Shown: one piece after another, positions 1-64,000 of the stretch | Layout: each line of letters begins with the position of its first letter | Numbering within the stretch: position 1 is the first letter of the stretch | IMG/VR virus record: IMGVR_UViG_3300031741_000001 | Coordinates: 1-64,000 of that record | Direction: 5' to 3' (one strand) | Source of the DNA: a virus | DNA length: 64,000 nucleotides | Notes under the pieces: model-generated | The model's database searches: none | Told to the model about the DNA's origin: nothing | What the model saw: the letters and a program-made list of their open reading frames with translations, nothing else | Translations under genes and position numbers: made by a program

Positions 1-446
1 ACTGTTAAATCTATAAAAGTATCTTCGTATTGAAGACTTGCTCCGGTTCCGTCAACGTCTTCCAGAGCGTTGGCTGAAATCTCTTTAAAAAGATCTTCCA
101 TATTTTTAATAACCACTCTATAAGTATACTGAAAAAACGGACTGGAGCTTTTATTCACAGTCTCGTTAGACGCGTTAGAAATTAAAATAGTACAGGTAAG
201 TCCTTGGAAATGTTTAAAGAGTAATAAATATTGCTGGATAGTTACTTTAAAGAATACCATGAAAATATCACTGAATTTAGCATTGAAATCCTGCTCTATT
301 AGAATATCAGTTAATAGTCTATCTACAGTAAGGATGTTCTTTTTATCTTTAGAGTTAAATTCCAAAACGATTTGGAAAACTCCGGTTTGAGGATCAGCCA
401 GTATTTCCTTAACGGCTTTATCCATTGTTTTACTAACACCTATCAT
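1..446 (-). CDS. partial gene off the left edge, unknown, in structural operon
   Basis: A frame without stops runs from an ATG at 446 (GGAG six bases upstream) through the left edge, so at least 148 codons are present and the C-terminus is missing. I do not recognise the protein. It looks soluble and mixed alpha/beta, with no membrane segment. It begins 10 nt after the stop of its upstream neighbour and reads the same way. It is therefore a distal member of the leftward operon that follows the promoter motif at 4438-4454. A virion role is inferred from position only. Confidence 0.75.
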   Translation of the reverse strand, partial: MIGVSKTMDKAVKEILADPQTGVFQIVLEFNSKDKKNILTVDRLLTDILIEQDFNAKFSDIFMVFFKVTIQQYLLLFKHFQGLTCTILISNASNETVNKSSSPFFQYTYRVVIKNMEDLFKEISANALEDVDGTGASLQYEDTFIDLT

Positions 447-456
447 AGCCTACTCC

Positions 457-906
457 TTATATAAACGGCTCTACTAGATCCAGTAGAGTTTTAGGGGTTG
501 GTAACTTAGCATCTTTAGGAACAAAATACTCTAGTTTCTCATAAGCAGCTGGGCATCTATTTATAAATTGCTTTAACTCAATACTCACCTCACTTAAAAC
601 TGAAGGACAATTTATTGTTACTTCCCTAACCGTTTTTATATACTCTCCTAAAATAAAAACTATTTCAGAAAAATCAGCTGGGTCAGTTAATGAGAAAGGG
701 ACACCAAGAAAAACTAGATCTACGATTTTAGCTACTGAGATATAAGTAATAGATTCCCCATACTCACAACTATCCAACGGTTCTACGTTGTTTTCTAAAC
801 AAAATTTAGATATAGCAGGAGTGTAAGTTTCAGGTACTACCACTTCGAAAGTTCTATTCTCCAAAGCTTTAAAAAGATCGTCATATAGGAATGAATCTTT
901 ACTCAT
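457..906 (-). CDS. hypothetical protein, structural operon
   Basis: 149-residue acidic protein that I do not recognise. Its ATG overlaps the TGA of the preceding gene (ATGA at 903-906), the usual sign of translational coupling in this genome. No membrane segment, cysteine cluster or repeat is visible. The neighbours on both sides are unknown small proteins, and two larger virion-like proteins precede them in the same operon. A tail or baseplate accessory role is a positional guess. Confidence 0.8.
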   Translation of the reverse strand: MSKDSFLYDDLFKALENRTFEVVVPETYTPAISKFCLENNVEPLDSCEYGESITYISVAKIVDLVFLGVPFSLTDPADFSEIVFILGEYIKTVREVTINCPSVLSEVSIELKQFINRCPAAYEKLEYFVPKDAKLPTPKTLLDLVEPFI

Positions 907-1355
907 CGTAACCCTCCCATTTTAAAAGAAAATCCTTTACTTCCTATAATTTGAAAAAGGGAACTTATGGGATCGGTTACTTTAAGCCTCACGAATCCGT
1001 CTTGTCCCAAATCTCCAAATGAGGTACTCAAAAATCTCATAGAAGTAATTTTTTTATTTAAAAGGAATACAGTCTGTCCTTGTGATAAGCAATTAGATTT
1101 TAAAGTCACTGGGAAGCTAGAAGTGTTTACTATAATGAATTCTTTAAATGGTAAATAATCCATCCTTAAATACACACTCATGGCGACTGTAGATCTTATA
1201 ACTTGAATATTATCTAAACTTAAAATACCGCTTTTGTTTAGAATATTAACTCGCTGAGCTTCATTGTGAACTCTTTTGAATGAGTTTTCGGTATCCAACG
1301 AAAGATCCCCATTCTCTTCAATTAGATAGTTAGACAGGTTTGTTAAAAGTTCCAT
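903..1355 (-). CDS. hypothetical protein, structural operon
   Basis: 150-residue protein with an AAGGTG ribosome site eight bases before its ATG. The N-terminal third is polar and helical; the rest is beta-rich, with a stretch ending MGGLR at the C-terminus. No family is recognised. It lies 11 nt after the 564-residue protein and overlaps the next gene by four bases, so it is made from the same leftward message. The beta-rich content and operon position fit a small virion protein, but nothing proves it. Confidence 0.8.
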   Translation of the reverse strand: MELLTNLSNYLIEENGDLSLDTENSFKRVHNEAQRVNILNKSGILSLDNIQVIRSTVAMSVYLRMDYLPFKEFIIVNTSSFPVTLKSNCLSQGQTVFLLNKKITSMRFLSTSFGDLGQDGFVRLKVTDPISSLFQIIGSKGFSFKMGGLR

Positions 1356-1366
1356 AAAATCACACC

Positions 1367-3061
1367 TTAATTTAAAATAAAACCATTGCTGGCTTCAGCT
1401 AGCCAAGTTGAGTTTTCAACATCTACCAAAACTAAGGTGACGTTGCCGTTTACGAGTAGAGTCCCTAGAGGTATAGCAGATCTATTACTCTTGACTCCTG
1501 TCTTTGAGAATTCAACTATTTGCTGTTCTGCTATATAGATATTGCTGTAAATATACACCACACCTATTGACGTGTTGGTGACATTTAAAGTGGTACCTAT
1601 AACTAAACATTCAGGAATCGTACTTTGAACTAAAGGTTCACTTACTTGAACCTTAACGTTGATAGGTAATAGATCATTCTCAGTTAATATAACTGGAGTA
1701 TTAACTTCGCTTATAAAGTTTTCTATATCTGAGGATGTAGTTATTTTTATATTATCTCTCCCTGTAGTAATACTTAAAATTATTTCATTAAGGAAATGAA
1801 TAAGTACTGGTATCATATAGAAAAGTTCTATCTCGGTGAAATCGTTCCATTCTTGTAGTAGTTTACATAGAGTAAAAACATTAGTTGGATTAATAGTTTG
1901 ATTATTTAAATACTGAGAAAGCATCTTTTCAAAATCCGTAGATGCGTAATCTCCCATTATCCCTATATAGAAAGGGAAATATTTAAAAACAGGATATTTA
2001 CTTTTAGATCCGGCTATGAATTTACATATAGATAACTGGTTTTTGTTTATTAGTGTTGAAATAGTAGTATCTGCAAAAGTATAAAGAGTCGGCATTGAGT
2101 AATAGAAAAGATCCACATTCTGCCAAGATATAGCATTCGTAGATTGTAGTTTCTTCCATATTGTTTTTTCTTTATTAGCATACTCATGTAGTAACTGTTG
2201 AGGGATATCAGAACATGAAGTTATAGTAAAAACATCAGTTATAAAATCTACAATATATGGATCATAGATCCCATCTGGTCTTATATAAGAGTGGAGTATA
2301 TCATTATTATAAAAAGATTTATTATACTGTTTCAGTAAAATGCTCCTCAAAAAAGTAGAATCCGATAGAATCATTTTTTCATTAGAAAGAATAAGGGCTG
2401 TTTCTTCAGTTAAGAATCTTTTCTTATTAAACCAAGCTACTTCTTTGACTGATTTTCTAATATCGTTTATTTCTTCTACGGTTGCGAATTTGATAAGCTC
2501 AAAAGTTACTTCATGGAAAGAAGATGTTCTGATGCTTAATCTACTAGGAGCTTGTGTTACTTTAAAAAGAGAAATCCTTCCATCGTTCATAGGTTCTATT
2601 TGATAAATAAAACAATCCCCCATATTAGGTACAAACCCAGGATATACTAACGCTGTTCCTGTAATAGTAGATAACGTCTTATCAGTATCATAATTGAATT
2701 GAAACTGATCTTGTAATTTTATTTCAAAGTTATTAATCTGTAAAAAACTTTTATGTATCGGAGATAGCTCTGTGCTAATATCAGTATCCATACTATTGTT
2801 TGCTGTATTAGTGTGTATCTTATGGAAGTAAGTAGTATTGATTTCTGATCCTACCGCATATCCTTTTAGTTTCTTTAAAAGATTATTAAACCTATCAGCA
2901 TTAACCGAATTACGATTAAAAAAACTCTTAGTAACATAATTCTCTTCAGATAGTATTTTATCGAATGTTGGGCGTGTTGAGATTACACCATCGACGTATT
3001 CATTGGTGTTGGAAGTTATTTTAACTCCCGTGGATCCTCCAATAGTACTAGGTATTGTCAT
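1367..3061 (-). CDS. virion structural protein candidate (564 aa)
   Basis: 564-residue protein with GGAGAAG just before its ATG. It starts inside the end of the preceding gene (14-nt overlap). The first 100 residues are polar. A beta-rich block containing GDCFIYQIEP follows near residues 145-155, then a long mixed region, and the C-terminal 130 residues are Thr/Val/Asn-rich beta structure of the kind common in tail and baseplate proteins. No enzyme motif is visible. It sits in an operon with a late-type promoter motif and is called structural on composition and context. Baseplate wedge or fibre attachment are possible alternatives. Confidence 0.6.
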   Translation of the reverse strand: MTIPSTIGGSTGVKITSNTNEYVDGVISTRPTFDKILSEENYVTKSFFNRNSVNADRFNNLLKKLKGYAVGSEINTTYFHKIHTNTANNSMDTDISTELSPIHKSFLQINNFEIKLQDQFQFNYDTDKTLSTITGTALVYPGFVPNMGDCFIYQIEPMNDGRISLFKVTQAPSRLSIRTSSFHEVTFELIKFATVEEINDIRKSVKEVAWFNKKRFLTEETALILSNEKMILSDSTFLRSILLKQYNKSFYNNDILHSYIRPDGIYDPYIVDFITDVFTITSCSDIPQQLLHEYANKEKTIWKKLQSTNAISWQNVDLFYYSMPTLYTFADTTISTLINKNQLSICKFIAGSKSKYPVFKYFPFYIGIMGDYASTDFEKMLSQYLNNQTINPTNVFTLCKLLQEWNDFTEIELFYMIPVLIHFLNEIILSITTGRDNIKITTSSDIENFISEVNTPVILTENDLLPINVKVQVSEPLVQSTIPECLVIGTTLNVTNTSIGVVYIYSNIYIAEQQIVEFSKTGVKSNRSAIPLGTLLVNGNVTLVLVDVENSTWLAEASNGFILN

Positions 3062-4427
3062 TTTCTTCTCCAGGTTGGCATAGTATTGTGGCGTCTAGAA
3101 CGTAGAATCTGAAAAGATAAGGAGCTGGGTAATTCTTTTCAGATATAACCAGATGATAAATTTTAGTTTTATCCCTACATGGGATAGTCAGCTTAGTTCC
3201 GCCAGTAAGCGTTAAAGCCGATGGCTCATACGCGTAGTTATCTGAAAATACAGAAATGTTATATTTTTCAAAGTTTAGAAGACTAGCATCGCCTTGTATT
3301 TTTAAAGTATCTAAAACTTCTTTTTTGAGACTCACTCCAGCCATAGGTTCTGCTAAATCTATGACCGTATCTGGGGTGTCTAATAAAACTACCGATATTA
3401 GAAAAGGGATGTAATCTTGAGAGATAGTTAAAGCTATCTTAGATGGAGCCCATTCGTCATACCATGGTATCTTTACTGGCTTTTGAATACTACCAATATC
3501 GTAATTTCTAGTTCCTTCATTAAACGATACGTCGTTATACGTTGGTTGGATACATTTAAGATTACTATTATTAACAACCGGTATCGCCATTGCTGGAACA
3601 AGGACGTTATTAACAACCACAGGATATCGTAAAATAGTCATTTTGGGGCAATTGAATTGAACTGTTAGCGTACAGTTTAAAATAAATAGATCTGGGGATG
3701 TTGCTGATTTTTCGACTTCAGGTTCATCTTGCGTGAAATCTATATTGACTATCGTTTGAGCTATATTCTTTTGAATGATTATTTCAGCATCTTTTTTTGT
3801 ATCCCTACCAACTTCCATACTTATAAAATTATTAGACCATATTCTTAAGTTAGTTAGAAAATCGCTAAGTGGCTTCTTAGTCATTTTATATAGAAGGAAT
3901 AGAATACCTAATGTTGTAGGAGGCATCGCATAACTATATACAAAATTAGCATTAATAATATTCATTCCCGTTTCGGAATATTTGGTGTATAGTTTTGATA
4001 GTGTAGTTACCGCATCTATTTTATTAATAAAATATAATTTACACTCCATAACTAAATTTGTTGGCATAGCATGCTCATGTATCGTTATCTGATTTGTTTC
4101 ATTATTCAAAATAGGATATTGTCTTTTCTCATATACTGGAGTCAGACTGAATCCTCTATAATCATTACCTTTATCGTTATTCCATTTAAGATTTTTAGTA
4201 TTGAATACCTCTCTAGCTACACATTCAAATTTATTATCTTTAAGTTTAGGTCGAGCTGAAAAAGCTTCACTAGAGTCAGAAGCACCCATACTATTAGAAT
4301 TGATATAAACCTTATCTTTAAAGATAAGGTCTAATCCTAAATCCTCTATGAGCTTATACACCGTTTGAGAAACTAAGGGTTTTGTAATATACGTGGTTAT
4401 TTCTTTAAGTTCTTCATTAAAATACAT
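3048..4427 (-). CDS. virion structural protein candidate (459 aa), first gene of leftward operon
   Basis: 459-residue protein and the promoter-proximal gene of the operon that runs off the left edge. The ATG has GGAGGA directly upstream, and the motif AAAACATTCTATATAA lies at 4438-4454. The protein is beta-rich in its second half (PVVVNNVLVPAMAIPVVNNS, then several short strands), with a helical N-terminus. No catalytic motif or membrane segment is visible. Composition resembles tail or baseplate proteins of large myoviruses, but I cannot assign a specific one. Confidence 0.6.
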   Translation of the reverse strand: MYFNEELKEITTYITKPLVSQTVYKLIEDLGLDLIFKDKVYINSNSMGASDSSEAFSARPKLKDNKFECVAREVFNTKNLKWNNDKGNDYRGFSLTPVYEKRQYPILNNETNQITIHEHAMPTNLVMECKLYFINKIDAVTTLSKLYTKYSETGMNIINANFVYSYAMPPTTLGILFLLYKMTKKPLSDFLTNLRIWSNNFISMEVGRDTKKDAEIIIQKNIAQTIVNIDFTQDEPEVEKSATSPDLFILNCTLTVQFNCPKMTILRYPVVVNNVLVPAMAIPVVNNSNLKCIQPTYNDVSFNEGTRNYDIGSIQKPVKIPWYDEWAPSKIALTISQDYIPFLISVVLLDTPDTVIDLAEPMAGVSLKKEVLDTLKIQGDASLLNFEKYNISVFSDNYAYEPSALTLTGGTKLTIPCRDKTKIYHLVISEKNYPAPYLFRFYVLDATILCQPGEENDNT

Positions 4428-4437
4428 GTTCTCCTCC

Positions 4438-4454
4438 TTTATATAGAATGTTTT
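4438..4454 (-). promoter_or_regulatory. late-type promoter motif
   Basis: On the minus strand this reads AAAACATTCTATATAAA and ends 11 nt before the ATG at 4427. Nearly the same string precedes other structural genes (9671, 11168, 39600, 50604, 56194, 56222), so it looks like a phage-specific late promoter. The start site is not determined. Confidence 0.55.
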
Positions 4455-4483
4455 TAAAGTGAATTAAAAAACCGAATTTCGCT

Positions 4484-4498
4484 ATATTATATAACAAA
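4484..4498 (+). promoter_or_regulatory. promoter-like TATATTATATAA upstream of the UvsX-like gene
   Basis: CTATATTATATAACA lies about 22-36 nt upstream of the ATG at 4520 and is followed by a good ribosome site (AAAAAGGAGATAT). It lacks the ATTC core of the late-type motif, which fits an earlier expression class. This is read by eye; no start site is known. Confidence 0.4.
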
Positions 4499-4519
4499 TT
4501 AAAACAAAAAAGGAGATAT

Positions 4520-5881
4520 ATGTTTAAAGCATTAGATAATATAGAACGACCATACCCTATTACATTTTTCAATACAGGAACAATGTATGATTTACTCAGC
4601 GGATCAGTTACTCAAGGGGTGAATGGCGAATACTTAATTAAAGGAGGGATAGCGAATGCTCCTATAGGGATTGGTGGTAGAACCAATACATACAAATCAA
4701 CATTCGCTAACGATCTGATGATTAGAGCATTAAAAAACTATCCAGGAACGATGCTCATAATAAATGAAACCGAAGGCTCTTATGACGAACAACGTATCCT
4801 AGATCTTAGCGGGACTAAAGAATTACCAGGACTCAAGTTTATATCGGGATGTATTTACGGAATGGAATCTATTTTTGAAATCCTAAAAGATATAGGGAAT
4901 GAAAAACAAAAAAGACGTAAAGCGTTTACCGCCGTTACTCCATTCGAAGATGTCGTAACTGGGGAAGCTGCTAAATGTTGGATACCTACTTTTGGTAATA
5001 TTGATAGTTTTTCAATGATGTCCAGTGAAGAAGAAGATAGCATGATAGAAAAGGGAGGGTTGAGAGACAAGAAAAATAAAACAGTTTTTATTCTGGATGG
5101 GAATAAAAAAACAATTTTCATAAGAAACATGAGAAAGCGTTGCGAACGTCACGGGATAGCTCTTATGTTATTATCTCATATAGGTGAGAATTCTTCTATA
5201 AGCGACACTGAAAAATATCCTACTAAACAAATGCCTAGTATGAAACCTAAAGATAAGAATAAACATTGCGGTCCTTTATACAATTTCTTAACTAAGAATT
5301 TCTGTCAAGTATCCTCGGCAACTTTACAGAGTGCTGATAAGACAGCTATGTATAAACTAGGATCGACTCCTCCTAAAGATTTACACACGCTAAGCTTAAT
5401 AGTCCATCGTGGTAAGAATGGAGGATCTGATATATCATTTCCTTTTGTAGTATCACAAACGTACGGGCTGCTTAACACCACTACTCATTTTAACTACCTT
5501 AGAGAGTACGGTAACCATTTTGGATTAACTAGTAGTCAAGGATCGAACTGTACCACTCCAAGTAATTCGGTATTCTTGCCAGATATAAAACTTTTCAGAC
5601 ATACTATTAGAAAAGTAGGCAATGAAAATTATCAAGTAGCTAGAGCATTGGAATTATCAGCAAGGTATTATTTCATTAAAACATATTGGGATATTTCTAA
5701 AATAGGATTAAACTTTTCCCAATCTATGGAAGTCATAGTAGAGAAAATTAAAAAATCAAAAACATTAACGATGGATGAAGTTCTAAATAGTGAATCTATT
5801 TGGAGATATGATAGAACTGATAAGCATAGAAAGTATTTAAGTATTTTTGATATAATTAAAGCAATAGAAGGAGAGAAGTAA
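4520..5881 (+). CDS. RecA-superfamily recombinase/ATPase, UvsX-like
   Basis: 453-residue RecA-fold ATPase, likely the phage strand-exchange protein used in recombination-dependent replication. The Walker A is GRTNTYKST (residues 53-61); the aromatic residue before the lysine recalls T4 UvsX, which has FKS there. A Walker B-like stretch GNIDSFSMM is near residue 162, and LMLLSHIGEN is a motif typical of the RecA core. The C-terminal 130 residues are helical and unlike bacterial RecA. The start is clear (AGGAGATAT before ATG). A small membrane-protein gene follows with no gap. The alternative is another RecA-like packaging or helicase ATPase; strand-exchange function is inferred. Confidence 0.65.
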   Translation: MFKALDNIERPYPITFFNTGTMYDLLSGSVTQGVNGEYLIKGGIANAPIGIGGRTNTYKSTFANDLMIRALKNYPGTMLIINETEGSYDEQRILDLSGTKELPGLKFISGCIYGMESIFEILKDIGNEKQKRRKAFTAVTPFEDVVTGEAAKCWIPTFGNIDSFSMMSSEEEDSMIEKGGLRDKKNKTVFILDGNKKTIFIRNMRKRCERHGIALMLLSHIGENSSISDTEKYPTKQMPSMKPKDKNKHCGPLYNFLTKNFCQVSSATLQSADKTAMYKLGSTPPKDLHTLSLIVHRGKNGGSDISFPFVVSQTYGLLNTTTHFNYLREYGNHFGLTSSQGSNCTTPSNSVFLPDIKLFRHTIRKVGNENYQVARALELSARYYFIKTYWDISKIGLNFSQSMEVIVEKIKKSKTLTMDEVLNSESIWRYDRTDKHRKYLSIFDIIKAIEGEK

Positions 5882-6148
5882 ATGGGAGTATTAGGAGGAT
5901 TGGTGCTTTTAGGAGCTGCCGTAGTTATAGGTCTAGCTAAAGATATAGGAAATCCAGATAACCCTATAAATAAATTTTGTTACTGGTGTGGTTCATTTGA
6001 AAGATCTGACGTTAAAACTAAAACATTCTGGTCTGGTCGCGATGGAGTAGATGTTGAAGACCACGATGAGTTCTGGTTAAAAAAAAGAGAACAAGAGAGG
6101 TTGCGTTTAATTGAAGAGGAGGAGGAGGATGATAGCGTCATTTTTTAA
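5882..6148 (+). CDS. small membrane-anchored protein
   Basis: 88-residue protein that begins immediately after the stop of the UvsX-like gene. Residues 2-19 are a hydrophobic Gly/Ala/Val helix that should insert in a membrane. A CYWC pair follows near residue 33, and the C-terminus is very charged and ends in a run of Glu. The last third of the gene contains the purine-rich ribosome site of the next gene. No family is recognised. A membrane-tethered accessory role is inferred. Confidence 0.7.
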   Translation: MGVLGGLVLLGAAVVIGLAKDIGNPDNPINKFCYWCGSFERSDVKTKTFWSGRDGVDVEDHDEFWLKKREQERLRLIEEEEEDDSVIF

Positions 6149-6314
6149 AAAGATTGTAGAGTGGAGCGGGTTAGTGTGGGCAAGATTATTCGCTTATAGA
6201 TTTACATTTTTAGTAACTAGAAACTATATGGAAGAAGATGCTTGGTATGTAGTTAGTTTTGAAATAAGGAAAAAGATACCTCGAATAAGAAATTTTGAAA
6301 TAAAAAAAAAATAA
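6129..6314 (+). CDS. small basic protein, amphipathic
   Basis: 61 residues if translation starts at ATG 6129, which directly follows a GAGGAGGAGG purine run; an in-frame ATG at 6111 lacks a good ribosome site. The product is rich in Lys, Arg and aromatic residues and has an amphipathic segment (FFKKIVEWSGLVWARLF) that could bind membrane. It overlaps the end of the preceding gene out of frame by 20 nt. No function is recognised. Confidence 0.6.
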   Translation: MIASFFKKIVEWSGLVWARLFAYRFTFLVTRNYMEEDAWYVVSFEIRKKIPRIRNFEIKKK

Positions 6315-6322
6315 AATACACC

Positions 6323-6360
6323 TCTAAATACATCCGATTAAAGGATGTATTTAGAGGTGA
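6323..6360 (-). terminator. intrinsic terminator on the minus strand
   Basis: CACCTCTAAATACATCC and its complement form a 17-bp stem with a short loop. The A-rich tract on its left (6297-6320) reads as a T-run after the hairpin on the minus strand. It would end leftward transcription that has crossed RNA element A, and possibly rightward transcription as well. Confidence 0.65.
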
Positions 6361-6656
6361 CTTATAAAAATAAATATTATAATTTTATTAATATTATACA
6401 TATAATATCACTCCTTCAATTATAATTAACACTCGTGGGTTTACACGATAAGATAAATGGTTTCGTCTATAGTAATGTCTGTTTTACTATTTAAGCAGTT
6501 GTATTCGAATTGAATTTTATACAGTTCTAACTGTTCTTATAGATAATTTTATACTAGCTAGAAGCCTAGTTTGATTCGATATCATAAATGTAATGGTGAA
6601 TCTGCATTACGTTTAGAGGGGTGATATTACTATCGGTATAGATCCTACTACTTTAC
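6361..6656. ncRNA. structured intergenic RNA element, copy A
   Basis: This 296-nt gap between convergent genes holds no convincing ORF. A 7-bp hairpin at 6469-6490 carries the 8-nt loop TGTCTGTT. An H-type pseudoknot follows: CTTATAG (6536-6542) pairs with CTAGAAG (6558-6564) with one mismatch, and ACTAG (6553-6557) pairs with CTAGT (6566-6570). An extra hairpin, ACAGT/ACTGT, lies at 6521-6534. The same two modules occur at 16436-16513 and 59646-59720. The transcribed strand is not settled. Confidence 0.55.
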
Positions 6657-6881
6657 TCATACTGCAATTCCTTTCTTTGTAAACATTTTAGAAAATTTAG
6701 TTTTAAGTTTAGAAAACTTAGTAACTACATAATCTTTAAACTCTATTGCTTTTCCAACTACTAACTCTATAGAGTCAACTATAGAACTTTTTAAAGATCT
6801 GGTTACCTTAACGCTCTTAATCTCAGCACGTTTAGATTTTCTATTGAAGGATCTAACCACCTTCTTTGATGTTATACGCAT
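6657..6881 (-). CDS. small basic protein
   Basis: 74-residue, Lys/Arg-rich protein with a good ribosome site (AAAAGGGAGTACT) before ATG 6881. No membrane segment is clear; a nucleic-acid-binding or inner-head role would suit the charge, but this is a guess. The frame stays open 58 codons upstream to 7055 and encodes a highly charged Glu/Lys/Arg segment, with no ATG, GTG or TTG in a usable place. The true N-terminus may therefore be longer. A motif of the nonstructural promoter type lies at about 7105-7120. Confidence 0.6.
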   Translation of the reverse strand: MRITSKKVVRSFNRKSKRAEIKSVKVTRSLKSSIVDSIELVVGKAIEFKDYVVTKFSKLKTKFSKMFTKKGIAV

Positions 6882-7104
6882 AGTACTCCCTTTTCTATTA
6901 TTCTTGTTTATTTTTTCTTGTTTTAATCTTTCGCGATACTCGACGTGTTCACGCGAGTATGCTTCATGCTCTTTAGCACGCTCGTCGCGCTTCAGCTCAT
7001 CGTGAGCGAGCTCTTTTTCGTACTCTTGTTTATCCTCACCCCTTTTAATTATTACTTAAATCTTTATTGATTCGCAATAATAATGTATATCTAAGAAACG
7101 AATG

Positions 7105-7120
7105 ACCTATACTAATAGTA
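7105..7120 (-). promoter_or_regulatory. nonstructural-class promoter motif
   Basis: The minus strand reads TACTATTAGTATAGGT, matching motifs before other nonstructural genes (15271-15290, 17591-17604, 18892-18908, 30832-30852). It would drive the small basic gene at 6657-6881 and its in-frame upstream extension. Confidence 0.4.
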
Positions 7121-7122
7121 GA

Positions 7123-7161
7123 CTCACTATGTCTTTCCTATTACGGGAAAGACATAGTGAG
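7123..7161. terminator. 16-bp hairpin after the 7169-8068 gene
   Basis: CTCACTATGTCTTTCC at 7123-7138 pairs perfectly with 7146-7161 around a 7-nt loop. It lies 8 nt after the leftward gene ending at 7169. The minus strand shows no clear T-run after it, so termination may be partial. Confidence 0.5.
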
Positions 7162-7168
7162 GTGTTTG

Positions 7169-8068
7169 TTATTTTTTCTTTTCTCTTTGGATCAGCAATG
7201 TGTAAATATTAATAAGGTTATTCTCAAGAACCATAGCGTTAGTACACATAGTACCATATATTGAAATATACTTAGCTAGAAATTCTATAACGTCCATTAT
7301 CTTTAGAACTATTTTTTTAGATAACTCTATTTCTTCATTTTGAATAACTTCTCGCATTCCAATAAAATGAGAATCTATTTTAGAATATTCTTTTTCGATA
7401 AGATTAGCTTTCTGAATAAATTTATTATTCTCCTCTAAAAGATCTTTAGTTTGGGAAAAATCTCTCATTGATGAGAATAGAGTTCTGAAAGGTCTAGAAC
7501 TTTCACTTATCTCTAAGTCGTATAGTTTTTTAAATTTTATAAAGTCTTTTTCTAGAACTGGATCTATTTTAATAAACGATGTTTCGTTAAGAAGACTTTC
7601 AATTTTTTTTAAATCAACAGTTTCTTTTGAAAATTCTTTATATAGAGAAACTGTCAGCTTAGAAGCTATTTCTAAAATAGAAGATATCCTCATATCTATA
7701 AAGAATTTATTAATCGATCTTCCAGCATCGCTAAAATCCTTTACTAGCCCTCTAGGACAAGGAATGTCGACATCCATTACTTTGTCATAGGATAGACCGT
7801 CTATCTTGTTTATAATCGCTCTATTCGATTTAATAAAATAAGTTAAATTAGATTTGGGTATTTGAAAGTTATTCAATACTTTAGTTTGTAAAGTATTTAA
7901 AGTCTGAGAAAAACTTTTTGTTACCTTAGTATAAATAGCTACTAGGTCTAACCCTTCCTCCGATCCTCCTATATTCTCAAAAGAATATTCATTACTATTA
8001 ATTATTTTCCTCAATTCTTCAAAGACTGAAGAAGTTACCATAGCCGAATCAATCTGTGTTAAATTCAT
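7169..8068 (-). CDS. helical protein, candidate inner-head protein
   Basis: 299 residues if the start is ATG 8068. The in-frame ATG at 8080 is itself part of the GGAGG ribosome site for 8068. The protein is almost all helical, with no enzyme motif. Its N-terminus, MNLTQID, resembles the MNIL starts of the duplicated proteins at 42121-49567. An S-F-E sequence at residues 29-31 (mature numbering from 8068) matches the S-x-E cleavage rule known for phiKZ head protease. It lies next to the helicase gene, not the other head genes. The inner-head assignment is inference. Confidence 0.55.
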   Translation of the reverse strand: MNLTQIDSAMVTSSVFEELRKIINSNEYSFENIGGSEEGLDLVAIYTKVTKSFSQTLNTLQTKVLNNFQIPKSNLTYFIKSNRAIINKIDGLSYDKVMDVDIPCPRGLVKDFSDAGRSINKFFIDMRISSILEIASKLTVSLYKEFSKETVDLKKIESLLNETSFIKIDPVLEKDFIKFKKLYDLEISESSRPFRTLFSSMRDFSQTKDLLEENNKFIQKANLIEKEYSKIDSHFIGMREVIQNEEIELSKKIVLKIMDVIEFLAKYISIYGTMCTNAMVLENNLINIYTLLIQREKKK

Positions 8069-8104
8069 TTTTTCCTCCATAATGGTTTATAGGTATATAT
8101 AATT

Positions 8105-9613
8105 TTAAATAAGTTGGATATTATTAGTAGTTGTCTTCTCCCCATAGATATCTTTAATAGAGGAATCCTTTCCGTTCCTATCATCCAGTATTCCTTTCCC
8201 TGGTATAAATTCATAAGCACAATACTTATCTTCCTCTAGAGTCTCCTCTCCTTGTCGTTGCTTATCCTGTTTCAAAGTTAAGTATTTTCTTCCTGTAAAT
8301 TTATTTATTTCAATATGTGCGAATATAAAAATATCAGCTCCTTTTCGCAATCCTTTACAGTCTGCAATATGGTAAGCGGTAAGTCTTTTAACTATATTTA
8401 TTTTACCACTAGCATATAGCTCTTCAGCAGCTGGTCCTAACTGAGCAGCTGATACTCCAAATATTGCATTATGCCTACAGAAATCAGCTACCTTATCTAA
8501 AAGATTCTCTCTTTTCTTAGCATCGTTAACTCCACCTTCTTCCAATCGCATCTTTGAGATATAGTCTAAAAAAGAAGCTACTATTTCACATCCACTACTT
8601 TGAAGTTTAACATGTAAATTTACATATTCTTGATACCCAAAGTTCTCTCCCATTCTTCTGAAAACTTGTACGTTAAAACCATTTTTATTAAACACTTCTT
8701 TTATTACATCTATTATTGCATCGTCCGAAAGCTCTGATCCGTCAGAGCTGAAATAATTCTTGTATGCTGCTCTAAACCATTGCATCATATTCTCATGAAT
8801 TTCATTCTCTAAACTAATAAAAACTATAGTCGGTATTTTACCTTCTTTAACTTTAGGGAAATTATGAGTGATGAGCCATCTTAACATGTCCATTAAAATG
8901 CCAGATTTATAATGATGAGATAGTGCCGCGAACATGATAAATTCTCCACGGAGAGGTCCTCGTTTACCGAAAAGTCTTTCGACTCCCTGTAGTCCTAAAT
9001 TCAATCTACCTTTTGTTATTTTGGTATGGTTTATTTTAAAAGCTTTTTTAATGCTTTCAATTTTAGAAAAATCTATATGTTCTATCATATCTACATTTTT
9101 AGATTCTCTATTGTCAAAGTTATCTATAATTTCTCGTGCTGAATCCACAACGCTGGTAAGGTGGATATCTTTTTTAAGTTCATTAGTGGTTTGAAAACTC
9201 TTATTACATTCTGAAAACATTTTATAAATACATTTATTAGTTTTAAATTGAAGTATCCATAGATTCAAACTCTGCTTCAACCTATCCAATTTCATATCTG
9301 TTATGTTGTTTCCAGTATTAACAATATTCATTAACTTACCGGCAAACTCGGGAGATTCCCTTGTAATAAACTCTTCTAATTTTAAAATAGTAGTTTGATA
9401 ATCGTTTTTATTTTGGGGATCTAATTCTTCATTCATTATTTCAGAAATAAGAGCAATGCATGTCCTCACCATATCGGTTTTAAGGAATTCATCTTTCTCT
9501 TTATACGTATCGTAGATGCCTATCATCGCTAAAAGAATTTTACGAATCCCTTTAGTTTTAGGATGCATCGCTAAACATAACGCATCCAGAAATATCGAAG
9601 CTCCTGTTTCCAT
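8105..9613 (-). CDS. replicative DNA helicase, DnaB/SF4 type
   Basis: 502-residue helicase expected to unwind DNA 5' to 3' at the phage fork. The N-terminal 200 residues are helical, as in DnaB. The SF4 core follows: GEFIMFAALSHHYKSG (residues 223-238, Walker A with YKS rather than GKS), FISLENE (motif 1a-like), VASFLDYIS (Walker B), SAAQLG (the Gln switch) and KQDKQRQGE near the end. GGAGAAACA precedes the ATG. It faces away from the scaffold/MCP operon across a divergent promoter region. Assignment to the helicase superfamily is firm; loader and primase partners are not in the window. Confidence 0.85.
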   Translation of the reverse strand: METGASIFLDALCLAMHPKTKGIRKILLAMIGIYDTYKEKDEFLKTDMVRTCIALISEIMNEELDPQNKNDYQTTILKLEEFITRESPEFAGKLMNIVNTGNNITDMKLDRLKQSLNLWILQFKTNKCIYKMFSECNKSFQTTNELKKDIHLTSVVDSAREIIDNFDNRESKNVDMIEHIDFSKIESIKKAFKINHTKITKGRLNLGLQGVERLFGKRGPLRGEFIMFAALSHHYKSGILMDMLRWLITHNFPKVKEGKIPTIVFISLENEIHENMMQWFRAAYKNYFSSDGSELSDDAIIDVIKEVFNKNGFNVQVFRRMGENFGYQEYVNLHVKLQSSGCEIVASFLDYISKMRLEEGGVNDAKKRENLLDKVADFCRHNAIFGVSAAQLGPAAEELYASGKINIVKRLTAYHIADCKGLRKGADIFIFAHIEINKFTGRKYLTLKQDKQRQGEETLEEDKYCAYEFIPGKGILDDRNGKDSSIKDIYGEKTTTNNIQLI

Positions 9614-9708
9614 TGTTTCTCCAAATTTTAAGTTTTATACCTATATGATATAGTGGGTTTTGGTTTTTTTAAACTATTCTATATAAGGTAACAAACGAAA
9701 GGTATTTT
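9614..9708. promoter_or_regulatory. divergent promoter region, late-type motif for head genes
   Basis: AAACTATTCTATATAAG at 9671-9687 (plus strand) lies 22 nt before the scaffold candidate. On the minus strand, CACTATATCATATAGG at 9640-9655 could serve the helicase gene. The plus-strand copy matches the structural-gene motif almost exactly. Confidence 0.5.
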
Positions 9709-11166
9709 ATGGATTCTATAATACAAACAGCTATGTTAGTGAATACAAGTACCAACCTTAAAAAAGGTTGGTCTGAACCTAACGTCAATCAAGAATATAT
9801 GAGACTAGATCCTTTAGGTAGAGCTACTCATCTATTAAGACAAAGTTTTTTAATTAAATACTGTTCCATAATTTATGGAAAGTACCTACCTCCACTAATA
9901 GAGAATTATAAAAAAGCTTTAGCTAACACTATTCAAATTGAAATAAGAAACTGTAGAAGTAAAGACATTAAAGTTAAATTTGGATTGCAGACCGCTTCTA
10001 CCTTCATCCGGTTAGAAGATTTTATTAAATTTAATAGTAAGAATATACTCTCATATTTTGATGATAATTCCCCAGCTAATATGAAAAGTAATATTCCCAA
10101 TATCGGCGAATCGCCATTTATTGAAATGTGTCTTAACTTTTGGAACAACAATCTCGCTCTATCTCAAAGAAAATTTGAAGATATCGAAACTCCTCTTATC
10201 TCAGGAGTTAAAATTCCTAAAATAGACATAACTAAAAATTGCATTTTACTTAATACTGAAGATACGAACTATCATTTTATTGGGTATGTTTACTCTCCAG
10301 AATTAATCAATACGATATACATGAATTCTCCTATTGATAATAATGATACTCTATGTTCTTTATCTGCTTCTTTGGATTGGAATGGTAAGTCGTTTTCTAA
10401 TCTTTTAGGATTCTTTGCTAGGAATGTTTTGACTATGGATGTTTTCTCTCCATTGAAAATAAACACTACTCAAAAAAATAAATTAATCCAATATAGAAAC
10501 CTAATCAACGCCAGCTGTTTCTATGTTCTCTTTAACGATATGTATAAGTCTCTTATTAATCCTACTATCTTTATTAAAAGAAATGATCCTAAGATAATGG
10601 ATGGATTCTTAAAGACAATAGAACTTTTAAAAACTACTTATAATTTAGAAATGGATGATTTAGGGGCTCTTAATAAATTAGCTTCCGCATCTAGCGAGTT
10701 TGGCGATTTCCTTTTTAATAAAGATAATAATAATCATGTTAAATCTGCTGACGGTGGAACTTACCCAACTATCCTCGATGGGTTAGAAGGATTAGAATCT
10801 GAAGACGAGACTGGTTCCATAGAGGAACCTGCAGACGATATGGAAGAAGATGCTCCTGAACCGGTAGTTGAAGCAGATCCAGTAGCTCCTAAAGAGGCTA
10901 CTTCTTTTAGAAGTAAACTTAAAAATGATAAATCTAAAAAGATTAAAATAGAATTAGAAAAAGAAGTTACGTTAGACGTTATTCTCCTTAGAGATGAATT
11001 TTATGAATTCATCACTCAGATTCTAAAGAATCCTGAAGATAAGGTAGACTCTTTAGAATTAAGAGCTCTCAAGAAAATCAGAGATTACTGGTTAAATGTT
11101 CTAAGCATTAAAACTATCTACGATATCATTTCTAGTGTTGTCTCGTGCCCTATTGTTATAAAGTAA
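9709..11166 (+). CDS. candidate scaffold or prohead core protein
   Basis: 485-residue protein encoded directly upstream of the MCP and preceded by a late-type promoter motif. Residues 1-340 are mixed, helical-rich. A low-complexity Glu/Asp/Pro/Ala linker (about 365-400) follows, then a basic Lys stretch and a helical C-terminus. An acidic flexible linker plus position before the MCP fits a scaffold or core protein that is removed or degraded during head maturation. LESEDE-type sites could be protease targets. No sequence family is recognised, so this rests on context. Confidence 0.5.
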   Translation: MDSIIQTAMLVNTSTNLKKGWSEPNVNQEYMRLDPLGRATHLLRQSFLIKYCSIIYGKYLPPLIENYKKALANTIQIEIRNCRSKDIKVKFGLQTASTFIRLEDFIKFNSKNILSYFDDNSPANMKSNIPNIGESPFIEMCLNFWNNNLALSQRKFEDIETPLISGVKIPKIDITKNCILLNTEDTNYHFIGYVYSPELINTIYMNSPIDNNDTLCSLSASLDWNGKSFSNLLGFFARNVLTMDVFSPLKINTTQKNKLIQYRNLINASCFYVLFNDMYKSLINPTIFIKRNDPKIMDGFLKTIELLKTTYNLEMDDLGALNKLASASSEFGDFLFNKDNNNHVKSADGGTYPTILDGLEGLESEDETGSIEEPADDMEEDAPEPVVEADPVAPKEATSFRSKLKNDKSKKIKIELEKEVTLDVILLRDEFYEFITQILKNPEDKVDSLELRALKKIRDYWLNVLSIKTIYDIISSVVSCPIVIK

Positions 11167-11167
11167 T

Positions 11168-11183
11168 AAACATAATATATAAG
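11168..11183 (+). promoter_or_regulatory. late-type promoter motif for MCP
   Basis: AAACATAATATATAAG lies 39 nt before the MCP ATG, with a clear ribosome site (AAGGAGAAG) at the end of the leader. This second start would let the MCP be made in excess of the upstream protein. Confidence 0.5.
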
Positions 11184-11221
11184 TATAAGTAAACCTAAAA
11201 AAGAAATATAAGGAGAAGAAG

Positions 11222-13369
11222 ATGAAACAAACATCATCGATTGACTTTTTTCTAGAAAAAGTCAGAGAAAACATGCACCCACAGACAGATGGTCCCATAG
11301 CTGACTTAGCTCTAGAGGCAGCTCGGATTGAATCTAAAGTAGATGAGTTCTTAAGTTCTAATGGTTTTGGAATGCACCGCGAAATCGGTGGGCATATGAT
11401 GACTATCGCAACAGAATCTCTATCCTCAGAAATGTTAGTATATGATGAAATAGAAGAATTTGTAAAAAATGTTAAGGGTATTCATCCTGACCATGTAGCA
11501 TCAGCTACCGGACTTGTCGGAATCATTCTTAATAGAAATGCTAAATTCAAAAATAACTACGGCGCCGGACAGAATCTTAAAATCAACCGCACAGATCTTA
11601 AACAAGATCTAGTTGGATTAGAATCTCTATATCCAAGTTATTTAATGAGCGATCCTACTTGCAATCTAAGTAATGCATCTACTGAATCATTCGGTGTTGA
11701 TATTGATATGGCTCTTCCTGATCTTAAAGTTTCTATAACTATCGCGTTGATGAGATTCCATACTTCTATCTTAGATAGACTTATGCCTACTATCCCAACA
11801 AATCAACCGTATGCTCAGTATGTTAAGAAAAAAGAATTTGTTGTCGATACTACTACAAGCAAACAGGTTAAAATACTAGACCTATATGTCAATCCTGAAA
11901 TTATTGATAATGTTCTTAAACCTATTATTCCACTTTTAAAGAATGAACCTAGTCTTTTAGTTGCTGATAATATTATTAAACCTAATATTGAAATAAACAT
12001 TATTAAAGCATCAGTTGACGCTAACAAACCAGGTTATGGTAAAGTTAACTCTACTGACAAAATCGCTGATGGTGTTAAACTTCAAACTGTTTATGTTAGT
12101 TTAACTACATCTAAAGCTACTGAAACTTTCGCACTTGACGTTCCTGGTGATCTCGGTAGACTATCAATGTCTCCAAATACAATGGGTAGTAGTAACTCAG
12201 GTACTCGTGTTGGTAATATTGATTTTAAAACATTCCTTACTAAAGGTCAAGAAACTACAAAAGGGACTGTTTCTACAATCCTAGGTGTTTGTCAACCTAA
12301 TGAAGGTATTGCTATATCTACTAGCGCTAGACCTACAGTTAACGTTATCAGTTGTGTTGCTGAATGTTTATTCAATATCTCAGTAGCTGCTCATACTCAA
12401 GTTATTGGACAAGCTCCAAGTACAGCTCTCGACGCATTAGTGGTAGTATTAGAAGCAGCCAATGCTAGTACTGTTTATGGATATGCCCTAGATGCAAGAT
12501 TCAGAGAAGACAACTTTAGAAAATCGAATAAGCTTGCTAGGATGGAACAACAGCCTTTAGCTTACGAGATCCCAACCGCTCCAAACATTTTCTACGACCA
12601 GGCTATTAGTCAGACTAATCCTGAAACTAATACTAATAACTTAGCTAAGCTTGTTAGTATCGGTAAAGACTATCGTGGTATTAATATTATTAAAGGAACA
12701 CTAGCATCAGTATACGCCTCTAGATTAGCTGCTGGTGGAAACCCTCTTTATAATTACGATATCGGTGCTAATTACGTTAGTGGTGACATGGTAAAACCAT
12801 ATGTATGGCAGGACACCTTCGACGCTAATCCTACAAAGATGATGCAAGACTCTGATCACTCAGGTGATGTTAAACAGCATTTCGTTACTTATATAACTTA
12901 TGCTATCGATCAGATCCATAGTAAATCTTTATATTGTCAACAGCTTCCACAAGGCGCTGTTCCTACATATAGACTACTTACTACTAATCCTATCCTTGGT
13001 GGTATTATTGGTCAGCCTCATTATCATACAGCTCTTGATAACGGTGTATGGGGAAATGCAGCTGGAGTTGAATATACTCTCGTTCTCCCTAATGGTGTTA
13101 GACTTGAATGTATTACTACAACATTCGATATTATGGAAAACCAGATGCTAATCATTCCTATGGTTGCTGGAGAACCTACTAGTGAACTTAACTTTGCTCA
13201 TAACTGGAACTATGGAACAGTTGTTGGACAATATGTTCAAGGTAGTGGCGGAGTTCTGAAAAGAATGTTCTTAAACTCTCGTGAAATTCCTATTCCTATT
13301 AATCCAATAGGTGCTTTAATAACAGTTAGTAATTTAGCAGCTGCTTCATTCGTAACTGAACCTAAATAA
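11222..13369 (+). CDS. major capsid protein
   Basis: 715-residue protein with its own promoter motif, strong ribosome site and a strong terminator, as expected for the most abundant virion protein. Codon use is smoother and less A-rich than in its neighbours. The size is close to phiKZ-type MCPs. The N-terminal 155 residues are helical and acidic and look like a scaffolding propeptide. Candidate protease sites are A-T-E (63-65), S-S-E (68-70) and S-T-E (153-155); cleavage at the last would leave a 560-residue mature shell protein. The body is beta-rich with Gly/Asn/Thr turns. The call rests on size, context and expression signals, since no short MCP signature exists. Confidence 0.75.
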   Translation: MKQTSSIDFFLEKVRENMHPQTDGPIADLALEAARIESKVDEFLSSNGFGMHREIGGHMMTIATESLSSEMLVYDEIEEFVKNVKGIHPDHVASATGLVGIILNRNAKFKNNYGAGQNLKINRTDLKQDLVGLESLYPSYLMSDPTCNLSNASTESFGVDIDMALPDLKVSITIALMRFHTSILDRLMPTIPTNQPYAQYVKKKEFVVDTTTSKQVKILDLYVNPEIIDNVLKPIIPLLKNEPSLLVADNIIKPNIEINIIKASVDANKPGYGKVNSTDKIADGVKLQTVYVSLTTSKATETFALDVPGDLGRLSMSPNTMGSSNSGTRVGNIDFKTFLTKGQETTKGTVSTILGVCQPNEGIAISTSARPTVNVISCVAECLFNISVAAHTQVIGQAPSTALDALVVVLEAANASTVYGYALDARFREDNFRKSNKLARMEQQPLAYEIPTAPNIFYDQAISQTNPETNTNNLAKLVSIGKDYRGINIIKGTLASVYASRLAAGGNPLYNYDIGANYVSGDMVKPYVWQDTFDANPTKMMQDSDHSGDVKQHFVTYITYAIDQIHSKSLYCQQLPQGAVPTYRLLTTNPILGGIIGQPHYHTALDNGVWGNAAGVEYTLVLPNGVRLECITTTFDIMENQMLIIPMVAGEPTSELNFAHNWNYGTVVGQYVQGSGGVLKRMFLNSREIPIPINPIGALITVSNLAAASFVTEPK

Positions 13370-13378
13370 AATAATACC

Positions 13379-13424
13379 CTATACTCTTATCCTCGTTAGG
13401 ATAAGAGTATAGTTCTTTTTTTTA
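13379..13424 (+). terminator. strong terminator after MCP
   Basis: A 15-bp perfect stem (13379-13393 with 13398-13412, loop CGTT) is followed by TTC and a run of eight T. It ends the rightward head operon and faces the 3' end of the leftward polymerase gene. Confidence 0.9.
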
Positions 13425-15047
13425 AACCATTTCTAAGATCTCATCGTAGCTAGGTAGATTAAAAAACTCGTTACATATTCTAACAGCTGAAATATCATAC
13501 GTCGGAAGGAAAATAAAAAGTTCTTCTATTTTTCTATCGTGATTGTTTTCAAAGTATAAAGCTGTATAGATTTTAGTCTCTTTTGCGATATTGAAAGCAT
13601 CGGTGATGGATGGGTAATCACTAACAACGTCTACATCGATAGTAAACTTAATTAACTTAGTTGGCGCATCTAACTCTTCTATAATAGGTATCCCTATATC
13701 ATCCATCAGATACGGAGATAGTACATTCCCTCCAGTGTTCTTTATAAACTCATCTTCTATCTTCAACTGACTACCTGAAGTAGTAGCTATTACTGCTTTA
13801 TTCTCGGTACAGTAAGAATAGAAGTCATCTTTCAACTGAATAGTCTGTTTATTAAAATTCTCTAATAAACTAGTTGAGGATAACCCTATAGCCGATTCTA
13901 CATCATGGGTTACCATATTCATTAATAATATTATTAATGTATCAAAAATATTATAAACTGTATATTCTATAAAATATTCACTTAACATCTCATAGTGAGT
14001 TCTATCATTATCAAAATCTATCTTCCCAACTCCTAATATTTTCTTAGACACATACTGAAGAGTATAAGATGGTAGAATGCCTTTAGCTTTTCTTAACAGG
14101 CTATGTAGTCTCATACTATCAATAAATTGAGTCTTTCCACTTATTCTGCAATAGTCCCAAGAATACGACCAATGTTCTTTCTTATTAACTCTACCTTTAT
14201 CATATTTATAAAATCTATATTTCTTAGGTATTTCATCTGAACAAAAAATATCAGCAATGTCTCCGCCTCTAAAAACTATACGATCAGCTAAAGTTGGAAT
14301 ATCATATCCCATGTTCCAAATAGAAATATAGTCTGGAGCTTTCTCGTGTATCCTTTTAAATATCCACTTAATAAGTTCCAACTCATCATCTGAGAAAAAG
14401 AAAGTAATCTTAGGATTTAATGTATCGAAGATAGTTTTTACTTTATCTTTTAATTTCTTTCTATATTTAATTTTCTCTTCTTTAAGTTTTATTAAAATAT
14501 CTTCTTCTGTCCCTCCTTTTAAAAGACTTTTAAGAGCTGCTGTGAATGTCTCACCATCCCCGTTCGTAAACGAAATTAAATTAACTATTTTAGTATCAGT
14601 AACGTCTTGCTCTATATCTAAAGTTCCAATATTGAATTTTAAGGCAACCTTTTCTTTAGAGTTTAATTTCTGTTTTAAAAGTACCCTAGGATCGATATCC
14701 GCACCGTATACAGAGACATCGTTGAAAAGATCAGCTCTTGATACATATTTCCTGCTAGGGATATCTAATGCTTCTTTAAGGATTGGTATAAGCTCATGTT
14801 GGTTAGCAGAATATTTATCTACTCTACTCAATAACTCATAATCCTTTTTTCTATTATGTTGTTTAAAGCAATCTTGCGTTAAATAAAAAGGTCTTTCTAC
14901 AGGATCTATTATCTTAAGCGTTGTTTCGTTGGTGTGGATATTCTTAAGAGAAGCTATTATAGAGTAATGATCTTTCTCCGAAATACCAACAGCATGAACA
15001 TATCTATAATCGTCATAGTTCATTTTTGAATTTTTATCTTTTTCCAT
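13422..15047 (-). CDS. family-B DNA polymerase, N-terminal/exonuclease part (split)
   Basis: 541 residues covering the front half of a family-B polymerase. Exo I is D144-I-E146, Exo II is NMGYD (245-249), and Exo III is YNIFD (365-369). The exo-to-palm junction GGNVLSPY is at 439-446. Palm motif A is D473-V-V-S-D-YPS followed by NIAKET, as in T4-type enzymes. The protein stops 60 residues later, so fingers motif B (KxxxNSxYG) and palm motif C (DTDS) are absent. The stop abuts the MCP terminator, so no downstream remainder exists here. A second gene elsewhere must supply the rest, or this fragment works as an exonuclease only. Confidence 0.8.
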   Translation of the reverse strand: MEKDKNSKMNYDDYRYVHAVGISEKDHYSIIASLKNIHTNETTLKIIDPVERPFYLTQDCFKQHNRKKDYELLSRVDKYSANQHELIPILKEALDIPSRKYVSRADLFNDVSVYGADIDPRVLLKQKLNSKEKVALKFNIGTLDIEQDVTDTKIVNLISFTNGDGETFTAALKSLLKGGTEEDILIKLKEEKIKYRKKLKDKVKTIFDTLNPKITFFFSDDELELIKWIFKRIHEKAPDYISIWNMGYDIPTLADRIVFRGGDIADIFCSDEIPKKYRFYKYDKGRVNKKEHWSYSWDYCRISGKTQFIDSMRLHSLLRKAKGILPSYTLQYVSKKILGVGKIDFDNDRTHYEMLSEYFIEYTVYNIFDTLIILLMNMVTHDVESAIGLSSTSLLENFNKQTIQLKDDFYSYCTENKAVIATTSGSQLKIEDEFIKNTGGNVLSPYLMDDIGIPIIEELDAPTKLIKFTIDVDVVSDYPSITDAFNIAKETKIYTALYFENNHDRKIEELFIFLPTYDISAVRICNEFFNLPSYDEILEMV

Positions 15048-15059
15048 ACATCTCCCTTT

Positions 15060-15266
15060 TTATAAAATATTAGGATATATTATTTTTAGAAAATATCCTA
15101 TACACACTAGCGCTAATGTTGAAATAAATAAAACAGTACAGCATACAAGCACCCACAAGAAAATAAAATCGGTTCTCTCATCAGTATCCATATCCCTAAA
15201 CTTTTTACAGATCGGTTTTTTCTTTTTCTTCTCAAAATATTCATATTTCATTTTTCTTTTTTTCAT
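15060..15266 (-). CDS. small single-span membrane protein
   Basis: 68 residues: a very basic N-terminus rich in Lys, then one long hydrophobic helix (about residues 34-58, containing LVCCTVLFISTLALVCIGYF), then a short tail. The charge pattern predicts an N-in orientation in the inner membrane. GGAGAGTT precedes the ATG. It is the first gene of the message that continues into the polymerase fragment 12 nt later. No family is recognised. Confidence 0.7.
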   Translation of the reverse strand: MKKRKMKYEYFEKKKKKPICKKFRDMDTDERTDFIFLWVLVCCTVLFISTLALVCIGYFLKIIYPNIL

Positions 15267-15270
15267 AACT

Positions 15271-15290
15271 CTCCTTTCATATACTATAGT
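15271..15290 (-). promoter_or_regulatory. nonstructural-class promoter motif
   Basis: The minus strand reads ACTATAGTATATGAAAGGAG just before the small membrane-protein gene; the last bases are its ribosome site. It belongs to the TATwAGTATA group seen before replication and accessory genes. Confidence 0.4.
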
Positions 15291-15336
15291 GATTTTATAT
15301 TAAAAAATACATTAAAAAAAAATATATAAGAATACT

Positions 15337-15490
15337 TCTACTGATCTCTATTAGATCAGTAGATGATGTGTTTATAAGGAATTAACTTTGTTTTTAAAAA
15401 AAAAGAAAAAAAGTTTAGAAAGCTACGGTGTTGTATAGGACGGTATAAACAGAGGAACAAACATTGATGGTTTATATACTATGTATGTTA
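15337..15490 (-). ncRNA. orphan minus-strand transcription unit, candidate small RNA
   Basis: On the minus strand a promoter-like CATAGTATATAAAC (about 15470-15486) leads to an 11-bp hairpin (15337-15347 with 15353-15363) followed by a run of T, a good terminator. Between them the longest minus-strand ORF from an ATG is 13 codons, so a short untranslated RNA of roughly 120 nt is plausible. An internal U-rich tract is present. No known family is recognised. Confidence 0.45.
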
Positions 15491-15509
15491 ACAGTTATTA
15501 ATAACTGTT
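15490..15509. repeat. 20-bp perfect palindrome, operator-like
   Basis: The half-site AACAGTTATT is followed at once by its exact reverse complement. It lies 43 nt before the nuclease gene on the plus strand and just upstream of the minus-strand promoter motif. A dimeric repressor site controlling both directions is possible; a cruciform is the alternative. Confidence 0.5.
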
Positions 15510-15551
15510 TAATAAAATAATATAACTAATATAAATGAAAAAGGATAATTT

Positions 15552-16283
15552 ATGGATAATATTATAACAGAGCATAATGGCATACAAATATTCTTCAATG
15601 AAGAACTACATAAATACTTTAATGACGATTGTGATAATTTCACTTCAGCAACTAGACTTTTAAAAAAATACTTCCCTTTCGATACTGATGGGTTAAGTAA
15701 AAAACAAGCTAAGAAATTAGGAGTTACGCAAGAGAGTATTCTAGCCAAATGGGACCTACTTAAACAAGAAGGTTGCGATCTTGGAAATAACATCCATAAC
15801 TACCTTGAGAATTATCTTAGTGGGAAACCATTACCTTCTCCTATCAGTGAGAGAGCTGCTATTAGTTTTAAGACATGTAAGCAGCTGTGTGATAAAGTTT
15901 TAACTGATTATGATATAATAGCTCTTGAGAAAATAATATTCTCTCAACTCTTGGGGGTAGCTGGCACTATAGATTTAATATGTCGACATAAGAAAACAAA
16001 GGTATTGAAGATAGTAGACTGGAAGACCAATAAAAAAATAGTAACAGCCAATTACTTTAAGTCTTTTGGATTATATCCAGTAGATCATATCCCGAATATT
16101 AATTTCTTTAAATATAGTTTACAGACAACTTTCTATAAATATCTACTTCTGCTAGAAGAGTATTATGATGAGGAAATTGAAACTTTTATTTTCCATATTC
16201 GAGAAGATAAAACCAAAGTTTATAGAACAGAGTATTATGAAAACGAAATCAAAAAAATGATAAAAGGTTTAAAGACTGATTAA
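15552..16283 (+). CDS. PD-(D/E)XK nuclease, RecB/Cas4-like
   Basis: 243-residue nuclease. The catalytic signature is clear: E126 in the helix, D141 in AGTID, then V-D156-W-K158-T in the strand KIVDWKTNK. GNNIHNYLE near residue 82 resembles the helical GxxxH motif that precedes RecB-type cores. Such phage enzymes process DNA ends in recombination, or degrade host DNA. AAAGGATAATTT precedes the ATG. RNA element B and a minus-strand terminator follow. Exonuclease versus structure-specific activity cannot be told from the sequence. Confidence 0.8.
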   Translation: MDNIITEHNGIQIFFNEELHKYFNDDCDNFTSATRLLKKYFPFDTDGLSKKQAKKLGVTQESILAKWDLLKQEGCDLGNNIHNYLENYLSGKPLPSPISERAAISFKTCKQLCDKVLTDYDIIALEKIIFSQLLGVAGTIDLICRHKKTKVLKIVDWKTNKKIVTANYFKSFGLYPVDHIPNINFFKYSLQTTFYKYLLLLEEYYDEEIETFIFHIREDKTKVYRTEYYENEIKKMIKGLKTD

Positions 16284-16307
16284 ATTAAAAAAAAAAATAA
16301 TATCGTT

Positions 16308-16347
16308 CCCCAATCATTATCGACTACTGCGATAATGATTGGGGATA
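16308..16347 (-). terminator. terminator on the minus strand
   Basis: TCCCCAATCATTATCG pairs with its complement over 16 bp around a 7-nt loop. The A-run at 16288-16298 becomes a T-run after the hairpin on the minus strand. It would end leftward transcription from the 16609-16836 gene through RNA element B. Confidence 0.7.
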
Positions 16348-16608
16348 ATCCTATGGATCATATTTGATTCAATCCTTTTTGTGAAGAATTGACTAATTTA
16401 TTAAGTATGAGATAGCGGTATCGAGGTATCTTCTAACAAGTGGCTGTGCTTGTATTATAGAAAGGAATAGAGGTTCGGTTCATTAGGAGCTTTATACTAG
16501 CTAACGATCTAGTAATTTTCAATTAATAATATAAATCAATCAATTCTATATTATTCACTTTATTCATATTGCCAGTAAATCATCCTTGCGGAAGGGCAGT
16601 GTAGCTAT
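16348..16608. ncRNA. structured intergenic RNA element, copy B
   Basis: This gap lies between convergent genes and has no ORF. At 16436-16453 a 5-bp hairpin ACAAG/CTTGT carries the loop TGGCTGTG. After 27 nt a pseudoknot forms: CATTAG (16481-16486) with CTAACG (16501-16506), and ACTAG (16496-16500) with CTAGT (16509-16513). The 9-nt linker GAGCTTTAT differs from copy C (AAGCTTTAT) by one base. A second weak stem-loop lies around 16370-16392. The strand is unresolved. Confidence 0.6.
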
Positions 16609-16836
16609 CTAGGCTAGAGTAGTAGCTCTAACTAGGGTAACCATAGCATATACGAATTCAGCGAGTTCAATTACGGCTAAGACCCCAATAGCGATCAGTA
16701 ACATTGGAGTAAGCGTTGGACATAAGCAAACTATAGTTACGATCCCAACCGCAGGTCCTACTGAAATAACAGTTTGTACTACTGCTTTAGTTATCTTTTT
16801 TACTACATTCCATATTGTTGTTAGTGTGTTTTTCAT
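16609..16836 (-). CDS. small two-span membrane protein, holin-like in size
   Basis: 75 residues with a short basic amphipathic N-terminus and two hydrophobic helices (about 18-40 and 45-70) separated by a Pro-containing turn. Size and topology would fit a holin or other small membrane effector, but no lysis enzyme is adjacent and no family is recognised. The start ATG follows AAGGAATAATATC. It is bracketed by its own terminators, so it appears to be a single-gene unit. Confidence 0.6.
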   Translation of the reverse strand: MKNTLTTIWNVVKKITKAVVQTVISVGPAVGIVTIVCLCPTLTPMLLIAIGVLAVIELAEFVYAMVTLVRATTLA

Positions 16837-16920
16837 GATATTATTCCTTATTGGAGTTAATGAATCTTTAGATAGATAAGAATAATCTAACTTTGATTCA
16901 TAGGAGTAATGTATAACTCA

Positions 16921-16956
16921 AATAAGACGAACTACACTTCAGTAGTTCGTCTTATT
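16921..16956. terminator. 15-bp hairpin after the RuvC-like gene
   Basis: AATAAGACGAACTAC at 16921-16935 pairs perfectly with 16942-16956 around ACTTCA. It starts 8 nt after the leftward resolvase gene. The stem itself ends in A/T-rich bases on both strands, so it may act in either direction. Confidence 0.6.
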
Positions 16957-16963
16957 ATAAGTA

Positions 16964-17557
16964 TTATATTAAAAGATCTAATATCATTTTCTTACAGAAA
17001 TGGAACCCTACAGATATAGCATCTGCTTCGTCTTGGGTCATCTTCAACTTAAGCTTCTCACTTCGATATGTAAGCTCTGGATGATTGATCACTATATTCT
17101 GAACACAATCCTTTTTAATACTACCATTTCCAGTCACCGTTTCCTTATGGGATTTGGTTGGTATTTTATAAATCTTCTTATTAAAACTTCTGAAGATGAG
17201 TAACTGTATAGTGGTAATGCATTGGAGAATTATACCATAAGCGTTAGGGAATTTTGGATTATAAAAAGCATCTTCAATAGCAATAAATTCGGGATTGTTC
17301 TCCTCAATTATATCACTTATCTCGTTTCGTAGAAGATCTATTCTTAAAATTCCACCACCAAATTTCTCTCTTCGGTCATCCATAGCTACTCTGGAGACTA
17401 TTCTTCTAGGGTGGATAGTTCCTAATTTAGCTATTGTTATTTCTCCAGTTGTCGTGACGTATTCTAAGATGCTCCATCCGCAATTTGTAGTACCTGGATC
17501 TATCGCCAGAACTTTGATTTTCTTTTTTGGTCCCACACCCTCTTTATTTTTTTTCAT
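16964..17557 (-). CDS. RuvC-like Holliday junction resolvase
   Basis: 197-residue protein of the RuvC/RNase H fold that should cut four-way junctions before packaging. The first strand carries AIDPGTTNCGW (catalytic Asp near residue 20). EFIAIEDAF supplies the second acidic residue, and TQDEADAIS near the C-terminus supplies the final Asp pair. Length is close to bacterial RuvC (about 170). AAAGGATATT precedes the ATG, and a TATAGTATA-type motif lies at 17591-17604. No RuvA/B is expected in a phage. Confidence 0.85.
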   Translation of the reverse strand: MKKNKEGVGPKKKIKVLAIDPGTTNCGWSILEYVTTTGEITIAKLGTIHPRRIVSRVAMDDRREKFGGGILRIDLLRNEISDIIEENNPEFIAIEDAFYNPKFPNAYGIILQCITTIQLLIFRSFNKKIYKIPTKSHKETVTGNGSIKKDCVQNIVINHPELTYRSEKLKLKMTQDEADAISVGFHFCKKMILDLLI

Positions 17558-17590
17558 AATATCCTTTATAGTCTAATATTTATAGTTTAC

Positions 17591-17604
17591 TTATACTATA
17601 GTAG
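17591..17604 (-). promoter_or_regulatory. nonstructural-class promoter motif
   Basis: The minus strand reads CTACTATAGTATAA, about 35-48 nt upstream of the resolvase ATG. It matches the motifs at 7105-7120 and 15271-15290. Confidence 0.45.
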
Positions 17605-17609
17605 AAAGA

Positions 17610-17655
17610 ATAAAAAAAAAAATAAAAACCTGATAGCTTTAAAAGCTATCAGGTT
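17610..17655 (-). terminator. terminator on the minus strand
   Basis: AACCTGATAGCTTT and its complement form a long perfect stem (17627-17655). The A-run at 17610-17626 reads as T after the stem on the minus strand. It ends the message of the 17665-18845 pair and separates it from the resolvase. Confidence 0.8.
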
Positions 17656-17664
17656 GATGGTTAG

Positions 17665-18132
17665 TTATTTAGAAAAATGTTCATTGAGACGATCTTCGTT
17701 CTTTTGTATCTCGTCTTTTTGGATATCTTTATCCAAAATCCCACCGGTTATTTTCCAAGAGAATTCGGGTTTTACTTTTTCTCCAATTTTACGATTGGTT
17801 TTATTACCGTCTTTATCTTCCTTATACTCCCTAATTGGAATAACTGCTGACGGAGACCATCTAGCTCTGGTTCTATCAAGACCATTATCTATCGTTAGAT
17901 CGCATCCTTTCTTATTGTTATTATCTATACACGCATCCGCACAGAAGTTAATAGCGGCAGCAGCTATCTTTTTCTTAACAGCCAAAACGGCATTCAGGGT
18001 TTCTTCATCGATAGCTTCACCGGCGAATATTTCTTTATACTGCTTTTTGCTAATGCTATACTTTAACGTCCCATCCTTCGGGGTCTTACCTACCAACTCC
18101 ACATTCAAAAACTTTCTTTTCAAAGCGCTCAT
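17665..18132 (-). CDS. hypothetical protein, basic
   Basis: 155-residue Lys-rich protein with no recognised family. The first 70 residues are helical; a CADACIDNNNKKGC cysteine-containing segment sits near residues 84-97; and the C-terminal 40 residues are highly charged and probably disordered. It starts 2 nt after the preceding gene and ends just before a strong terminator. Basic charge and a location among recombination genes would suit nucleic-acid binding, but that is only a suggestion. Confidence 0.7.
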   Translation of the reverse strand: MSALKRKFLNVELVGKTPKDGTLKYSISKKQYKEIFAGEAIDEETLNAVLAVKKKIAAAAINFCADACIDNNNKKGCDLTIDNGLDRTRARWSPSAVIPIREYKEDKDGNKTNRKIGEKVKPEFSWKITGGILDKDIQKDEIQKNEDRLNEHFSK

Positions 18133-18134
18133 AC

Positions 18135-18845
18135 TTACCCTACTTTCTTTACATTTAGTTTATTTAATTCGTCGGAGAAACTTTTCCCAATGTTTGTAAT
18201 TCTGGTCGATGATATATTCGAAATCAAAAAATCTTTTAATATAACTCGCACAGCTTGGAGAGTTCTTACATAGAGCTCCTCTTCCTTTAACCCCACCTGT
18301 TTTTTAATCGAAAATAATTCAAAACAATCGGTGATATAACCTTGAAGATATTTCGATCTCATTCTATACGCGTCATCTACTTTATTAAGACTAAGCAAAA
18401 CTGATCTGAAGAAGGGATAGTTATTTCGCTTACCTATCATTTTAGTATGTACGTGTTTTAGTACATCGAAGATAATTATTTTCTTACCCATAGACATTCT
18501 AAGGTTTGCAAACAGTTGTTTTAATTTATCACACGTCTCTTGAGTATTAAAGATCTTTTCGATATCAGCTACTAGTTTCTTTTGTTTTAATTGATATAGA
18601 TACCGCTTTCTATATTCTAAAACTGCAGAAACTAAAATGTAGTCATTTTTATCAATACTATCCGCAATAAAGGCACTCCCATCAGGGAAAATGCAATGTT
18701 GCACTAATCTATCCCCGAACGTTCGGCAAACATATCTAATAGGAACAGCTAGTGATTCTAAAACAAAATCGTTACTGGTTCTAATTAGAGTGTTAAACTC
18801 ATTATTCCACGAGCTTCTTAAATTTTGATTTCCTACGTTTTTCAT
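18135..18845 (-). CDS. hypothetical protein, helical
   Basis: 236-residue, mostly helical and basic protein without a recognised motif. AGAGAAAG precedes the ATG at a suitable distance. It is the first gene of a two-gene leftward message. It shares a 160-nt divergent upstream region with the SbcC-like gene, with TATTAGTATAGAC on the minus strand at 18892-18908. Co-location with recombination genes hints at DNA metabolism. Confidence 0.7.
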   Translation of the reverse strand: MKNVGNQNLRSSWNNEFNTLIRTSNDFVLESLAVPIRYVCRTFGDRLVQHCIFPDGSAFIADSIDKNDYILVSAVLEYRKRYLYQLKQKKLVADIEKIFNTQETCDKLKQLFANLRMSMGKKIIIFDVLKHVHTKMIGKRNNYPFFRSVLLSLNKVDDAYRMRSKYLQGYITDCFELFSIKKQVGLKEEELYVRTLQAVRVILKDFLISNISSTRITNIGKSFSDELNKLNVKKVG

Positions 18846-19006
18846 GATGTGACTTTCTCTAATTTGTAGCTAAAATTATATGGGCTAGTTCGTCTATACT
18901 AATAATATATATTTAAAAAATTATTGAGATTTCTTAGTAGTTATTTTAAAGGTATTTTGTCTATATTATAGTATGATTGTATTAATTAAAACGTATTGGA
19001 GAGAAA
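18846..19006. promoter_or_regulatory. divergent promoter region with nonstructural-class motifs both ways
   Basis: The minus strand carries ATTATTAGTATAGAC (18892-18908). The plus strand carries CTATATTATAGTATG (18961-18975), followed by TTGGAGAG before the SbcC-like ATG. Both share the AGTAT core. Confidence 0.45.
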
Positions 19007-21547
19007 ATGTATATTAGAAAAATATATCTTAAAGATTATAAACCTTTAATAACAATTAGTAATATTCATGAGATTACTTTGATACTAGACGAGAGAAGCA
19101 TCAATTGTGTGTTGGGGGATAACGGTAGCGGTAAAACGTCAATCCTTAAAGAACTCACCCCGTTTCCTCCAGTAAGCACTTCCTTCTTAAATACGGGTAA
19201 AAAAGAATTAGAGATTGTTCATGACGAAATAGATTATGTTATTAAAACGGATTTTAATAATAAAGAACATACTCATAGTTTTATGAGAGGGGCTGAGGAA
19301 CTTAATATATCTGGGAAGAGTAATGTTCAATTAGATCTTTGTTTAAAGCATTTTGGATATTCTACTTTTATAGATAAGCTATTTTCTAATAATTTTAAAA
19401 TATCAGAACTTAGGAAGCATGAACGTAAAGAATTATTCTTTAAGATATACCCTTCAGATATTACTTTTATTTCGGACACGTATAAAAAGGTCATATCGAA
19501 GATAAAAGAAATTAAAAGTAACATTAAAATGTTAGAAGATAGAAAATCAGATCTTAAAACTAGAATGATAAGTAAAGTTGAATATCGGAGTATGTTAAAT
19601 GAGAAAGAAAATCTAGAAGCGATTAATAACAACATAGATCAATTAATTTTTATTTTAAATTATTATAATGACGATAAAGGAAAACAGATAACCAATAGTC
19701 CAACCCTTAATGAACTTCAGAAATCTTCAAATCTTATATACAGAAGAATAACTGATCTTAAAAAACAAACTACTATCAATCTTACAAATAATCCAGAAAA
19801 AAGATTAGCTATTCTAGAAAGTAAAAAGGTTTTTCAGAATAAGAAATTTAAAGATCTACTTAACGATCTTGATAAAGAAAAAGAAGCTTTGAATAAATTG
19901 GAAGAATTAGATAGTATAGATTTAGTAGTTCTAATAAAAGAATTAGAGGATAATATTGATTCCAATACAACTTTCCAAAACGATCTTAATATAGATAAAA
20001 CCATATCGGTTATAGTTGAGGATAGATTAAGTGATTTTGCTTCTAGAGTTTTTGTTATCAGTAATCGATTGAGAGATATATCAGAAGATAATCTAACCTT
20101 TCTAGATCCCAAAGAAGCTAGCGATTTAAATAATGAAGCTTACTCCATATCTAAAGAGTTAGAGTTCTTTATTTCTAACAGGAATCAACTAGAAACTCAA
20201 CTGGATAAAAAGCTTTCAGATCAGAATAGAAGAACCCGATTTTCATACCCTAAAGAGTGCGAATTGAAATGTGGATTAAGAACTCACTTCAGTAAAATTA
20301 AAAAAGAAATACAAAGCGAAATAGACGTGTTTTGTGAAAAAAAGATTAAAATATCCAAAACTATTTTAGATTTGGAAACTCGTCAAAATGAGGTCAAAAC
20401 CTTGCTCCAATACGTCTATATTACCGAGCCTATTTATGCAGAAATAAGCTCCATTTTATCCTCGTACACCTGCAAAAACTACGTACTTGAAGACCATCTT
20501 CTTAATATCGCACTTTCGCGAAGTCCGTTAAAAATAGCTTTTAAACTTAAAAAAATAATAGAGAATTCTAAAAACATTGTTCTATTTGAAAAAAAGAAAA
20601 ATCAGATAAGTAAAGATTGCTATAAATTAGATATACTGAAGAAAACTAAGCTTCCAGTTCAGGAACTTTTAAACTCCACCATCTTAGAAAAAAGAGCTAT
20701 AATGGCTGAAAAAGAAATAGAATATTTAACTATTCAAAAGGAAATATTTATAGATGAAAAACACACTAATCTTTTAAAACAATTCACATCAAATAAGAAA
20801 GAGTTTGAAAACCTTAAAAAAGCTTTTGAGGAAACATCAATTTGTGAGATTCTTAAAAAAGAAATTCTATTTAATAAAAAGAAGATTGAAGAACTTTCTT
20901 TCTATAAGAAAAAGACAAACGCTTCTTTAAAAGTTCTAGATGATGAAGTTTTAGATCAGAAGAAAATAAGAATAAAGTTAAATGAAGAAATATTACCATC
21001 TCTTAAAAAATGCTATACTGAATTAAATGATGTTGAAAATTTAGAAAAAGGATTATCTCCTAGTAGAGGGATTCCGCAGATTTATATAAGTCGACTTCTT
21101 AATTCCATTATAGAGATAGCTAACGAATTCATTAAAGATATCTGTACATACCCGATGGAGATATCAACACTAGATGAGAATCAACTTTTAGATTTTAACT
21201 TCGCTGTTCTTTTCGATACCCATCCAGTTAGTGAAATTAAACTATGCTCAACTGCCCAAAAAAGAATAATAGATATATCTTTTACAATAGCGTTATGTGT
21301 CTTTACTAACATGAGTGAACATTTCGGATTGAGGATAGATGAGATGGATAGTTTCTTAAATAATGCTCACACCGTTAGGTTAGCTGCCTTCTTAACTAAG
21401 ACAGTTAAGAAATATAACATGACTCAATTGTTTATGGTAGCCCAAAGAACTATTCTTCTAAACTCATTTAAAAAGGATAATATCTTCTGCTTAACCGACG
21501 GGATGTGTATAGATCAGAGCATGAATCCTAAGATGATCAAAAAATAG
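19007..21547 (+). CDS. SbcC/gp46-like recombination ATPase
   Basis: 846-residue SMC-like ATPase, the large subunit type of the SbcCD/T4 gp46-gp47 complex that trims DNA ends. The N-terminal head has GDNGSGKTSILKE (Walker A, near residue 39). Long coiled coils fill residues 150-680. The turn contains CELKC, where a zinc hook would normally be CxxC. The C-terminal head has LCSTAQKRIIDISF at the ABC signature position and LRIDEMDSFLN as Walker B. GGAGAG precedes the ATG. No Mre11/gp47-type nuclease gene is in the window. Confidence 0.85.
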   Translation: MYIRKIYLKDYKPLITISNIHEITLILDERSINCVLGDNGSGKTSILKELTPFPPVSTSFLNTGKKELEIVHDEIDYVIKTDFNNKEHTHSFMRGAEELNISGKSNVQLDLCLKHFGYSTFIDKLFSNNFKISELRKHERKELFFKIYPSDITFISDTYKKVISKIKEIKSNIKMLEDRKSDLKTRMISKVEYRSMLNEKENLEAINNNIDQLIFILNYYNDDKGKQITNSPTLNELQKSSNLIYRRITDLKKQTTINLTNNPEKRLAILESKKVFQNKKFKDLLNDLDKEKEALNKLEELDSIDLVVLIKELEDNIDSNTTFQNDLNIDKTISVIVEDRLSDFASRVFVISNRLRDISEDNLTFLDPKEASDLNNEAYSISKELEFFISNRNQLETQLDKKLSDQNRRTRFSYPKECELKCGLRTHFSKIKKEIQSEIDVFCEKKIKISKTILDLETRQNEVKTLLQYVYITEPIYAEISSILSSYTCKNYVLEDHLLNIALSRSPLKIAFKLKKIIENSKNIVLFEKKKNQISKDCYKLDILKKTKLPVQELLNSTILEKRAIMAEKEIEYLTIQKEIFIDEKHTNLLKQFTSNKKEFENLKKAFEETSICEILKKEILFNKKKIEELSFYKKKTNASLKVLDDEVLDQKKIRIKLNEEILPSLKKCYTELNDVENLEKGLSPSRGIPQIYISRLLNSIIEIANEFIKDICTYPMEISTLDENQLLDFNFAVLFDTHPVSEIKLCSTAQKRIIDISFTIALCVFTNMSEHFGLRIDEMDSFLNNAHTVRLAAFLTKTVKKYNMTQLFMVAQRTILLNSFKKDNIFCLTDGMCIDQSMNPKMIKK

Positions 21548-21578
21548 TATATAACCAACTTATTTGAAAGGGAGCAAT

Positions 21579-22391
21579 ATGCCAAATAGTACTATGGATG
21601 TGACGTTAACTAGGATACGTCATAATATTCCTGAGGAGATCTTAGAAGTAGCTTTTGCAACAGAAGAAGATAATCTTTTAGAACGTGGACAGATTCCTCT
21701 ATTAGAAAAGATTAAGAAAACAGTAATTCGTGATAGATTGATGGTCGATTGTAATCTATTTGGAGGGACCAGTACAAAGATTCCTTTAGTCTTAGAGTAT
21801 CATGAGAGAACGGCTGGGTTTTGGAAGGGGGGAGTTTACACCTCTCCATTATATTGTATCTATAGAATACCCCCAGAAGCTAGGAATGGGTTACCTATAG
21901 TAGCCGTTAACGGATTGTCTTTAAATCCTGGAACTGGAAACTTCTCCAGTGGTTGGGGTGGAGCGAGTATCTCAGGTATTGGTGGGGAAATTCTATCTTC
22001 TAGAACATTCGCTAACGAACCAGTATACCCTATCCCTAAACTATTAGCTGGCGATTTGATAAAGCTTCAACCTGGACAGATGAGCCATATGGATTTTGTT
22101 CTTTCATGTAAACTATCTCACGATCCCGACTTCTCTAATATGGGAGCATCTGCTATCAATGTATTCGCCGAGTTAGCTCTATGTGCTGTTAAAGCGTATA
22201 TCTATAATAAATTAAAAATAAAAATAGATAAAGCTTTTATAAGTGGCGGATCTGAGATAACGTCATTTAAAGAGATAGTAGACGGTTACGCTGAAGAAAA
22301 CACAAGATACTTAGAATTACTAGACGAGTATTTCGGCGCGTCATGTTTAGAACATGAAACACTCATGTCTTTGGCTCTCTTTATGGTCTAA
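21579..22391 (+). CDS. hypothetical protein (270 aa)
   Basis: Starts at ATG 21579 with GGGAG seven bases upstream; an in-frame TTG at 21564 is upstream of that site and less likely. The 270-residue product is unrecognised. Residues 60-150 are Gly/Pro/Ser-rich beta structure, including NPGTGNFSSGWGG. The C-terminus is helical. It follows the SbcC-like gene by 31 nt in the same direction, so it is co-transcribed. The composition would also fit a virion protein. Function unknown. Confidence 0.65.
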   Translation: MPNSTMDVTLTRIRHNIPEEILEVAFATEEDNLLERGQIPLLEKIKKTVIRDRLMVDCNLFGGTSTKIPLVLEYHERTAGFWKGGVYTSPLYCIYRIPPEARNGLPIVAVNGLSLNPGTGNFSSGWGGASISGIGGEILSSRTFANEPVYPIPKLLAGDLIKLQPGQMSHMDFVLSCKLSHDPDFSNMGASAINVFAELALCAVKAYIYNKLKIKIDKAFISGGSEITSFKEIVDGYAEENTRYLELLDEYFGASCLEHETLMSLALFMV

Positions 22392-22448
22392 GTCCAACTT
22401 AATCCTACATGTAGTTATTGTATAATTTTAATAAAAAAAAATAAAACT

Positions 22449-22481
22449 ACCATCTACATATCTTTAAGATATGTAGATGGT
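22449..22481 (-). terminator. terminator, strongest on the minus strand
   Basis: ACCATCTACATATCTT pairs with its complement. The A-rich tract at 22425-22446 gives a T-run on the minus strand after the stem. It closes the long leftward message that starts near 28294 and also faces the rightward 21579-22391 gene. Confidence 0.75.
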
Positions 22482-22493
22482 GTTGGGTTTCTC

Positions 22494-22658
22494 TTATAAT
22501 TTTCTTTTAACAATATTCTCTATTCTCCGCTGTAAATTTTTATTCTTTTTCTTCAAATTCTCTTTTTCTTTTTTAGATTCTTTAATCACGTGTTCTTGAT
22601 AAAAGACATAAATTAAGATTGCAGTTATTGGAATTATTACTGGAAGTAATTCTGACAT
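22494..22658 (-). CDS. small membrane plus coiled-coil protein, spanin-like layout
   Basis: 54 residues. One N-terminal hydrophobic helix (LLPVIIPITAILIYVFY, residues 4-20) is followed by a strongly charged Lys/Glu coiled-coil segment to the end. The ATG has AAAAAGGGAG at a good distance, and the gene begins 2 nt after the preceding stop. The layout is that of an inner-membrane spanin or a division-inhibitor-size membrane peptide. No outer-membrane partner is seen next to it, so function is open. Confidence 0.6.
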   Translation of the reverse strand: MSELLPVIIPITAILIYVFYQEHVIKESKKEKENLKKKNKNLQRRIENIVKRKL

Positions 22659-22660
22659 TC

Positions 22661-22951
22661 TTATTCTCCCTTTTTAATAAATTTAAGTTGATTAAAATTA
22701 AAATCTTTTCCTAGATCGCATTCTCGGTGATCTAGGAAAAGAGAGGTATATGGGTATCCTTTGTATGTCCATCGTTTGGTTTCAGTATTAAAAATTATCG
22801 ATCCTCCCCTACGGAGCTTCCGAGTATTCTGAGATAAAAACCAATAGTATTCAGTATTCCGATCTGTCAAAACCCGCAGAGTATTTAAATTTGCTTCTAG
22901 GGATGTTTGATCTAAACACCCCACATATTTTAAATACCGTAAAACTAACAT
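22661..22951 (-). CDS. hypothetical protein
   Basis: 96-residue protein with no recognised family, aromatic-rich in the middle (NTEYYWFLSQNTRK) and basic overall. It overlaps the end of the dUTPase-fold gene by seven bases, which indicates coupled translation. No membrane helix and no complete metal site are seen. Confidence 0.65.
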   Translation of the reverse strand: MLVLRYLKYVGCLDQTSLEANLNTLRVLTDRNTEYYWFLSQNTRKLRRGGSIIFNTETKRWTYKGYPYTSLFLDHRECDLGKDFNFNQLKFIKKGE

Positions 22952-23490
22952 TTGATATGACCTAAAAGAATTTTAGAGAACTCTTCCGATATTTCCTCTA
23001 CGAGACTATACTGTAGTCGGCAGGGTCTCTTCTCTCTCAATACCTTAATGAACTTTTTCTTAATTATATCAATATCTATCTCTCCTATTTCTTTTTTAGG
23101 TATGGTTTTATAAATAGGTTTACCGAGAATATCTCCAAAGTGCCTACCCTGTCTAAAAATATCAGAGATTCCAATCTTCGTTTTTTCAGGAATTAGCATA
23201 GCTATAATATAGTTAGCTTTAATCTCCAACGGACTAATACCCATGTTTGTTACTACCACACCAATTTCATTAGAATCAGAAAGCTCTGGATATTTGAGGA
23301 TTAGTGTTTTCTTTCCAAATTTTTTAGAAGGTGGTTTAGCGATGTGGAATTCTATTTTAGAATTCGGCTTCAAAGACAATCCGGTTCTTATAGTCGCTGA
23401 ACTCTTTGGTAGAATAGTAACATTCTCCATCGAATACAACTCTAAGTGTTTACACACACTACTCATGACGTAATAGATATCGGTAACCAT
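22945..23490 (-). CDS. dUTPase-fold protein, possibly not catalytic
   Basis: 181 residues. Residues 20-105 follow the trimeric dUTPase/dCTP deaminase fold. VTILPKSSATIRTGLSLKPN matches the strand before the PTG turn, and EIGVVVTNMGISPLEIKA followed by YIIAMLIPEK matches the strand set ending in the usual RIAQLI. The central active-site motif (GxIDxxYxG) is replaced by PELSDSNEIG, and no clear Gly-rich C-terminal motif is present, only RQGRHFGD. It may be a divergent dUTPase or a regulatory relative. GGGAATATAAGT precedes the ATG. Confidence 0.45.
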   Translation of the reverse strand: MVTDIYYVMSSVCKHLELYSMENVTILPKSSATIRTGLSLKPNSKIEFHIAKPPSKKFGKKTLILKYPELSDSNEIGVVVTNMGISPLEIKANYIIAMLIPEKTKIGISDIFRQGRHFGDILGKPIYKTIPKKEIGEIDIDIIKKKFIKVLREKRPCRLQYSLVEEISEEFSKILLGHIKC

Positions 23491-23492
23491 AC

Positions 23493-23915
23493 TTATATTC
23501 CCTTTATATATTTTATTCCATTGACTTCAGATATGCGTATTCGACATGCACTATTGATCGCTGTCTTATTTTTGAACGGACAAGTCCCAACATTACAGAG
23601 ATGATTGCATATTTTCTTTTTATAGAAATTAGCAAAAATGAAATCTAGTAATCTATCATTCACTCGCTGTATGTTTAGTTCATCGATTTTGGGTTCCATG
23701 ATTTTACACACTAACTCTGGAGGAGTTTTTAGGGCTTTGGATATTTTCCTTCTAGCAAACCCGTGACCAAACAGGAATTTTTTTATTTTACCATAATTCA
23801 TAAAAACTAACCTATCGTTACTTTTTCCCCAAAGTATGAAACCCGATTCGTTCTTACAGGATCCCCATGTGATTTTATTCTTTAACCTGGGGATCTCAAT
23901 AGAGTTATCTTTCAT
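23493..23915 (-). CDS. hypothetical cysteine-rich (zinc-binding) protein
   Basis: 140-residue basic protein. The C-terminal third carries CNHLCNVGTCPFKNKTAINS followed by a fourth Cys, a spacing that would suit a structural zinc site. Residues 45-75 form a short basic helix-turn-helix-like stretch (ARRKISKALKTPPELV). AAGGAGTGAT precedes the ATG. It lies directly downstream of DNA ligase with a 1-nt gap. DNA binding is possible; no family is recognised. Confidence 0.65.
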   Translation of the reverse strand: MKDNSIEIPRLKNKITWGSCKNESGFILWGKSNDRLVFMNYGKIKKFLFGHGFARRKISKALKTPPELVCKIMEPKIDELNIQRVNDRLLDFIFANFYKKKICNHLCNVGTCPFKNKTAINSACRIRISEVNGIKYIKGI

Positions 23916-23916
23916 A

Positions 23917-25722
23917 TCACTCCTTTAACCATTTTTTAATGGATATTATTTCAATGCCATACTTAATAGCTTTTTTGGTTTTAGATGAAGTGCTATTCTC
24001 ATCTGCCACTACTAAGAGATCAACATCTTTAGAAAGTCCACTAACTGGAGTGAATCCTTTATTCAACGCTATCTCTTCGAGTTCTTTTCTTGGTAATTCC
24101 ATTTTCCCTGTAAAGACAACTTTAGGTCCGGTAGTTTTAGTCACAGTTCCTTTAATACCTTTAAGAGTTATCTGCGAGAGCTGTCTATCTATTAAGTCTT
24201 TATTTTCGGATAACCCATCCGATATTGTGAAAGACATTTCTTCGCCTAAATCTTTTATCTGCATTAAATCATCTTTTGTTTTAGTAAGTAGTTCGTTAAA
24301 AGACATAAAACTTAAAAGAACTTTTGAACATCTTAGACCTATTCCATGGAATCCTAAAGATGCTAAATATTTATAATCTTCAATTACTCTAACACTCTGA
24401 ATATTATTGAAAAGTTTAGTAGCTGATTTTTCGCCATATCCTTCCAATTCAGATATATCTTTAATAGTTAGATTTAAAAGATCATCTATAGCTATCTTTT
24501 TAAATTTCTTTAAAATCTTTCTAAGAGTAGGGACTCCCAATTCTTCTATATCCAGTCTCTTTATCGATTTCAATGCTCTATTCAATACCATCTCCTCACA
24601 CTCGTCGTTTAGACAAATAAGCTCTGTCCCTACTTCCATAACATCTCCTTTACAATAAGGACATGCTGTAGGGATATTCATATATCCTTTTCCCGTATGA
24701 ATAACTTTAAGCATATGTGGAATTACATCCCCAGCTCTTTCCACTTCTAGTCTATCAAGAACATGTATCATATTATCCTTTACATGTTTTAGATTATGGA
24801 GAGTCACATTCGTTATGGTTACTCCGGAGATAATTATAGGAGTTATCTTAGCTACTGGTGTTAGACAACTCGTTCCCGCTGTCCAATTGATATCCTCAAT
24901 TGTAGATACTTTAGAAACCCCTGTGAATTTAAAAGCTATCGCTCCCTTAGGGAAACTTCCAGTAGATCCTAATTCTTTATAATACGTATCGTCTTCAACC
25001 TTAACTACAACCCCATCTATCGGGTATCCAGCGCTTTTAATAAGATTAACATGAATGTCCCATTCCTTTTTAAAGTTCTTCTTAGATACTCTAAAATGGA
25101 AATGATTGAAGTCTATTAAAGTTAATGGTTTAATATTAATATCGGAGATGTCTTTCATCCCTAAAATACCAGCTACAGCACTACGTTGGTTTTTATACTT
25201 TTCACCGTTGCTTCTTTTAAGTTGACTAAAATATTTATTATAATCAGCGTTAGTTATAATTATCTCCCCTCTAATTTTATGATCACAGCTACTTGAAAGG
25301 AATTTCAATATTTTAAGCTTATCAGAAATATTCTGACTTTCGGTTCCTTGTCCTTTAGTAGTGAGCATCTTATTATTCAAAAAAGCACTTACCCCATCAT
25401 ACTTCGGTTGAATAAGAAATATTTCATCTTTGGTTCTAGCTATTTGCTCTACCCAAGCCATCAAAGATTTTTTACCTTTAGGAGCATTATCAGCATGGTA
25501 AGTTTTATTCAAACTTAACATATCTTCATCAATCGATCCCATCGAGTGCACTTTAGGAACTTGAGGTTTTAATAACGCGTTATCTGGGTCAAGATCTTCT
25601 AATTCTCTAAGTATAAAATCATACTCTATATCTGTAATCTTAGGATCGCTATCTTCCCAATAAGCTTTATTATGCTTCTTTATTTCTTTTTCTAGTTTTT
25701 TAATATCGAAAACTTTTCCCAT
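23917..25722 (-). CDS. ligA: NAD+-dependent DNA ligase
   Basis: 601-residue ligase that seals nicks using NAD+. Domain order is normal: an Ia-like N-terminus (YDFILRELEDLDP), then the adenylation domain with K107 in QPKYDGVSAF. An OB-fold and a zinc finger (CPYC, then CLNDEC) follow, then helix-hairpin-helix repeats around residues 400-500. A BRCT domain at about 530-601 contains VVFTGKMELPRKELEEIA. It is a little shorter than bacterial LigA (about 670). AAGGAGAAATATA precedes the ATG. The symbol is by family; the phage gene has no established name here. Confidence 0.92.
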   Translation of the reverse strand: MGKVFDIKKLEKEIKKHNKAYWEDSDPKITDIEYDFILRELEDLDPDNALLKPQVPKVHSMGSIDEDMLSLNKTYHADNAPKGKKSLMAWVEQIARTKDEIFLIQPKYDGVSAFLNNKMLTTKGQGTESQNISDKLKILKFLSSSCDHKIRGEIIITNADYNKYFSQLKRSNGEKYKNQRSAVAGILGMKDISDINIKPLTLIDFNHFHFRVSKKNFKKEWDIHVNLIKSAGYPIDGVVVKVEDDTYYKELGSTGSFPKGAIAFKFTGVSKVSTIEDINWTAGTSCLTPVAKITPIIISGVTITNVTLHNLKHVKDNMIHVLDRLEVERAGDVIPHMLKVIHTGKGYMNIPTACPYCKGDVMEVGTELICLNDECEEMVLNRALKSIKRLDIEELGVPTLRKILKKFKKIAIDDLLNLTIKDISELEGYGEKSATKLFNNIQSVRVIEDYKYLASLGFHGIGLRCSKVLLSFMSFNELLTKTKDDLMQIKDLGEEMSFTISDGLSENKDLIDRQLSQITLKGIKGTVTKTTGPKVVFTGKMELPRKELEEIALNKGFTPVSGLSKDVDLLVVADENSTSSKTKKAIKYGIEIISIKKWLKE

Positions 25723-25733
25723 TATATTTCTCC

Positions 25734-25750
25734 TTATAGTATAATATGGT
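25734..25750 (-). promoter_or_regulatory. promoter-like motif before DNA ligase
   Basis: The minus strand reads ACCATATTATACTATAA, 12-28 nt before the ligase ATG. It is related to, but not identical with, the TATwAGTATA group. Confidence 0.35.
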
Positions 25751-25762
25751 ATTTTTAAGTTA

Positions 25763-25972
25763 TTATTTACGTACGATACTAGTATTGATATCTAAAACCC
25801 CCGTAACCATATCGAGAATTATTTCTTTCTCCATGGTGTGTTTAGCGGGGAATAACTTTTTAAAAATAATATCTAAAGATTCTTGTAGTTTAGTAATATT
25901 TAATTTATCATCTTTAGTATTTTTAAGAATACAATTATTCGTCTCGGCTTTAAATAGCGCCTGCTTATCCAC
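25763..25972 (-). CDS. small hypothetical protein, GTG start
   Basis: 69 residues starting at GTG 25972, whose G is shared with the TAG stop of the preceding gene; AGAGG lies upstream. The product is helical and mixed in charge, with no recognised motif. No better ATG exists in frame for this length. The gene could be shorter or not real, but spacing and frame fit the tight packing of this operon. Confidence 0.5.
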   Translation of the reverse strand: MDKQALFKAETNNCILKNTKDDKLNITKLQESLDIIFKKLFPAKHTMEKEIILDMVTGVLDINTSIVRK

Positions 25973-26250
25973 TATCTGCCTCTCGATAACTCTAAGTATT
26001 TTTTACTATATTTAAGATTCTTATAAATCTTTTTAATATCTTTTCTAGATAGCTCACGAGAGGTCCTGACGGTCACATGCACCGAGTAGACACCGACACA
26101 TTTTTCTTGGTGGATGCTGAAGCAGTCCCCATAGTTATTAAAACTATTTATTGTTCGAGCATCGTCTAAACGCATTCTTTTTGGATGTCCTAACTCTTTT
26201 AGTAAAACGCATATCTTTTTTATCGTTTTCTTTTTACTGATTATTATCAT
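25972..26250 (-). CDS. small basic hypothetical protein
   Basis: 92 residues from ATG 26250, chosen because AAGGATAATAAAA lies just before it; the ATG at 26277 has no ribosome site. The product is very basic with a beta-rich centre (VGVYSVHVTVRTSRELS). The gene begins inside the end of the zinc-finger gene (17-nt overlap). No family is recognised. Confidence 0.55.
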   Translation of the reverse strand: MIIISKKKTIKKICVLLKELGHPKRMRLDDARTINSFNNYGDCFSIHQEKCVGVYSVHVTVRTSRELSRKDIKKIYKNLKYSKKYLELSRGR

Positions 26251-26665
26251 TTTTATTATCCTTATAAAGTTTAGCATGTTCGGAAGAACAAAAACTATTA
26301 TTATGATTTTTCTCTTTTCCGCAGTAAATACAATAGCTTACCTTAGTTTTTGTTCTATGCCTTAACCCACTTAGCGGTCCTAGTGTGGGAGAATTAAGTC
26401 CTCCCAAAGAATCCATTATCGTTTCAATTTTAGGTTTTTTATTCATTATCACTGCCTCACATTTTTTAAGTTGCTCATCGTTGGGATTATATCCAAGTAA
26501 TACTACATCATATCTATTCCGTAAAGCTTCCATAACCATAGGAGTTGCTTTACCCGTTCCTATTATCCCTATTCGTGGCTTTCCGACTCCAGCCATAGCG
26601 AATTGAGGTTTAGGTAATTCATGCTCATCTAACTTTACTAAGTTTTGTATAACATCGTCGTTCAT
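26234..26665 (-). CDS. Rossmann-like domain with C-terminal zinc finger
   Basis: 143 residues. The middle has RIGIIGTGKATPMVMEAL followed by VVLLGYNP, which looks like the first beta-alpha-beta of a nucleotide-binding Rossmann fold (GxGxxx turn). The C-terminus holds CIYCGK, then CSSEH, a Cys2-Cys-His zinc site. I know no named family with this pairing. AAAGGATATAGATTT precedes the ATG. Its neighbours are small unknown genes of the ligase operon. A nucleic-acid-linked sensor or adaptor is speculation. Confidence 0.6.
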   Translation of the reverse strand: MNDDVIQNLVKLDEHELPKPQFAMAGVGKPRIGIIGTGKATPMVMEALRNRYDVVLLGYNPNDEQLKKCEAVIMNKKPKIETIMDSLGGLNSPTLGPLSGLRHRTKTKVSYCIYCGKEKNHNNSFCSSEHAKLYKDNKNDNNQ

Positions 26666-26685
26666 AAATCTATATCCTTTAAGAC

Positions 26686-27387
26686 CTAAGTCTTAGATTT
26701 TTTCAATACTATTCCATATCTCCAGTTGCCGTACGGATGTTCTAGCGTAGGGGCTAAGAAGTCGTCTATACTAGTTCCTCCGTAAGAAATTCCAATCGCA
26801 TTAAAAAGTTCTTCATTTCCCCAATCCTTTGGAGGATGCCCTCCCATGCATGGAAAGATATGTTCTTTTTTAAGTTCCTCCATAGTCTTGCTTTTAGGAT
26901 AACAAACAAAATCAAAACGCTGGTTTATGTTTTTTAAAAACAGTTCATCAGCAGTAGGTTCTCTTTCAGTTTCAATAACTGGTGTCATGAAAGGGAATTC
27001 AATATTGATACGTTTCAGTTCTTGTTTTAAGATATTAGCCATTATAGCTAACGAGCTTTTAGGCATTGAAAGACTTCTAAAATCTTCTATTTTTAAAAGA
27101 TCTGATACCGTGTACTCTCCAGCTGATTTATCAGGAGTAGTATCTTCAATATCTTTAATAATTCTATATGTTGTAGAGATTGCGTGAGATCCCATCTCTC
27201 CCAAAGTAATACACGCTATAGTATTCTTAATGAATCCTACTCTAACTACAGTCTGTATTACTCCTCCCTCAGATCTATGTATAGCAATACATGTGTATTT
27301 CTCGTTTAGTTTAAATTCTTTAAATAGTTTATTGCCATTTTTCTTTAACCATTCCGATATATATTCAAGTTTTTCTCCAGTATCCAT
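26686..27387 (-). CDS. hypothetical protein (233 aa)
   Basis: 233-residue mixed alpha/beta protein with no recognised family. A beta-rich first third (CIAIHRSEGG, then TVVRVGFIKN) is followed by a helical region, then a Gly/Pro/His-containing segment (FPCMGGHPPKDWGN). Its ATG overlaps the stop of the preceding gene by one base, and AGGAG lies upstream. It is part of the leftward message of small genes. Confidence 0.65.
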   Translation of the reverse strand: MDTGEKLEYISEWLKKNGNKLFKEFKLNEKYTCIAIHRSEGGVIQTVVRVGFIKNTIACITLGEMGSHAISTTYRIIKDIEDTTPDKSAGEYTVSDLLKIEDFRSLSMPKSSLAIMANILKQELKRINIEFPFMTPVIETEREPTADELFLKNINQRFDFVCYPKSKTMEELKKEHIFPCMGGHPPKDWGNEELFNAIGISYGGTSIDDFLAPTLEHPYGNWRYGIVLKKSKT

Positions 27388-27857
27388 TAGAATGTACTCC
27401 TGTCTATTTCCGAGAATCGCTCGACCGTTTTAGGATATTTAATCTTTAAAATTTTACAAATTAAATCTAGACTATCTTCGAAGATAGCTTCATCGTCAGA
27501 ATCTCCAAAACCAGTATTGCTGTATTTTTTAAAAATTTCATCTAACTTTTTCTTAGCGTCTGTATCATTAATAACTTTTGGTTTTGGAAAGACTTTATTA
27601 TGAATTATCTTATTCCAGTCCCACGCCAATTCGTGTTTTTTAAAACTAAAATTCTTTTTAACTTTAGTTCTTATTCCCCGTAAAGATATTCTAGTATGGA
27701 TTTCTTCTTCTCTAACGGTTTCGAAAATAAGTTCACCATCTTCTATTTTTATATAATTTAGAGTATATCCGCAACTGAGATATATCGGATAATTGATGCT
27801 ATCGGGATCTTCTTTGACTTTTTCAGTTATTTCTTTTAATTCTCTTTTATATTTCAT
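27387..27857 (-). CDS. hypothetical protein, paralogue of the next gene
   Basis: 156 residues. The block PDSINYPIYLS and the following strand KIEDGELIFE match PESIKYPIILD and EIVEEALAFD of the neighbouring 27854-28294 gene at the same relative place. The C-termini share a YPKT/FPKT motif. The two are therefore likely tandem duplicates. GGGAGGTG is a strong ribosome site, and its ATG overlaps the upstream stop by four bases. Function is unknown. Confidence 0.65.
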   Translation of the reverse strand: MKYKRELKEITEKVKEDPDSINYPIYLSCGYTLNYIKIEDGELIFETVREEEIHTRISLRGIRTKVKKNFSFKKHELAWDWNKIIHNKVFPKPKVINDTDAKKKLDEIFKKYSNTGFGDSDDEAIFEDSLDLICKILKIKYPKTVERFSEIDRSTF

Positions 27858-28294
27858 AGCGCACCTCCCTTACTCTTGCATATTCTCGCATAAGTTTTAG
27901 GGAATCCTCGTTTTATTAAACTATTAAGACGGGTGAGAGATTCCCGTATATGATTCTTTTTAATATGGTTACCTGTTTCAGATTCTATTATAGAATCTGA
28001 TTTAATGAATATAGAATAATGAATTGCTACAATCCACACATCGCTCATATCAGAAACAGATTCGGCTAGTCCCCTTGGCGTGTTTATAAAAAGCCTCTTT
28101 ACTTCAGCGTAGTTATCGCTAATATCAAAAGCCAACGCTTCCTCTACTATTTCCATTTTTACTAAAAGCCATTTATCATCCAGAATTATAGGATATTTAA
28201 TGCTTTCAGGTTTATTATTGACTCTAGTTAAGATCTCGTCAAAGATATTATTTATCTCAATAGATTTACTAAATTCGCTCATTAGCTTCGACAT
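27854..28294 (-). CDS. hypothetical protein, paralogue of the previous gene
   Basis: 146 residues from ATG 28294, which follows GAGGAGAAACAAA; an in-frame TTG further up is part of that site. It has the same core block as its downstream neighbour (PESIKYPIILD) and a basic C-terminal helix ending FPKTYARICKS. It is the first gene after the terminator at 28386-28411, so it probably heads the leftward message that runs to 22494. Function is unknown. Confidence 0.65.
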   Translation of the reverse strand: MSKLMSEFSKSIEINNIFDEILTRVNNKPESIKYPIILDDKWLLVKMEIVEEALAFDISDNYAEVKRLFINTPRGLAESVSDMSDVWIVAIHYSIFIKSDSIIESETGNHIKKNHIRESLTRLNSLIKRGFPKTYARICKSKGGAL

Positions 28295-28385
28295 TTTGTT
28301 TCTCCTCAATGTAGTTATGTTATTTTAAACCTTCTTCTAATAATATAATATATTTCTATTTTTCGTTTGAGAAAAAAAAAGAAAA

Positions 28386-28411
28386 ACAGCTCTTCCGTAC
28401 GGAAGAGCTGT
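28386..28411 (-). terminator. strong terminator of the head operon on the minus strand
   Basis: ACAGCTCTTCC pairs with GGAAGAGCTGT around GTAC. The A-run at 28371-28385 gives a T-run directly after the stem on the minus strand. It ends leftward transcription coming from 30803 or beyond. Confidence 0.9.
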
Positions 28412-28623
28412 AGATAGATCTGACATAAGAACAGGGTAACTCTTATATGAAATAACTTAAACTGATAAGTATCCCAACTTTCCTATTTTGCGAATATAGT
28501 TTCACACCTAGTATATGTTGCACATTGTTATCCACGTTAATATGAAATAACACGTTTCTACTTTTTATGTATATAGTAAAAACGCTACGTGATGGTGGTC
28601 AGTCCAGACCTAAAATTTAAAGG
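28412..28623. other. 212-nt intergenic stretch with direct repeats, no ORF
   Basis: It lies between the small acidic gene and the terminator, so it is a long 3' leader or a separate RNA. It contains two copies of ATATGAAATAAC (28445-28456 and 28540-28551), a small GGTC/GACC hairpin (28597-28610), and a single TTATCCACG one base away from a DnaA box. No ORF of note was found on either strand. Confidence 0.5.
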
Positions 28624-28743
28624 TTAATCATCGTCATACATCATATCATCGTCGTCACAATCCATATCTCTACGCATCATTTCATCATTATCATCATCCA
28701 TATCTTCTTTACTATTTCTGTTATTTACACCTAAAATATTCAT
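28624..28743 (-). CDS. 39-residue acidic protein with MNIL start
   Basis: ATG 28743 overlaps the TGA of the preceding gene (ATGA). The product is MNILGVNNRNSKED followed by a run dominated by Asp and Met, and it ends in three Asp. The first four residues and the DNA TTAAAATATTCAT-type start are shared with the inner-head-like genes at 36246-45335. A DNA-mimic, metal-binding or head-interior peptide are possibilities. Low complexity makes coding less certain, but overlap and start support it. Confidence 0.55.
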   Translation of the reverse strand: MNILGVNNRNSKEDMDDDNDEMMRRDMDCDDDDMMYDDD

Positions 28744-29300
28744 AATATTTCTAAATCCTTTCGTGAGACTTTTATATAATTACTAAAATTAACTATCTGC
28801 GGCAAGTATTTAAAATGCGCTCCTGGGGCTCTGTCCCACAGTTCTTTATTTTTTACTTTATTGGTATACGCTTTCGTAAGCTGTAGTAGTCTACTTCCAG
28901 ACTCTATCAATTCTACTTTTCTAGAAATTTGAAGTACCGAATCTCCTGTAAGTTTAGAAAAATCCAATCTAAATCTATATTTTATTTTAATTATCCCTGC
29001 TAAATCTATGGGAGTAAAATAAATACCATAATTGATGTAAGGCTTATTTAACGCTCCTCTATAGAAAAGATTATAAGCTGCTTTCCAGTATATTTCTGCG
29101 TTCTCTAAAGGTGTGTTGTATTCGGAAACCCCCTTTAGTTTTAATGAAATAGCTCTTTCAGCATAACCATATACTCTTTCATGGCTTAGATTTCTATTGA
29201 CTGGAAGCAATTTTCCTAGTTTTAAAATTTTATCTAAACTAGCTTCATCAAAAACATAGTGATATATAGCCACTTTCTTATTCAACCCTAAAACGCTCAT
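28740..29300 (-). CDS. hypothetical protein, faint ADP-ribosyltransferase resemblance
   Basis: 186 residues from the second of two adjacent ATGs, which is better spaced from AGGAGAT. The N-terminal AIYHYVFDEASLDKILKLG, then LLPVN, and a later YGIYFTPIDL, recall the opening of DarT/KptA-like ADP-ribosyltransferases (HxT, helix, then YFSP). No catalytic Glu can be assigned. It lies at the distal end of the head operon, after the 29309-30592 gene. Treat as unknown with a weak hint. Confidence 0.6.
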   Translation of the reverse strand: MSVLGLNKKVAIYHYVFDEASLDKILKLGKLLPVNRNLSHERVYGYAERAISLKLKGVSEYNTPLENAEIYWKAAYNLFYRGALNKPYINYGIYFTPIDLAGIIKIKYRFRLDFSKLTGDSVLQISRKVELIESGSRLLQLTKAYTNKVKNKELWDRAPGAHFKYLPQIVNFSNYIKVSRKDLEIL

Positions 29301-29308
29301 CATATCTC

Positions 29309-30592
29309 CTATAGAAATTTAAATGATTGTAAAATTATATATTGGATAAAAGCTATTCTCAATGTGGCTTTAGTAGATTCTCTTTTTACTTTAATATTTT
29401 TATCTATAAAAATACCAACACTATCCTTTATAGAAAGTAGATCTTCATTGAGTATCCTACTACTCTTATAAATATCTGAAGTCTTTTTAAGGATAGCTAA
29501 TTTCGATTTAAAGTTAACTGTTTTATCCAACATGCAGAATCTTAAAGTTTTTTGGACTATATAAGATATTAGAACTTTATATCCTTTAAGATAAGTTATA
29601 TTGTTTTTCTTAAGTATTTCATTTTGAGTTTGGTTCTTATATTGTAAAATAGCCAAATCTGAGAAATGAGTCAAAAGGGTTCTTAGTATAGTAGGATTGA
29701 TATTCTTATTAAGCCCTACCACTAGCTGTATCATTTCATGATCTATGAATTGATTCATATTAAGAGCACTACTAGCAACATTTAAGATAATATTATCAAA
29801 AGATGAAGTGAGTTCTTTAATTACTTTCTCTCCTGCAATATTCCCGACTAAGTCTTCCTGTCTGAATTGTTGCTTCTCATCTCTCACTCTATAAAACTCT
29901 CTTACTATTTTTCTTATCTGTAATCGCATCCTAGTATTTATATCAGTAATGACATAAACTACTTTTTTATCCGAAGTGAAATTAATCAATGTTTTATAAT
30001 GGATAGAATCAATCTTCATTAATTCTTTGCATCTATTCTCTAGAACAGCTTTCCATGTCGGAGTTCTAGGATTCTTAATATCGAACTTATAACTAAGCTC
30101 ATCTATAGTTTGTTCCATTACAGTTTGTTGAGGAGTATACGGGAACATATAATTCACACAAGAAGTGAAAAATTTATAATTTAACATTTTTAAAAGTGTG
30201 AAGATAAATATTTCTTTTTCTTTACTAGACACCGATGATTTATATCCGCAATGACAAAGCCAGATTGTTAGAATGTTGTACGCATCGCAGAAAACACTAT
30301 TGGTTGGATCTTTAACTTTCTTTCTTAGATAGATAAGATATTCCGTAGTGTATATAGTTTGTCTAAATTCTTCAATATTAATATCAAAGATATCAAAAAT
30401 CATATTGTATTCTGTTGGTAAAAAATACATCCTATTAACACCCAATAGTCCTGTATTGAGAGCTAAAGGATGTTCTTTCTTAACTTCAAAAACTGAACAC
30501 ATCTTTACTAATTGAGCTATTCTAGAAGAAGTAATAGGAACGTTATATTTTAAACTAAGCGCTTTCTTCAATGTCGGTAGTTGGTTTTCCAT
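29309..30592 (-). CDS. hypothetical helical protein (427 aa)
   Basis: Start chosen at ATG 30592 because GAAAGAGATA lies just before it; an ATG at 30619 has no ribosome site. The protein is long, helical and basic throughout, with no Walker, metal or membrane motif that I can recognise. It overlaps the end of the zinc-finger gene by 38 nt. Its place after the terminase, zinc-finger and head genes suggests a packaging or virion role, but an early host-takeover protein is equally possible. Confidence 0.65.
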   Translation of the reverse strand: MENQLPTLKKALSLKYNVPITSSRIAQLVKMCSVFEVKKEHPLALNTGLLGVNRMYFLPTEYNMIFDIFDINIEEFRQTIYTTEYLIYLRKKVKDPTNSVFCDAYNILTIWLCHCGYKSSVSSKEKEIFIFTLLKMLNYKFFTSCVNYMFPYTPQQTVMEQTIDELSYKFDIKNPRTPTWKAVLENRCKELMKIDSIHYKTLINFTSDKKVVYVITDINTRMRLQIRKIVREFYRVRDEKQQFRQEDLVGNIAGEKVIKELTSSFDNIILNVASSALNMNQFIDHEMIQLVVGLNKNINPTILRTLLTHFSDLAILQYKNQTQNEILKKNNITYLKGYKVLISYIVQKTLRFCMLDKTVNFKSKLAILKKTSDIYKSSRILNEDLLSIKDSVGIFIDKNIKVKRESTKATLRIAFIQYIILQSFKFL

Positions 30593-30803
30593 CATTATCT
30601 CTTTCAGTAGTTTGAACATAGTGGGGACACGCTATAACTGAAACGAATCCTTTCTTATGCTTACATTCTTTTCTACAATAATCGCAAGTTTCACAAGTTT
30701 CATTGAATGGATTTTTAAGACAAGATGAGTAATGTCCGTTATAGAATTTCTCTTCTGTGAAAGTTTGAAAGCAATATTTACAAGTGTATGTTTTTTTATT
30801 CAT
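30555..30803 (-). CDS. small zinc-finger protein
   Basis: 82 residues with two metal sites: CKYCFQTF followed by HYSSC (a C2HC finger, residues 8-28), and CETCDYCRKECKH (36-48), with a further CPH downstream. The C-terminus is acidic and polar. It is the first gene after a nonstructural-type motif at 30832-30852. Such phage zinc-finger proteins often bind DNA or host proteins. The target is unknown. Confidence 0.7.
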   Translation of the reverse strand: MNKKTYTCKYCFQTFTEEKFYNGHYSSCLKNPFNETCETCDYCRKECKHKKGFVSVIACPHYVQTTERDNDGKPTTDIEESA

Positions 30804-30831
30804 TTATGAGTCCTTTAAGGTTAATTGTTTT

Positions 30832-30852
30832 CCTATACTATGTTATATAATA
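30832..30852 (-). promoter_or_regulatory. nonstructural-class promoter motif
   Basis: The minus strand reads CTATTATATAACATAGTATA, ending about 30 nt before the zinc-finger ATG. It has the AGTATA core shared by the nonstructural group and lies just after the terminase stop. Confidence 0.4.
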
Positions 30853-30857
30853 GCTTT

Positions 30858-32960
30858 CTAAAACCTTAAGTTAGCGAATACCTGTAGACTGCGTTCTGAG
30901 CCATCAAAAAGATTAAACTCTACATTTTCAGTTTTCTTTTTAGCTTGATCCATAGATATTATTTTTGGTTCAATAATATCTTTATCTAATAGAGACTCTA
31001 AAGATTTAATTTCATTTTGATAACCCATCTTTAAAGTAGGAGAAAAACATTCTTCTTCTTTTTTCTTTATCCTTTGAAGTCTATCGAAGATCTTCAGTTG
31101 CTGTTCTTTATATTTAGGGTCTACTTTAGCCCCATCGTGGGTGATATTCTTTAAGAAGATATTTCTATCTACTCCATAAAGATTAATATTCTTACCGTGA
31201 AGAATAAAAAAACAAGATAATAAATACGCTATAGTTAAATCGTCATTCGATCCTACCATATGATCTATTCTATTGTTTTTAATTATCAATCCTAATATTT
31301 CTGAAATAAGATCGGGATCGAATATTTTATCATAGTTGGTATCTAGAGCTTGGGGCATTACCGTTTCAAATAGAATATCTCTAGAAGCAGCTCCTGTCCA
31401 AAAACCAAACTTTTTAATAATATCTCCATCGACTGATGGAATTTCGGTAATCAATTCTTTATCTTGAGTATACTCCTGATAGTAGGCATTATAAATACGC
31501 TTTAATGGATTTAATTCTTTTTCCAATAGGGCTAATATTAGAAAGTCTAAAAGTACTTTACCATTTTTATTACGCTCTGGAATAAATATAGATTTCGGGA
31601 ATTCTAATAACATACTTAAAATATTTTTCACAACATAAGCAAAATTAGTTAGATTACATTTCCAAGTACACACCACGGACATATCTCTAGGGTCTGTCAT
31701 GACCATAGTAGTGAAATCTATCCCTACATTATCGCTAGTATCGGATCCTATAACGAATGGGATATTTTTCTCTTCATACTTTTTGAACTTTGAAGGGTGA
31801 GTAAACCACCTTATAACTATTCCATTTTTAACTTCAACGAAAACTGGTTCTTTAATATTATCTTCTAACTTCTTAGACATATCTTTACTTATTGCTGATA
31901 GTCCTGACGTATGCTCCCATTTATTTAAAAAGTCACAGGCTATAGTAGCTGGATCTTTATCTACAGTAACCTTCTTGAGCCAAGCAGCGTCTTTGCCTAA
32001 TTGTAAATGGCTATATTCCAAATAACACATTTGGTTATTAGAATTAGAATCTACTACAGTTTTAAGCTCTTCAACGTTTTTAGAATCATATAACTTCTCA
32101 GTAAACCGCATACAATTATTCTTAATACCGTAAGCGTATAGCCCGCAAGGATCTGATAATCTACCAGCTGTTGTAGTAATCATGTTAGTACAAGGAAACC
32201 CAGTTGCTCTAATTTGATCTGCAGCTGCGGTTATAGCTGATGTAGCTGAAGGGTAAGATAGATCGTTATTGATATAATGTCCGAACTCATCCCAATGCTC
32301 AAGACCTATCGACGGACCTCTACCTTGACTACTAGCTCTTAATTTACTTGTTTGAGCAACGAAAGTTTTATACTTAGTTTTTAAGAAGTTATAACTAACT
32401 CCTTCTTTATTATTTGTATCGACTACTGAATTTTTAATTAGAAATTGCGGTAGAGCGTCTCTTATTAGTTTTAATCTCTCTACATTCTCTAGAACCAGAA
32501 TATTATCTTTAGCAAAAAGTGCTGCTGATAAATCCTGTCCAGCTAAATAACATACCCAAACAAAAACACTGATAGCTGCGATAGTTTTACCTATCTGCCT
32601 AGGCATTGTTAGAAATGGAGTAATTGAATTACAAAAAAGCCAAGTTAATCCAACATTGGCTCTATTGAAAATATATGGAGAAGTTCCGGATCCCTGCGAG
32701 GGAACTCTAGCCACTTCTCGTAACATATACCATATATTGATTTTACATTCAACAGCTATCCTAAGCTTCATCTCAGCTGATAAATCTTTACTGAACGGGT
32801 CAACATTTATTAATTGCGGTTGATAGAGAGCGAGAACAAATTTATTATTCTCTACTCCCATCCGTTTTAATAGCGTAGCAAATTTTACCGCAGAAAGATT
32901 ACTAGTCTGATAATGGCATATGGCATTCTTCTTAGAAAAATCTTCCTTAAATAAAATCAT
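30858..32960 (-). CDS. terminase large subunit
   Basis: 700-residue packaging motor ATPase/nuclease. The Walker A-like MPRQIGKT (residues 119-126) is typical of TerL. The Walker B region is IGLEHWDEFGHY, with a DE pair near residue 226. TTTAG in the coupling position follows near residue 262. The RNase H-like nuclease half starts with FVIGSDTSDNVGID and later has PERNKNGK. Its ATG overlaps the stop of the ClpP-like gene by four bases. No small terminase subunit was recognised in the window. The gene closes the head operon transcribed from 39585. Confidence 0.92.
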   Translation of the reverse strand: MILFKEDFSKKNAICHYQTSNLSAVKFATLLKRMGVENNKFVLALYQPQLINVDPFSKDLSAEMKLRIAVECKINIWYMLREVARVPSQGSGTSPYIFNRANVGLTWLFCNSITPFLTMPRQIGKTIAAISVFVWVCYLAGQDLSAALFAKDNILVLENVERLKLIRDALPQFLIKNSVVDTNNKEGVSYNFLKTKYKTFVAQTSKLRASSQGRGPSIGLEHWDEFGHYINNDLSYPSATSAITAAADQIRATGFPCTNMITTTAGRLSDPCGLYAYGIKNNCMRFTEKLYDSKNVEELKTVVDSNSNNQMCYLEYSHLQLGKDAAWLKKVTVDKDPATIACDFLNKWEHTSGLSAISKDMSKKLEDNIKEPVFVEVKNGIVIRWFTHPSKFKKYEEKNIPFVIGSDTSDNVGIDFTTMVMTDPRDMSVVCTWKCNLTNFAYVVKNILSMLLEFPKSIFIPERNKNGKVLLDFLILALLEKELNPLKRIYNAYYQEYTQDKELITEIPSVDGDIIKKFGFWTGAASRDILFETVMPQALDTNYDKIFDPDLISEILGLIIKNNRIDHMVGSNDDLTIAYLLSCFFILHGKNINLYGVDRNIFLKNITHDGAKVDPKYKEQQLKIFDRLQRIKKKEEECFSPTLKMGYQNEIKSLESLLDKDIIEPKIISMDQAKKKTENVEFNLFDGSERSLQVFANLRF

Positions 32961-33700
32961 TTTTTACCAATCCTTTCATTGAGAGCCGATGCTGGTATAA
33001 GCACAACCGCATTTTCTTCAAAGACTTCTTTAGCCTGGGCTTTAGTAATAATTTTTTTAGTTATTAGAAGATTTTTAATTTTAGTTTCTACTTTAAGTAA
33101 CATTTTATTATGAACTGTTATATCGTTAATATTTCCTCCAGCAGCTGCCATACTATTCTTAAGAATAATAAAGACCACGCTAGACCAAGTTAAAATATCA
33201 CCAGAAGCCCAAATCGCTATATCTGATAGTGAGAGGAGCGCGTTAGCGTGAGTGGTGACTTTAGCTTTACATGCTTTAATAGAACTTAATAATGCTAGAA
33301 CTCCTAGCCCATTAGTCCCCATGCTAGTTATTTCTATAATCAAATTAGAATTCTTGGGAACCGTTTCTAGTAAATGGAGAATGAATGGAAGAAACGTCAT
33401 AGATTTTCTATTAAGGTATAGTCTAAAAGTTAATTTCTTATCCGCTGATATAGTTTGTGAGACAAAAACATTAGCTGGAATCTGCTCAATTTTAGATAGA
33501 GCTCCATATGTTGGATCTAAAGGAGTTAAATCTTCCATCGCTGGAATCAATTCGTTTTCTAACAAAAAGTCTTCTTCCCATCTTTTAGATAACTCAAGAA
33601 AATCTCCTTTAGGTATACCTTCTTCTTCTTTTTTACCATTTAGAACTTTAGGTTTTAAGCTCTCTATTGATGTTAGATCAATATCATCTATTATATTCAT
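32957..33700 (-). CDS. ClpP-fold protein lacking catalytic residues
   Basis: 247 residues. Residues 90-210 align with the neighbouring ClpP-like protease. The strand-turn TSMGTNGLG replaces TPGGDVFGG, and ANALLSLSDIA replaces ANGLCASCGSL, so Leu158 stands where the nucleophile Ser should be. The His position falls at Asn/Ser of ILKNS. It is therefore probably an inactive partner, like plant or cyanobacterial ClpR next to ClpP. The N-terminal 85 residues are an acidic extension starting MNIID. It overlaps both neighbours by four bases. Confidence 0.6.
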   Translation of the reverse strand: MNIIDDIDLTSIESLKPKVLNGKKEEEGIPKGDFLELSKRWEEDFLLENELIPAMEDLTPLDPTYGALSKIEQIPANVFVSQTISADKKLTFRLYLNRKSMTFLPFILHLLETVPKNSNLIIEITSMGTNGLGVLALLSSIKACKAKVTTHANALLSLSDIAIWASGDILTWSSVVFIILKNSMAAAGGNINDITVHNKMLLKVETKIKNLLITKKIITKAQAKEVFEENAVVLIPASALNERIGKK

Positions 33701-34341
33701 TTTTTGATGATTCCATTTCTTTTAGTTTTTAGAATAGCTTTTTCAATTCTCTTTTTCATCTCGGGAGCTGATATGAAAACATTAAGCTTTTTGAACATAA
33801 CATTTTCATACTCCACTTTAGTCATATACCCCATATCTAGATAAAAACGATATCTATCATCGAACCATTCTAGAATTGAAACTATAGTGTTTTCAATGTC
33901 TAAAGACTTACCTTTTATCATCTGAGTAGGTCCATGAATCATTATCTCAGCCCACTCCCTTATTTCAATGCATTCTGGAGGGGCTTCAAGTAATATTAGT
34001 GATCCACATGATGCACAGAGTCCATTAGCTACAACTTTAAGCTTAGCCCTTGTTCTATGCATTGCAGAGGCTATCCCTATCCCACCGAAGACATCCCCTC
34101 CAGGAGTTTGGATTATTATATCTATCTCATCATCTTCAGTTGCCGATAATAGCTCGTCTATCGCTTTGACGTAGACATAATTAGATAAGACGTCGCTGGT
34201 AAGATATATCTGTATTTTAAAACCAGTTTCGGTTTTAGTTTTTGATATATTCAACGCGCTAGGGAAAACTGTCCCCATCACCATACCGTTCTCTGCTTCA
34301 ACTATATTTTCTTTAGTCATTGCAATGTGTTGGTTATTCAT
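33697..34341 (-). CDS. ClpP-like serine protease (S14)
   Basis: 214 residues from ATG 34341, with AAGGA eight bases upstream; the longer frame to 34392 would overlap the prohead protease gene by 41 nt and lacks a ribosome site. The S14 features are clear: QTPGGDVFGGIGIASAM, the nucleophile Ser111 in GLCASCGS, and His136 in IMIHGP. It sits between the S80 protease and a degenerate ClpP copy, before terminase. S14 proteins are used as head proteases in many phages, so a role in capsid maturation or scaffold removal is likely. Confidence 0.85.
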   Translation of the reverse strand: MNNQHIAMTKENIVEAENGMVMGTVFPSALNISKTKTETGFKIQIYLTSDVLSNYVYVKAIDELLSATEDDEIDIIIQTPGGDVFGGIGIASAMHRTRAKLKVVANGLCASCGSLILLEAPPECIEIREWAEIMIHGPTQMIKGKSLDIENTIVSILEWFDDRYRFYLDMGYMTKVEYENVMFKKLNVFISAPEMKKRIEKAILKTKRNGIIKK

Positions 34342-34351
34342 TGGGCATTCC

Positions 34352-35173
34352 TTAATTATAACATGAGTGAAAAATTGATTTGCGTTTTCCATCGGATGTT
34401 AGGATATGGTTTTTATTTTTAACACCACGATAACTATTTTCAATAATTATTTTATCCGTCCCCAACATCTCGAATAGCTCTTCCGACTGTAATGATTCAA
34501 ACCCGACAGCAGTTCTATAAAAATCATCTTCTCCAGTAAAGTCTTCAAATGGTATTGGGCATTCTAAACTTTCAGTAGCTCCCATGAATCTTTTAGAAGC
34601 TTCAGCAAAACCGCCTGATTCTACAGCGTCGAAAGTGATAAGAGCAATAACCTTCTTAGTCATTATTCCATTTACAAGAGTTGGTGGGTGAGTTAATGCT
34701 CTTAATGAAAAAGCAGTATTTCTTTTTGGATCTGCAAAAGAGTCAACTAATTCATCTTTATAAGGTCCGCAAGTTCCAATGTCTCCTTCTATCAGCAAAA
34801 GACCATCTTCAGTTTCTCTACTATTGACATGAGTAAAGAAATGGGATAATCTAGTTCTATCTATGAACGCGACTCTTTTAACTATCTCTCTAGGATTACC
34901 AGCGCAGAACGGATGTCCCCATTCTCCTTCTAGTCCTCCTTCAACTAACTTTTTATAGAAAGTTGTTTTGGGATTAGTCATCCCATTTACGAAACTCGTT
35001 TCATCATACTGGACATTATTCCTAGAAGGTTTTCTAAGAATAGCTAATGGAACTTTTTTAAATATTCCATCCTTATCTGGAGTAATTGTTTTTAAACTTT
35101 TACCGTCAATAGTATGCAGTGTCTGCATATTAAAAATTACATTTCCCATACTTTCAAGTGCTGGATTAGACAT
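34352..35173 (-). CDS. prohead maturation protease, S80 (T4 gp21-like)
   Basis: 273 residues. EGEWGHPFCAGNPREIVKRV matches GELNHP of T4 gp21, supplying the catalytic His. LIEGDIGTCGPYKDEL matches the following strand and turn. AFSLRALTHPP stands where T4 has GVSSRGL, supplying the Ser nucleophile. The N-terminus has A-L-E-S at 5-8 and the C-terminal part has SEE sites suited to self-processing. It should cleave head proteins at S/A/G-x-E, as phiKZ gp175 does. It is encoded among head genes, 10 nt before the ClpP-like gene. Confidence 0.85.
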   Translation of the reverse strand: MSNPALESMGNVIFNMQTLHTIDGKSLKTITPDKDGIFKKVPLAILRKPSRNNVQYDETSFVNGMTNPKTTFYKKLVEGGLEGEWGHPFCAGNPREIVKRVAFIDRTRLSHFFTHVNSRETEDGLLLIEGDIGTCGPYKDELVDSFADPKRNTAFSLRALTHPPTLVNGIMTKKVIALITFDAVESGGFAEASKRFMGATESLECPIPFEDFTGEDDFYRTAVGFESLQSEELFEMLGTDKIIIENSYRGVKNKNHILTSDGKRKSIFHSCYN

Positions 35174-35175
35174 AG

Positions 35176-36234
35176 TTAACCTTTCGAGTCGTATTTTGAA
35201 ATTAGAATCCCTTTTCCCCTTAAGAATAGAGGCTTTTTAAAATTAGTTATCTTTAAACTAAAAAACATTTTAGGAGTAAACGTTGCGGAACTCCTTTTCA
35301 TATTGGATAGTGATAATAGTCCATGACTTTGTAGAAGCATCGCTAGTAATTCTGAACAGAACACCTTATTAGGAGAAACTTTTCGATTTCCTAAAACTAT
35401 AGTATTTCCAAAGATAGCTCTAGTGAATTTTGTAAAACTAGCAAATTCAGCTCCTAAGTATTTCTTGATAAAGTCTTTAGTATCTTTATTCTTTTCACAA
35501 TTAAACATTTCTGGAGTAGAGCATCTTCTGACACATATGTATTTCTCGTTCAACCCGTATTTCAGAACTGAAGTTAATTTAACTCCATTATCCATAGTAG
35601 CATCGAACATCCATAATTTATTTTGATTCTTTACAACTATACCAACATGAGTGAATATAGATCTAGTTAAGAGTACGGTAAAAACATTAGCTAGTTTTTT
35701 AAACTTAGTAAATTCTGAAAAAATAATAATATCTCCCGCTTGCAGATCTAATTTAGAGACGACTGAAATACTTTCAGTAGAAACTCCAAAACATTCTTTA
35801 ATGATATCAGGAGAGATAGTATTGAAATTTAAAGACAATGTTTCGTCGGCTTCAATATCTCTAAGACTTTTTATTACATATCCGCTATCTTCTTTAAGTA
35901 TAGTAATATTACTATCGAAAGATTGTTCTACTATCTGAAAGAATAAATTATTCTCGTCTTTATTGATATAATTAAATATATGATTTTTCTGTACTTTATT
36001 TTTAATGAAAAATCTCTGTTGATCTTTAATAATATCTATCTCTAGATTTAAAGAATTTAGATTATTAGAAACACTCTTCAAATCTTTTAAACAATTATCA
36101 GCTAAGTCACACCTAGCCAGTTGTGAAAGGTTCTCTTCAGATGATATGAAATTCTCTAAAGATGGAGACATGCCCTCAGCCTTTACTTCCTCTATGAGTA
36201 AATTAATATTTTCTATATCCGTTACAAGACTCAT
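35176..36234 (-). CDS. permuted NlpC/P60-type cysteine hydrolase, probable virion protein
   Basis: 352 residues. From about 165 it follows the permuted papain fold of the YiiX/NlpC family: AGDIIIF, then FTHVGIVV with His196, WMFDAT, and VFCSELLAML with Cys293 as nucleophile. Such enzymes cut peptidoglycan peptides or acyl-amide bonds. The first 154 residues form a separate helical region ending at S-T-E-S (152-155). This is the same tetrapeptide as the proposed MCP site, so the enzyme may be matured by the S80 protease inside the head. GGGAAGG precedes the ATG. The substrate is inferred. Confidence 0.7.
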   Translation of the reverse strand: MSLVTDIENINLLIEEVKAEGMSPSLENFISSEENLSQLARCDLADNCLKDLKSVSNNLNSLNLEIDIIKDQQRFFIKNKVQKNHIFNYINKDENNLFFQIVEQSFDSNITILKEDSGYVIKSLRDIEADETLSLNFNTISPDIIKECFGVSTESISVVSKLDLQAGDIIIFSEFTKFKKLANVFTVLLTRSIFTHVGIVVKNQNKLWMFDATMDNGVKLTSVLKYGLNEKYICVRRCSTPEMFNCEKNKDTKDFIKKYLGAEFASFTKFTRAIFGNTIVLGNRKVSPNKVFCSELLAMLLQSHGLLSLSNMKRSSATFTPKMFFSLKITNFKKPLFLRGKGILISKYDSKG

Positions 36235-36245
36235 GAACCTTCCCT

Positions 36246-37022
36246 TTATTTAAATTTTAAATATCCGTTATCTTTAAGAAAAGCTTTAAAGAATTTATGA
36301 ACTTCAAAAAGGAATTTACCGAAGTCTATCATTCTTTGTGCAACTTCTTGAGTTAATAAGCACATTAGTTTAAATTCTTCTTCTCTATTCTTACGCTCAT
36401 CTCCTTTTGATCCATCTATCATCTTTTTTATTTTTAAAAGATTGATTTGATTAGCAGTTGCTATTTTCATGTTATCTAAGAGATCATATTTCCGCCCTCC
36501 GTAAACTTCGATGAAGTCTAGATATGCGGAACCGTATCCTAAAGTTTTAAGCGTTTTAAAATAAGCTATGTCTTTATTCAAAGGTTGTAGCTTAATAGGC
36601 TTTCCGTAAGCAACTTTAAGATTGACTTTCTTTAATCTTTTATTAAGCTCATCTGTTGGGTTAACTGTAAAGATAAAATCTTCTCGTTTATATCCAAAAA
36701 CTTTTAAAGCACTGTTATATGCATGCATACTATCTTTAAGTAGCTGAGCCGTGAAAGGTCCCTGTTTAAAATCTAATTTTAAATCCATAAACTCATTTGC
36801 TAGTTTAGTTTCTTCTCCTTTAAATTTAGGAACTTCTTTTTCTGAATTGATTACCTGCTTATTCATAATACTAAAAACAAGAGCAGCATATTTCCCATAG
36901 TCATCTAACCAGACATTATAGTTTTTCCACATAATGTCGGAGCTTTCACCTATTGAGATATTAGGAACTGTTGGATATCCGAAAACTTCCATAGATGTAT
37001 TTTTTATATTTAAAATATTCAT
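36246..37022 (-). CDS. candidate inner-head protein with MNIL propeptide
   Basis: 258 residues starting MNILNIKNTSMEVFG. The S-M-E at 10-12 fits the S-x-E protease rule and matches SME/AME sites in the 48025 and 48839 genes. The body is helical; TLGYGSAYLDF near residue 165 may correspond to the GW/GY motif of the duplicated family at 42121-49567. The C-terminus is basic and aromatic. It lies in the head operon, overlapping the acetyltransferase gene by four bases. Injection with DNA is inference. Confidence 0.55.
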   Translation of the reverse strand: MNILNIKNTSMEVFGYPTVPNISIGESSDIMWKNYNVWLDDYGKYAALVFSIMNKQVINSEKEVPKFKGEETKLANEFMDLKLDFKQGPFTAQLLKDSMHAYNSALKVFGYKREDFIFTVNPTDELNKRLKKVNLKVAYGKPIKLQPLNKDIAYFKTLKTLGYGSAYLDFIEVYGGRKYDLLDNMKIATANQINLLKIKKMIDGSKGDERKNREEEFKLMCLLTQEVAQRMIDFGKFLFEVHKFFKAFLKDNGYLKFK

Positions 37023-37510
37023 ATAGTTTTCCCCATCATATAATCTATAGGCTTAAATCCCATTTTCGTGTAAGCTGCGACTGCTTGTCTATTTTTAACT
37101 ATAACTCCTAAAATAACCATATCCACTTTTGGGTATTGTTTCTTATAAAGCTTCAAAGCTTTATCCATCAGCAACGGTCCAAGCCCTTGATTTCTAAAAT
37201 CCTTATCCACAACAAGACTAGATACGTAAACGCAATCCCTATAATCGGATGGACCTAATAATACAAATCCTATTAATTCATTTTTATTAAATAGAAGAAA
37301 GACTTTTTTACCTTTCCTCATCCAGTGTAAAACTTCTTTGTCGGTATCTAGAATGCTTAAGTTTGAAGGCATTCTATCTCTATATAAAGTAATTTCTTCT
37401 CTATGGTGAGCATCTAACTGTTCGTCTAACTCCATTATACGTTCTGAAAATTCTCCAATCCGATTCTGCTTCAACTCACTTACTGTTATTTTAGGTTTTA
37501 AAATATTCAT
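37019..37510 (-). CDS. GNAT-family acetyltransferase
   Basis: 163 residues. Motif A is intact (VDKDFRNQGLGPLLMDKAL, with the RxxGxG acetyl-CoA loop). It follows strand VYVSSLVV and precedes the motif B region NRQAVAAYTKMGFKPIDYMM. It transfers an acyl group from acetyl-CoA to an unknown target. Unusually, it is embedded between virion genes and begins MNILKPK, like the inner-head group, so it might be packaged and injected. No clear S-x-E site follows, which weakens that idea. Confidence 0.8.
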   Translation of the reverse strand: MNILKPKITVSELKQNRIGEFSERIMELDEQLDAHHREEITLYRDRMPSNLSILDTDKEVLHWMRKGKKVFLLFNKNELIGFVLLGPSDYRDCVYVSSLVVDKDFRNQGLGPLLMDKALKLYKKQYPKVDMVILGVIVKNRQAVAAYTKMGFKPIDYMMGKTI

Positions 37511-37511
37511 A

Positions 37512-38204
37512 TTACATCCTCAATAGATTTTCTATCTCAGCTAGATTTTTATTATCTTGCACTAGTGAGGCGTTTATTCCATTAGCAAAATAAGTACCTA
37601 TCAATCTACTACTTGTCGATACGCTAGCATGACTAACGTCACTTAAAGGTATTTGTAATTCCCTACCTTCCATTGCAGTGTGCCTATATTGAATGGTCGG
37701 ACTACCTTGTTTTCTACTAAGATGAGCAATCAATATTTCAAAGATAGAATGATCTACATTAAAGTTAATTCCTGTATGTCTACTTACCTTATCGAACATG
37801 AATGCTTTATCGTCATATGTAATGAATGAAGGAGTTTTTGTAGAATTGATATATTCATAGAAAACTACCCATCCGATTCCTGCCATTTGAATTAACTCAG
37901 TAGTCTCAATAAAAGCATTTCCCTTTTTAAGAGTAAGTAAAATATATTTTTCTTCGTCTTTATTAATTTCTTCTATTTCCGTAGATTCCATTACTATAAT
38001 TCTAGGAAGGAAAAACCCACTCTTATAAGTCTTACCTTTGTCTATAACTTCCAATTCAAAAATAGCTAAAGTGCTAATCTTATCGGATATCTTTAAACAT
38101 GCAAAATTCTTAAATCTTTTAGCTATGTATACTTTAAGAGTCTCGCCTATGAAGATAACTTTAGATCCTTCTTTTTTAAAAAACTGTTTAACCTCACTGT
38201 TCAT
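37512..38204 (-). CDS. hypothetical protein in head operon
   Basis: 230 residues, beta-rich, with no recognised family. The N-terminal half alternates Lys-rich and hydrophobic strands; the C-terminal half has SHASVSTSSRLIGTYFANG, then a helical end. GGAGGTTTA precedes the ATG, and the gene overlaps its upstream neighbour by 11 nt. Position between two virion-like genes suggests a head or neck protein. Confidence 0.65.
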   Translation of the reverse strand: MNSEVKQFFKKEGSKVIFIGETLKVYIAKRFKNFACLKISDKISTLAIFELEVIDKGKTYKSGFFLPRIIVMESTEIEEINKDEEKYILLTLKKGNAFIETTELIQMAGIGWVVFYEYINSTKTPSFITYDDKAFMFDKVSRHTGINFNVDHSIFEILIAHLSRKQGSPTIQYRHTAMEGRELQIPLSDVSHASVSTSSRLIGTYFANGINASLVQDNKNLAEIENLLRM

Positions 38205-39585
38205 TTAAACCTCCAACGATAACTGGGGTGATTATATTAGGAGATGCTCCGTATATTACCATTAATGAAATCTGATAATTATTAAAGTTATCATACACCT
38301 CATTAAAATTACGATAAGCAACATCTAGATAGTTGTTTTCTAAATCATCTAAAATCTTGTAGCTTGTTTTTAAAAATCCAGTACTTGGAATAGGCGTCTC
38401 GCTACTATTAAGAATATTATTTCCAAGATACGGTAAATCCATAATGGCTCTAGTCTTATCTGGATATATCAGTCTTAAATAATCTATAATTTCTTTAGTT
38501 GTTTCTTGAACTAAAAGACCACCTAGGTCCTTTGGAAAAAGAATATCATTTACGTTTATCTTTCCGTGACTAGAGTAGAACATTGGTCTCAGATGAGAGT
38601 TCTTTACTAAAATAATATAATTTTCGAAATTAACCGGATCCGAAATACTTTTACCATATTCCTCTATGGTTTTAGAAGATACTATATTTGAATTATATTC
38701 AAAGTCTGATAAAATAATATCGTTACTCATTAGTATTTTCTCTAACCCTATATTATCTAGATCTACTTCTATAGTCGAAGTATTAGGCATATTGTAATCT
38801 TTAGAGAAAAACATTCTACCAGCTATCACTACTATTGGAGTAGCGTCCCCTATATCTTTAGGCATGACAGCAGATATTCTATTTTTGGTTACTGTGTTCT
38901 TACAGTCGCTAAATCTAATGGTAGTCATCCCACCAACGTTTGAAAAATCAACTAGTAATAGATTTAGATTTCTATTTGCTGTAGTTGTTAGATATCGTGT
39001 AGTGTCTTTAGCCCAGAGCTCGTTATCAAAAACCATAGGGTATCCAACTACTCCATTAATTATAGGAATAGTATTTTCAAATGAAATCTCGTCTGCTGTT
39101 TGAGAGAAAAAGATATCGGTAAGCATATATTTTAAATTTGGATTATTTTTAACTGTAGGGTTTGATGTTATAGAATATCCGCATGTGATACTCTGAGAAT
39201 TCTCTACTGATATTATTTCAGGAGTTTTCTGTATTATTGAAGAGAATGGTAGGGGAACGTATAACAATTTCCCATTCTGATTATCCAACATCGTGATAGG
39301 AGTAAATGTTTGAACTGTATAAGTTAGTATATCAATATCTGTAATTTTAGTTATAAATTCTATCCATGTTAATGAACCAGATGTACTATTCGGTTCTCTT
39401 AACATTAAAGTTAAATTTAAAAAAACATTCTTGGCGGTGCTCCCGTTGGTAATACAAACTACAAACTTCTGATTAAATCCGACAGTCGATAATATCGAGT
39501 CTAGCGATAAAGTGTTCGATGAGAATGCTAATATATCAGTATCTGTTATTTTAAGTGTGTATAAAAAGGCGTTATTGTTTTTCAT
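38194..39585 (-). CDS. virion structural protein candidate, first gene of head operon
   Basis: 463 residues of mostly beta structure rich in Thr, Ser, Asn and Ile. A short EEYGKSI block near residue 300 resembles EEYGKTI in the 887-codon gene at 45332, so the two may share a domain. It follows the promoter motif GAAACATTATATATAAG (39600-39616) and is the first gene of the leftward operon that continues to terminase. It is probably an external or tail-associated protein. No enzyme motif is visible. Confidence 0.55.
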   Translation of the reverse strand: MKNNNAFLYTLKITDTDILAFSSNTLSLDSILSTVGFNQKFVVCITNGSTAKNVFLNLTLMLREPNSTSGSLTWIEFITKITDIDILTYTVQTFTPITMLDNQNGKLLYVPLPFSSIIQKTPEIISVENSQSITCGYSITSNPTVKNNPNLKYMLTDIFFSQTADEISFENTIPIINGVVGYPMVFDNELWAKDTTRYLTTTANRNLNLLLVDFSNVGGMTTIRFSDCKNTVTKNRISAVMPKDIGDATPIVVIAGRMFFSKDYNMPNTSTIEVDLDNIGLEKILMSNDIILSDFEYNSNIVSSKTIEEYGKSISDPVNFENYIILVKNSHLRPMFYSSHGKINVNDILFPKDLGGLLVQETTKEIIDYLRLIYPDKTRAIMDLPYLGNNILNSSETPIPSTGFLKTSYKILDDLENNYLDVAYRNFNEVYDNFNNYQISLMVIYGASPNIITPVIVGGLNEQ

Positions 39586-39599
39586 AAGTATCTCCTATT

Positions 39600-39616
39600 C
39601 TTATATATAATGTTTC
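39600..39616 (-). promoter_or_regulatory. late-type promoter motif for the head operon
   Basis: The minus strand reads GAAACATTATATATAAG, 14 nt before ATG 39585, and follows at once after the terminator at 39638-39669. It differs from the consensus by A for C in the ATTC core. Confidence 0.5.
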
Positions 39617-39637
39617 CAAATAAAAAGAAAAAGAAAA

Positions 39638-39669
39638 ACACTAGGTGGAGTCGGAACTCCACCTAGTGT
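39638..39669 (-). terminator. terminator after the repeat-protein gene
   Basis: ACACTAGGTGGAGT pairs perfectly with 39656-39669 around CGGA. The A-rich tract at 39621-39637 gives a T-rich tail on the minus strand. It isolates the repeat-protein gene as a single transcription unit. Confidence 0.9.
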
Positions 39670-39699
39670 ATTAAGCATAGATTATTTTAAAGATTTTAC

Positions 39700-40380
39700 T
39701 TAGAAACGTTTTCCTAACATAGATCTACGTTCGTCAGCTCTGTCTTTAGCAGATTGTTTTTTATAAGCTTCATGTCCGTAGTCATGACCCTTCATACTGC
39801 GTGATTCGTCAGCTCTTGATTTTGCAGACTGTTTCTTCATGTCAGCATAACCTTCTTTTCCATAATACTTATCAAGACCGCGAGCATCATCTTCACGAGC
39901 TTTAGCACTTTCATTATATTTCTTTTCGTGAGCATAATCATCTCCGCGCATTCCACGTGATTCATCAGCTCTTGATTTTGCAGACTGTTTCTTCATGTCA
40001 GCATAACCTTCATGCCCGAAATGTTTTCCGATCATTGATTTACGCTCGTCGGCTCTATCAGCAGCTGACTGTTTTTTCCAACCGGAAGCTTCATGTCCGT
40101 AGTCGTGACCCTTCATACTGCGTGATTCGTCAGATCTGTCTTTAGATGTCTGAGCATATTTTTTCTTTTCAAGAGCTAAAAGAACTTCTTCAAGAGATAT
40201 TAAAGCATCTTCTCTACAGTTAAGATCTACTACATCACGAAGAACTTCGTCTTCAACGATAAAATTTCTAATAGTTTCAGATAGACCGTGCTGGTCAACC
40301 ATGTCGAAAATATTACAGATGATATCTGTCTGTGAATCTAGATCTGCGCTTCCGTTACTTTCTGTGCCGATGTTAAACAT
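39700..40380 (-). CDS. repeat protein with six charged ~26-residue repeats
   Basis: 226 residues. Residues 1-75 are an acidic helical domain that begins MFNIGTES (a G-T-E site at 5-7). Residues 77-226 are six imperfect repeats of about 25-28 residues, built on QSAKSRADESRSMKGHDYGH followed by a short Tyr/Lys linker. The repeats mix Arg/Lys with Asp/Glu and are probably helical or disordered. The gene is a single unit between its own promoter-like ATATATTATATAAG and a strong terminator, implying high expression. DNA condensation in the head is a possible role; no known family. Confidence 0.75.
   Translation of the reverse strand: MFNIGTESNGSADLDSQTDIICNIFDMVDQHGLSETIRNFIVEDEVLRDVVDLNCREDALISLEEVLLALEKKKYAQTSKDRSDESRSMKGHDYGHEASGWKKQSAADRADERKSMIGKHFGHEGYADMKKQSAKSRADESRGMRGDDYAHEKKYNESAKAREDDARGLDKYYGKEGYADMKKQSAKSRADESRSMKGHDYGHEAYKKQSAKDRADERRSMLGKRF
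39703..40152 (-). repeat. in-gene tandem repeats (six units, ~75-84 nt)
   Basis: These are the DNA of the six repeats in the preceding entry. Two units (39725-39830 and 39925-40010 region) are nearly identical at the base level, including GACTGTTTCTTCATGTCAGC, which indicates recent duplication or gene conversion. Confidence 0.75.
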
Positions 40381-40473
40381 GTTGTTCGTCTTTCTTTGTT
40401 TGTTTTTATTACTTAGGAAATTTATTAAATAGATATATTATTAGCTTATATAATATATTTAATTTTTTTTTAA

Positions 40474-42117
40474 TTACTGATGTGCTTTTTGTACAATTAA
40501 AACTGGAACAGCATAAATTATTTCATATTGGGTAGCTGTTTTAAACAAAAACTCTACTAGAACTGTTTTATTGGAGTAGAGAGTGGGAGTAGCTAAATTA
40601 AATAGAGCATTGTATTTAGAAACTTCTATAGGTGAGGTTATTAAAATCTTTCCTGTTGTAGCATCTCTCAGTACAAAATGAGTAGGCACCTGCGGTACGG
40701 TATCGATAGCGGCAACGTATGGTGGGGATGCTTGAGAGTAGAAATTAAAAAGGAAACTTTTTTCTGAGAAAAGATTAGAGGATATATAATATTGTTTTAA
40801 TATCGCGTCATAGAATACCGTTGGTCTAACAAAAGCACCGTAACTTCGTCCATATATTAATTCGTCAGTAGAAGCGTCTGCTAATAAATAAGGCATATCC
40901 GCTACTGGTAAATCTAAATGAATCGAGAATGCCTGAGTGAAGTTTGGATTACCTGAGACAAACGATTTAGTAGTTATCTCTAAGTTCTGCCATACGCCCA
41001 ACGAAGCTCCGTTGAATTTAGTAGCTCCAAAAGTAATATCGGAACTAGGGATTATTTTCATCGCTTTTTCATTTTGAGAATATCCCGCATATCCTAGAGT
41101 CCAAGATTTAGAAATGCCATCATAGGTTGGTATTATTGAAATCTTAGAATAATCAAGTAATGGTGTTGGTAGTATTTTAATAGTTTTTTCAAAAACTAGA
41201 ACCCTATTAACGTTCTCGTCAAAGATACTACATATTGAATTATCGGATAAGAAGTATTTAATCATTATCTTAAAATCAACATTAGGTGTATCTGTAGATA
41301 CATCTTCAAGACCGTAAATAAAACAAGTCTTTCCATCTATCGGAACAAGTTGTTCTGAACCATCTTGGAAAATAAGCTTAGGCCAGAAGGTCAAAGCTGT
41401 TACATTCTGATTAAGATATAGAGCCCAATCAGAACCCGTAATTTGATTAGCAGTAGCGACGAAACCCGTAATAGGATTAGACGTATCCTGAAAATCTGTA
41501 AGTATAAGAGCTTTTCTTGAAATTAAGCGATACTCGGATATCTGCATTCCAGCAGCGTCATATAGTTCTAAGTAAACAGTATTACCTGGGTCCATAGGGT
41601 ATGCGGTATAGCAATTTAAGCATCTGCTAATATTAGCTACTCCAGTAGGGACTATCGGTACTAGACTCCCCTCTACCTTTCCTTGACTATCCACATAGAT
41701 ACTTATAGGGACTTTTGTACCATCCGTTGTCGTGACGACTAATTGATAATTAGCAGCATCCCCGCCGTCGAATGTTATTTTTTCATCAACTACTAATCTA
41801 GTTCTAGTTTGTCTAGTATCATAGAAAAGCATACATATTTGATTTCCATATCCGGATACTATAGGACCACCTTTTGAAACAACGCCGATAGGTTCAATAT
41901 CAGATTCGAAGGTTACTGGATTAACAGCTACTACAACGTACAACATTTTACTATTAACATCAATAGTCTCAATTATCAACGAATCTACTGCTGGTATAAA
42001 ATACCCTTTTATCGACGGTCCATTATTAGGATTGAAAATCTTCTCTAAAGGATAAACTTGAGGGAGATCATATCCTATAAGTTTTATACTCTCACTTCCT
42101 AGCTTTTCTTCTTTCAT
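40474..42117 (-). CDS. large beta-rich virion protein candidate
   Basis: 547 residues, beta-rich, Thr/Val/Asp-rich, resembling strings of Ig-like or jelly-roll domains found in tail fibre and capsid decoration proteins. No catalytic motif is visible. GAAGGTTTAAATT precedes the ATG, and the gene follows the inner-head-like gene at 42121 by 3 nt. It is the last gene of the cluster transcribed from 50567. The exact place in the virion is unknown. Confidence 0.55.
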   Translation of the reverse strand: MKEEKLGSESIKLIGYDLPQVYPLEKIFNPNNGPSIKGYFIPAVDSLIIETIDVNSKMLYVVVAVNPVTFESDIEPIGVVSKGGPIVSGYGNQICMLFYDTRQTRTRLVVDEKITFDGGDAANYQLVVTTTDGTKVPISIYVDSQGKVEGSLVPIVPTGVANISRCLNCYTAYPMDPGNTVYLELYDAAGMQISEYRLISRKALILTDFQDTSNPITGFVATANQITGSDWALYLNQNVTALTFWPKLIFQDGSEQLVPIDGKTCFIYGLEDVSTDTPNVDFKIMIKYFLSDNSICSIFDENVNRVLVFEKTIKILPTPLLDYSKISIIPTYDGISKSWTLGYAGYSQNEKAMKIIPSSDITFGATKFNGASLGVWQNLEITTKSFVSGNPNFTQAFSIHLDLPVADMPYLLADASTDELIYGRSYGAFVRPTVFYDAILKQYYISSNLFSEKSFLFNFYSQASPPYVAAIDTVPQVPTHFVLRDATTGKILITSPIEVSKYNALFNLATPTLYSNKTVLVEFLFKTATQYEIIYAVPVLIVQKAHQ

Positions 42118-42120
42118 AAT

Positions 42121-43050
42121 TTAAACCTTCTTTATAGCTGATCTACAAATCTGAACCATTTTGTAAAGAAGAAGATCTGTTTCGCTCACACAGACCCTCA
42201 GTACTTTTTTATAGATGAGAGAATTTTTCTTAAAAAGAACAGCATCTTCTTTAGATAAAGATCCTTCACCTTTCATATTCAAGTTAGCTTGTAGAAGAGC
42301 TTTGATTTTACTATAAAGATTTTTAAAGAAATGCTCGTATTGTTTAAATGTCAAACAATCATCTAATGATCTTTTAATAGTTTCTTTAGTCCAAGCGGCT
42401 TCTAGTAGAGTTTTTTTTCTACGATCGGGGCTTTCTGTAGCTATTATTTTACCTGAAGAATTCATTTCGAATCCTATTTTTGGAAGATCTTTAACGATAT
42501 CCGGTATTCCTTCTTTCAAAACCTTTTCAACTGAAGTTTTTTGAAACTTCTTGATGATAAGATTTAATTCTCTAAGTCTTCCATTAAACTCGGTCGGAGT
42601 CGGTATCTCCAAAGATCTATTCGAGAGATATATCACTGGATTCTCATCTATTAATTTTTTAAAATCTTCAAGAACTATAAGATTACCAAAAAATCTATTA
42701 AAAAATGAGAGTAGGACTTTCTCAAAAGAAGAAGATATATTACCAACTGAGATTAAGCTCTTTGCGAAGAACTCTAATGAGAAATCAAAATCCTCGCTAA
42801 TGATGTCAAGATTCTGCTGGTGAGTCAGTCTAGGATTAATAAAATTAGAAAGCATCGCCAGCCCGTCAAGAGATGCTGTTTTTGAAACTAATATATTTTT
42901 AATTTTAGAAATCTCTTCTAAGTAATTGATTTTAGAGCTTTCTTCATTACACTCGCAATCAAAACTGTTGAGATCTTGTATGAATATGAGCATCTCGGTC
43001 GTTTCCGGAGTTTCGTTCTTCGGTCTTAATAGTGATAAATTTAAAGACAT
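42121..43050 (-). CDS. inner-head-like protein, duplicated family member 1
   Basis: 309 residues, helical. The C-terminal half shares the family pattern seen in five neighbours: a short strand block (GKIIATESPDRRK), then AAWTKETIKRSL, matching the G-W-x-x-x-x-I motif. A long helix pair ending in a basic C-terminus (ICRSAIKKV) follows. The start MSLNLSLL is less like MNIL than in the other copies. GGAGATTCGTA precedes the ATG. Family membership is seen by eye; the inner-body role is by analogy with the duplicated phiKZ inner-body proteins. Confidence 0.55.
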   Translation of the reverse strand: MSLNLSLLRPKNETPETTEMLIFIQDLNSFDCECNEESSKINYLEEISKIKNILVSKTASLDGLAMLSNFINPRLTHQQNLDIISEDFDFSLEFFAKSLISVGNISSSFEKVLLSFFNRFFGNLIVLEDFKKLIDENPVIYLSNRSLEIPTPTEFNGRLRELNLIIKKFQKTSVEKVLKEGIPDIVKDLPKIGFEMNSSGKIIATESPDRRKKTLLEAAWTKETIKRSLDDCLTFKQYEHFFKNLYSKIKALLQANLNMKGEGSLSKEDAVLFKKNSLIYKKVLRVCVSETDLLLYKMVQICRSAIKKV

Positions 43051-43063
43051 TACGAATCTCCGT

Positions 43064-43963
43064 TTAAATATTCTCGATACTATTTACTAAAATAGCTAGT
43101 TTTTTCATTAAAACAATACCACGACCTGAAGCATGTCTTATAATACTTCCATATTCAGTACGTTTCTTAACATTATTTTTAATGCTAAATTTATCTTCTT
43201 TTTTATCCCGTCTATCTTCTTTAGAAAGCATTTCAACTTTTTTAAGATAATTCCTTATTTGAACCCCAACTCCAGTAAGAGCAATACATGATTTTAGAGC
43301 TACTATTATATTACTCTTTGTCCACCCACTATCCATCAGAACAATATCGGCGTTTCTCTTTTTAGGAATTTTAATCTTCCCTCTCTCAGTATTTACTCTT
43401 AGACCTGTCTTTTCTAAGTCTTTTAAGAATGGGGTTAAGTCTGCTTGGATTCCTTTTTCTGGCGATATGGCAAACATCTTTTCAAGAACTCTTGTTACTA
43501 CTCTAATTTGCTCGATAAATTCTTTAGCTGGCAAAATCGCCATAGTTTTATTAGCATATTCTTTCAATCCGTATTTCCCAATGTCCGATAAGTTTCTAGT
43601 AAATCTTCCATTGAATTTTTCCATAGATTTCTCAAACTGTTTGGATACTACTAAAATCTTACTTAGAAATGAATTTTCTAAAACTAGAGCTTCGTTAGCT
43701 ATTTCAATATCTTCAATATTTTCTAAAGCTATTTGTTTTCTAGTAGTACAATCTATTTCTATTTCTTTAAGCGAATCTCCATGCAAGTCTAGAAGTTCTT
43801 TGGTGACTCCAAAATTAAAAATATGCTCTTTAACTTTCTGCAAATTAGCTAATGATTCTAATTGAGCCTCATACTCTTCAAAATCATCTAGACTATCTTT
43901 AAACGCAACTAGATCATCATAAAGAGTCGTTGATTCTTCTGTCTTAATATTAAGTAAATTCAT
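43064..43963 (-). CDS. inner-head-like protein, duplicated family member 2
   Basis: 299 residues, helical, starting MNLLNIKTEEST with an acidic first 45 residues and a possible cut after QLE36. The shared motif is DSGWTKSNIIVALKSC near residue 213, and the C-terminus is basic (HASGRGIVLMKKLAILV). AGGATAAACAA precedes the ATG. It sits in tandem with its paralogues, each separated by 1-13 nt. Confidence 0.6.
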   Translation of the reverse strand: MNLLNIKTEESTTLYDDLVAFKDSLDDFEEYEAQLESLANLQKVKEHIFNFGVTKELLDLHGDSLKEIEIDCTTRKQIALENIEDIEIANEALVLENSFLSKILVVSKQFEKSMEKFNGRFTRNLSDIGKYGLKEYANKTMAILPAKEFIEQIRVVTRVLEKMFAISPEKGIQADLTPFLKDLEKTGLRVNTERGKIKIPKKRNADIVLMDSGWTKSNIIVALKSCIALTGVGVQIRNYLKKVEMLSKEDRRDKKEDKFSIKNNVKKRTEYGSIIRHASGRGIVLMKKLAILVNSIENI

Positions 43964-43972
43964 TTGTTTATC

Positions 43973-44659
43973 CTATCTTATTGTTTTTTTAACCAATCGT
44001 AAAATATTATTTGTTATTATTAAGTATTCTTTAAAGACTAAGAATACTATTTTTTTATAAAAAGCAAATTCTTTTCTGTTGCTACGTAATGCTAACTGCA
44101 CATTTTTACCATTATTTTCAATACTATCAGAAAGTTCCTTAATATCTGAAATCTCTCGAAAGGCTTCTTTGAGAGTGTTAGGATTCCAACCAACTGACGC
44201 GATATCGACTTTTTCTATCTTCTGGGCATCGAGTTTAAGAGTTTTCCCTAAAACTAGAGATACGTTTAAAGAATGCAGATCCGTCTTATACTTCGATATA
44301 TTAAAATTCGTTAACTCTTCTTCTGATAGTTTACTGAATTCAGTTAATATTTTTCTACACGTTCTTATTTTCTGTAATGTTATGTTGGCAGATTCTATCC
44401 TAACAGATACGTTTTCTAGGTTCTTAAAACCTTTAATCTCTATCCTTTTTCTATACTTATCTATCTCGGATTGAGCAACCCGTATTGTGGATGTTAAATT
44501 GCTAGCTTTACTGAAGTGTTTAATTTGTCCAAGTATTAATGTCTTTTTATTATCACTACTCTTATCGTCCACGAATATACCTTCAGTAGCCACGCAATCT
44601 TCATCTTTCAACAAAGAATTCAATTCGCTTTCAAACAAATCGATTTTTAAAATATTCAT
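43973..44659 (-). CDS. inner-head-like protein, duplicated family member 3
   Basis: 228 residues. It begins MNILKIDLFESELNSLLKD and reaches V-A-T-E26 followed by GIFV. The sister gene at 44661 has F-S-L-E29 followed by GIFY at the same place, so both likely lose this propeptide. The motif SVGWNPNTLKEAF and the end NILRLVKKTIR also match the sister (NGWSTENITKAF and DVLRLVKATRR). The mature part is basic and helical, suited to contact with packaged DNA. GGAGATAGT precedes the ATG. Confidence 0.65.
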   Translation of the reverse strand: MNILKIDLFESELNSLLKDEDCVATEGIFVDDKSSDNKKTLILGQIKHFSKASNLTSTIRVAQSEIDKYRKRIEIKGFKNLENVSVRIESANITLQKIRTCRKILTEFSKLSEEELTNFNISKYKTDLHSLNVSLVLGKTLKLDAQKIEKVDIASVGWNPNTLKEAFREISDIKELSDSIENNGKNVQLALRSNRKEFAFYKKIVFLVFKEYLIITNNILRLVKKTIR

Positions 44660-44660
44660 A

Positions 44661-45335
44661 CTATCTCCTTGTCGCTTTGACCAATCTTAAAACGTCGCGG
44701 GTAAGAACTAAATACTCTTTTAATAAAGAAAACATTAGGTTGGTATAAACGGCAAAAGGTCCTTTATGATCTTTAACTTCTTTCTTTAGAGTTTTAGCTT
44801 TGCCATCTATGTTTTGTATGAATTTTTCAATATCGTAAATATCCCCAAACGCCTTTGTAATATTTTCAGTAGACCAACCATTCTCCAATAAATTTATTTT
44901 TTTATTTTTAGTTTTAACATTCTTAAACTTAAAATAATCTACTGTAGATATGTTTAAAAATTCTAAATCTTTTTTATATCTTTTGAAACTACTATATTGT
45001 AAATCTTTAGCTGAATAATTACTAAGCTGATCTATTAATTTTTTACATCGTGTTATCTGAGGGATAAGAACCCTGGCTGTAGGTACCGCTACTTGTATTC
45101 CGGTTAAATCTTTAAACCCCTTTTTATCTAATCTTTTCTGATACCTCTTAATTTTAACTTTAGCAGCTTTTACCGTATCCGTAATTCTTGAAGTTCTCGT
45201 CCATCTAGGTTGGCCTATACGAGCTCCGAAACCATGATAGAAAATCCCTTCTAATGAGAAATCTATATCTCCGAAATCTTCGTCTAATAAAGCGTCTACG
45301 TCTTGGTCAAAAATATCAATGTTTAAAATATTCAT
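44661..45335 (-). CDS. inner-head-like protein, duplicated family member 4
   Basis: 224 residues, close paralogue of the 43973 gene along its whole length (N-terminal propeptide, central helices, GW motif, LRLVKATRR end). The propeptide MNILNIDIFDQDVDALLDED is acidic, while the mature part after S-L-E29 is strongly basic. That contrast is typical of capsid-targeting leaders removed by a head protease. Its ATG overlaps the stop of the 45332 gene by four bases. Confidence 0.65.
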   Translation of the reverse strand: MNILNIDIFDQDVDALLDEDFGDIDFSLEGIFYHGFGARIGQPRWTRTSRITDTVKAAKVKIKRYQKRLDKKGFKDLTGIQVAVPTARVLIPQITRCKKLIDQLSNYSAKDLQYSSFKRYKKDLEFLNISTVDYFKFKNVKTKNKKINLLENGWSTENITKAFGDIYDIEKFIQNIDGKAKTLKKEVKDHKGPFAVYTNLMFSLLKEYLVLTRDVLRLVKATRR

Positions 45336-47992
45336 TTCAATCCTTTAAATTCGGTTAAGTATCCCTTAACTCCGATTGTTGGTTCTTGTGGTAGTTCGTC
45401 TACAGCTATCATAGTTAACGCTATATAATCTTTCATATCAGTAGTGACATAATTATAGAAAATGGGGTAAGCGTCTATGAAATTAAAATCTAAATCTCCA
45501 TTAAAAATTAAATCAAAATCTTTTAAATAATTATAAGTTTTAATCTGAGCTAATAGAGCGGTTATATTTGGATCAAAAACTACTGATTTCTCACCGGTCA
45601 CTATATCTCTAAACACTATCGATAGGAATAAACTATATAGTTTATAAGGTCTAGGTATTATAACTTTAGCGGGAATCTTTTTTACTGAAATAAAATAATC
45701 ACGTAAATAAGATATTCGCTTAGTATCTGGCAACTGAAGAATACTTTCCTTGAAAAATTCCAAAATATTAGGATTGATAAATGTTCTAGTGCCATAAATA
45801 GATCCGATCGGAGAAACTGTATCAGTAGAAAATAAATTAATAGAATGATTCTGAACTTCAACATTATTTTTAACATCTCCGTTTATAGAAAACATACTTA
45901 TTTGAGGGTAGTATGCTACTATACTCTCTAGAGGCAACGTGTCCCTTTCGGTATTGAAAAACCCACCATAGTCGGTGAAATCCTCTGCCCTATATGCATA
46001 GAATTCTACTTTATTATCAGTAGGTTTTAAATAATCCATATTTTGAATAACTGCCTGGGTTGATACTATACTTCCAGATTCCCCTTTCGATATATAGATC
46101 TTATAATCTATATCTTTAATTAAAGTTTTTCCATTCAAAAAACCTAACGTGCAGAATTCTCCTAAGATGGGATACGGCGTTCCGTTATATGCGGTCACTA
46201 AGTCAATGACAAATGGATCTTTATCAGACGATATATCATTAATATCTAAAGTAAAACTATATAGACCTTTAGAATTTTGTATAATGAATGTTTTCCCTAC
46301 AGTGTTTTCTGGAAAAGTTACAATATAACTAAGCCCGCTAGGTGAGATAGAGAATAACGAATATGGAACATATCCAATATTGGAGGTCTTCTCTATGAGT
46401 TGAATGGCTACACTCTCAGAGATCTCTTCATATACTAAAATATCACCATAAGGAATCACAACAGATAACGATACTGCTTCTGGTTTAAATGCAATAGTAT
46501 GTATAGATGAATTTAAAAATAACTCAGTTGCCGACTCGTCGCCGGTAGTGAAGACTACGGAGCTATTTACTTCTGCCACTAAAGAGTTGTCCTTTATCCC
46601 GGTTACTGTAATAAGATCGTCGTTTATTTTTAATCCGTTGATATAGAACATCAAAGCTAATTTCTCATTTCTGAAAAATGTAGGTATCGGAACAACTATC
46701 TCATGCGATAGCCCTTCAGGTATAGTCCCTCTCACAATACTTTCGCTAAGTAGCGAAATGCTATTAAGAACTCCCAACTCTTTAAAATAATCAGCTGGTA
46801 TTGTTTTTCCATATTCCTCTATATTGAAAGGAACATTATTCACCATTTGAACATATAGAGATTCTTCTAAAGAAGATCCTTTCCAGAAAGATAGATTAGG
46901 ATATTGTTTAGTTAAAGCTTCCGAAATGAATTTTAAAATTATCTCATCACTCTGAGTGTATAGCAGATCCATATAGTAGCTATTTCTAACTAGATAGTTA
47001 ACTTGACCATGATCTCTACAGATAACATGTAGAGTAACCTGATCGCATTTTAAATACGCCTTATAACTTTCTATAACATAAATAGGTATAGAGAAATCGT
47101 TATGGGTAATCTGAGCTATCGGTACTTTGGTCTGACACCGATGCATGAATAGACCCTTAAGACTACCTGAAGGTATCCCTACGGGTCTTATAAACACATC
47201 ACATGTGTTATTAGTAATAACTCTCCCATTAGGATTAAGAGCTTTGGGGATGTGGACTATCTGCTTAAAGCAATTATCTTTCGTGCTAAAGAATTGGTAA
47301 CTATCAGAACTGTCTTGTAAATCGATATCAAAAGTGCATATAACATTATTATCTACTAAGGTTTCAACATAATCACCTATTGAGATATCTGTTAGTTTAG
47401 TCACTTGAGCCTCGTACCCGTTAAGATAGATAGTAGTGGCTTTTAAGCAAGATGCGAATGCTAATTGAAGATCGTTTATTGTTTTAGGATTAAAACAAGA
47501 TAACGTGGTTTTCCCCGATTCTTTACTATCATAGTACGGTGCTATAAAAATACTCTTAGGTAGACTTCCAAAAGGAGCATCGATAGCTTCTATCATAACT
47601 TTATCGGCGGCTAGATAATATCCATTATTATTAAAATCGTTTGAGATATACATCTCTCCACGATAGAACATCTGACCGTTATCGCCATGGACTCTTAAAA
47701 TTAAATTACTCAAGGCTAAGAATTTATCCATCTCTATCCATTGAGTTTCCGTTTCTACCACAGGACCTTCCATAGCGCTTCTTGGAATATAGTAGAGATA
47801 ATAAGCTTTTCTATTATTTGGTAATCGTATAGTGCGGTGATTGACGGTAGCAGAAGATGTAAAGTATCCATAAAAATGAGGAATGATATTATGCCTATAT
47901 TCGGCAGATGTAGCATTCCAAACTTTCTGAGTCAAATAGTCATCTAGAGCTATCGATACCGTTGGTATAATATCTATTGGAGTCGTTTCCAT
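45332..47992 (-). CDS. very large beta-rich virion protein (tail/baseplate candidate)
   Basis: 886 residues from ATG 47992; the codon before it is TTG, and GGGAG lies upstream of both. The protein is beta-rich throughout with many Thr/Asn/Tyr strands, and it has a region (residues 350-460) with EEYGKTIPADYF similar to part of the 38194 gene. No enzymatic motif is visible. It is flanked on both sides by inner-head-like paralogues, and it is the largest protein here. Tail fibre, baseplate or capsid-vertex protein are all possible. Confidence 0.55.
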   Translation of the reverse strand: METTPIDIIPTVSIALDDYLTQKVWNATSAEYRHNIIPHFYGYFTSSATVNHRTIRLPNNRKAYYLYYIPRSAMEGPVVETETQWIEMDKFLALSNLILRVHGDNGQMFYRGEMYISNDFNNNGYYLAADKVMIEAIDAPFGSLPKSIFIAPYYDSKESGKTTLSCFNPKTINDLQLAFASCLKATTIYLNGYEAQVTKLTDISIGDYVETLVDNNVICTFDIDLQDSSDSYQFFSTKDNCFKQIVHIPKALNPNGRVITNNTCDVFIRPVGIPSGSLKGLFMHRCQTKVPIAQITHNDFSIPIYVIESYKAYLKCDQVTLHVICRDHGQVNYLVRNSYYMDLLYTQSDEIILKFISEALTKQYPNLSFWKGSSLEESLYVQMVNNVPFNIEEYGKTIPADYFKELGVLNSISLLSESIVRGTIPEGLSHEIVVPIPTFFRNEKLALMFYINGLKINDDLITVTGIKDNSLVAEVNSSVVFTTGDESATELFLNSSIHTIAFKPEAVSLSVVIPYGDILVYEEISESVAIQLIEKTSNIGYVPYSLFSISPSGLSYIVTFPENTVGKTFIIQNSKGLYSFTLDINDISSDKDPFVIDLVTAYNGTPYPILGEFCTLGFLNGKTLIKDIDYKIYISKGESGSIVSTQAVIQNMDYLKPTDNKVEFYAYRAEDFTDYGGFFNTERDTLPLESIVAYYPQISMFSINGDVKNNVEVQNHSINLFSTDTVSPIGSIYGTRTFINPNILEFFKESILQLPDTKRISYLRDYFISVKKIPAKVIIPRPYKLYSLFLSIVFRDIVTGEKSVVFDPNITALLAQIKTYNYLKDFDLIFNGDLDFNFIDAYPIFYNYVTTDMKDYIALTMIAVDELPQEPTIGVKGYLTEFKGLK

Positions 47993-48024
47993 CAAATGCT
48001 CCCTTTAATTTATAAATTTATATA

Positions 48025-48810
48025 TTATCTCTCTGGAGCTCCGAGCACCAGTCTTAGAATTCTATTATTGGAAGTTAATATTTCCATAGTTTGATTGCAA
48101 GCTGTTGCGTTCACCCATAGATAATTATAGAAATTCTTTTTTAACATTCTCTTTTCTTTAGGGGAATTGTCCGATTTCTTAATGAGTCTTTTAGCATCTC
48201 CGAATGTTGTTGGAGCCATATTGAGTGCTCTTATAGTAGCTTCCCCAAGTTTAATAGAGAGCGGAATGAGCTCTCTTATAGTTCTAGGAGTATATCCTGC
48301 TTTCTCTATTGAAATTCTAAAACTCCCTAATCCAAATTTCCTAAGAAATGTTTTAATTTCTCTGAAGTCTACAGGTCCCTCACTATCGGTATTCTTTCTA
48401 TTAAGAGGATCAAGTCCAATCTTTTTAGATAAAACTATTATTCTTTTTAAATTAACTTTAAAAGGATCACTCTTATCAATATGAGATAGTTCTCTGAATT
48501 CTTCCAGTAAAACATTAGTATAGAATTCCACAATATCTAGAGGAATGATAGAAGATTTTTTACTTAAAGATAAATCAATGTCAGACTTGTTTAATGTAAG
48601 TCTTTTAAGAAATCTTACAAAGCCCATAATCGTTTCTATTTTAGATATTCTACCTTCGTCCGTCGTGTGGATAGTAGCCGTCATGCCCGCGGAGCCATCA
48701 AGACCCATTGCTATACCTGGAGTTACTCCGGTTACTCTTGTCATATTATACGTAAGAACTCTCTCCATGGATGCTTCTTCATTTAAACTATTTTTTAATA
48801 AATTATACAT
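48025..48810 (-). CDS. inner-head-like protein, duplicated family member 5
   Basis: 261 residues, starting MYNLLKNSLNEEASMERVLT, with S-M-E16 before Arg. The next paralogue has A-M-E16 before Arg at exactly the same residue, a strong sign of a shared propeptide cut. A GYTPRTIREL motif near residue 173 corresponds to the GW motif of the other copies, and the C-terminus ends RILRLVLGAPER. The product is basic. Its ribosome site AAAGGAAAT lies inside a 9-codon mini-ORF. Confidence 0.65.
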   Translation of the reverse strand: MYNLLKNSLNEEASMERVLTYNMTRVTGVTPGIAMGLDGSAGMTATIHTTDEGRISKIETIMGFVRFLKRLTLNKSDIDLSLSKKSSIIPLDIVEFYTNVLLEEFRELSHIDKSDPFKVNLKRIIVLSKKIGLDPLNRKNTDSEGPVDFREIKTFLRKFGLGSFRISIEKAGYTPRTIRELIPLSIKLGEATIRALNMAPTTFGDAKRLIKKSDNSPKEKRMLKKNFYNYLWVNATACNQTMEILTSNNRILRLVLGAPER

Positions 48811-48812
48811 AC

Positions 48813-48842
48813 TTAAATATTTCCTTTATTTAAAATATTCAT
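48813..48842 (-). pseudogene. 9-codon MNIL mini-ORF, possible relic of a deleted family member
   Basis: ATG 48842 overlaps the TGA of the upstream gene (ATGA) and reads MNILNKGNI then stop. Its DNA ATGAATATTTTAAAT is the same start used by the MNIL genes. The mini-ORF also contains the ribosome site of the next gene. Either it is the leftover start of a lost paralogue or a tiny coupling ORF. Confidence 0.5.
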
Positions 48843-49567
48843 TCTATCCTCAGCGTTTCAAAAATTACTAAAGTTGATGTTAAGACATTCAAAGAGCTAA
48901 AGACAGCCATGCTGTAAATCCACTGCAAATCATTAAGCTTTTCTACAGCTACTTTTTGATCGTATTTAGGCGCTCCTGATTCTTTAATTTTATCTACAGC
49001 CTTCCATAGAGACGCTTCATTGATATTTTTAAAATCTAGTAGTCCTTTACAGAGAGCCATAGTTGATTTTTTTAAAGTCATGAGATTGTTATAATCATAT
49101 CCTAATTCTGCTATATCTTGTTGATTCTTTTTAGAACTTCCAAATGCTCTAGAGAAAAGGTTTTTTCTATCGGTTGGAACTTCACTACTTTTTTTAGAAA
49201 ACTTATTATAAGGATCTTCACCTATCTTGCATGATAGTTTAGCAATAGTCGTCATCTTCCAACTAAATGGACTTTTAGTAGACATCTTCTTTAGTTCATT
49301 TAGAATATTAATAATAGCTGTATTTAGAAAAGCTATTCTATCTTCAGGTAATCCTCCAGTTTTTCTAGTAGATCGTTTTTCGACATCTTCTTTAGAAACG
49401 TTCCATTTTTTAAGAAAATCATATAATACTTGAACAGACTCTAAAGAGTCTACTTTCAATGATCCCATCCAATTAAGTTTTTTTCCGAAACCGCCGTCGG
49501 ATCCCAGAGTAAGATTTCTTTCCATAGCAACATCTTCTGCGGGTAAACTGTTTAATATATTGTACAT
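48839..49567 (-). CDS. inner-head-like protein, duplicated family member 6
   Basis: 242 residues, starting MYNILNSLPAEDVAMERNLT with the A-M-E16 site. The ELGYDYNNLMTL motif near residue 150 matches the family position, and a helical hairpin and hydrophobic C-terminus follow. It is less basic than members 3 and 4. AAAGGAGATATT precedes the ATG. It is transcribed after the 49578 gene from the late-type motif at 50604-50620. Confidence 0.6.
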   Translation of the reverse strand: MYNILNSLPAEDVAMERNLTLGSDGGFGKKLNWMGSLKVDSLESVQVLYDFLKKWNVSKEDVEKRSTRKTGGLPEDRIAFLNTAIINILNELKKMSTKSPFSWKMTTIAKLSCKIGEDPYNKFSKKSSEVPTDRKNLFSRAFGSSKKNQQDIAELGYDYNNLMTLKKSTMALCKGLLDFKNINEASLWKAVDKIKESGAPKYDQKVAVEKLNDLQWIYSMAVFSSLNVLTSTLVIFETLRIE

Positions 49568-49577
49568 AATATCTCCT

Positions 49578-50567
49578 TTAGAAGTTAGTTATTTTAAGAG
49601 AAGCTGTTAAGGCATCCATATCTTTTTTAAATCCAGTTTTCTTTATAGTATTAGTTATAGTCGGATTTTTAAATCCTGAAACGTTTTTAAGTAATACGTA
49701 AACAAAATATGGAGGGTATGTTAACGCCAATAGCATGGTCTGATTATCAGAAGCACTCATTGCAAACATCTTAAAGAGGATAGGCAATCCGAAGAACTTC
49801 ATCCTTGGAGGTCCTGATGTTTTTAAGAAAGAACATATATTTAAAAGAGTAAGTTCTTTATATTCGTCGTGGAATAAATCCAAACGCCCGTTTATTTCAG
49901 ATAACGTTCCTAAGAAAGCGCATCTATTTAATAGGTATGGAACTTTATCGTTACTTTCTCTACCAAGCATTTTGGCGTAGTATGCAGCGAATAATGTTTG
50001 GACTAATCTAAAGTCCTGAAAATCTAAATTGAATGTTATCTGTAAAAGTAAAGAGATTATATTACTGTACATTTTAATAACTATAGAAGCTATAGTTGGA
50101 GATAACCATCCATTACTCACATCGTAAGATTTACAAAGAGTAGCTAATACGACAGTATTAAAAAGTCTCATACTATCACTTATTCTAATCTCTTCGGTTC
50201 TTAATTGTTTTTTAAAAACATATGGAGTTATATTGACCCAGGGTTTCTTTAAGTAGTCAGGACATTGCTTAAGAGCTTCTCCATCAATGACTATCTGTTC
50301 CATCAGAAGTATTTCAGGTATTGAAACAGTTTGAATATCTGAGAAATTCATAAAGTATATCTTATCCAATTTCCTATCTAAAACTATCCTATTGAAAATA
50401 TCAGTAAGTGGAGTACTCGATAGAGTTCTAGCTGCTGCTATTATATTAAGCCCTATAGATCCTACTGTTATTTCCGGTTTAAATTTAATAAGAAACGGAA
50501 TAGCTTTCTGCGCTTGGGTCTGTAGATCTGTCGCTTTCGCGTATTGGCTATTGAAAATAGTTTCCAT
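49578..50567 (-). CDS. hypothetical protein, first gene of inner-head cluster
   Basis: 329 residues, helical and rather hydrophobic (several Leu/Ile-rich helices, such as IISLLLQITFN), with no recognised motif. It heads the leftward operon with the late-type motif AAACTATTCTATATAAA 37 nt upstream. Genes after it are inner-head-like or large virion proteins, so a structural or assembly role is likely. It could be a head-completion, neck or chaperone protein; there is nothing to decide between these. Confidence 0.6.
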   Translation of the reverse strand: METIFNSQYAKATDLQTQAQKAIPFLIKFKPEITVGSIGLNIIAAARTLSSTPLTDIFNRIVLDRKLDKIYFMNFSDIQTVSIPEILLMEQIVIDGEALKQCPDYLKKPWVNITPYVFKKQLRTEEIRISDSMRLFNTVVLATLCKSYDVSNGWLSPTIASIVIKMYSNIISLLLQITFNLDFQDFRLVQTLFAAYYAKMLGRESNDKVPYLLNRCAFLGTLSEINGRLDLFHDEYKELTLLNICSFLKTSGPPRMKFFGLPILFKMFAMSASDNQTMLLALTYPPYFVYVLLKNVSGFKNPTITNTIKKTGFKKDMDALTASLKITNF

Positions 50568-50603
50568 TTTGCCTCATTTCTATTGTTTTAATTTAGGTTT
50601 CTC

Positions 50604-50620
50604 TTTATATAGAATAGTTT
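50604..50620 (-). promoter_or_regulatory. late-type promoter motif
   Basis: The minus strand reads AAACTATTCTATATAAA, identical through AAACTATTCTATATAA to the motif before the scaffold candidate (9671-9687). Confidence 0.6.
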
Positions 50621-50660
50621 ATTAGAATCTCTCTTAAGGTTAATAGTAGCTTATTAATCT

Positions 50661-50677
50661 CACCATATTATATATAG
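50661..50677 (+). promoter_or_regulatory. late-type promoter variant before tail sheath
   Basis: CACCATATTATATATAG lies 43 nt before the sheath ATG. It keeps the ACCAT and TATATA parts but lacks the ATTC core. A strong ribosome site, TAAGGAGGATAAA, follows. Confidence 0.4.
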
Positions 50678-50719
50678 AAAACCATTTAAGTTAATATCAC
50701 ATTATCTAAGGAGGATAAA

Positions 50720-52852
50720 ATGATCATTAAGCCTTATCCGCATGTAGACATAAACGTGGAGGATGAAACCGACGTGGAGGTTTTTCAAACCGCGTTTGAA
50801 CCTCTAGCTAAGGAATTAATTTTCCTGAAATCTGAAATGGGAATACCCTTTGAACCTGTCTGGTGCGAAACTTTTAATGTTGCGCAAAAGAAATTCGGTG
50901 CAGGGACTTTCGACGTAACGAATAAAACTTACTTCTCACAAGCAGCTTACTTCGCTAATACTATCTTCCAGAACAATGGAGCTTTCGTCTGTAGAATATC
51001 TCCGTTCGGTATCCCGATCCCAAAAACCCAGACCGGTAAGACAACCCCTATGGTTTTAGCTACTCAAGCTTTTATGATTCTAGAAGTTTATTACAGACCA
51101 ACAACTATCGTTATCCCTCCAGCCGATCCTAGTGAGATTCCAGCCACTCCTGCTGTACCTAACGGAGTTGAATTGTTTTGGAATTGTAGGACAACTTTTG
51201 AAACTGGTGAAACCATAGCGGATATTAAGAAAATAAAATCAAGATCTGTACCGAGTACTGGAACCGATAAAACAGCATGGACCGTTTTACCGATTGTTTC
51301 ATTTTTGGAAGACACTCCAGGAGCTTGGGGAAACAATACTGGATTTCAACTATTTTACAATTCAGATTTTAATGATCCTGCTTTTGTTCAACGTCCTACT
51401 ATTAATTCTCTACTATTATCGTTTGCTCCAGTTCAGAAACCATCAGGAAGTACAAATCTAGTTTCAATATTCAATAAGTATTCTAGTAAAGTTAATAATT
51501 TTGCAATAGCTCCAGATGTAACAAATCTGGCTACTCAAAGAAAAATTTCTGGTAAAGAACTATTAGCTAATAACTTTAGTGGCGATTGGGCTCTCCCTTA
51601 CTCTCCGTTCTTCTACAGTTCGAATTATGCAGAAATAGGCGAAGCTATTATAAAATACGAATATCCTCCTCCTGCTGACCCAGCAGCTGTCCTTCCAGTT
51701 TATACTATAACTACTGGATATCTTATAAATCTTTTAAGTCTTAAAGACTTAAATAATGTTCCTTATACTAAAGCCGTTTTCTATACTCCATCTACCGATC
51801 CTACAACTCCAGTTACTACATTACCAACACCTGCTCAGATGGCAGACGGGGTTAGTCACTTATTAGCTGGCGGACTCGATGGAAGTATCGATGATACCAC
51901 AATTGAAAGTTTAATTCAAAACTGGTTAGCTGTTAGTATTAATCCTAAAATAACTGATGTGCCTAGATTCCCATTTACCCACATCACTGATCCTGGTTAT
52001 AATATTCTAACTAAGAAAGCAATCATAGCTTTCCAAACTACAAGAAAGCAAGTTAAGAGTATTATATCAACTCAGCAAGTTACCACTGCTAGTTTCGCTA
52101 ACTCTCCTGCTAACACAACTATCAATACTATAGCAGAGGACGAGTCAATCGGCGAAGCTCTAAGAGCATACGCTTTACTTCAAAGAGAGTCTATTATTAA
52201 AGGCACCAGTAGCTGTAGAACAACTATTTTTATGCAGTGCGGTATTGTGAACAATCAGTTATACACCGATTATTTACCAGCAACTTTATGGGCTGCTACT
52301 AAAAGAGCTCAATATGAAAATAGAGATTTTATTAATCAATTTCCAAACGCTCTACCTAACGCTAACGTTGGTATTTTTACAAGTGTGAACTGGACTCCTA
52401 ATAACGCTCAAGAAAAAGAAATGAGTTGGAATGCCGGATTGAACTATTTCCAATTTTATGATCAGAAGCGCATTCATTATGCTGCAATTCGCTCAGTATA
52501 CCCTTACGATAGTAGTGTTCTAGTAGATGATTCTTTCACTGATATTATCGTTTTCACTAAATACAAAATAATAACATGTTGGGCGATATTCTCAGGTATC
52601 AAATTACCAGCAGCAGAATTGCATCAGCAAATAGAAAACGAATTAACAGAATCATTAAATGCAATGTATAATGGAAAAGTCAACTTCACAGTTCTGGCTT
52701 ACCAAAATGCTATAGAAAAACAACTAGGGTATGTGACTCATGTTACTGTCAACATCTACGACACTACAAGTAATAGAGTTTGGGAAGTAGACATTGTCTG
52801 TAAACCTTTAAGTGCTCTAAATGCTCAATCCACTGGCGTGTCAACAACTTAA
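50720..52852 (+). CDS. tail sheath protein
   Basis: 710 residues, the contractile outer tube of the tail. Length matches phiKZ-type sheaths (about 700). The N-terminal region (FEPVWCETFNVAQKKFGAG, then FANTIFQNNGAFVCRISPFG) and the C-terminal domain (LHQQIENELTESLNAMYNG, then YVTHVTVNIYDTTSN with a beta-hairpin end) fit the sheath pattern of exchanged C-terminal strands. The tube gene follows 20 nt later, the standard sheath-tube order. AAGGAGGA precedes the ATG. Codon use is well adapted, as for a highly expressed protein. Confidence 0.8.
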   Translation: MIIKPYPHVDINVEDETDVEVFQTAFEPLAKELIFLKSEMGIPFEPVWCETFNVAQKKFGAGTFDVTNKTYFSQAAYFANTIFQNNGAFVCRISPFGIPIPKTQTGKTTPMVLATQAFMILEVYYRPTTIVIPPADPSEIPATPAVPNGVELFWNCRTTFETGETIADIKKIKSRSVPSTGTDKTAWTVLPIVSFLEDTPGAWGNNTGFQLFYNSDFNDPAFVQRPTINSLLLSFAPVQKPSGSTNLVSIFNKYSSKVNNFAIAPDVTNLATQRKISGKELLANNFSGDWALPYSPFFYSSNYAEIGEAIIKYEYPPPADPAAVLPVYTITTGYLINLLSLKDLNNVPYTKAVFYTPSTDPTTPVTTLPTPAQMADGVSHLLAGGLDGSIDDTTIESLIQNWLAVSINPKITDVPRFPFTHITDPGYNILTKKAIIAFQTTRKQVKSIISTQQVTTASFANSPANTTINTIAEDESIGEALRAYALLQRESIIKGTSSCRTTIFMQCGIVNNQLYTDYLPATLWAATKRAQYENRDFINQFPNALPNANVGIFTSVNWTPNNAQEKEMSWNAGLNYFQFYDQKRIHYAAIRSVYPYDSSVLVDDSFTDIIVFTKYKIITCWAIFSGIKLPAAELHQQIENELTESLNAMYNGKVNFTVLAYQNAIEKQLGYVTHVTVNIYDTTSNRVWEVDIVCKPLSALNAQSTGVSTT

Positions 52853-52872
52853 AATAGATAAGAGAGGAAATT

Positions 52873-53724
52873 ATGTCAGGAACAAATAACAATTTTATTT
52901 CGAATGCTTCTATTTTTGGTGGCGGTGCCGGGATTACCGTAGCCAATATGGAAGTGGGAGCTCAGTTAGGGGTTGGGATACAACCTAAGAATTTAGATGC
53001 TGCTACTCCACTTCTTTTTACACCCACAGTGATCGTTGTAATGCAACTACCGACAATGTATAACGATGCTAAGTATTTACCTTTAACTAAAATGATTAAA
53101 GCTTTATTGGAAGGTTGCGCCAAGTCAGTCACCGGTATAGATTTTGAGTATACTCTTGAAACTCTAGATCAACCTGCCGGTAATGATGGTCAGAACCTTA
53201 AAATTCCATCAAAGACTAAAAGATCTGAAGTTACTCCTACTTTCACTATCCCTGAAGTGACAGGTAATTTAGTGTGGAACATTTTCACGCAATGGACTAA
53301 CGATGCTCAGAATGCTGATACTAACGCTTCTATGGCAACTATTGATAAACCTGGAACGTTTACCATGTCAGCCTACTCGATGAGTATGATGGCTATCCAA
53401 TTCGATCCTACAATGATTCCTGAGAATATAGTAGCATCTGCTTACTATACTGGAATGTTCCCAACAAGTCCAGGTGGAACACTCGGGTTAGAAAGACAAA
53501 TTGCAACTCCAAAAGTGATGGATAGGGATGTTGTATTTAGCGGATTAGTAATGCATAATCAATATATTCACAAATTGGGTATTCAAATAGCAAAGATTCT
53601 TCAATTAAGAAAAGCTGTTTATCTCAATGAAAGAACTGGAGTTACTAGTATTAACTCAGCAATAGCGAATGCTGGACTTGTTGAACAAGTTAAAGCAGTC
53701 ATCGCTAATCAAGGAACGACCTAA
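52873..53724 (+). CDS. tail tube protein
   Basis: 283 residues, the inner tube polymerised under the sheath. It lies directly after the sheath gene and has the expected size (phiKZ-type tubes are near 290). The N-terminal 30 residues are Gly/Asn-rich, then a beta-barrel with helices follows (VTGIDFEYTLETLDQPAG and TFTMSAYSMSMMAIQFDP). AGAGAGGAAATT precedes the ATG, and a strong two-way terminator follows. The name comes from order, size and fold-like pattern. Confidence 0.75.
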   Translation: MSGTNNNFISNASIFGGGAGITVANMEVGAQLGVGIQPKNLDAATPLLFTPTVIVVMQLPTMYNDAKYLPLTKMIKALLEGCAKSVTGIDFEYTLETLDQPAGNDGQNLKIPSKTKRSEVTPTFTIPEVTGNLVWNIFTQWTNDAQNADTNASMATIDKPGTFTMSAYSMSMMAIQFDPTMIPENIVASAYYTGMFPTSPGGTLGLERQIATPKVMDRDVVFSGLVMHNQYIHKLGIQIAKILQLRKAVYLNERTGVTSINSAIANAGLVEQVKAVIANQGTT

Positions 53725-53731
53725 AAAAAAT

Positions 53732-53770
53732 AACTCAACTTCTCTCGTTCTGAACGAGAGAAGTTGAGTT
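53732..53770. terminator. bidirectional terminator between tube and portal genes
   Basis: An 18-bp perfect stem (53732-53749 with 53753-53770) has A-run bases on the left and T-rich bases on the right. It can end both the rightward tube message and the leftward portal message. Confidence 0.9.
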
Positions 53771-53791
53771 TTAGCTTTTACTATTCTACTA

Positions 53792-56182
53792 TTACCATCC
53801 ACCACCACTTGAACCTTCAGAGTCGCCGTTTAAAACTTTAACTCTATCATTAACACCTTTAGATAGGTTTATTAGATATTGAGTAAGATCGGTTAAGTCA
53901 GAAGAATCTATACTTTCTAATTCTGGTAACTCAAACATTTTATGATATCCAATGTCTTTTATTACTTTCTTAAGATTTTTAGTTTTCATTAACATCTTAA
54001 CGCTAGTTAGTGTATTTTTTAACTTCTGATCGTCCACCGGAATACTATCGTTTGGATATAAAGCATCGAAAATGGTATCTAGGGTTCCTACTATTTCATT
54101 AACCTCAGTATATTTACTTTTATTAGTAGCTACATTACAAGTAGGTAGAGTCACTTTAATATTTCTAATAACGTCTTCTAGAGCTACCTCTTCCTTCTCG
54201 GTACCTTCGGGCACCTTCACATCAGCATCATCCAGTATAGCTTTTATTTTTTCACGCAATGGAAAAGAATACTTTACATAGTTTCTAATAAATTTATTAT
54301 TAATAGGAGCTACTTGTCTTTGCCTAACTCTAATCACATTGGAGAAATGTAAATCCGTAGTTGCAATCGATCTACTATACTCGTTCTGACCCATTTCATT
54401 AATAGCTGATGGCGGAACTCCTATATGGATAATTGCCATCTTAGTTAATCTCTCTAGAAGTCCTGGCTCAGCCTGAGCAATATTAGAATTCCTATGTGTC
54501 TTCTCTACGCTTAAACTACCTTCTAACCCTTTCATATTCTTAGGGAATACTTTTGTAGCTAAACCTATGATATTTTGAGTAGAGGTGTATGGGTTTGTGT
54601 TAAAACGTGGAGTGTTCTTCATCACAGCAATATTCTTATAGGTCTGTAATGTTTCTTCAATATTAATATTCTTTTTATTAACGTCTACTTCTATTATTGT
54701 TTCATCAACTGCATTTTTCATAGTTGTTAAAACATTAGAAATAATCAGAGTAGTTCTTAGAGCTAAAAGGAATTCTATATCTTCTAGAAGCGATTTACCT
54801 GTCCCATCGTCGTTAAACTCGAAAGCGTAATACATCATTAAAGGTTCTGGGACAAAAACTATTTTAGTTTTAATACCATGAAGCATATTATAGAAAAGAC
54901 ATTTGGATAACCCATCATACTGGTGTAGAGTTATTCCTTCTCCAAGATCTAAACTTCCTAATTGTTCTTTAAGTAGTTTCTTAATAGTTAAAGCAAAGAC
55001 AGCTTTAGCTGCTTTCTTTTTTTCGATACCGCTAAAATCAGAGAATATACTTTTATTCTGATATCCGTTACCATAAAGAGCCCTATAATTATCGTTAGAT
55101 AATCCACTTGGGGAATCGTTAACGCTACCCATCATACTCGAAGAGAGAACGTTATCTAAATCGTCAGTGAGAACAAAGTAACCAATATGCTCTCTAGTTG
55201 ATCCTGGAACACAAACCGGAACTGTTAAAGCTGAATCCAATTCTAATACGAATGGATGATCCCCTTCAATAACATCAGCAGTACCGTTCAATGAGAAAAT
55301 CTTGCTCTCACCAAATCCTAGAACTTGAGATTCCATTTTCTTTAATAGATCTCTGGATTTATCTAAACTCTTTTTACTATCCTGTATCCTAAAAGGATTA
55401 CTTACAAACGATAATGAATCGAGATTATCTTTTATAAACTCTAATGAGCCTTGCACTAGAGCTTTAGTACATTTGGATGCTTTTTGCATAGAATCAGCAT
55501 CTTCTATCTCTAAAGATTCAAAAGAGATATCAAGTATTGCGTCCTTTTCTAAATCGTCAGAGAACTCCTTAGTGAAGCTAAGATCTTTAGAATTCGTAAA
55601 GCAATTAAAACTCTCTAATCCTACACCTTTATCGGTTAAGAGATCCAATGCTCTTATTTCCGATCTAGGGACAATCATCACTGGAGCAGCTCCTTCATCG
55701 AAAAGACTTTTATCTAACCACTCTTTAAGTTTTACTCCAAATTGAAATTCGTCATTGAAGTAGTCGTTTAAAAATGTCGATAGGGATGTGTCCAAAGTCG
55801 AGTTACCTGTATCTACTTGAACATTAATAGCATCGGTCTGCATGTCAGTTGGTGACATTATAGAACTTACATAAATCATTTTAAGTTGTGATATTTCTGG
55901 AGAGAGATACGATAGATCTTTTAACCTCTTCTTAACGGTAGATCTTTGAGATGAGATTGTTTTAATATGAGAAACCATATTCCCTATTATCTCATGTTCA
56001 TTAAATCCTTTAGTTTTATCTGAAACTGTCATCTTCTGCAATTCAGATTTACTAAATTGGGATAAAACTATTTTTGAATTCTCATTTGTTTCACTTATTA
56101 CATTTTGCCCACTCAAGATTGGTGATTTTACATCAAAAATATTAAAAACTCTTAAGATACTTCTAAATAAACCTTTAGCCAT
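53792..56182 (-). CDS. portal protein
   Basis: 796 residues, the dodecameric DNA gate at one head vertex. Portal-like features run in order: an N-terminal helical part (SYLSPEISQLKMIYVSSIMS, then TDAINVQV), a beta wing with PVMIVPRSEIRALD near residue 170, and a middle region with FVPEPLMMYYAFEFNDDGTG. The stem and crown helices include GVPPSAINEMGQNEYSRSIA and FSNVIRVRQRQVAPINNKFI. The C-terminus is acidic and ends in Gly/Ser. Size is like phiKZ-type portals. It has its own late-type promoter motif and sits as a single leftward gene between tail genes. Confidence 0.75.
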   Translation of the reverse strand: MAKGLFRSILRVFNIFDVKSPILSGQNVISETNENSKIVLSQFSKSELQKMTVSDKTKGFNEHEIIGNMVSHIKTISSQRSTVKKRLKDLSYLSPEISQLKMIYVSSIMSPTDMQTDAINVQVDTGNSTLDTSLSTFLNDYFNDEFQFGVKLKEWLDKSLFDEGAAPVMIVPRSEIRALDLLTDKGVGLESFNCFTNSKDLSFTKEFSDDLEKDAILDISFESLEIEDADSMQKASKCTKALVQGSLEFIKDNLDSLSFVSNPFRIQDSKKSLDKSRDLLKKMESQVLGFGESKIFSLNGTADVIEGDHPFVLELDSALTVPVCVPGSTREHIGYFVLTDDLDNVLSSSMMGSVNDSPSGLSNDNYRALYGNGYQNKSIFSDFSGIEKKKAAKAVFALTIKKLLKEQLGSLDLGEGITLHQYDGLSKCLFYNMLHGIKTKIVFVPEPLMMYYAFEFNDDGTGKSLLEDIEFLLALRTTLIISNVLTTMKNAVDETIIEVDVNKKNINIEETLQTYKNIAVMKNTPRFNTNPYTSTQNIIGLATKVFPKNMKGLEGSLSVEKTHRNSNIAQAEPGLLERLTKMAIIHIGVPPSAINEMGQNEYSRSIATTDLHFSNVIRVRQRQVAPINNKFIRNYVKYSFPLREKIKAILDDADVKVPEGTEKEEVALEDVIRNIKVTLPTCNVATNKSKYTEVNEIVGTLDTIFDALYPNDSIPVDDQKLKNTLTSVKMLMKTKNLKKVIKDIGYHKMFELPELESIDSSDLTDLTQYLINLSKGVNDRVKVLNGDSEGSSGGGW

Positions 56183-56193
56183 GATAATCTCCT

Positions 56194-56210
56194 TTTATAT
56201 AGAATGGTTT
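56194..56210 (-). promoter_or_regulatory. late-type promoter motif before portal
   Basis: The minus strand reads AAACCATTCTATATAAA, 12 nt before the portal ATG, with AAGGAGATTATC as ribosome site. It is one of the best copies of the motif. Confidence 0.6.
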
Positions 56211-56221
56211 GCTAAAGATTG

Positions 56222-56236
56222 AACATTTTATATAAT
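56222..56236 (+). promoter_or_regulatory. late-type promoter variant, divergent from portal
   Basis: AACATTTTATATAAT lies 27 nt before ATG 56263 and matches the structural motif except for T in place of C in the core. It starts the two-gene rightward message 56263-59389. Confidence 0.45.
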
Positions 56237-56262
56237 AAATATTTTTAACCGAAGGAAAAATA

Positions 56263-58575
56263 ATGATTACTTTTAATAATATTTTTTGTGAAAACATTAC
56301 ATATTTCCTTAAGACTCTATGTATCAAGAATGATTACTTCGCATCTATAATCAAACAAGAGTACATGTTAAGTAACCAGCTCGATAGTCTTGCCGATATT
56401 AACAATCCGTACTACCTTAATATATGTGGGGAATACGCTCCAGGACAATCCATGATTAAAGTAACTTCAATAGAAACTGGAGAGGTTATAGATTTCACTA
56501 AATCTAATCTAAATAGAGATGCTAAGACCAAATTTACATATAGTGTTAATAATCCAAAATTTGATGAGCTTTTAAATAGATATCCAGGGCAAGAGCATTT
56601 AATATTATCTATAAGATATCCAGCAATAGAAACTCAACTATTACCATATACCAAAGATACAACTATTTTAATGGAAAAACTTATAGCTAGAGAAAACTAT
56701 TCCATTTTAACTTACGATTCCTCATTGTTTTTTAACAATGAGGAATTTTCAATGGTTGAACGTTTAACTCAAACTATGAAACTTATTAGAGATCGATACG
56801 ACATCCCTTCGTTCACTTACGAATTCTACTACCCCCATTTGATGTGGATAAATATATGGAGTTGTTTGTTTTTAAGCTTCGTAACTCAGAGAGTTTGTAA
56901 TTTAAGAACATCTAAAACTATACCTTCTCAGATTTGGGAATTTTTAACGTCTAAAGGGCTATCCAATTATCGTAATGTTTTAACAGAAAAACAAAGTTTA
57001 TTCTTATATAGAAATATAGAATATCTTCTAAAGAATAAAGGCAAGCAGGGAAATCTTTCATATCTTTATGATAAACTACTAAACGAGAGTGGGGTTGCGT
57101 TATGTTCTATAGTTGTAATGCAAAATTCTAAAGGGAGTGCTGAAGATTGCGTACCAACACCTGAAGCTATCCAAGAAATATATAATACATATTCATTTCC
57201 ATCTAATAATTTAGGTCGTGGCGTAGATACTATTGGAGAAATAATAGAAGAGGAATATAAGGTTGGATTAGAACCTATTAATTCCGCTAGCGTGATAGCT
57301 TCTCAAACCGCTTCGTTTAGTAAAAAACCTCAAACCGCAACAATGACAAACCTTATCGATATACAAGGTAGTTTCACTAAAGATTACTATCTTAATTTAA
57401 AATTAAGATTTATTTTGGATACTACACTATCTCTAATATCCGAAAGTGTAATAAAATACAACATAGAGGTGCAAGCGCCTGATAGCGACATTAAGGTTCT
57501 ATTAACTACTGGAGATGCCGTAGCTTTAATGTATTACTGCGCTATGATACAAAACCCTCAGATAGTTCTTTTCACTACAGAAAATATCCAATCTTACATT
57601 GGAGTTAGTTTTGATTGCGACGGTGAGACTATGACTCTAACTGTTGATAATAAGGGAAAATACCTAGGGAAATATGTCGGTATATTAGAACCGATACAGA
57701 TACCTACAAGCACTTATGTCAACTACGCGTTTAAAGAAAATCTAACAGTTTCTATGATCCCCACAACGTTTAGTTTTAGAAACATAACATATGAAATGTC
57801 TAAGTTTTTAGATGCTCAAACGGTAGTTGATTATTTTAAAAACACTAAAAAGAGTTTCTCTACCCCTACTGAATTTACGGACTACCTAAACGCTTCACTT
57901 GTAAACCTAATTAAATATTATGGTGAAATGTATTCGACAATGGATAGAGTTAGGAATAGAGCGTTTTACATAGCTCTACATAGTCTTCTAAACCCTAGGG
58001 ATATAAAATTTGAACTAGTCAATAGGTTCACAACTTATAAGGCTTGGTTCACTGCATATCCAGATCTAGGTAGGATAATTTCTGGATTTAAAACTAGAGC
58101 TAATCCTGCTGAATTATACTCAGCTTTCTCCATTAAGATTCTAGAAACTTTTTTAACAAATTCCACATCCAATACTCTAGAATTCTCAACAAAAAAATAT
58201 GGAAAGATTAAAGAACTACTTATTCAACTATGTAGTTATACTATTGGATTCATTAGTAGTAAAAGTAAGAGTACCGAAAGATTTATCTTCAAAAATAAAA
58301 AAATGTTAACATTAACTAAAAGTATTCATAAATCTCCATTTTTTATTCACCTACCATTATGGAACTTTTCATCTGGGAGTAGGAGTGATGGTAAGGTAGA
58401 GATAAATAATCTAATATCTTTTAACCCTGATCGCACAACTTCGCAATTCAATTCAACTCTAGTAATAAATTTAGATAGAAAGATAGAGATAGGTTCCGAT
58501 AACGCGTCAGTAACATACATACCCAAACAAAATAAAATAAAATATAAAGGGAAATTCTATGTCAACAATATTTGA
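56263..58575 (+). CDS. large virion protein, baseplate/tail candidate
   Basis: 770 residues, mixed helical and beta, with no enzyme motif. The first half has aromatic helical stretches (YEFYYPHLMWINIWSCLFLS) and a basic helical segment (NKGKQGNLSYLYDKLLNES). The C-terminal third is Ser/Thr/Lys-rich. It follows a late-type motif and AAGGAAAAATA, and it overlaps the next gene by 17 nt. Proximity to sheath, tube and portal suggests a baseplate wedge or tail-completion protein. A precise name is not possible. Confidence 0.55.
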   Translation: MITFNNIFCENITYFLKTLCIKNDYFASIIKQEYMLSNQLDSLADINNPYYLNICGEYAPGQSMIKVTSIETGEVIDFTKSNLNRDAKTKFTYSVNNPKFDELLNRYPGQEHLILSIRYPAIETQLLPYTKDTTILMEKLIARENYSILTYDSSLFFNNEEFSMVERLTQTMKLIRDRYDIPSFTYEFYYPHLMWINIWSCLFLSFVTQRVCNLRTSKTIPSQIWEFLTSKGLSNYRNVLTEKQSLFLYRNIEYLLKNKGKQGNLSYLYDKLLNESGVALCSIVVMQNSKGSAEDCVPTPEAIQEIYNTYSFPSNNLGRGVDTIGEIIEEEYKVGLEPINSASVIASQTASFSKKPQTATMTNLIDIQGSFTKDYYLNLKLRFILDTTLSLISESVIKYNIEVQAPDSDIKVLLTTGDAVALMYYCAMIQNPQIVLFTTENIQSYIGVSFDCDGETMTLTVDNKGKYLGKYVGILEPIQIPTSTYVNYAFKENLTVSMIPTTFSFRNITYEMSKFLDAQTVVDYFKNTKKSFSTPTEFTDYLNASLVNLIKYYGEMYSTMDRVRNRAFYIALHSLLNPRDIKFELVNRFTTYKAWFTAYPDLGRIISGFKTRANPAELYSAFSIKILETFLTNSTSNTLEFSTKKYGKIKELLIQLCSYTIGFISSKSKSTERFIFKNKKMLTLTKSIHKSPFFIHLPLWNFSSGSRSDGKVEINNLISFNPDRTTSQFNSTLVINLDRKIEIGSDNASVTYIPKQNKIKYKGKFYVNNI

Positions 58576-59389
58576 ATCAGAATATTCAGTAACGACCATA
58601 ATTGGATTATTGAACGAATTTGAAAGCATGACCGCTCTACAACAAACCGTATTATCCAAGTGTACTATTAACGCTCAACATAATGTAATACCTACAGTTA
58701 TGCCAACTAAGACTCCGCAACTATTCTACTTTGGAATAGGGATTAATGGATATTATAATGTTAATCAAGATACTCCACCGTTATCGCAGCCTTATATGCC
58801 AGCAGCTACGGATATGGATTTATATCAACCAATACCTTTTAGAATAGTTCCGATAACTGCTGATCTCTCTCCAACCGAAAGAGCTCAATATAGAATGAGA
58901 ACTATGCAGACATTTAACGGAACGCAATACTTTTGTTACTGGCTTAAATTAATTAATTTCACAACAAAAGAAGTTGAGGTGATGCAAGTTAACCCTACTG
59001 GAGGAGAAACCCCGTACGTTTTCAATCCTAAAAATCTGAAGCCTATACCAAAAAAAAGTAGTACTGGTCAAATAGTCAATGCTTCTGGCGATACCGTGAT
59101 AGTAAGTTTATCAGGGACATGTCCTATTCTGGGTAGCGAGATAGTCGAAGTTATAAATATAATGTATGGGGATCTTCGCTTTGCTAATATAAGCGAATTA
59201 GGATTCTATACTGGTCAGGATGTAACCGCTCAAGGACCCGATGGAAAAGGTGGAGAAATTTCATATACTGAAAGTGCTTATACCCAACTTTCAAGTAAAT
59301 TATGCAGTCTCCCTATTCCACTATCTAAAAGCTCTAAAACTTATATTGAGACAATAGAGTATGTGAATAGTAACGTCATTAATGTTTAA
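58559..59389 (+). CDS. virion protein, tail/baseplate candidate (276 aa)
   Basis: 276 residues, beta-rich in the middle (YFGIGINGYYNVNQDTPPLS, later FRIVPITADLSPTERAQYR). An AKGGE-type loop near the end is represented by GPDGKGGEISYTESAYTQ. AAAGGGAAATTCT precedes the ATG, inside the preceding gene. It is probably translated with its neighbour and assembled in the same structure. No specific family is recognised. Confidence 0.55.
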   Translation: MSTIFESEYSVTTIIGLLNEFESMTALQQTVLSKCTINAQHNVIPTVMPTKTPQLFYFGIGINGYYNVNQDTPPLSQPYMPAATDMDLYQPIPFRIVPITADLSPTERAQYRMRTMQTFNGTQYFCYWLKLINFTTKEVEVMQVNPTGGETPYVFNPKNLKPIPKKSSTGQIVNASGDTVIVSLSGTCPILGSEIVEVINIMYGDLRFANISELGFYTGQDVTAQGPDGKGGEISYTESAYTQLSSKLCSLPIPLSKSSKTYIETIEYVNSNVINV

Positions 59390-59729
59390 TAACTTCAGAT
59401 AGCGTTTAAATGGCATTTAAGACACCATCAAGCGTAATTGTTATGAATGACTCATAATCATTACCATGAAGACATATCTTCAATGAGGTGTGCCAAAACG
59501 ATTAGTTGAATATTAAAAATATCGGATGCTTAAAGTTTCCATTTAAAGTCAGGCGAACTATAAGCGAGGTTTATGCTTTTAATGCATTTTAGAATACTAT
59601 CTATAGGCATCTGAAAAGATGCCTATAGATAGTTTGAGGTATTCCAGTAAGTGGCTGTTCTTACTATAGTGGTTGTCTGGTTGTTTGCATAGGAAGCTTT
59701 ATACTAGCCTATGCTCTAGTCTTTAATTA
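59390..59729. ncRNA. large structured intergenic RNA element, copy C
   Basis: 340 nt between convergent genes, no ORF. The 3' part carries the conserved module: hairpin 59646-59665 (AGTAAG/CTTACT, loop TGGCTGTT) and an H-type pseudoknot. In the pseudoknot, GCATAGG 59687-59693 pairs with CCTATGC 59708-59714, and ACTAG 59703-59707 pairs with CTAGT 59716-59720. The 5' part adds a 17-bp stem closed by GAAA (59596-59633), a 12-bp hairpin (59434-59464), a 6-bp hairpin (59467-59482), and possible long-range pairings ACACC/GGTGT (59422/59487) and TTTAAATGG/CCATTTAAA (59405/59539). Confidence 0.65.
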
Positions 59730-61757
59730 TTAAGTAAGCAACACGTGTCCGTTAGACGCTAATGCTGCGAATTGTTTTTTAATGATATTAGTATCCCTTG
59801 TTGTATAGAGGTTTAGTTTAAAACCATTATTAACGTCTTTACTATCTCTTATAGTAAATAATTTATTATTAGCTTTTTCTAGATCTATAAATTTACCAGC
59901 TTCACTTAGAAGCCTAGTGAAAACTTCAGAGACCTCGTCCGGTTTAGTACTTCCTAGATCGCCTTCAGGTACGTCAATATTTGTTAGATATATTCTATTT
60001 GCTTTTACCGTGAATACAGTAAACGTTACTGCCAATGCTTCTATAGCATCACGTGCTTCTTTATTGTTATTATTAGTAGTATTACTTTCAACTATATAGC
60101 TCCAGTAATCTCCAACTCTAAATTGTCCATTTGGAGTATATTTATTACGTAGTGCTTCTATGATAATTTTCCTATCTCTCATATTCTCGAAGTCTAAAAT
60201 AGTAGAATGGTCAGTAATGAATGTTTCCACTCCAATAGAAACTATATTCCGAGTCATCTTAGTATAGTCTGCATTGTTTTTAAATCTAGCGAGTTTAGGC
60301 GCGTCGCATAAGAATAATTCTTTAATGGCACTTATCTCAGTGATACCGATAAAACCATCTTCAGTATCTAACTCACCAAAAAGACCAGAACCTAGAATAT
60401 AAGAATTAACACTAGATACAAGCATCTCTTCAAATATAGCTGCTGTCTTTTTCTTCTCACCATCTAGAATAGCTTCTAGAACATTACCCATCTCTTCCGG
60501 TTTGCAACCGATAAGATGTTTTTTAGTTTTATCTATCAAAGTTTTAAATTCCTCAACTGGAACTTTCTTAACCATGAGCTCTGGGAATTCTACTATCTCT
60601 AAGGATTTCTCAGTCGCTCTATTCTGATTATCAGAACAATCATCTAACTTCTCAACAATTTCTGACTCGAAAGACGGTCTCTTAATTTTAGAAACTTTAA
60701 TCTTAAAATCCGATAGGTCAGTTTTTACTTTTTTCTGAGATATTGATGTGTGGGCGTTTTCCCATTCCTCTAAAGGCTCAATCACCCAATTGAATATCTT
60801 GGGTATCGGTTCCGTATTAAATAAATTATCCATTTTTCCATCCCGATTTCTCGTTTCGCGTTCTGGGTATTCTGTAAAATCTCTAGAATTGCTTTTATTT
60901 TTAAAATTAGTGGCTTTTATTTCAGCCTGAGCTTTCCTAGTGGCTTCTACACTTCTAGCATTGCGGATATTCTGTTCTGCTACAGACACATAACCGTTAT
61001 CATTTCGTGTAGCACCGCAGTCATATTTAGAATGTCTTGGTTGCGGATCATCATCTTCTCTATAGGAACTTATAGTCCTAGGGGCTCTATCTATAGGTTG
61101 TTCTCTACGGAATCCGCCGCTACCATTGTCGAACCCTCTATCGTTGCCGAATCCTCTATCGTTACTATAACGGCTATCGCGACAACCATCACCACCGTTA
61201 CGGTTATAATAACTATTATTGCTATAACTATCATTTCTTTGACGATTATCAAAACTTCTAGGATCTTGATATCTGTTATCGTTATTATATCCACGATCTC
61301 TATTATTTTGATACCTATTATCGTTATTAAATCCGCGATCTCTAGGATCTTGATATCTATTATCGTTACTGTAACTACGATCTCTATTATCTTGATACCT
61401 ATTATCGTTACTGTAACTACGATCTCTAGGATCTTGATACCTATTATCGTTACTGTAACTACGATCTCTAGGATCTTGATATCTGTTATCGTTATTATAA
61501 CTACGATCTCTACCGCCCTGATCTTCTATCTGTTTAAAAAGATTCTGTAACCATACCTTTAACTCATCCTCTATCTGTGAGACAGTAGGAGAACCGTATC
61601 TAGATAACTGTCTCTCATAAAAGGCTCCAACTTCATTTTCTATAGTAGCTAGAATATTTCCGGCATCTATTGCTGTTAAATTATTACTTTTAACATTAGC
61701 AGCTAATAACGTATCCGCTTTCTGCACGATTTGTCTTGTTCCAAAATTATCTGACAT
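59730..61757 (-). CDS. protein with Arg/Tyr/Asn disordered repeats and a folded C-terminal domain
   Basis: 675 residues. Residues 1-80 are a helical domain. Residues 83-166 are six 14-residue repeats on RDRSYSNDNRYQDP. More Gly/Asn/Arg/Tyr-rich sequence follows to about residue 245, a composition known to promote phase separation or RNA binding. Residues 300-675 look folded and mixed alpha/beta, without a recognised motif. AAGGAGAAATATA precedes the ATG. It is transcribed after the RNA polymerase beta fragment, so a link to transcription or an intracellular phage compartment is possible but unproven. Confidence 0.7.
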   Translation of the reverse strand: MSDNFGTRQIVQKADTLLAANVKSNNLTAIDAGNILATIENEVGAFYERQLSRYGSPTVSQIEDELKVWLQNLFKQIEDQGGRDRSYNNDNRYQDPRDRSYSNDNRYQDPRDRSYSNDNRYQDNRDRSYSNDNRYQDPRDRGFNNDNRYQNNRDRGYNNDNRYQDPRSFDNRQRNDSYSNNSYYNRNGGDGCRDSRYSNDRGFGNDRGFDNGSGGFRREQPIDRAPRTISSYREDDDPQPRHSKYDCGATRNDNGYVSVAEQNIRNARSVEATRKAQAEIKATNFKNKSNSRDFTEYPERETRNRDGKMDNLFNTEPIPKIFNWVIEPLEEWENAHTSISQKKVKTDLSDFKIKVSKIKRPSFESEIVEKLDDCSDNQNRATEKSLEIVEFPELMVKKVPVEEFKTLIDKTKKHLIGCKPEEMGNVLEAILDGEKKKTAAIFEEMLVSSVNSYILGSGLFGELDTEDGFIGITEISAIKELFLCDAPKLARFKNNADYTKMTRNIVSIGVETFITDHSTILDFENMRDRKIIIEALRNKYTPNGQFRVGDYWSYIVESNTTNNNNKEARDAIEALAVTFTVFTVKANRIYLTNIDVPEGDLGSTKPDEVSEVFTRLLSEAGKFIDLEKANNKLFTIRDSKDVNNGFKLNLYTTRDTNIIKKQFAALASNGHVLLT
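61260..61511 (-). repeat. six tandem 42-nt repeats coding for 14-residue units
   Basis: The repeats RDR[SG][YF]xNDNRYQ[DN][PN] occupy codons 83-166. Two central units are nearly identical in DNA (around 61375-61460), so the array is young and may vary in copy number between relatives. Confidence 0.85.
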
Positions 61758-61775
61758 TATATTTCTCCTTAAAAG

Positions 61776-63287
61776 TTATATTATTTCTAAATCTTTAGGG
61801 ATTATGAAATCCCCATTTTTTGTTATTTCCAAATATGGATTAATGTTCCCTGCTTTAATAGGACTACTCGTTGATATACTTAAAACGCTTTCAACTGCCA
61901 ATTGGCTAGTGTGAGATTTCAACAGCTCTATTGGAATGTTAATTTTAGCTTTTTGAGCAACTCCGTCAGCTATTGATATTTCTTCATTTTTTAACGATCT
62001 GAACTTCTTAAGGTGTATCCCTAAAAGAGTATTGTCGTTATAGAAAGATGGATTAGACCTAAACACATTAGACTTACTCATCCAATTTCCTTTTTTAGAA
62101 CTTCTCCTAACAAATTTCAACATCGTTTTAGGAGACAGCCCTTCTTTACTATTCAATACATCATAGAGATTATTAAAAATACTCTCACAAATAAACCCCA
62201 TTATCTGAGAAAGACTACCTAGCTTCTTATCTCTAAAATCTACAGGGTTATACTTTTTAAGATTATCATCAAAGGTATAGAATACGTTTAAAAGAAATTC
62301 TTCTAAAGTCTCAACACCCATACCTAAAGTTTTTAAATTAAAGATAGCTGACGGATCCAATAGCGTATCGTTCATCGCAATACTTTTTTTAGCATGTATG
62401 TAGTTAGACACATCCTTGATATGCGTCCCGTAAGTATATCTTCCATATACTGTCATGAAGTAACTGGGGCGTTCATCATAAACTTGAGATATTGTAAACT
62501 TCTTATAAAAATTTAAAATTGTAAAGATAGAAAACAAAACCCTACGTTTAAAAACATCTATTGTTAGCAATGGGTTAAAAGCTAGATACATATTAGTTTT
62601 AATTTTAATATATTTAAATCTACTCTCTTGAATTGATTCACATAGAAATAAATCTTCTTTATTGATACTGTAAGTCTCTAAGGTTTTGAACCACCCAATT
62701 TTCATGAGATGGTATAAGGGCAATGGTATTTCGTATTTACTTTTCTTCTGGTGGACTTTACCAGTTATTATCGTATCATGATACGGTTTCCCTTCAGTTG
62801 GTTGGAACGTTACTCTTTCGGTTCTACGGAAAGAGAGCCACGCTCTCCTAACTTCAAATCTTAATTCATTCACCCCTCTATAGAATCCTCTTTCTATAAT
62901 AGGGAAGATAGGGAAGTATTTAGTGTCTGACTGAATTATAGCTTTATTTACCATAAACGGTATTTCCACATGTATCGGATACACGTTACCGGAGAATTCT
63001 AAATCGTACCGCATCACATAGAAGCTACTATATGTTGTCTGTATAGTATTTTTAAGATATTTAAAAGTCTTATAATAATTAATACTATCTTCCGGAGATA
63101 GTTTTTGTTTACCTAAATATTTAACTTTGTCTTCTCCAAGAAGAATGATACACTCTTGCAATAATGTTTCAATAAAACTAGGTATCTCTTTTATATTGTC
63201 TTCCCTGTAATCGTTTATTAGATAGTCATTGAACGGCGGTAGATGGTTAGCGTATTCTTCTAAAATATATTTCCACGTATCATTCAT
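61776..63287 (-). CDS. probable phage RNA polymerase beta subunit, N-terminal part
   Basis: 503 residues with short stretches that follow the order of bacterial beta. VEIPFMVNKAII (107-118) stands where beta has its IPLM-FIINGxERV strand. VDFRDKKLGSLSQIMG (349-364) resembles DxxxNRRVRxxGEL. NPSFYNDNTLLGIHLKKFRS (412-431) resembles the fork-loop NPLAELTHKRRLS. HTSQLAVESVLSISTSSPIK with GNINPYL (459-486) resembles [21 protein letters not shown]. The protein ends there, as in phiKZ-type polymerases whose beta is split into two genes. The match is by eye and needs a profile search. Confidence 0.5.
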   Translation of the reverse strand: MNDTWKYILEEYANHLPPFNDYLINDYREDNIKEIPSFIETLLQECIILLGEDKVKYLGKQKLSPEDSINYYKTFKYLKNTIQTTYSSFYVMRYDLEFSGNVYPIHVEIPFMVNKAIIQSDTKYFPIFPIIERGFYRGVNELRFEVRRAWLSFRRTERVTFQPTEGKPYHDTIITGKVHQKKSKYEIPLPLYHLMKIGWFKTLETYSINKEDLFLCESIQESRFKYIKIKTNMYLAFNPLLTIDVFKRRVLFSIFTILNFYKKFTISQVYDERPSYFMTVYGRYTYGTHIKDVSNYIHAKKSIAMNDTLLDPSAIFNLKTLGMGVETLEEFLLNVFYTFDDNLKKYNPVDFRDKKLGSLSQIMGFICESIFNNLYDVLNSKEGLSPKTMLKFVRRSSKKGNWMSKSNVFRSNPSFYNDNTLLGIHLKKFRSLKNEEISIADGVAQKAKINIPIELLKSHTSQLAVESVLSISTSSPIKAGNINPYLEITKNGDFIIPKDLEII

Positions 63288-63298
63288 TTAAAAACTCC

Positions 63299-63967
63299 TT
63301 AGACATGTAATACTTTTTTAAGAAAAATATCCTTTAAAACGTCTAGGCATACTCCTAGAATATTCAAGAACGTTTTCCCCATAGTGTCTCCTATCCATTT
63401 CTTCTGCTTCTTCATATTATCGAAGTCTTTAATCTGTTGACTTCTTTTTATATCATCGAAATCCTTTTCTTTCTTATTTTTAATATCAATAATTTCTTTT
63501 TTATACTCAATAATATCCCCACTCAATTTATCTTTTTCGACTTCATGTTTTCTTTTGAGTTCGGTTATTATTTCTACCTGTTGCTTTTTCTCCCAGAGTA
63601 ATTTCTTACTTAGCTCTTTCTTATCCAACCTAGCTTCTTCTTTTACTTTCTCCATTTGAGGTTTGGTAAAGATGTTTTCTAAATCTTTACGGTGCTCTTG
63701 TCTAGCTTTTTCTAAATCTATAAGAGTTACCCCAAACAGTATAGCTTTATTTAAAGACAAATCCATATTATGGACATGGAATTTGTTTTCAACAAATAAA
63801 GTTAAGTCTATATCTTTAACCTCTACTGGATTATTTGGAGTATTGAAAATACTACAGACGTTCTTACCTTCAAAATGAGTCACCGCCACTCTATTAACTA
63901 TTCCGCATAATTCTACATGAACCGCATTAACATCTCTAAATTCTTCACCTGTTAGATTTACACTCAT
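63299..63967 (-). CDS. coiled-coil protein
   Basis: 222 residues. Residues 1-75 are a small folded part with beta strands (VELCGIVNRVAVTHFEG). Residues 80-190 are a long charged Lys/Glu coiled coil, and the C-terminal 30 residues are an amphipathic or hydrophobic helix (LNILGVCLDVLKDIFLKK). No strong ribosome site precedes ATG 63967. It precedes the polymerase fragment by 11 nt in the same direction. A structural or membrane-tethering role is conceivable; no family is recognised. Confidence 0.6.
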   Translation of the reverse strand: MSVNLTGEEFRDVNAVHVELCGIVNRVAVTHFEGKNVCSIFNTPNNPVEVKDIDLTLFVENKFHVHNMDLSLNKAILFGVTLIDLEKARQEHRKDLENIFTKPQMEKVKEEARLDKKELSKKLLWEKKQQVEIITELKRKHEVEKDKLSGDIIEYKKEIIDIKNKKEKDFDDIKRSQQIKDFDNMKKQKKWIGDTMGKTFLNILGVCLDVLKDIFLKKVLHV

Positions 63968-64000
63968 CTTGATATTAGAACTTCTATCACTATCGTATAG

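Follow-up and report, generated by a model that had tools for sequence, protein, structure and literature searches.

A covarying H-type pseudoknot behind the stop codons of unrelated genes in a phiKZ-like virus

A repeated RNA element in convergent gene junctions

The convergent gene junctions of an 81.8 kb phiKZ-like virus contig contain a real and apparently undescribed RNA element, at the core of which lies an H-type pseudoknot, termed PK1, whose structure is well supported by covariation among its copies. The conserved pairing, the strand, the position, and the modular duplication of this element are established here. The pattern TTTATACTAGC-N4-8-CTAG has exactly three matches in the window (the first 64,000 nucleotides of the contig, IMG/VR record IMGVR_UViG_3300031741_000001), as against none in 100 shuffles, and a fourth match lies on the same strand at 74106–74127 of the same record. 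The record contains at least four copies (A, B, C, and D), all in the identical orientation. The original prediction had described three copies of an ordered module, all of which were found at or near the coordinates it gave (Table 1), and its count of three is extended to four by copy D at 74.1 kb, outside the window. Protein family matches in the source record include DNA polymerase, a DnaB-like helicase, the major head protein, sheath, terminase, and polymerase families, with about 25–30% identity to cultured phiKZ-like phages.

Table 1. Features of copies A, B, and C, with positions in the window
Copy	Feature	Positions	Strand	Sequence or description	Source
C	PK1	59687–59720	-	ACTAG-A-GCATAGG-CTAGT-ATAAAGCTT-CCTATGC	stem/covariation scan
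C	Loop hairpin	59645–59666	-	TAGTAAG-AACAGCCA-CTTACTG	loop scan, folding
C	Long hairpin	59596–59633	-	17 bp; module end; no clear T-run on either strand	sequence, folding
B	M0	16563–16611	-	starts at TAG stop codon of 75-aa gene; also in D	3'-UTR comparison
B	PK1	16480–16514	-	(T)ACTAG-A-TCGTTAG-CTAGT(A)-...-CTAATGA	stem/covariation scan
B	Loop hairpin	16436–16453	-	ACAAG-CACAGCCA-CTTGT	loop scan, 3'-UTR comparison
B	Terminator-type hairpin	16308–16344	-	CCCCAATCATTATCG...CGATAATGATTGGGG; T-run further on; falls under the tail criterion of the terminator scanner	sequence read directly
A	PK1	6536–6570	-	ACTAG-G-CTTCTAG-CTAGT-ATAAAATTAT-CTATAAG; one C-U mismatch	stem/covariation scan
A	PK2	6510–6536	-	GAACAGTTAGAACTGTATAAAATTCAA; identical in D; proposed hairpin or short pseudoknot	3'-UTR comparison
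A	Loop hairpin	6469–6490	-	ATAGTAA-AACAGACA-TTACTAT	loop scan, folding
A	Terminator	6319–6359	-	17-bp hairpin and T-rich tail	terminator scan

Covariation, strand, and chance expectation

Read on the minus strand, PK1 displays the interleaved stems, and the loops long enough to cross the grooves, of an H-type pseudoknot: an S1 (ACTAG/CTAGT) that is constant in the four copies, a 1-nt L1, a 7-bp S2, no L2, and an A-rich L3 of 9–10 nt that begins with ATAAA. The sequence of S2 varies, being GCATAGG/CCTATGC in copy C, TCGTTAG/CTAATGA in B and CTTATAG/CTATGAG in D (each with one G-U), and CTTCTAG/CTATAAG in A (with one C-U mismatch). Over the four copies, 27 of the 28 S2 cells are paired, with double compensatory changes, and each of the S2 positions 1–6 shows more than one pair type. 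When the 3' strands of S2 are re-dealt among the copies, 12–22 cells remain paired, save for the exchange between the close paralogs A and D, which also gives 27. The variable stem had been predicted to stay paired in every copy, and this stands but for the single mismatch in copy A; its length, however, proves to be 7 bp throughout on the minus strand, and the stem formerly proposed for copy B (CATTAG/CTAACG) contains an A-C mismatch on the plus strand that is a G-U pair on the minus. Since the layout is conserved with compensatory changes, selection on RNA structure, as first proposed from three copies, holds over four. Pseudoknot-free folding, which cannot assess PK1, supports the loop hairpins and, in copy C, the long hairpin, but nothing else.

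The two non-Watson–Crick pairs of S2 are G-U on the minus strand and A-C on the plus strand. In known H-type pseudoknots a 1-nt loop crosses the deep groove, which matches the minus reading. Given these G-U pairs, the loop geometry, and the location behind minus-strand stop codons, the RNA strand is most likely the minus, settling what the original prediction had left unsettled. The plus-strand reading was rejected because of its A-C pairs and because a 1–2-nt loop would have to span a 7-bp stem, which is sterically implausible. The wobble pairs bear equally on the idea that the repeats are a DNA-level signal (a replication origin, packaging, recombination, or polymerase site) that mimics an RNA fold: their repetition in the same orientation at convergent junctions would suit such a signal, but inverted repeats in DNA would not favor G-U on one strand, and the non-Watson–Crick pairs are all G-U on one strand bar one mismatch per set of sequences. 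We consider a DNA-level signal improbable, and the replication or packaging role first entertained is disfavored because the non-Watson–Crick pairs are G-U.

A whole-genome scan for any H-type pseudoknot placed copy C joint top and copies B and D high, amid many background matches. When L3 had to start with ATAAA but S1 and S2 could take any sequence, a scan of 3.48 Mb recovered only copies B, C, and D plus a single further match; the reversed sequence, scanned as a control, gave one. Against the background of this genome, seven of seven S2 pairs arise by chance at 0.7% per site. That figure, the near-identity of copies A and D over 65 nt, and the pair lost in A would all be compatible with functionless, duplicated 3'-UTR DNA whose covariation is partly due to chance; however, B, C, and D are each fully paired with a different sequence and the scan of 3.48 Mb recovered almost nothing else of such quality, and we rate this explanation as marginally less probable still than a DNA-level signal.

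Position and modular make-up of the 3' UTRs

Every copy occupies the 3' UTR of a minus-strand gene that faces a convergent plus-strand gene, the upstream genes being unrelated; PK1 of copy C begins 9 nt past the stop codon (59730–59732) of a gene for a 675-aa protein. With genes called by a simple greedy choice of ORFs and no trained gene finder, the four copy-bearing gaps (342, 325, 340, and 211 nt) exceed all other true convergent gaps of the record in length; a gap of 163 nt at 7006 hinges on a 53-aa ORF of doubtful standing. Where a convergent junction lacks the element, the gap measures 52, 102, or 67 nt and holds a terminator-type hairpin only. PK1 itself has no GC-rich hairpin with a T-run and so is no intrinsic terminator; hairpins of that type lie further downstream. 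Stop-codon readthrough was rejected, as the frames behind the stops close soon. Two genes upstream of copy D there is an HNH_3-like endonuclease fragment (below the cut-off; L004 2664–3020, about 75.3–75.6 kb of the record), the sole one in the record.

A four-way comparison of the 3' UTRs reveals mosaics of up to four modules in a constant order, namely M0 (B, D), PK1 (all), PK2 (A, D), and a loop hairpin (A, B, C), followed by a terminator or long hairpin. This single order of the mosaics suggests that 3'-UTR parts were duplicated and reassorted. M0 of B and D aligns from the stop codon with a score of 58 (null maximum 27), whereas PK2 is identical in A and D, leaving no covariation to read. 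The loop hairpin combines a near-constant xACAGmCA loop with changing stems, and a genome-wide search for this loop on stems of 5 bp or more recovered the hairpins of A, B, and C alone; the predicted 8-nt-loop hairpin is thus confirmed for these three copies with its changing stems, but is missing from copy D. The M0 module (CTTCCGCAAGGATGATTTAYTGG core; 16563–16611 in the window and 74138–74189 in the record) starts exactly at two unrelated stop codons, possibly forms a covarying 4-bp outer stem, and has a partial third match at 74011 of the record. The 17-bp hairpin of copy C (59596–59633) is perfect and may serve as an RNase III-type site or as a phage-polymerase terminator.

Relatives and known RNA families

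A covariance-model search of Rfam 15 gave no match at the gathering score and no plausible one below it, only lookalikes of terminator hairpins and, in contig L016 (see below), tRNAs; this agrees with the earlier statement that no named family has this pattern, and a ribozyme, riboswitch, or other named RNA was rejected on that ground. The missing Rfam match also counts against a decoy for a type III (ToxN/CptN-like) endoribonuclease toxin, in which the pseudoknot would mimic the antitoxin RNA. Type III antitoxin RNAs (CptI, ToxI) are, like PK1, H-type pseudoknots, and CptI resembles PK1 further in its 1-nt L1 and its long, A-rich loop (PMC5086642). However, such antitoxins are arrays in which one unit is repeated in tandem ahead of a toxin gene; neither the array nor the toxin gene was found here, PK1 being single at each site, and a decoy would leave the location behind stop codons unexplained. 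A search of the record for ToxN gave no match, its control being equally silent. Of the readings considered, this is the least probable.

A DNA polymerase alignment search provided about 80 phiKZ-like loci as a sample of relatives, the nearest of which (L185/G001, at 37% identity in that search) is syntenic around the helicase, head protein, and polymerase, and has a plain terminator only at the counterpart of junction A. Pattern and covariance-model searches did not find the element in this or the other of the about 80 loci, and the further copies that the original prediction had thought to seek in other jumbo phages are absent from this sample. On this sampling, the element is confined to one lineage. 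As the sampled relatives have no copies, its conservation is shown over paralogs in one phage only, besides an independent, analogous set in another phage group (see below), and as the nearest syntenic relative is without it, it is not essential in this group. Searching phage records with the element by blastn gave no or chance-level matches, and searches of IMG/VR with the 675-aa and sheath proteins recovered no relatives.

A putative role at the ends of phage messages

The explanation that we tentatively favor is that PK1 is a cis-acting structured RNA of the 3' UTR that shields the message from nucleases or controls its stability, with or without a bound protein; we infer the minus-strand transcription, the nuclease shielding, and the protein partner from the genome sequence. 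Past the stop codon, the minus-strand transcript would fold into a compact H-type pseudoknot (S1 ACUAG/CUAGU), in which the 1-nt L1 would cross the deep groove of the 7-bp S2 and the A-rich L3 (AUAAA...) would lie in the shallow groove of S1. Next along the transcript would come the xACAGmCA-loop hairpin (in A, B, and C) and then a terminator-type hairpin. Pseudoknot and hairpin may jointly block or slow nucleases at the transcript end, possibly with a phage protein bound, and this block would set the stability of the upstream message. Given that the stems vary while the loops are constant, we suggest that the shape and a few loop bases are recognized. Speaking for a role at the 3' end are the covarying PK1 at the ends of minus-strand genes, with G-U pairs on that strand only, the terminators that alone occupy the other convergent gaps, the constant module order that closes in a hairpin or terminator, and the independent set of knots behind stop codons in a second phage group (see below); speaking against it are the small number of copies (four, of which A and D are close), the nearest relative without the element, and the many genes, indeed most of this phage, that are without it.

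The constant loop sequence on changing stems would also suit a protein-binding operator, with a putative phage RNA- or ssDNA-binding protein on the pseudoknot and/or the xACAGmCA loop coordinating several messages, in the manner of gp32 at the T4 gene 32 pseudoknot but from the 3' end. The T2/T4 gene 32 pseudoknot has a very short L1 and an S2 of about 7 bp, sizes that PK1 resembles, and is likewise an H-type pseudoknot with coaxial stems in phage mRNA. However, it occurs once, in the 5' leader ahead of the start codon, whereas the four copies of PK1 follow stop codons and have an A-rich L3 (AUAAA). A gp32-type operator precedes the ribosome binding site of its target gene, but PK1 lies downstream of stops at convergent junctions, with no copy near any same-strand ribosome binding site; we therefore regard such an operator as possible though rather unlikely. 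PMC3014915 cites the NMR structure of the T2 gene 32 pseudoknot and describes the role of the gene 32 pseudoknot.

Alternatively, the pseudoknot-hairpin-terminator unit might be released as a 3'-UTR-derived small RNA that acts in trans, a reading in keeping with the discrete modules ending in terminator-type hairpins and with bacterial 3' UTRs being a frequent source of sRNAs (PMC9438474). We think it unlikely, given that the linkers are unconserved and that consensus scans, which do not cover phage promoters, detected no obvious promoter of its own. Sites complementary to the conserved loop lie away from all predicted gene starts, and a trans-acting seed in that loop was rejected on this account.

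With respect to the favored cis-acting role, phiKZ-like phages encode their own RNA polymerases, and how their messages finish, get protected, and are coordinated is poorly known. Covariation-supported structured 3'-UTR RNAs of large DNA phages seem scarcely described (none surfaced in our literature search), and the present case indicates that a single phage can make up its paralogous 3' UTRs from reusable RNA modules. Should the element set mRNA stability or bind a phage protein, it would offer a compact means of identifying that factor, and the 34-nt knot would serve as a portable part.

Similar arrangements in a second phage group

Pattern scans of IMG/VR produced, among at least 119 listed stretches, chance-like and mostly coding matches, except for L016 and nine contigs of another phage group (L033, L034, L054, L068, L095, L125, L126, L127, and L129) that carries terminase, DnaB, and RecE-like genes. 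These nine contigs carry two tandem H-type pseudoknots, which stand behind a stop codon in no fewer than five of them, the first being ACTAGC-TA-GGCAG-AGT-GCTAGT-ATAAAAAAATCTA-CTGCC and the second GAGAG-TT-GCTACT-CTTTC-GTGAATAATAAA-AGTAGC; in L054, L126, and L127 a terminator-like GC hairpin with a T-run follows directly. Over six distinct sequences, 99.2% of the cells are paired and five pairs are changed on both sides; none of 500 shuffles reached as high, slid controls fell far lower, and the non-Watson–Crick cells are all G-U on that strand bar one. The covariation nevertheless provides moderate support, as the six are close relatives of one another and no double change occurs in more than one of them.

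These knots share with PK1 the position behind stop codons, a CTAG-type S1, an L3 starting with ATAAA, the strand logic, and the covariation, but differ in having an L1 of 2 nt, an L2 of 3 nt, a 5-bp S2, and a second knot of other sequence. Since the scans were keyed on the S1/L3 core, the likeness there is no evidence of homology, whereas position and covariation were not searched for. A search of 84,980 genomes with the second-group core gave only unrelated matches. It is conceivable, if doubtful, that unrelated DNA phage groups share an undescribed type of message end (stop codon, one or two H-type pseudoknots, terminator) as exchangeable modules and a common device for stability or control of the 3' end during infection. 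H-type pseudoknots are also stacked behind the last stop codon in plant RNA viruses (the tobamovirus upstream pseudoknot domain); that domain, however, belongs to RNA viruses of eukaryotes, whereas PK1 is found in a DNA phage behind several genes, with terminators after it.

A further match of the covariance model in L016 (E 0.003) was rejected, as it lies in the start of a coding region with two S2 mismatches, and the covariance-model R1 E-values are therefore optimistic. The knot at 9690–9723 of the minus strand of that contig (ACTAG-T-GCTGG-CTAGT-ATAAAA-CCAGC) has a perfect S1 and S2, is immediately followed by a long hairpin, and stands downstream of three tRNA genes; with a shuffle p of about 0.004 that arose among some 20 candidates, it is suggestive only of a possible third case of the same design. 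In the window, 28310–28630 is a long noncoding gap between same-strand genes that ends in a strong terminator hairpin with a T-run and possibly encodes a separate noncoding RNA.
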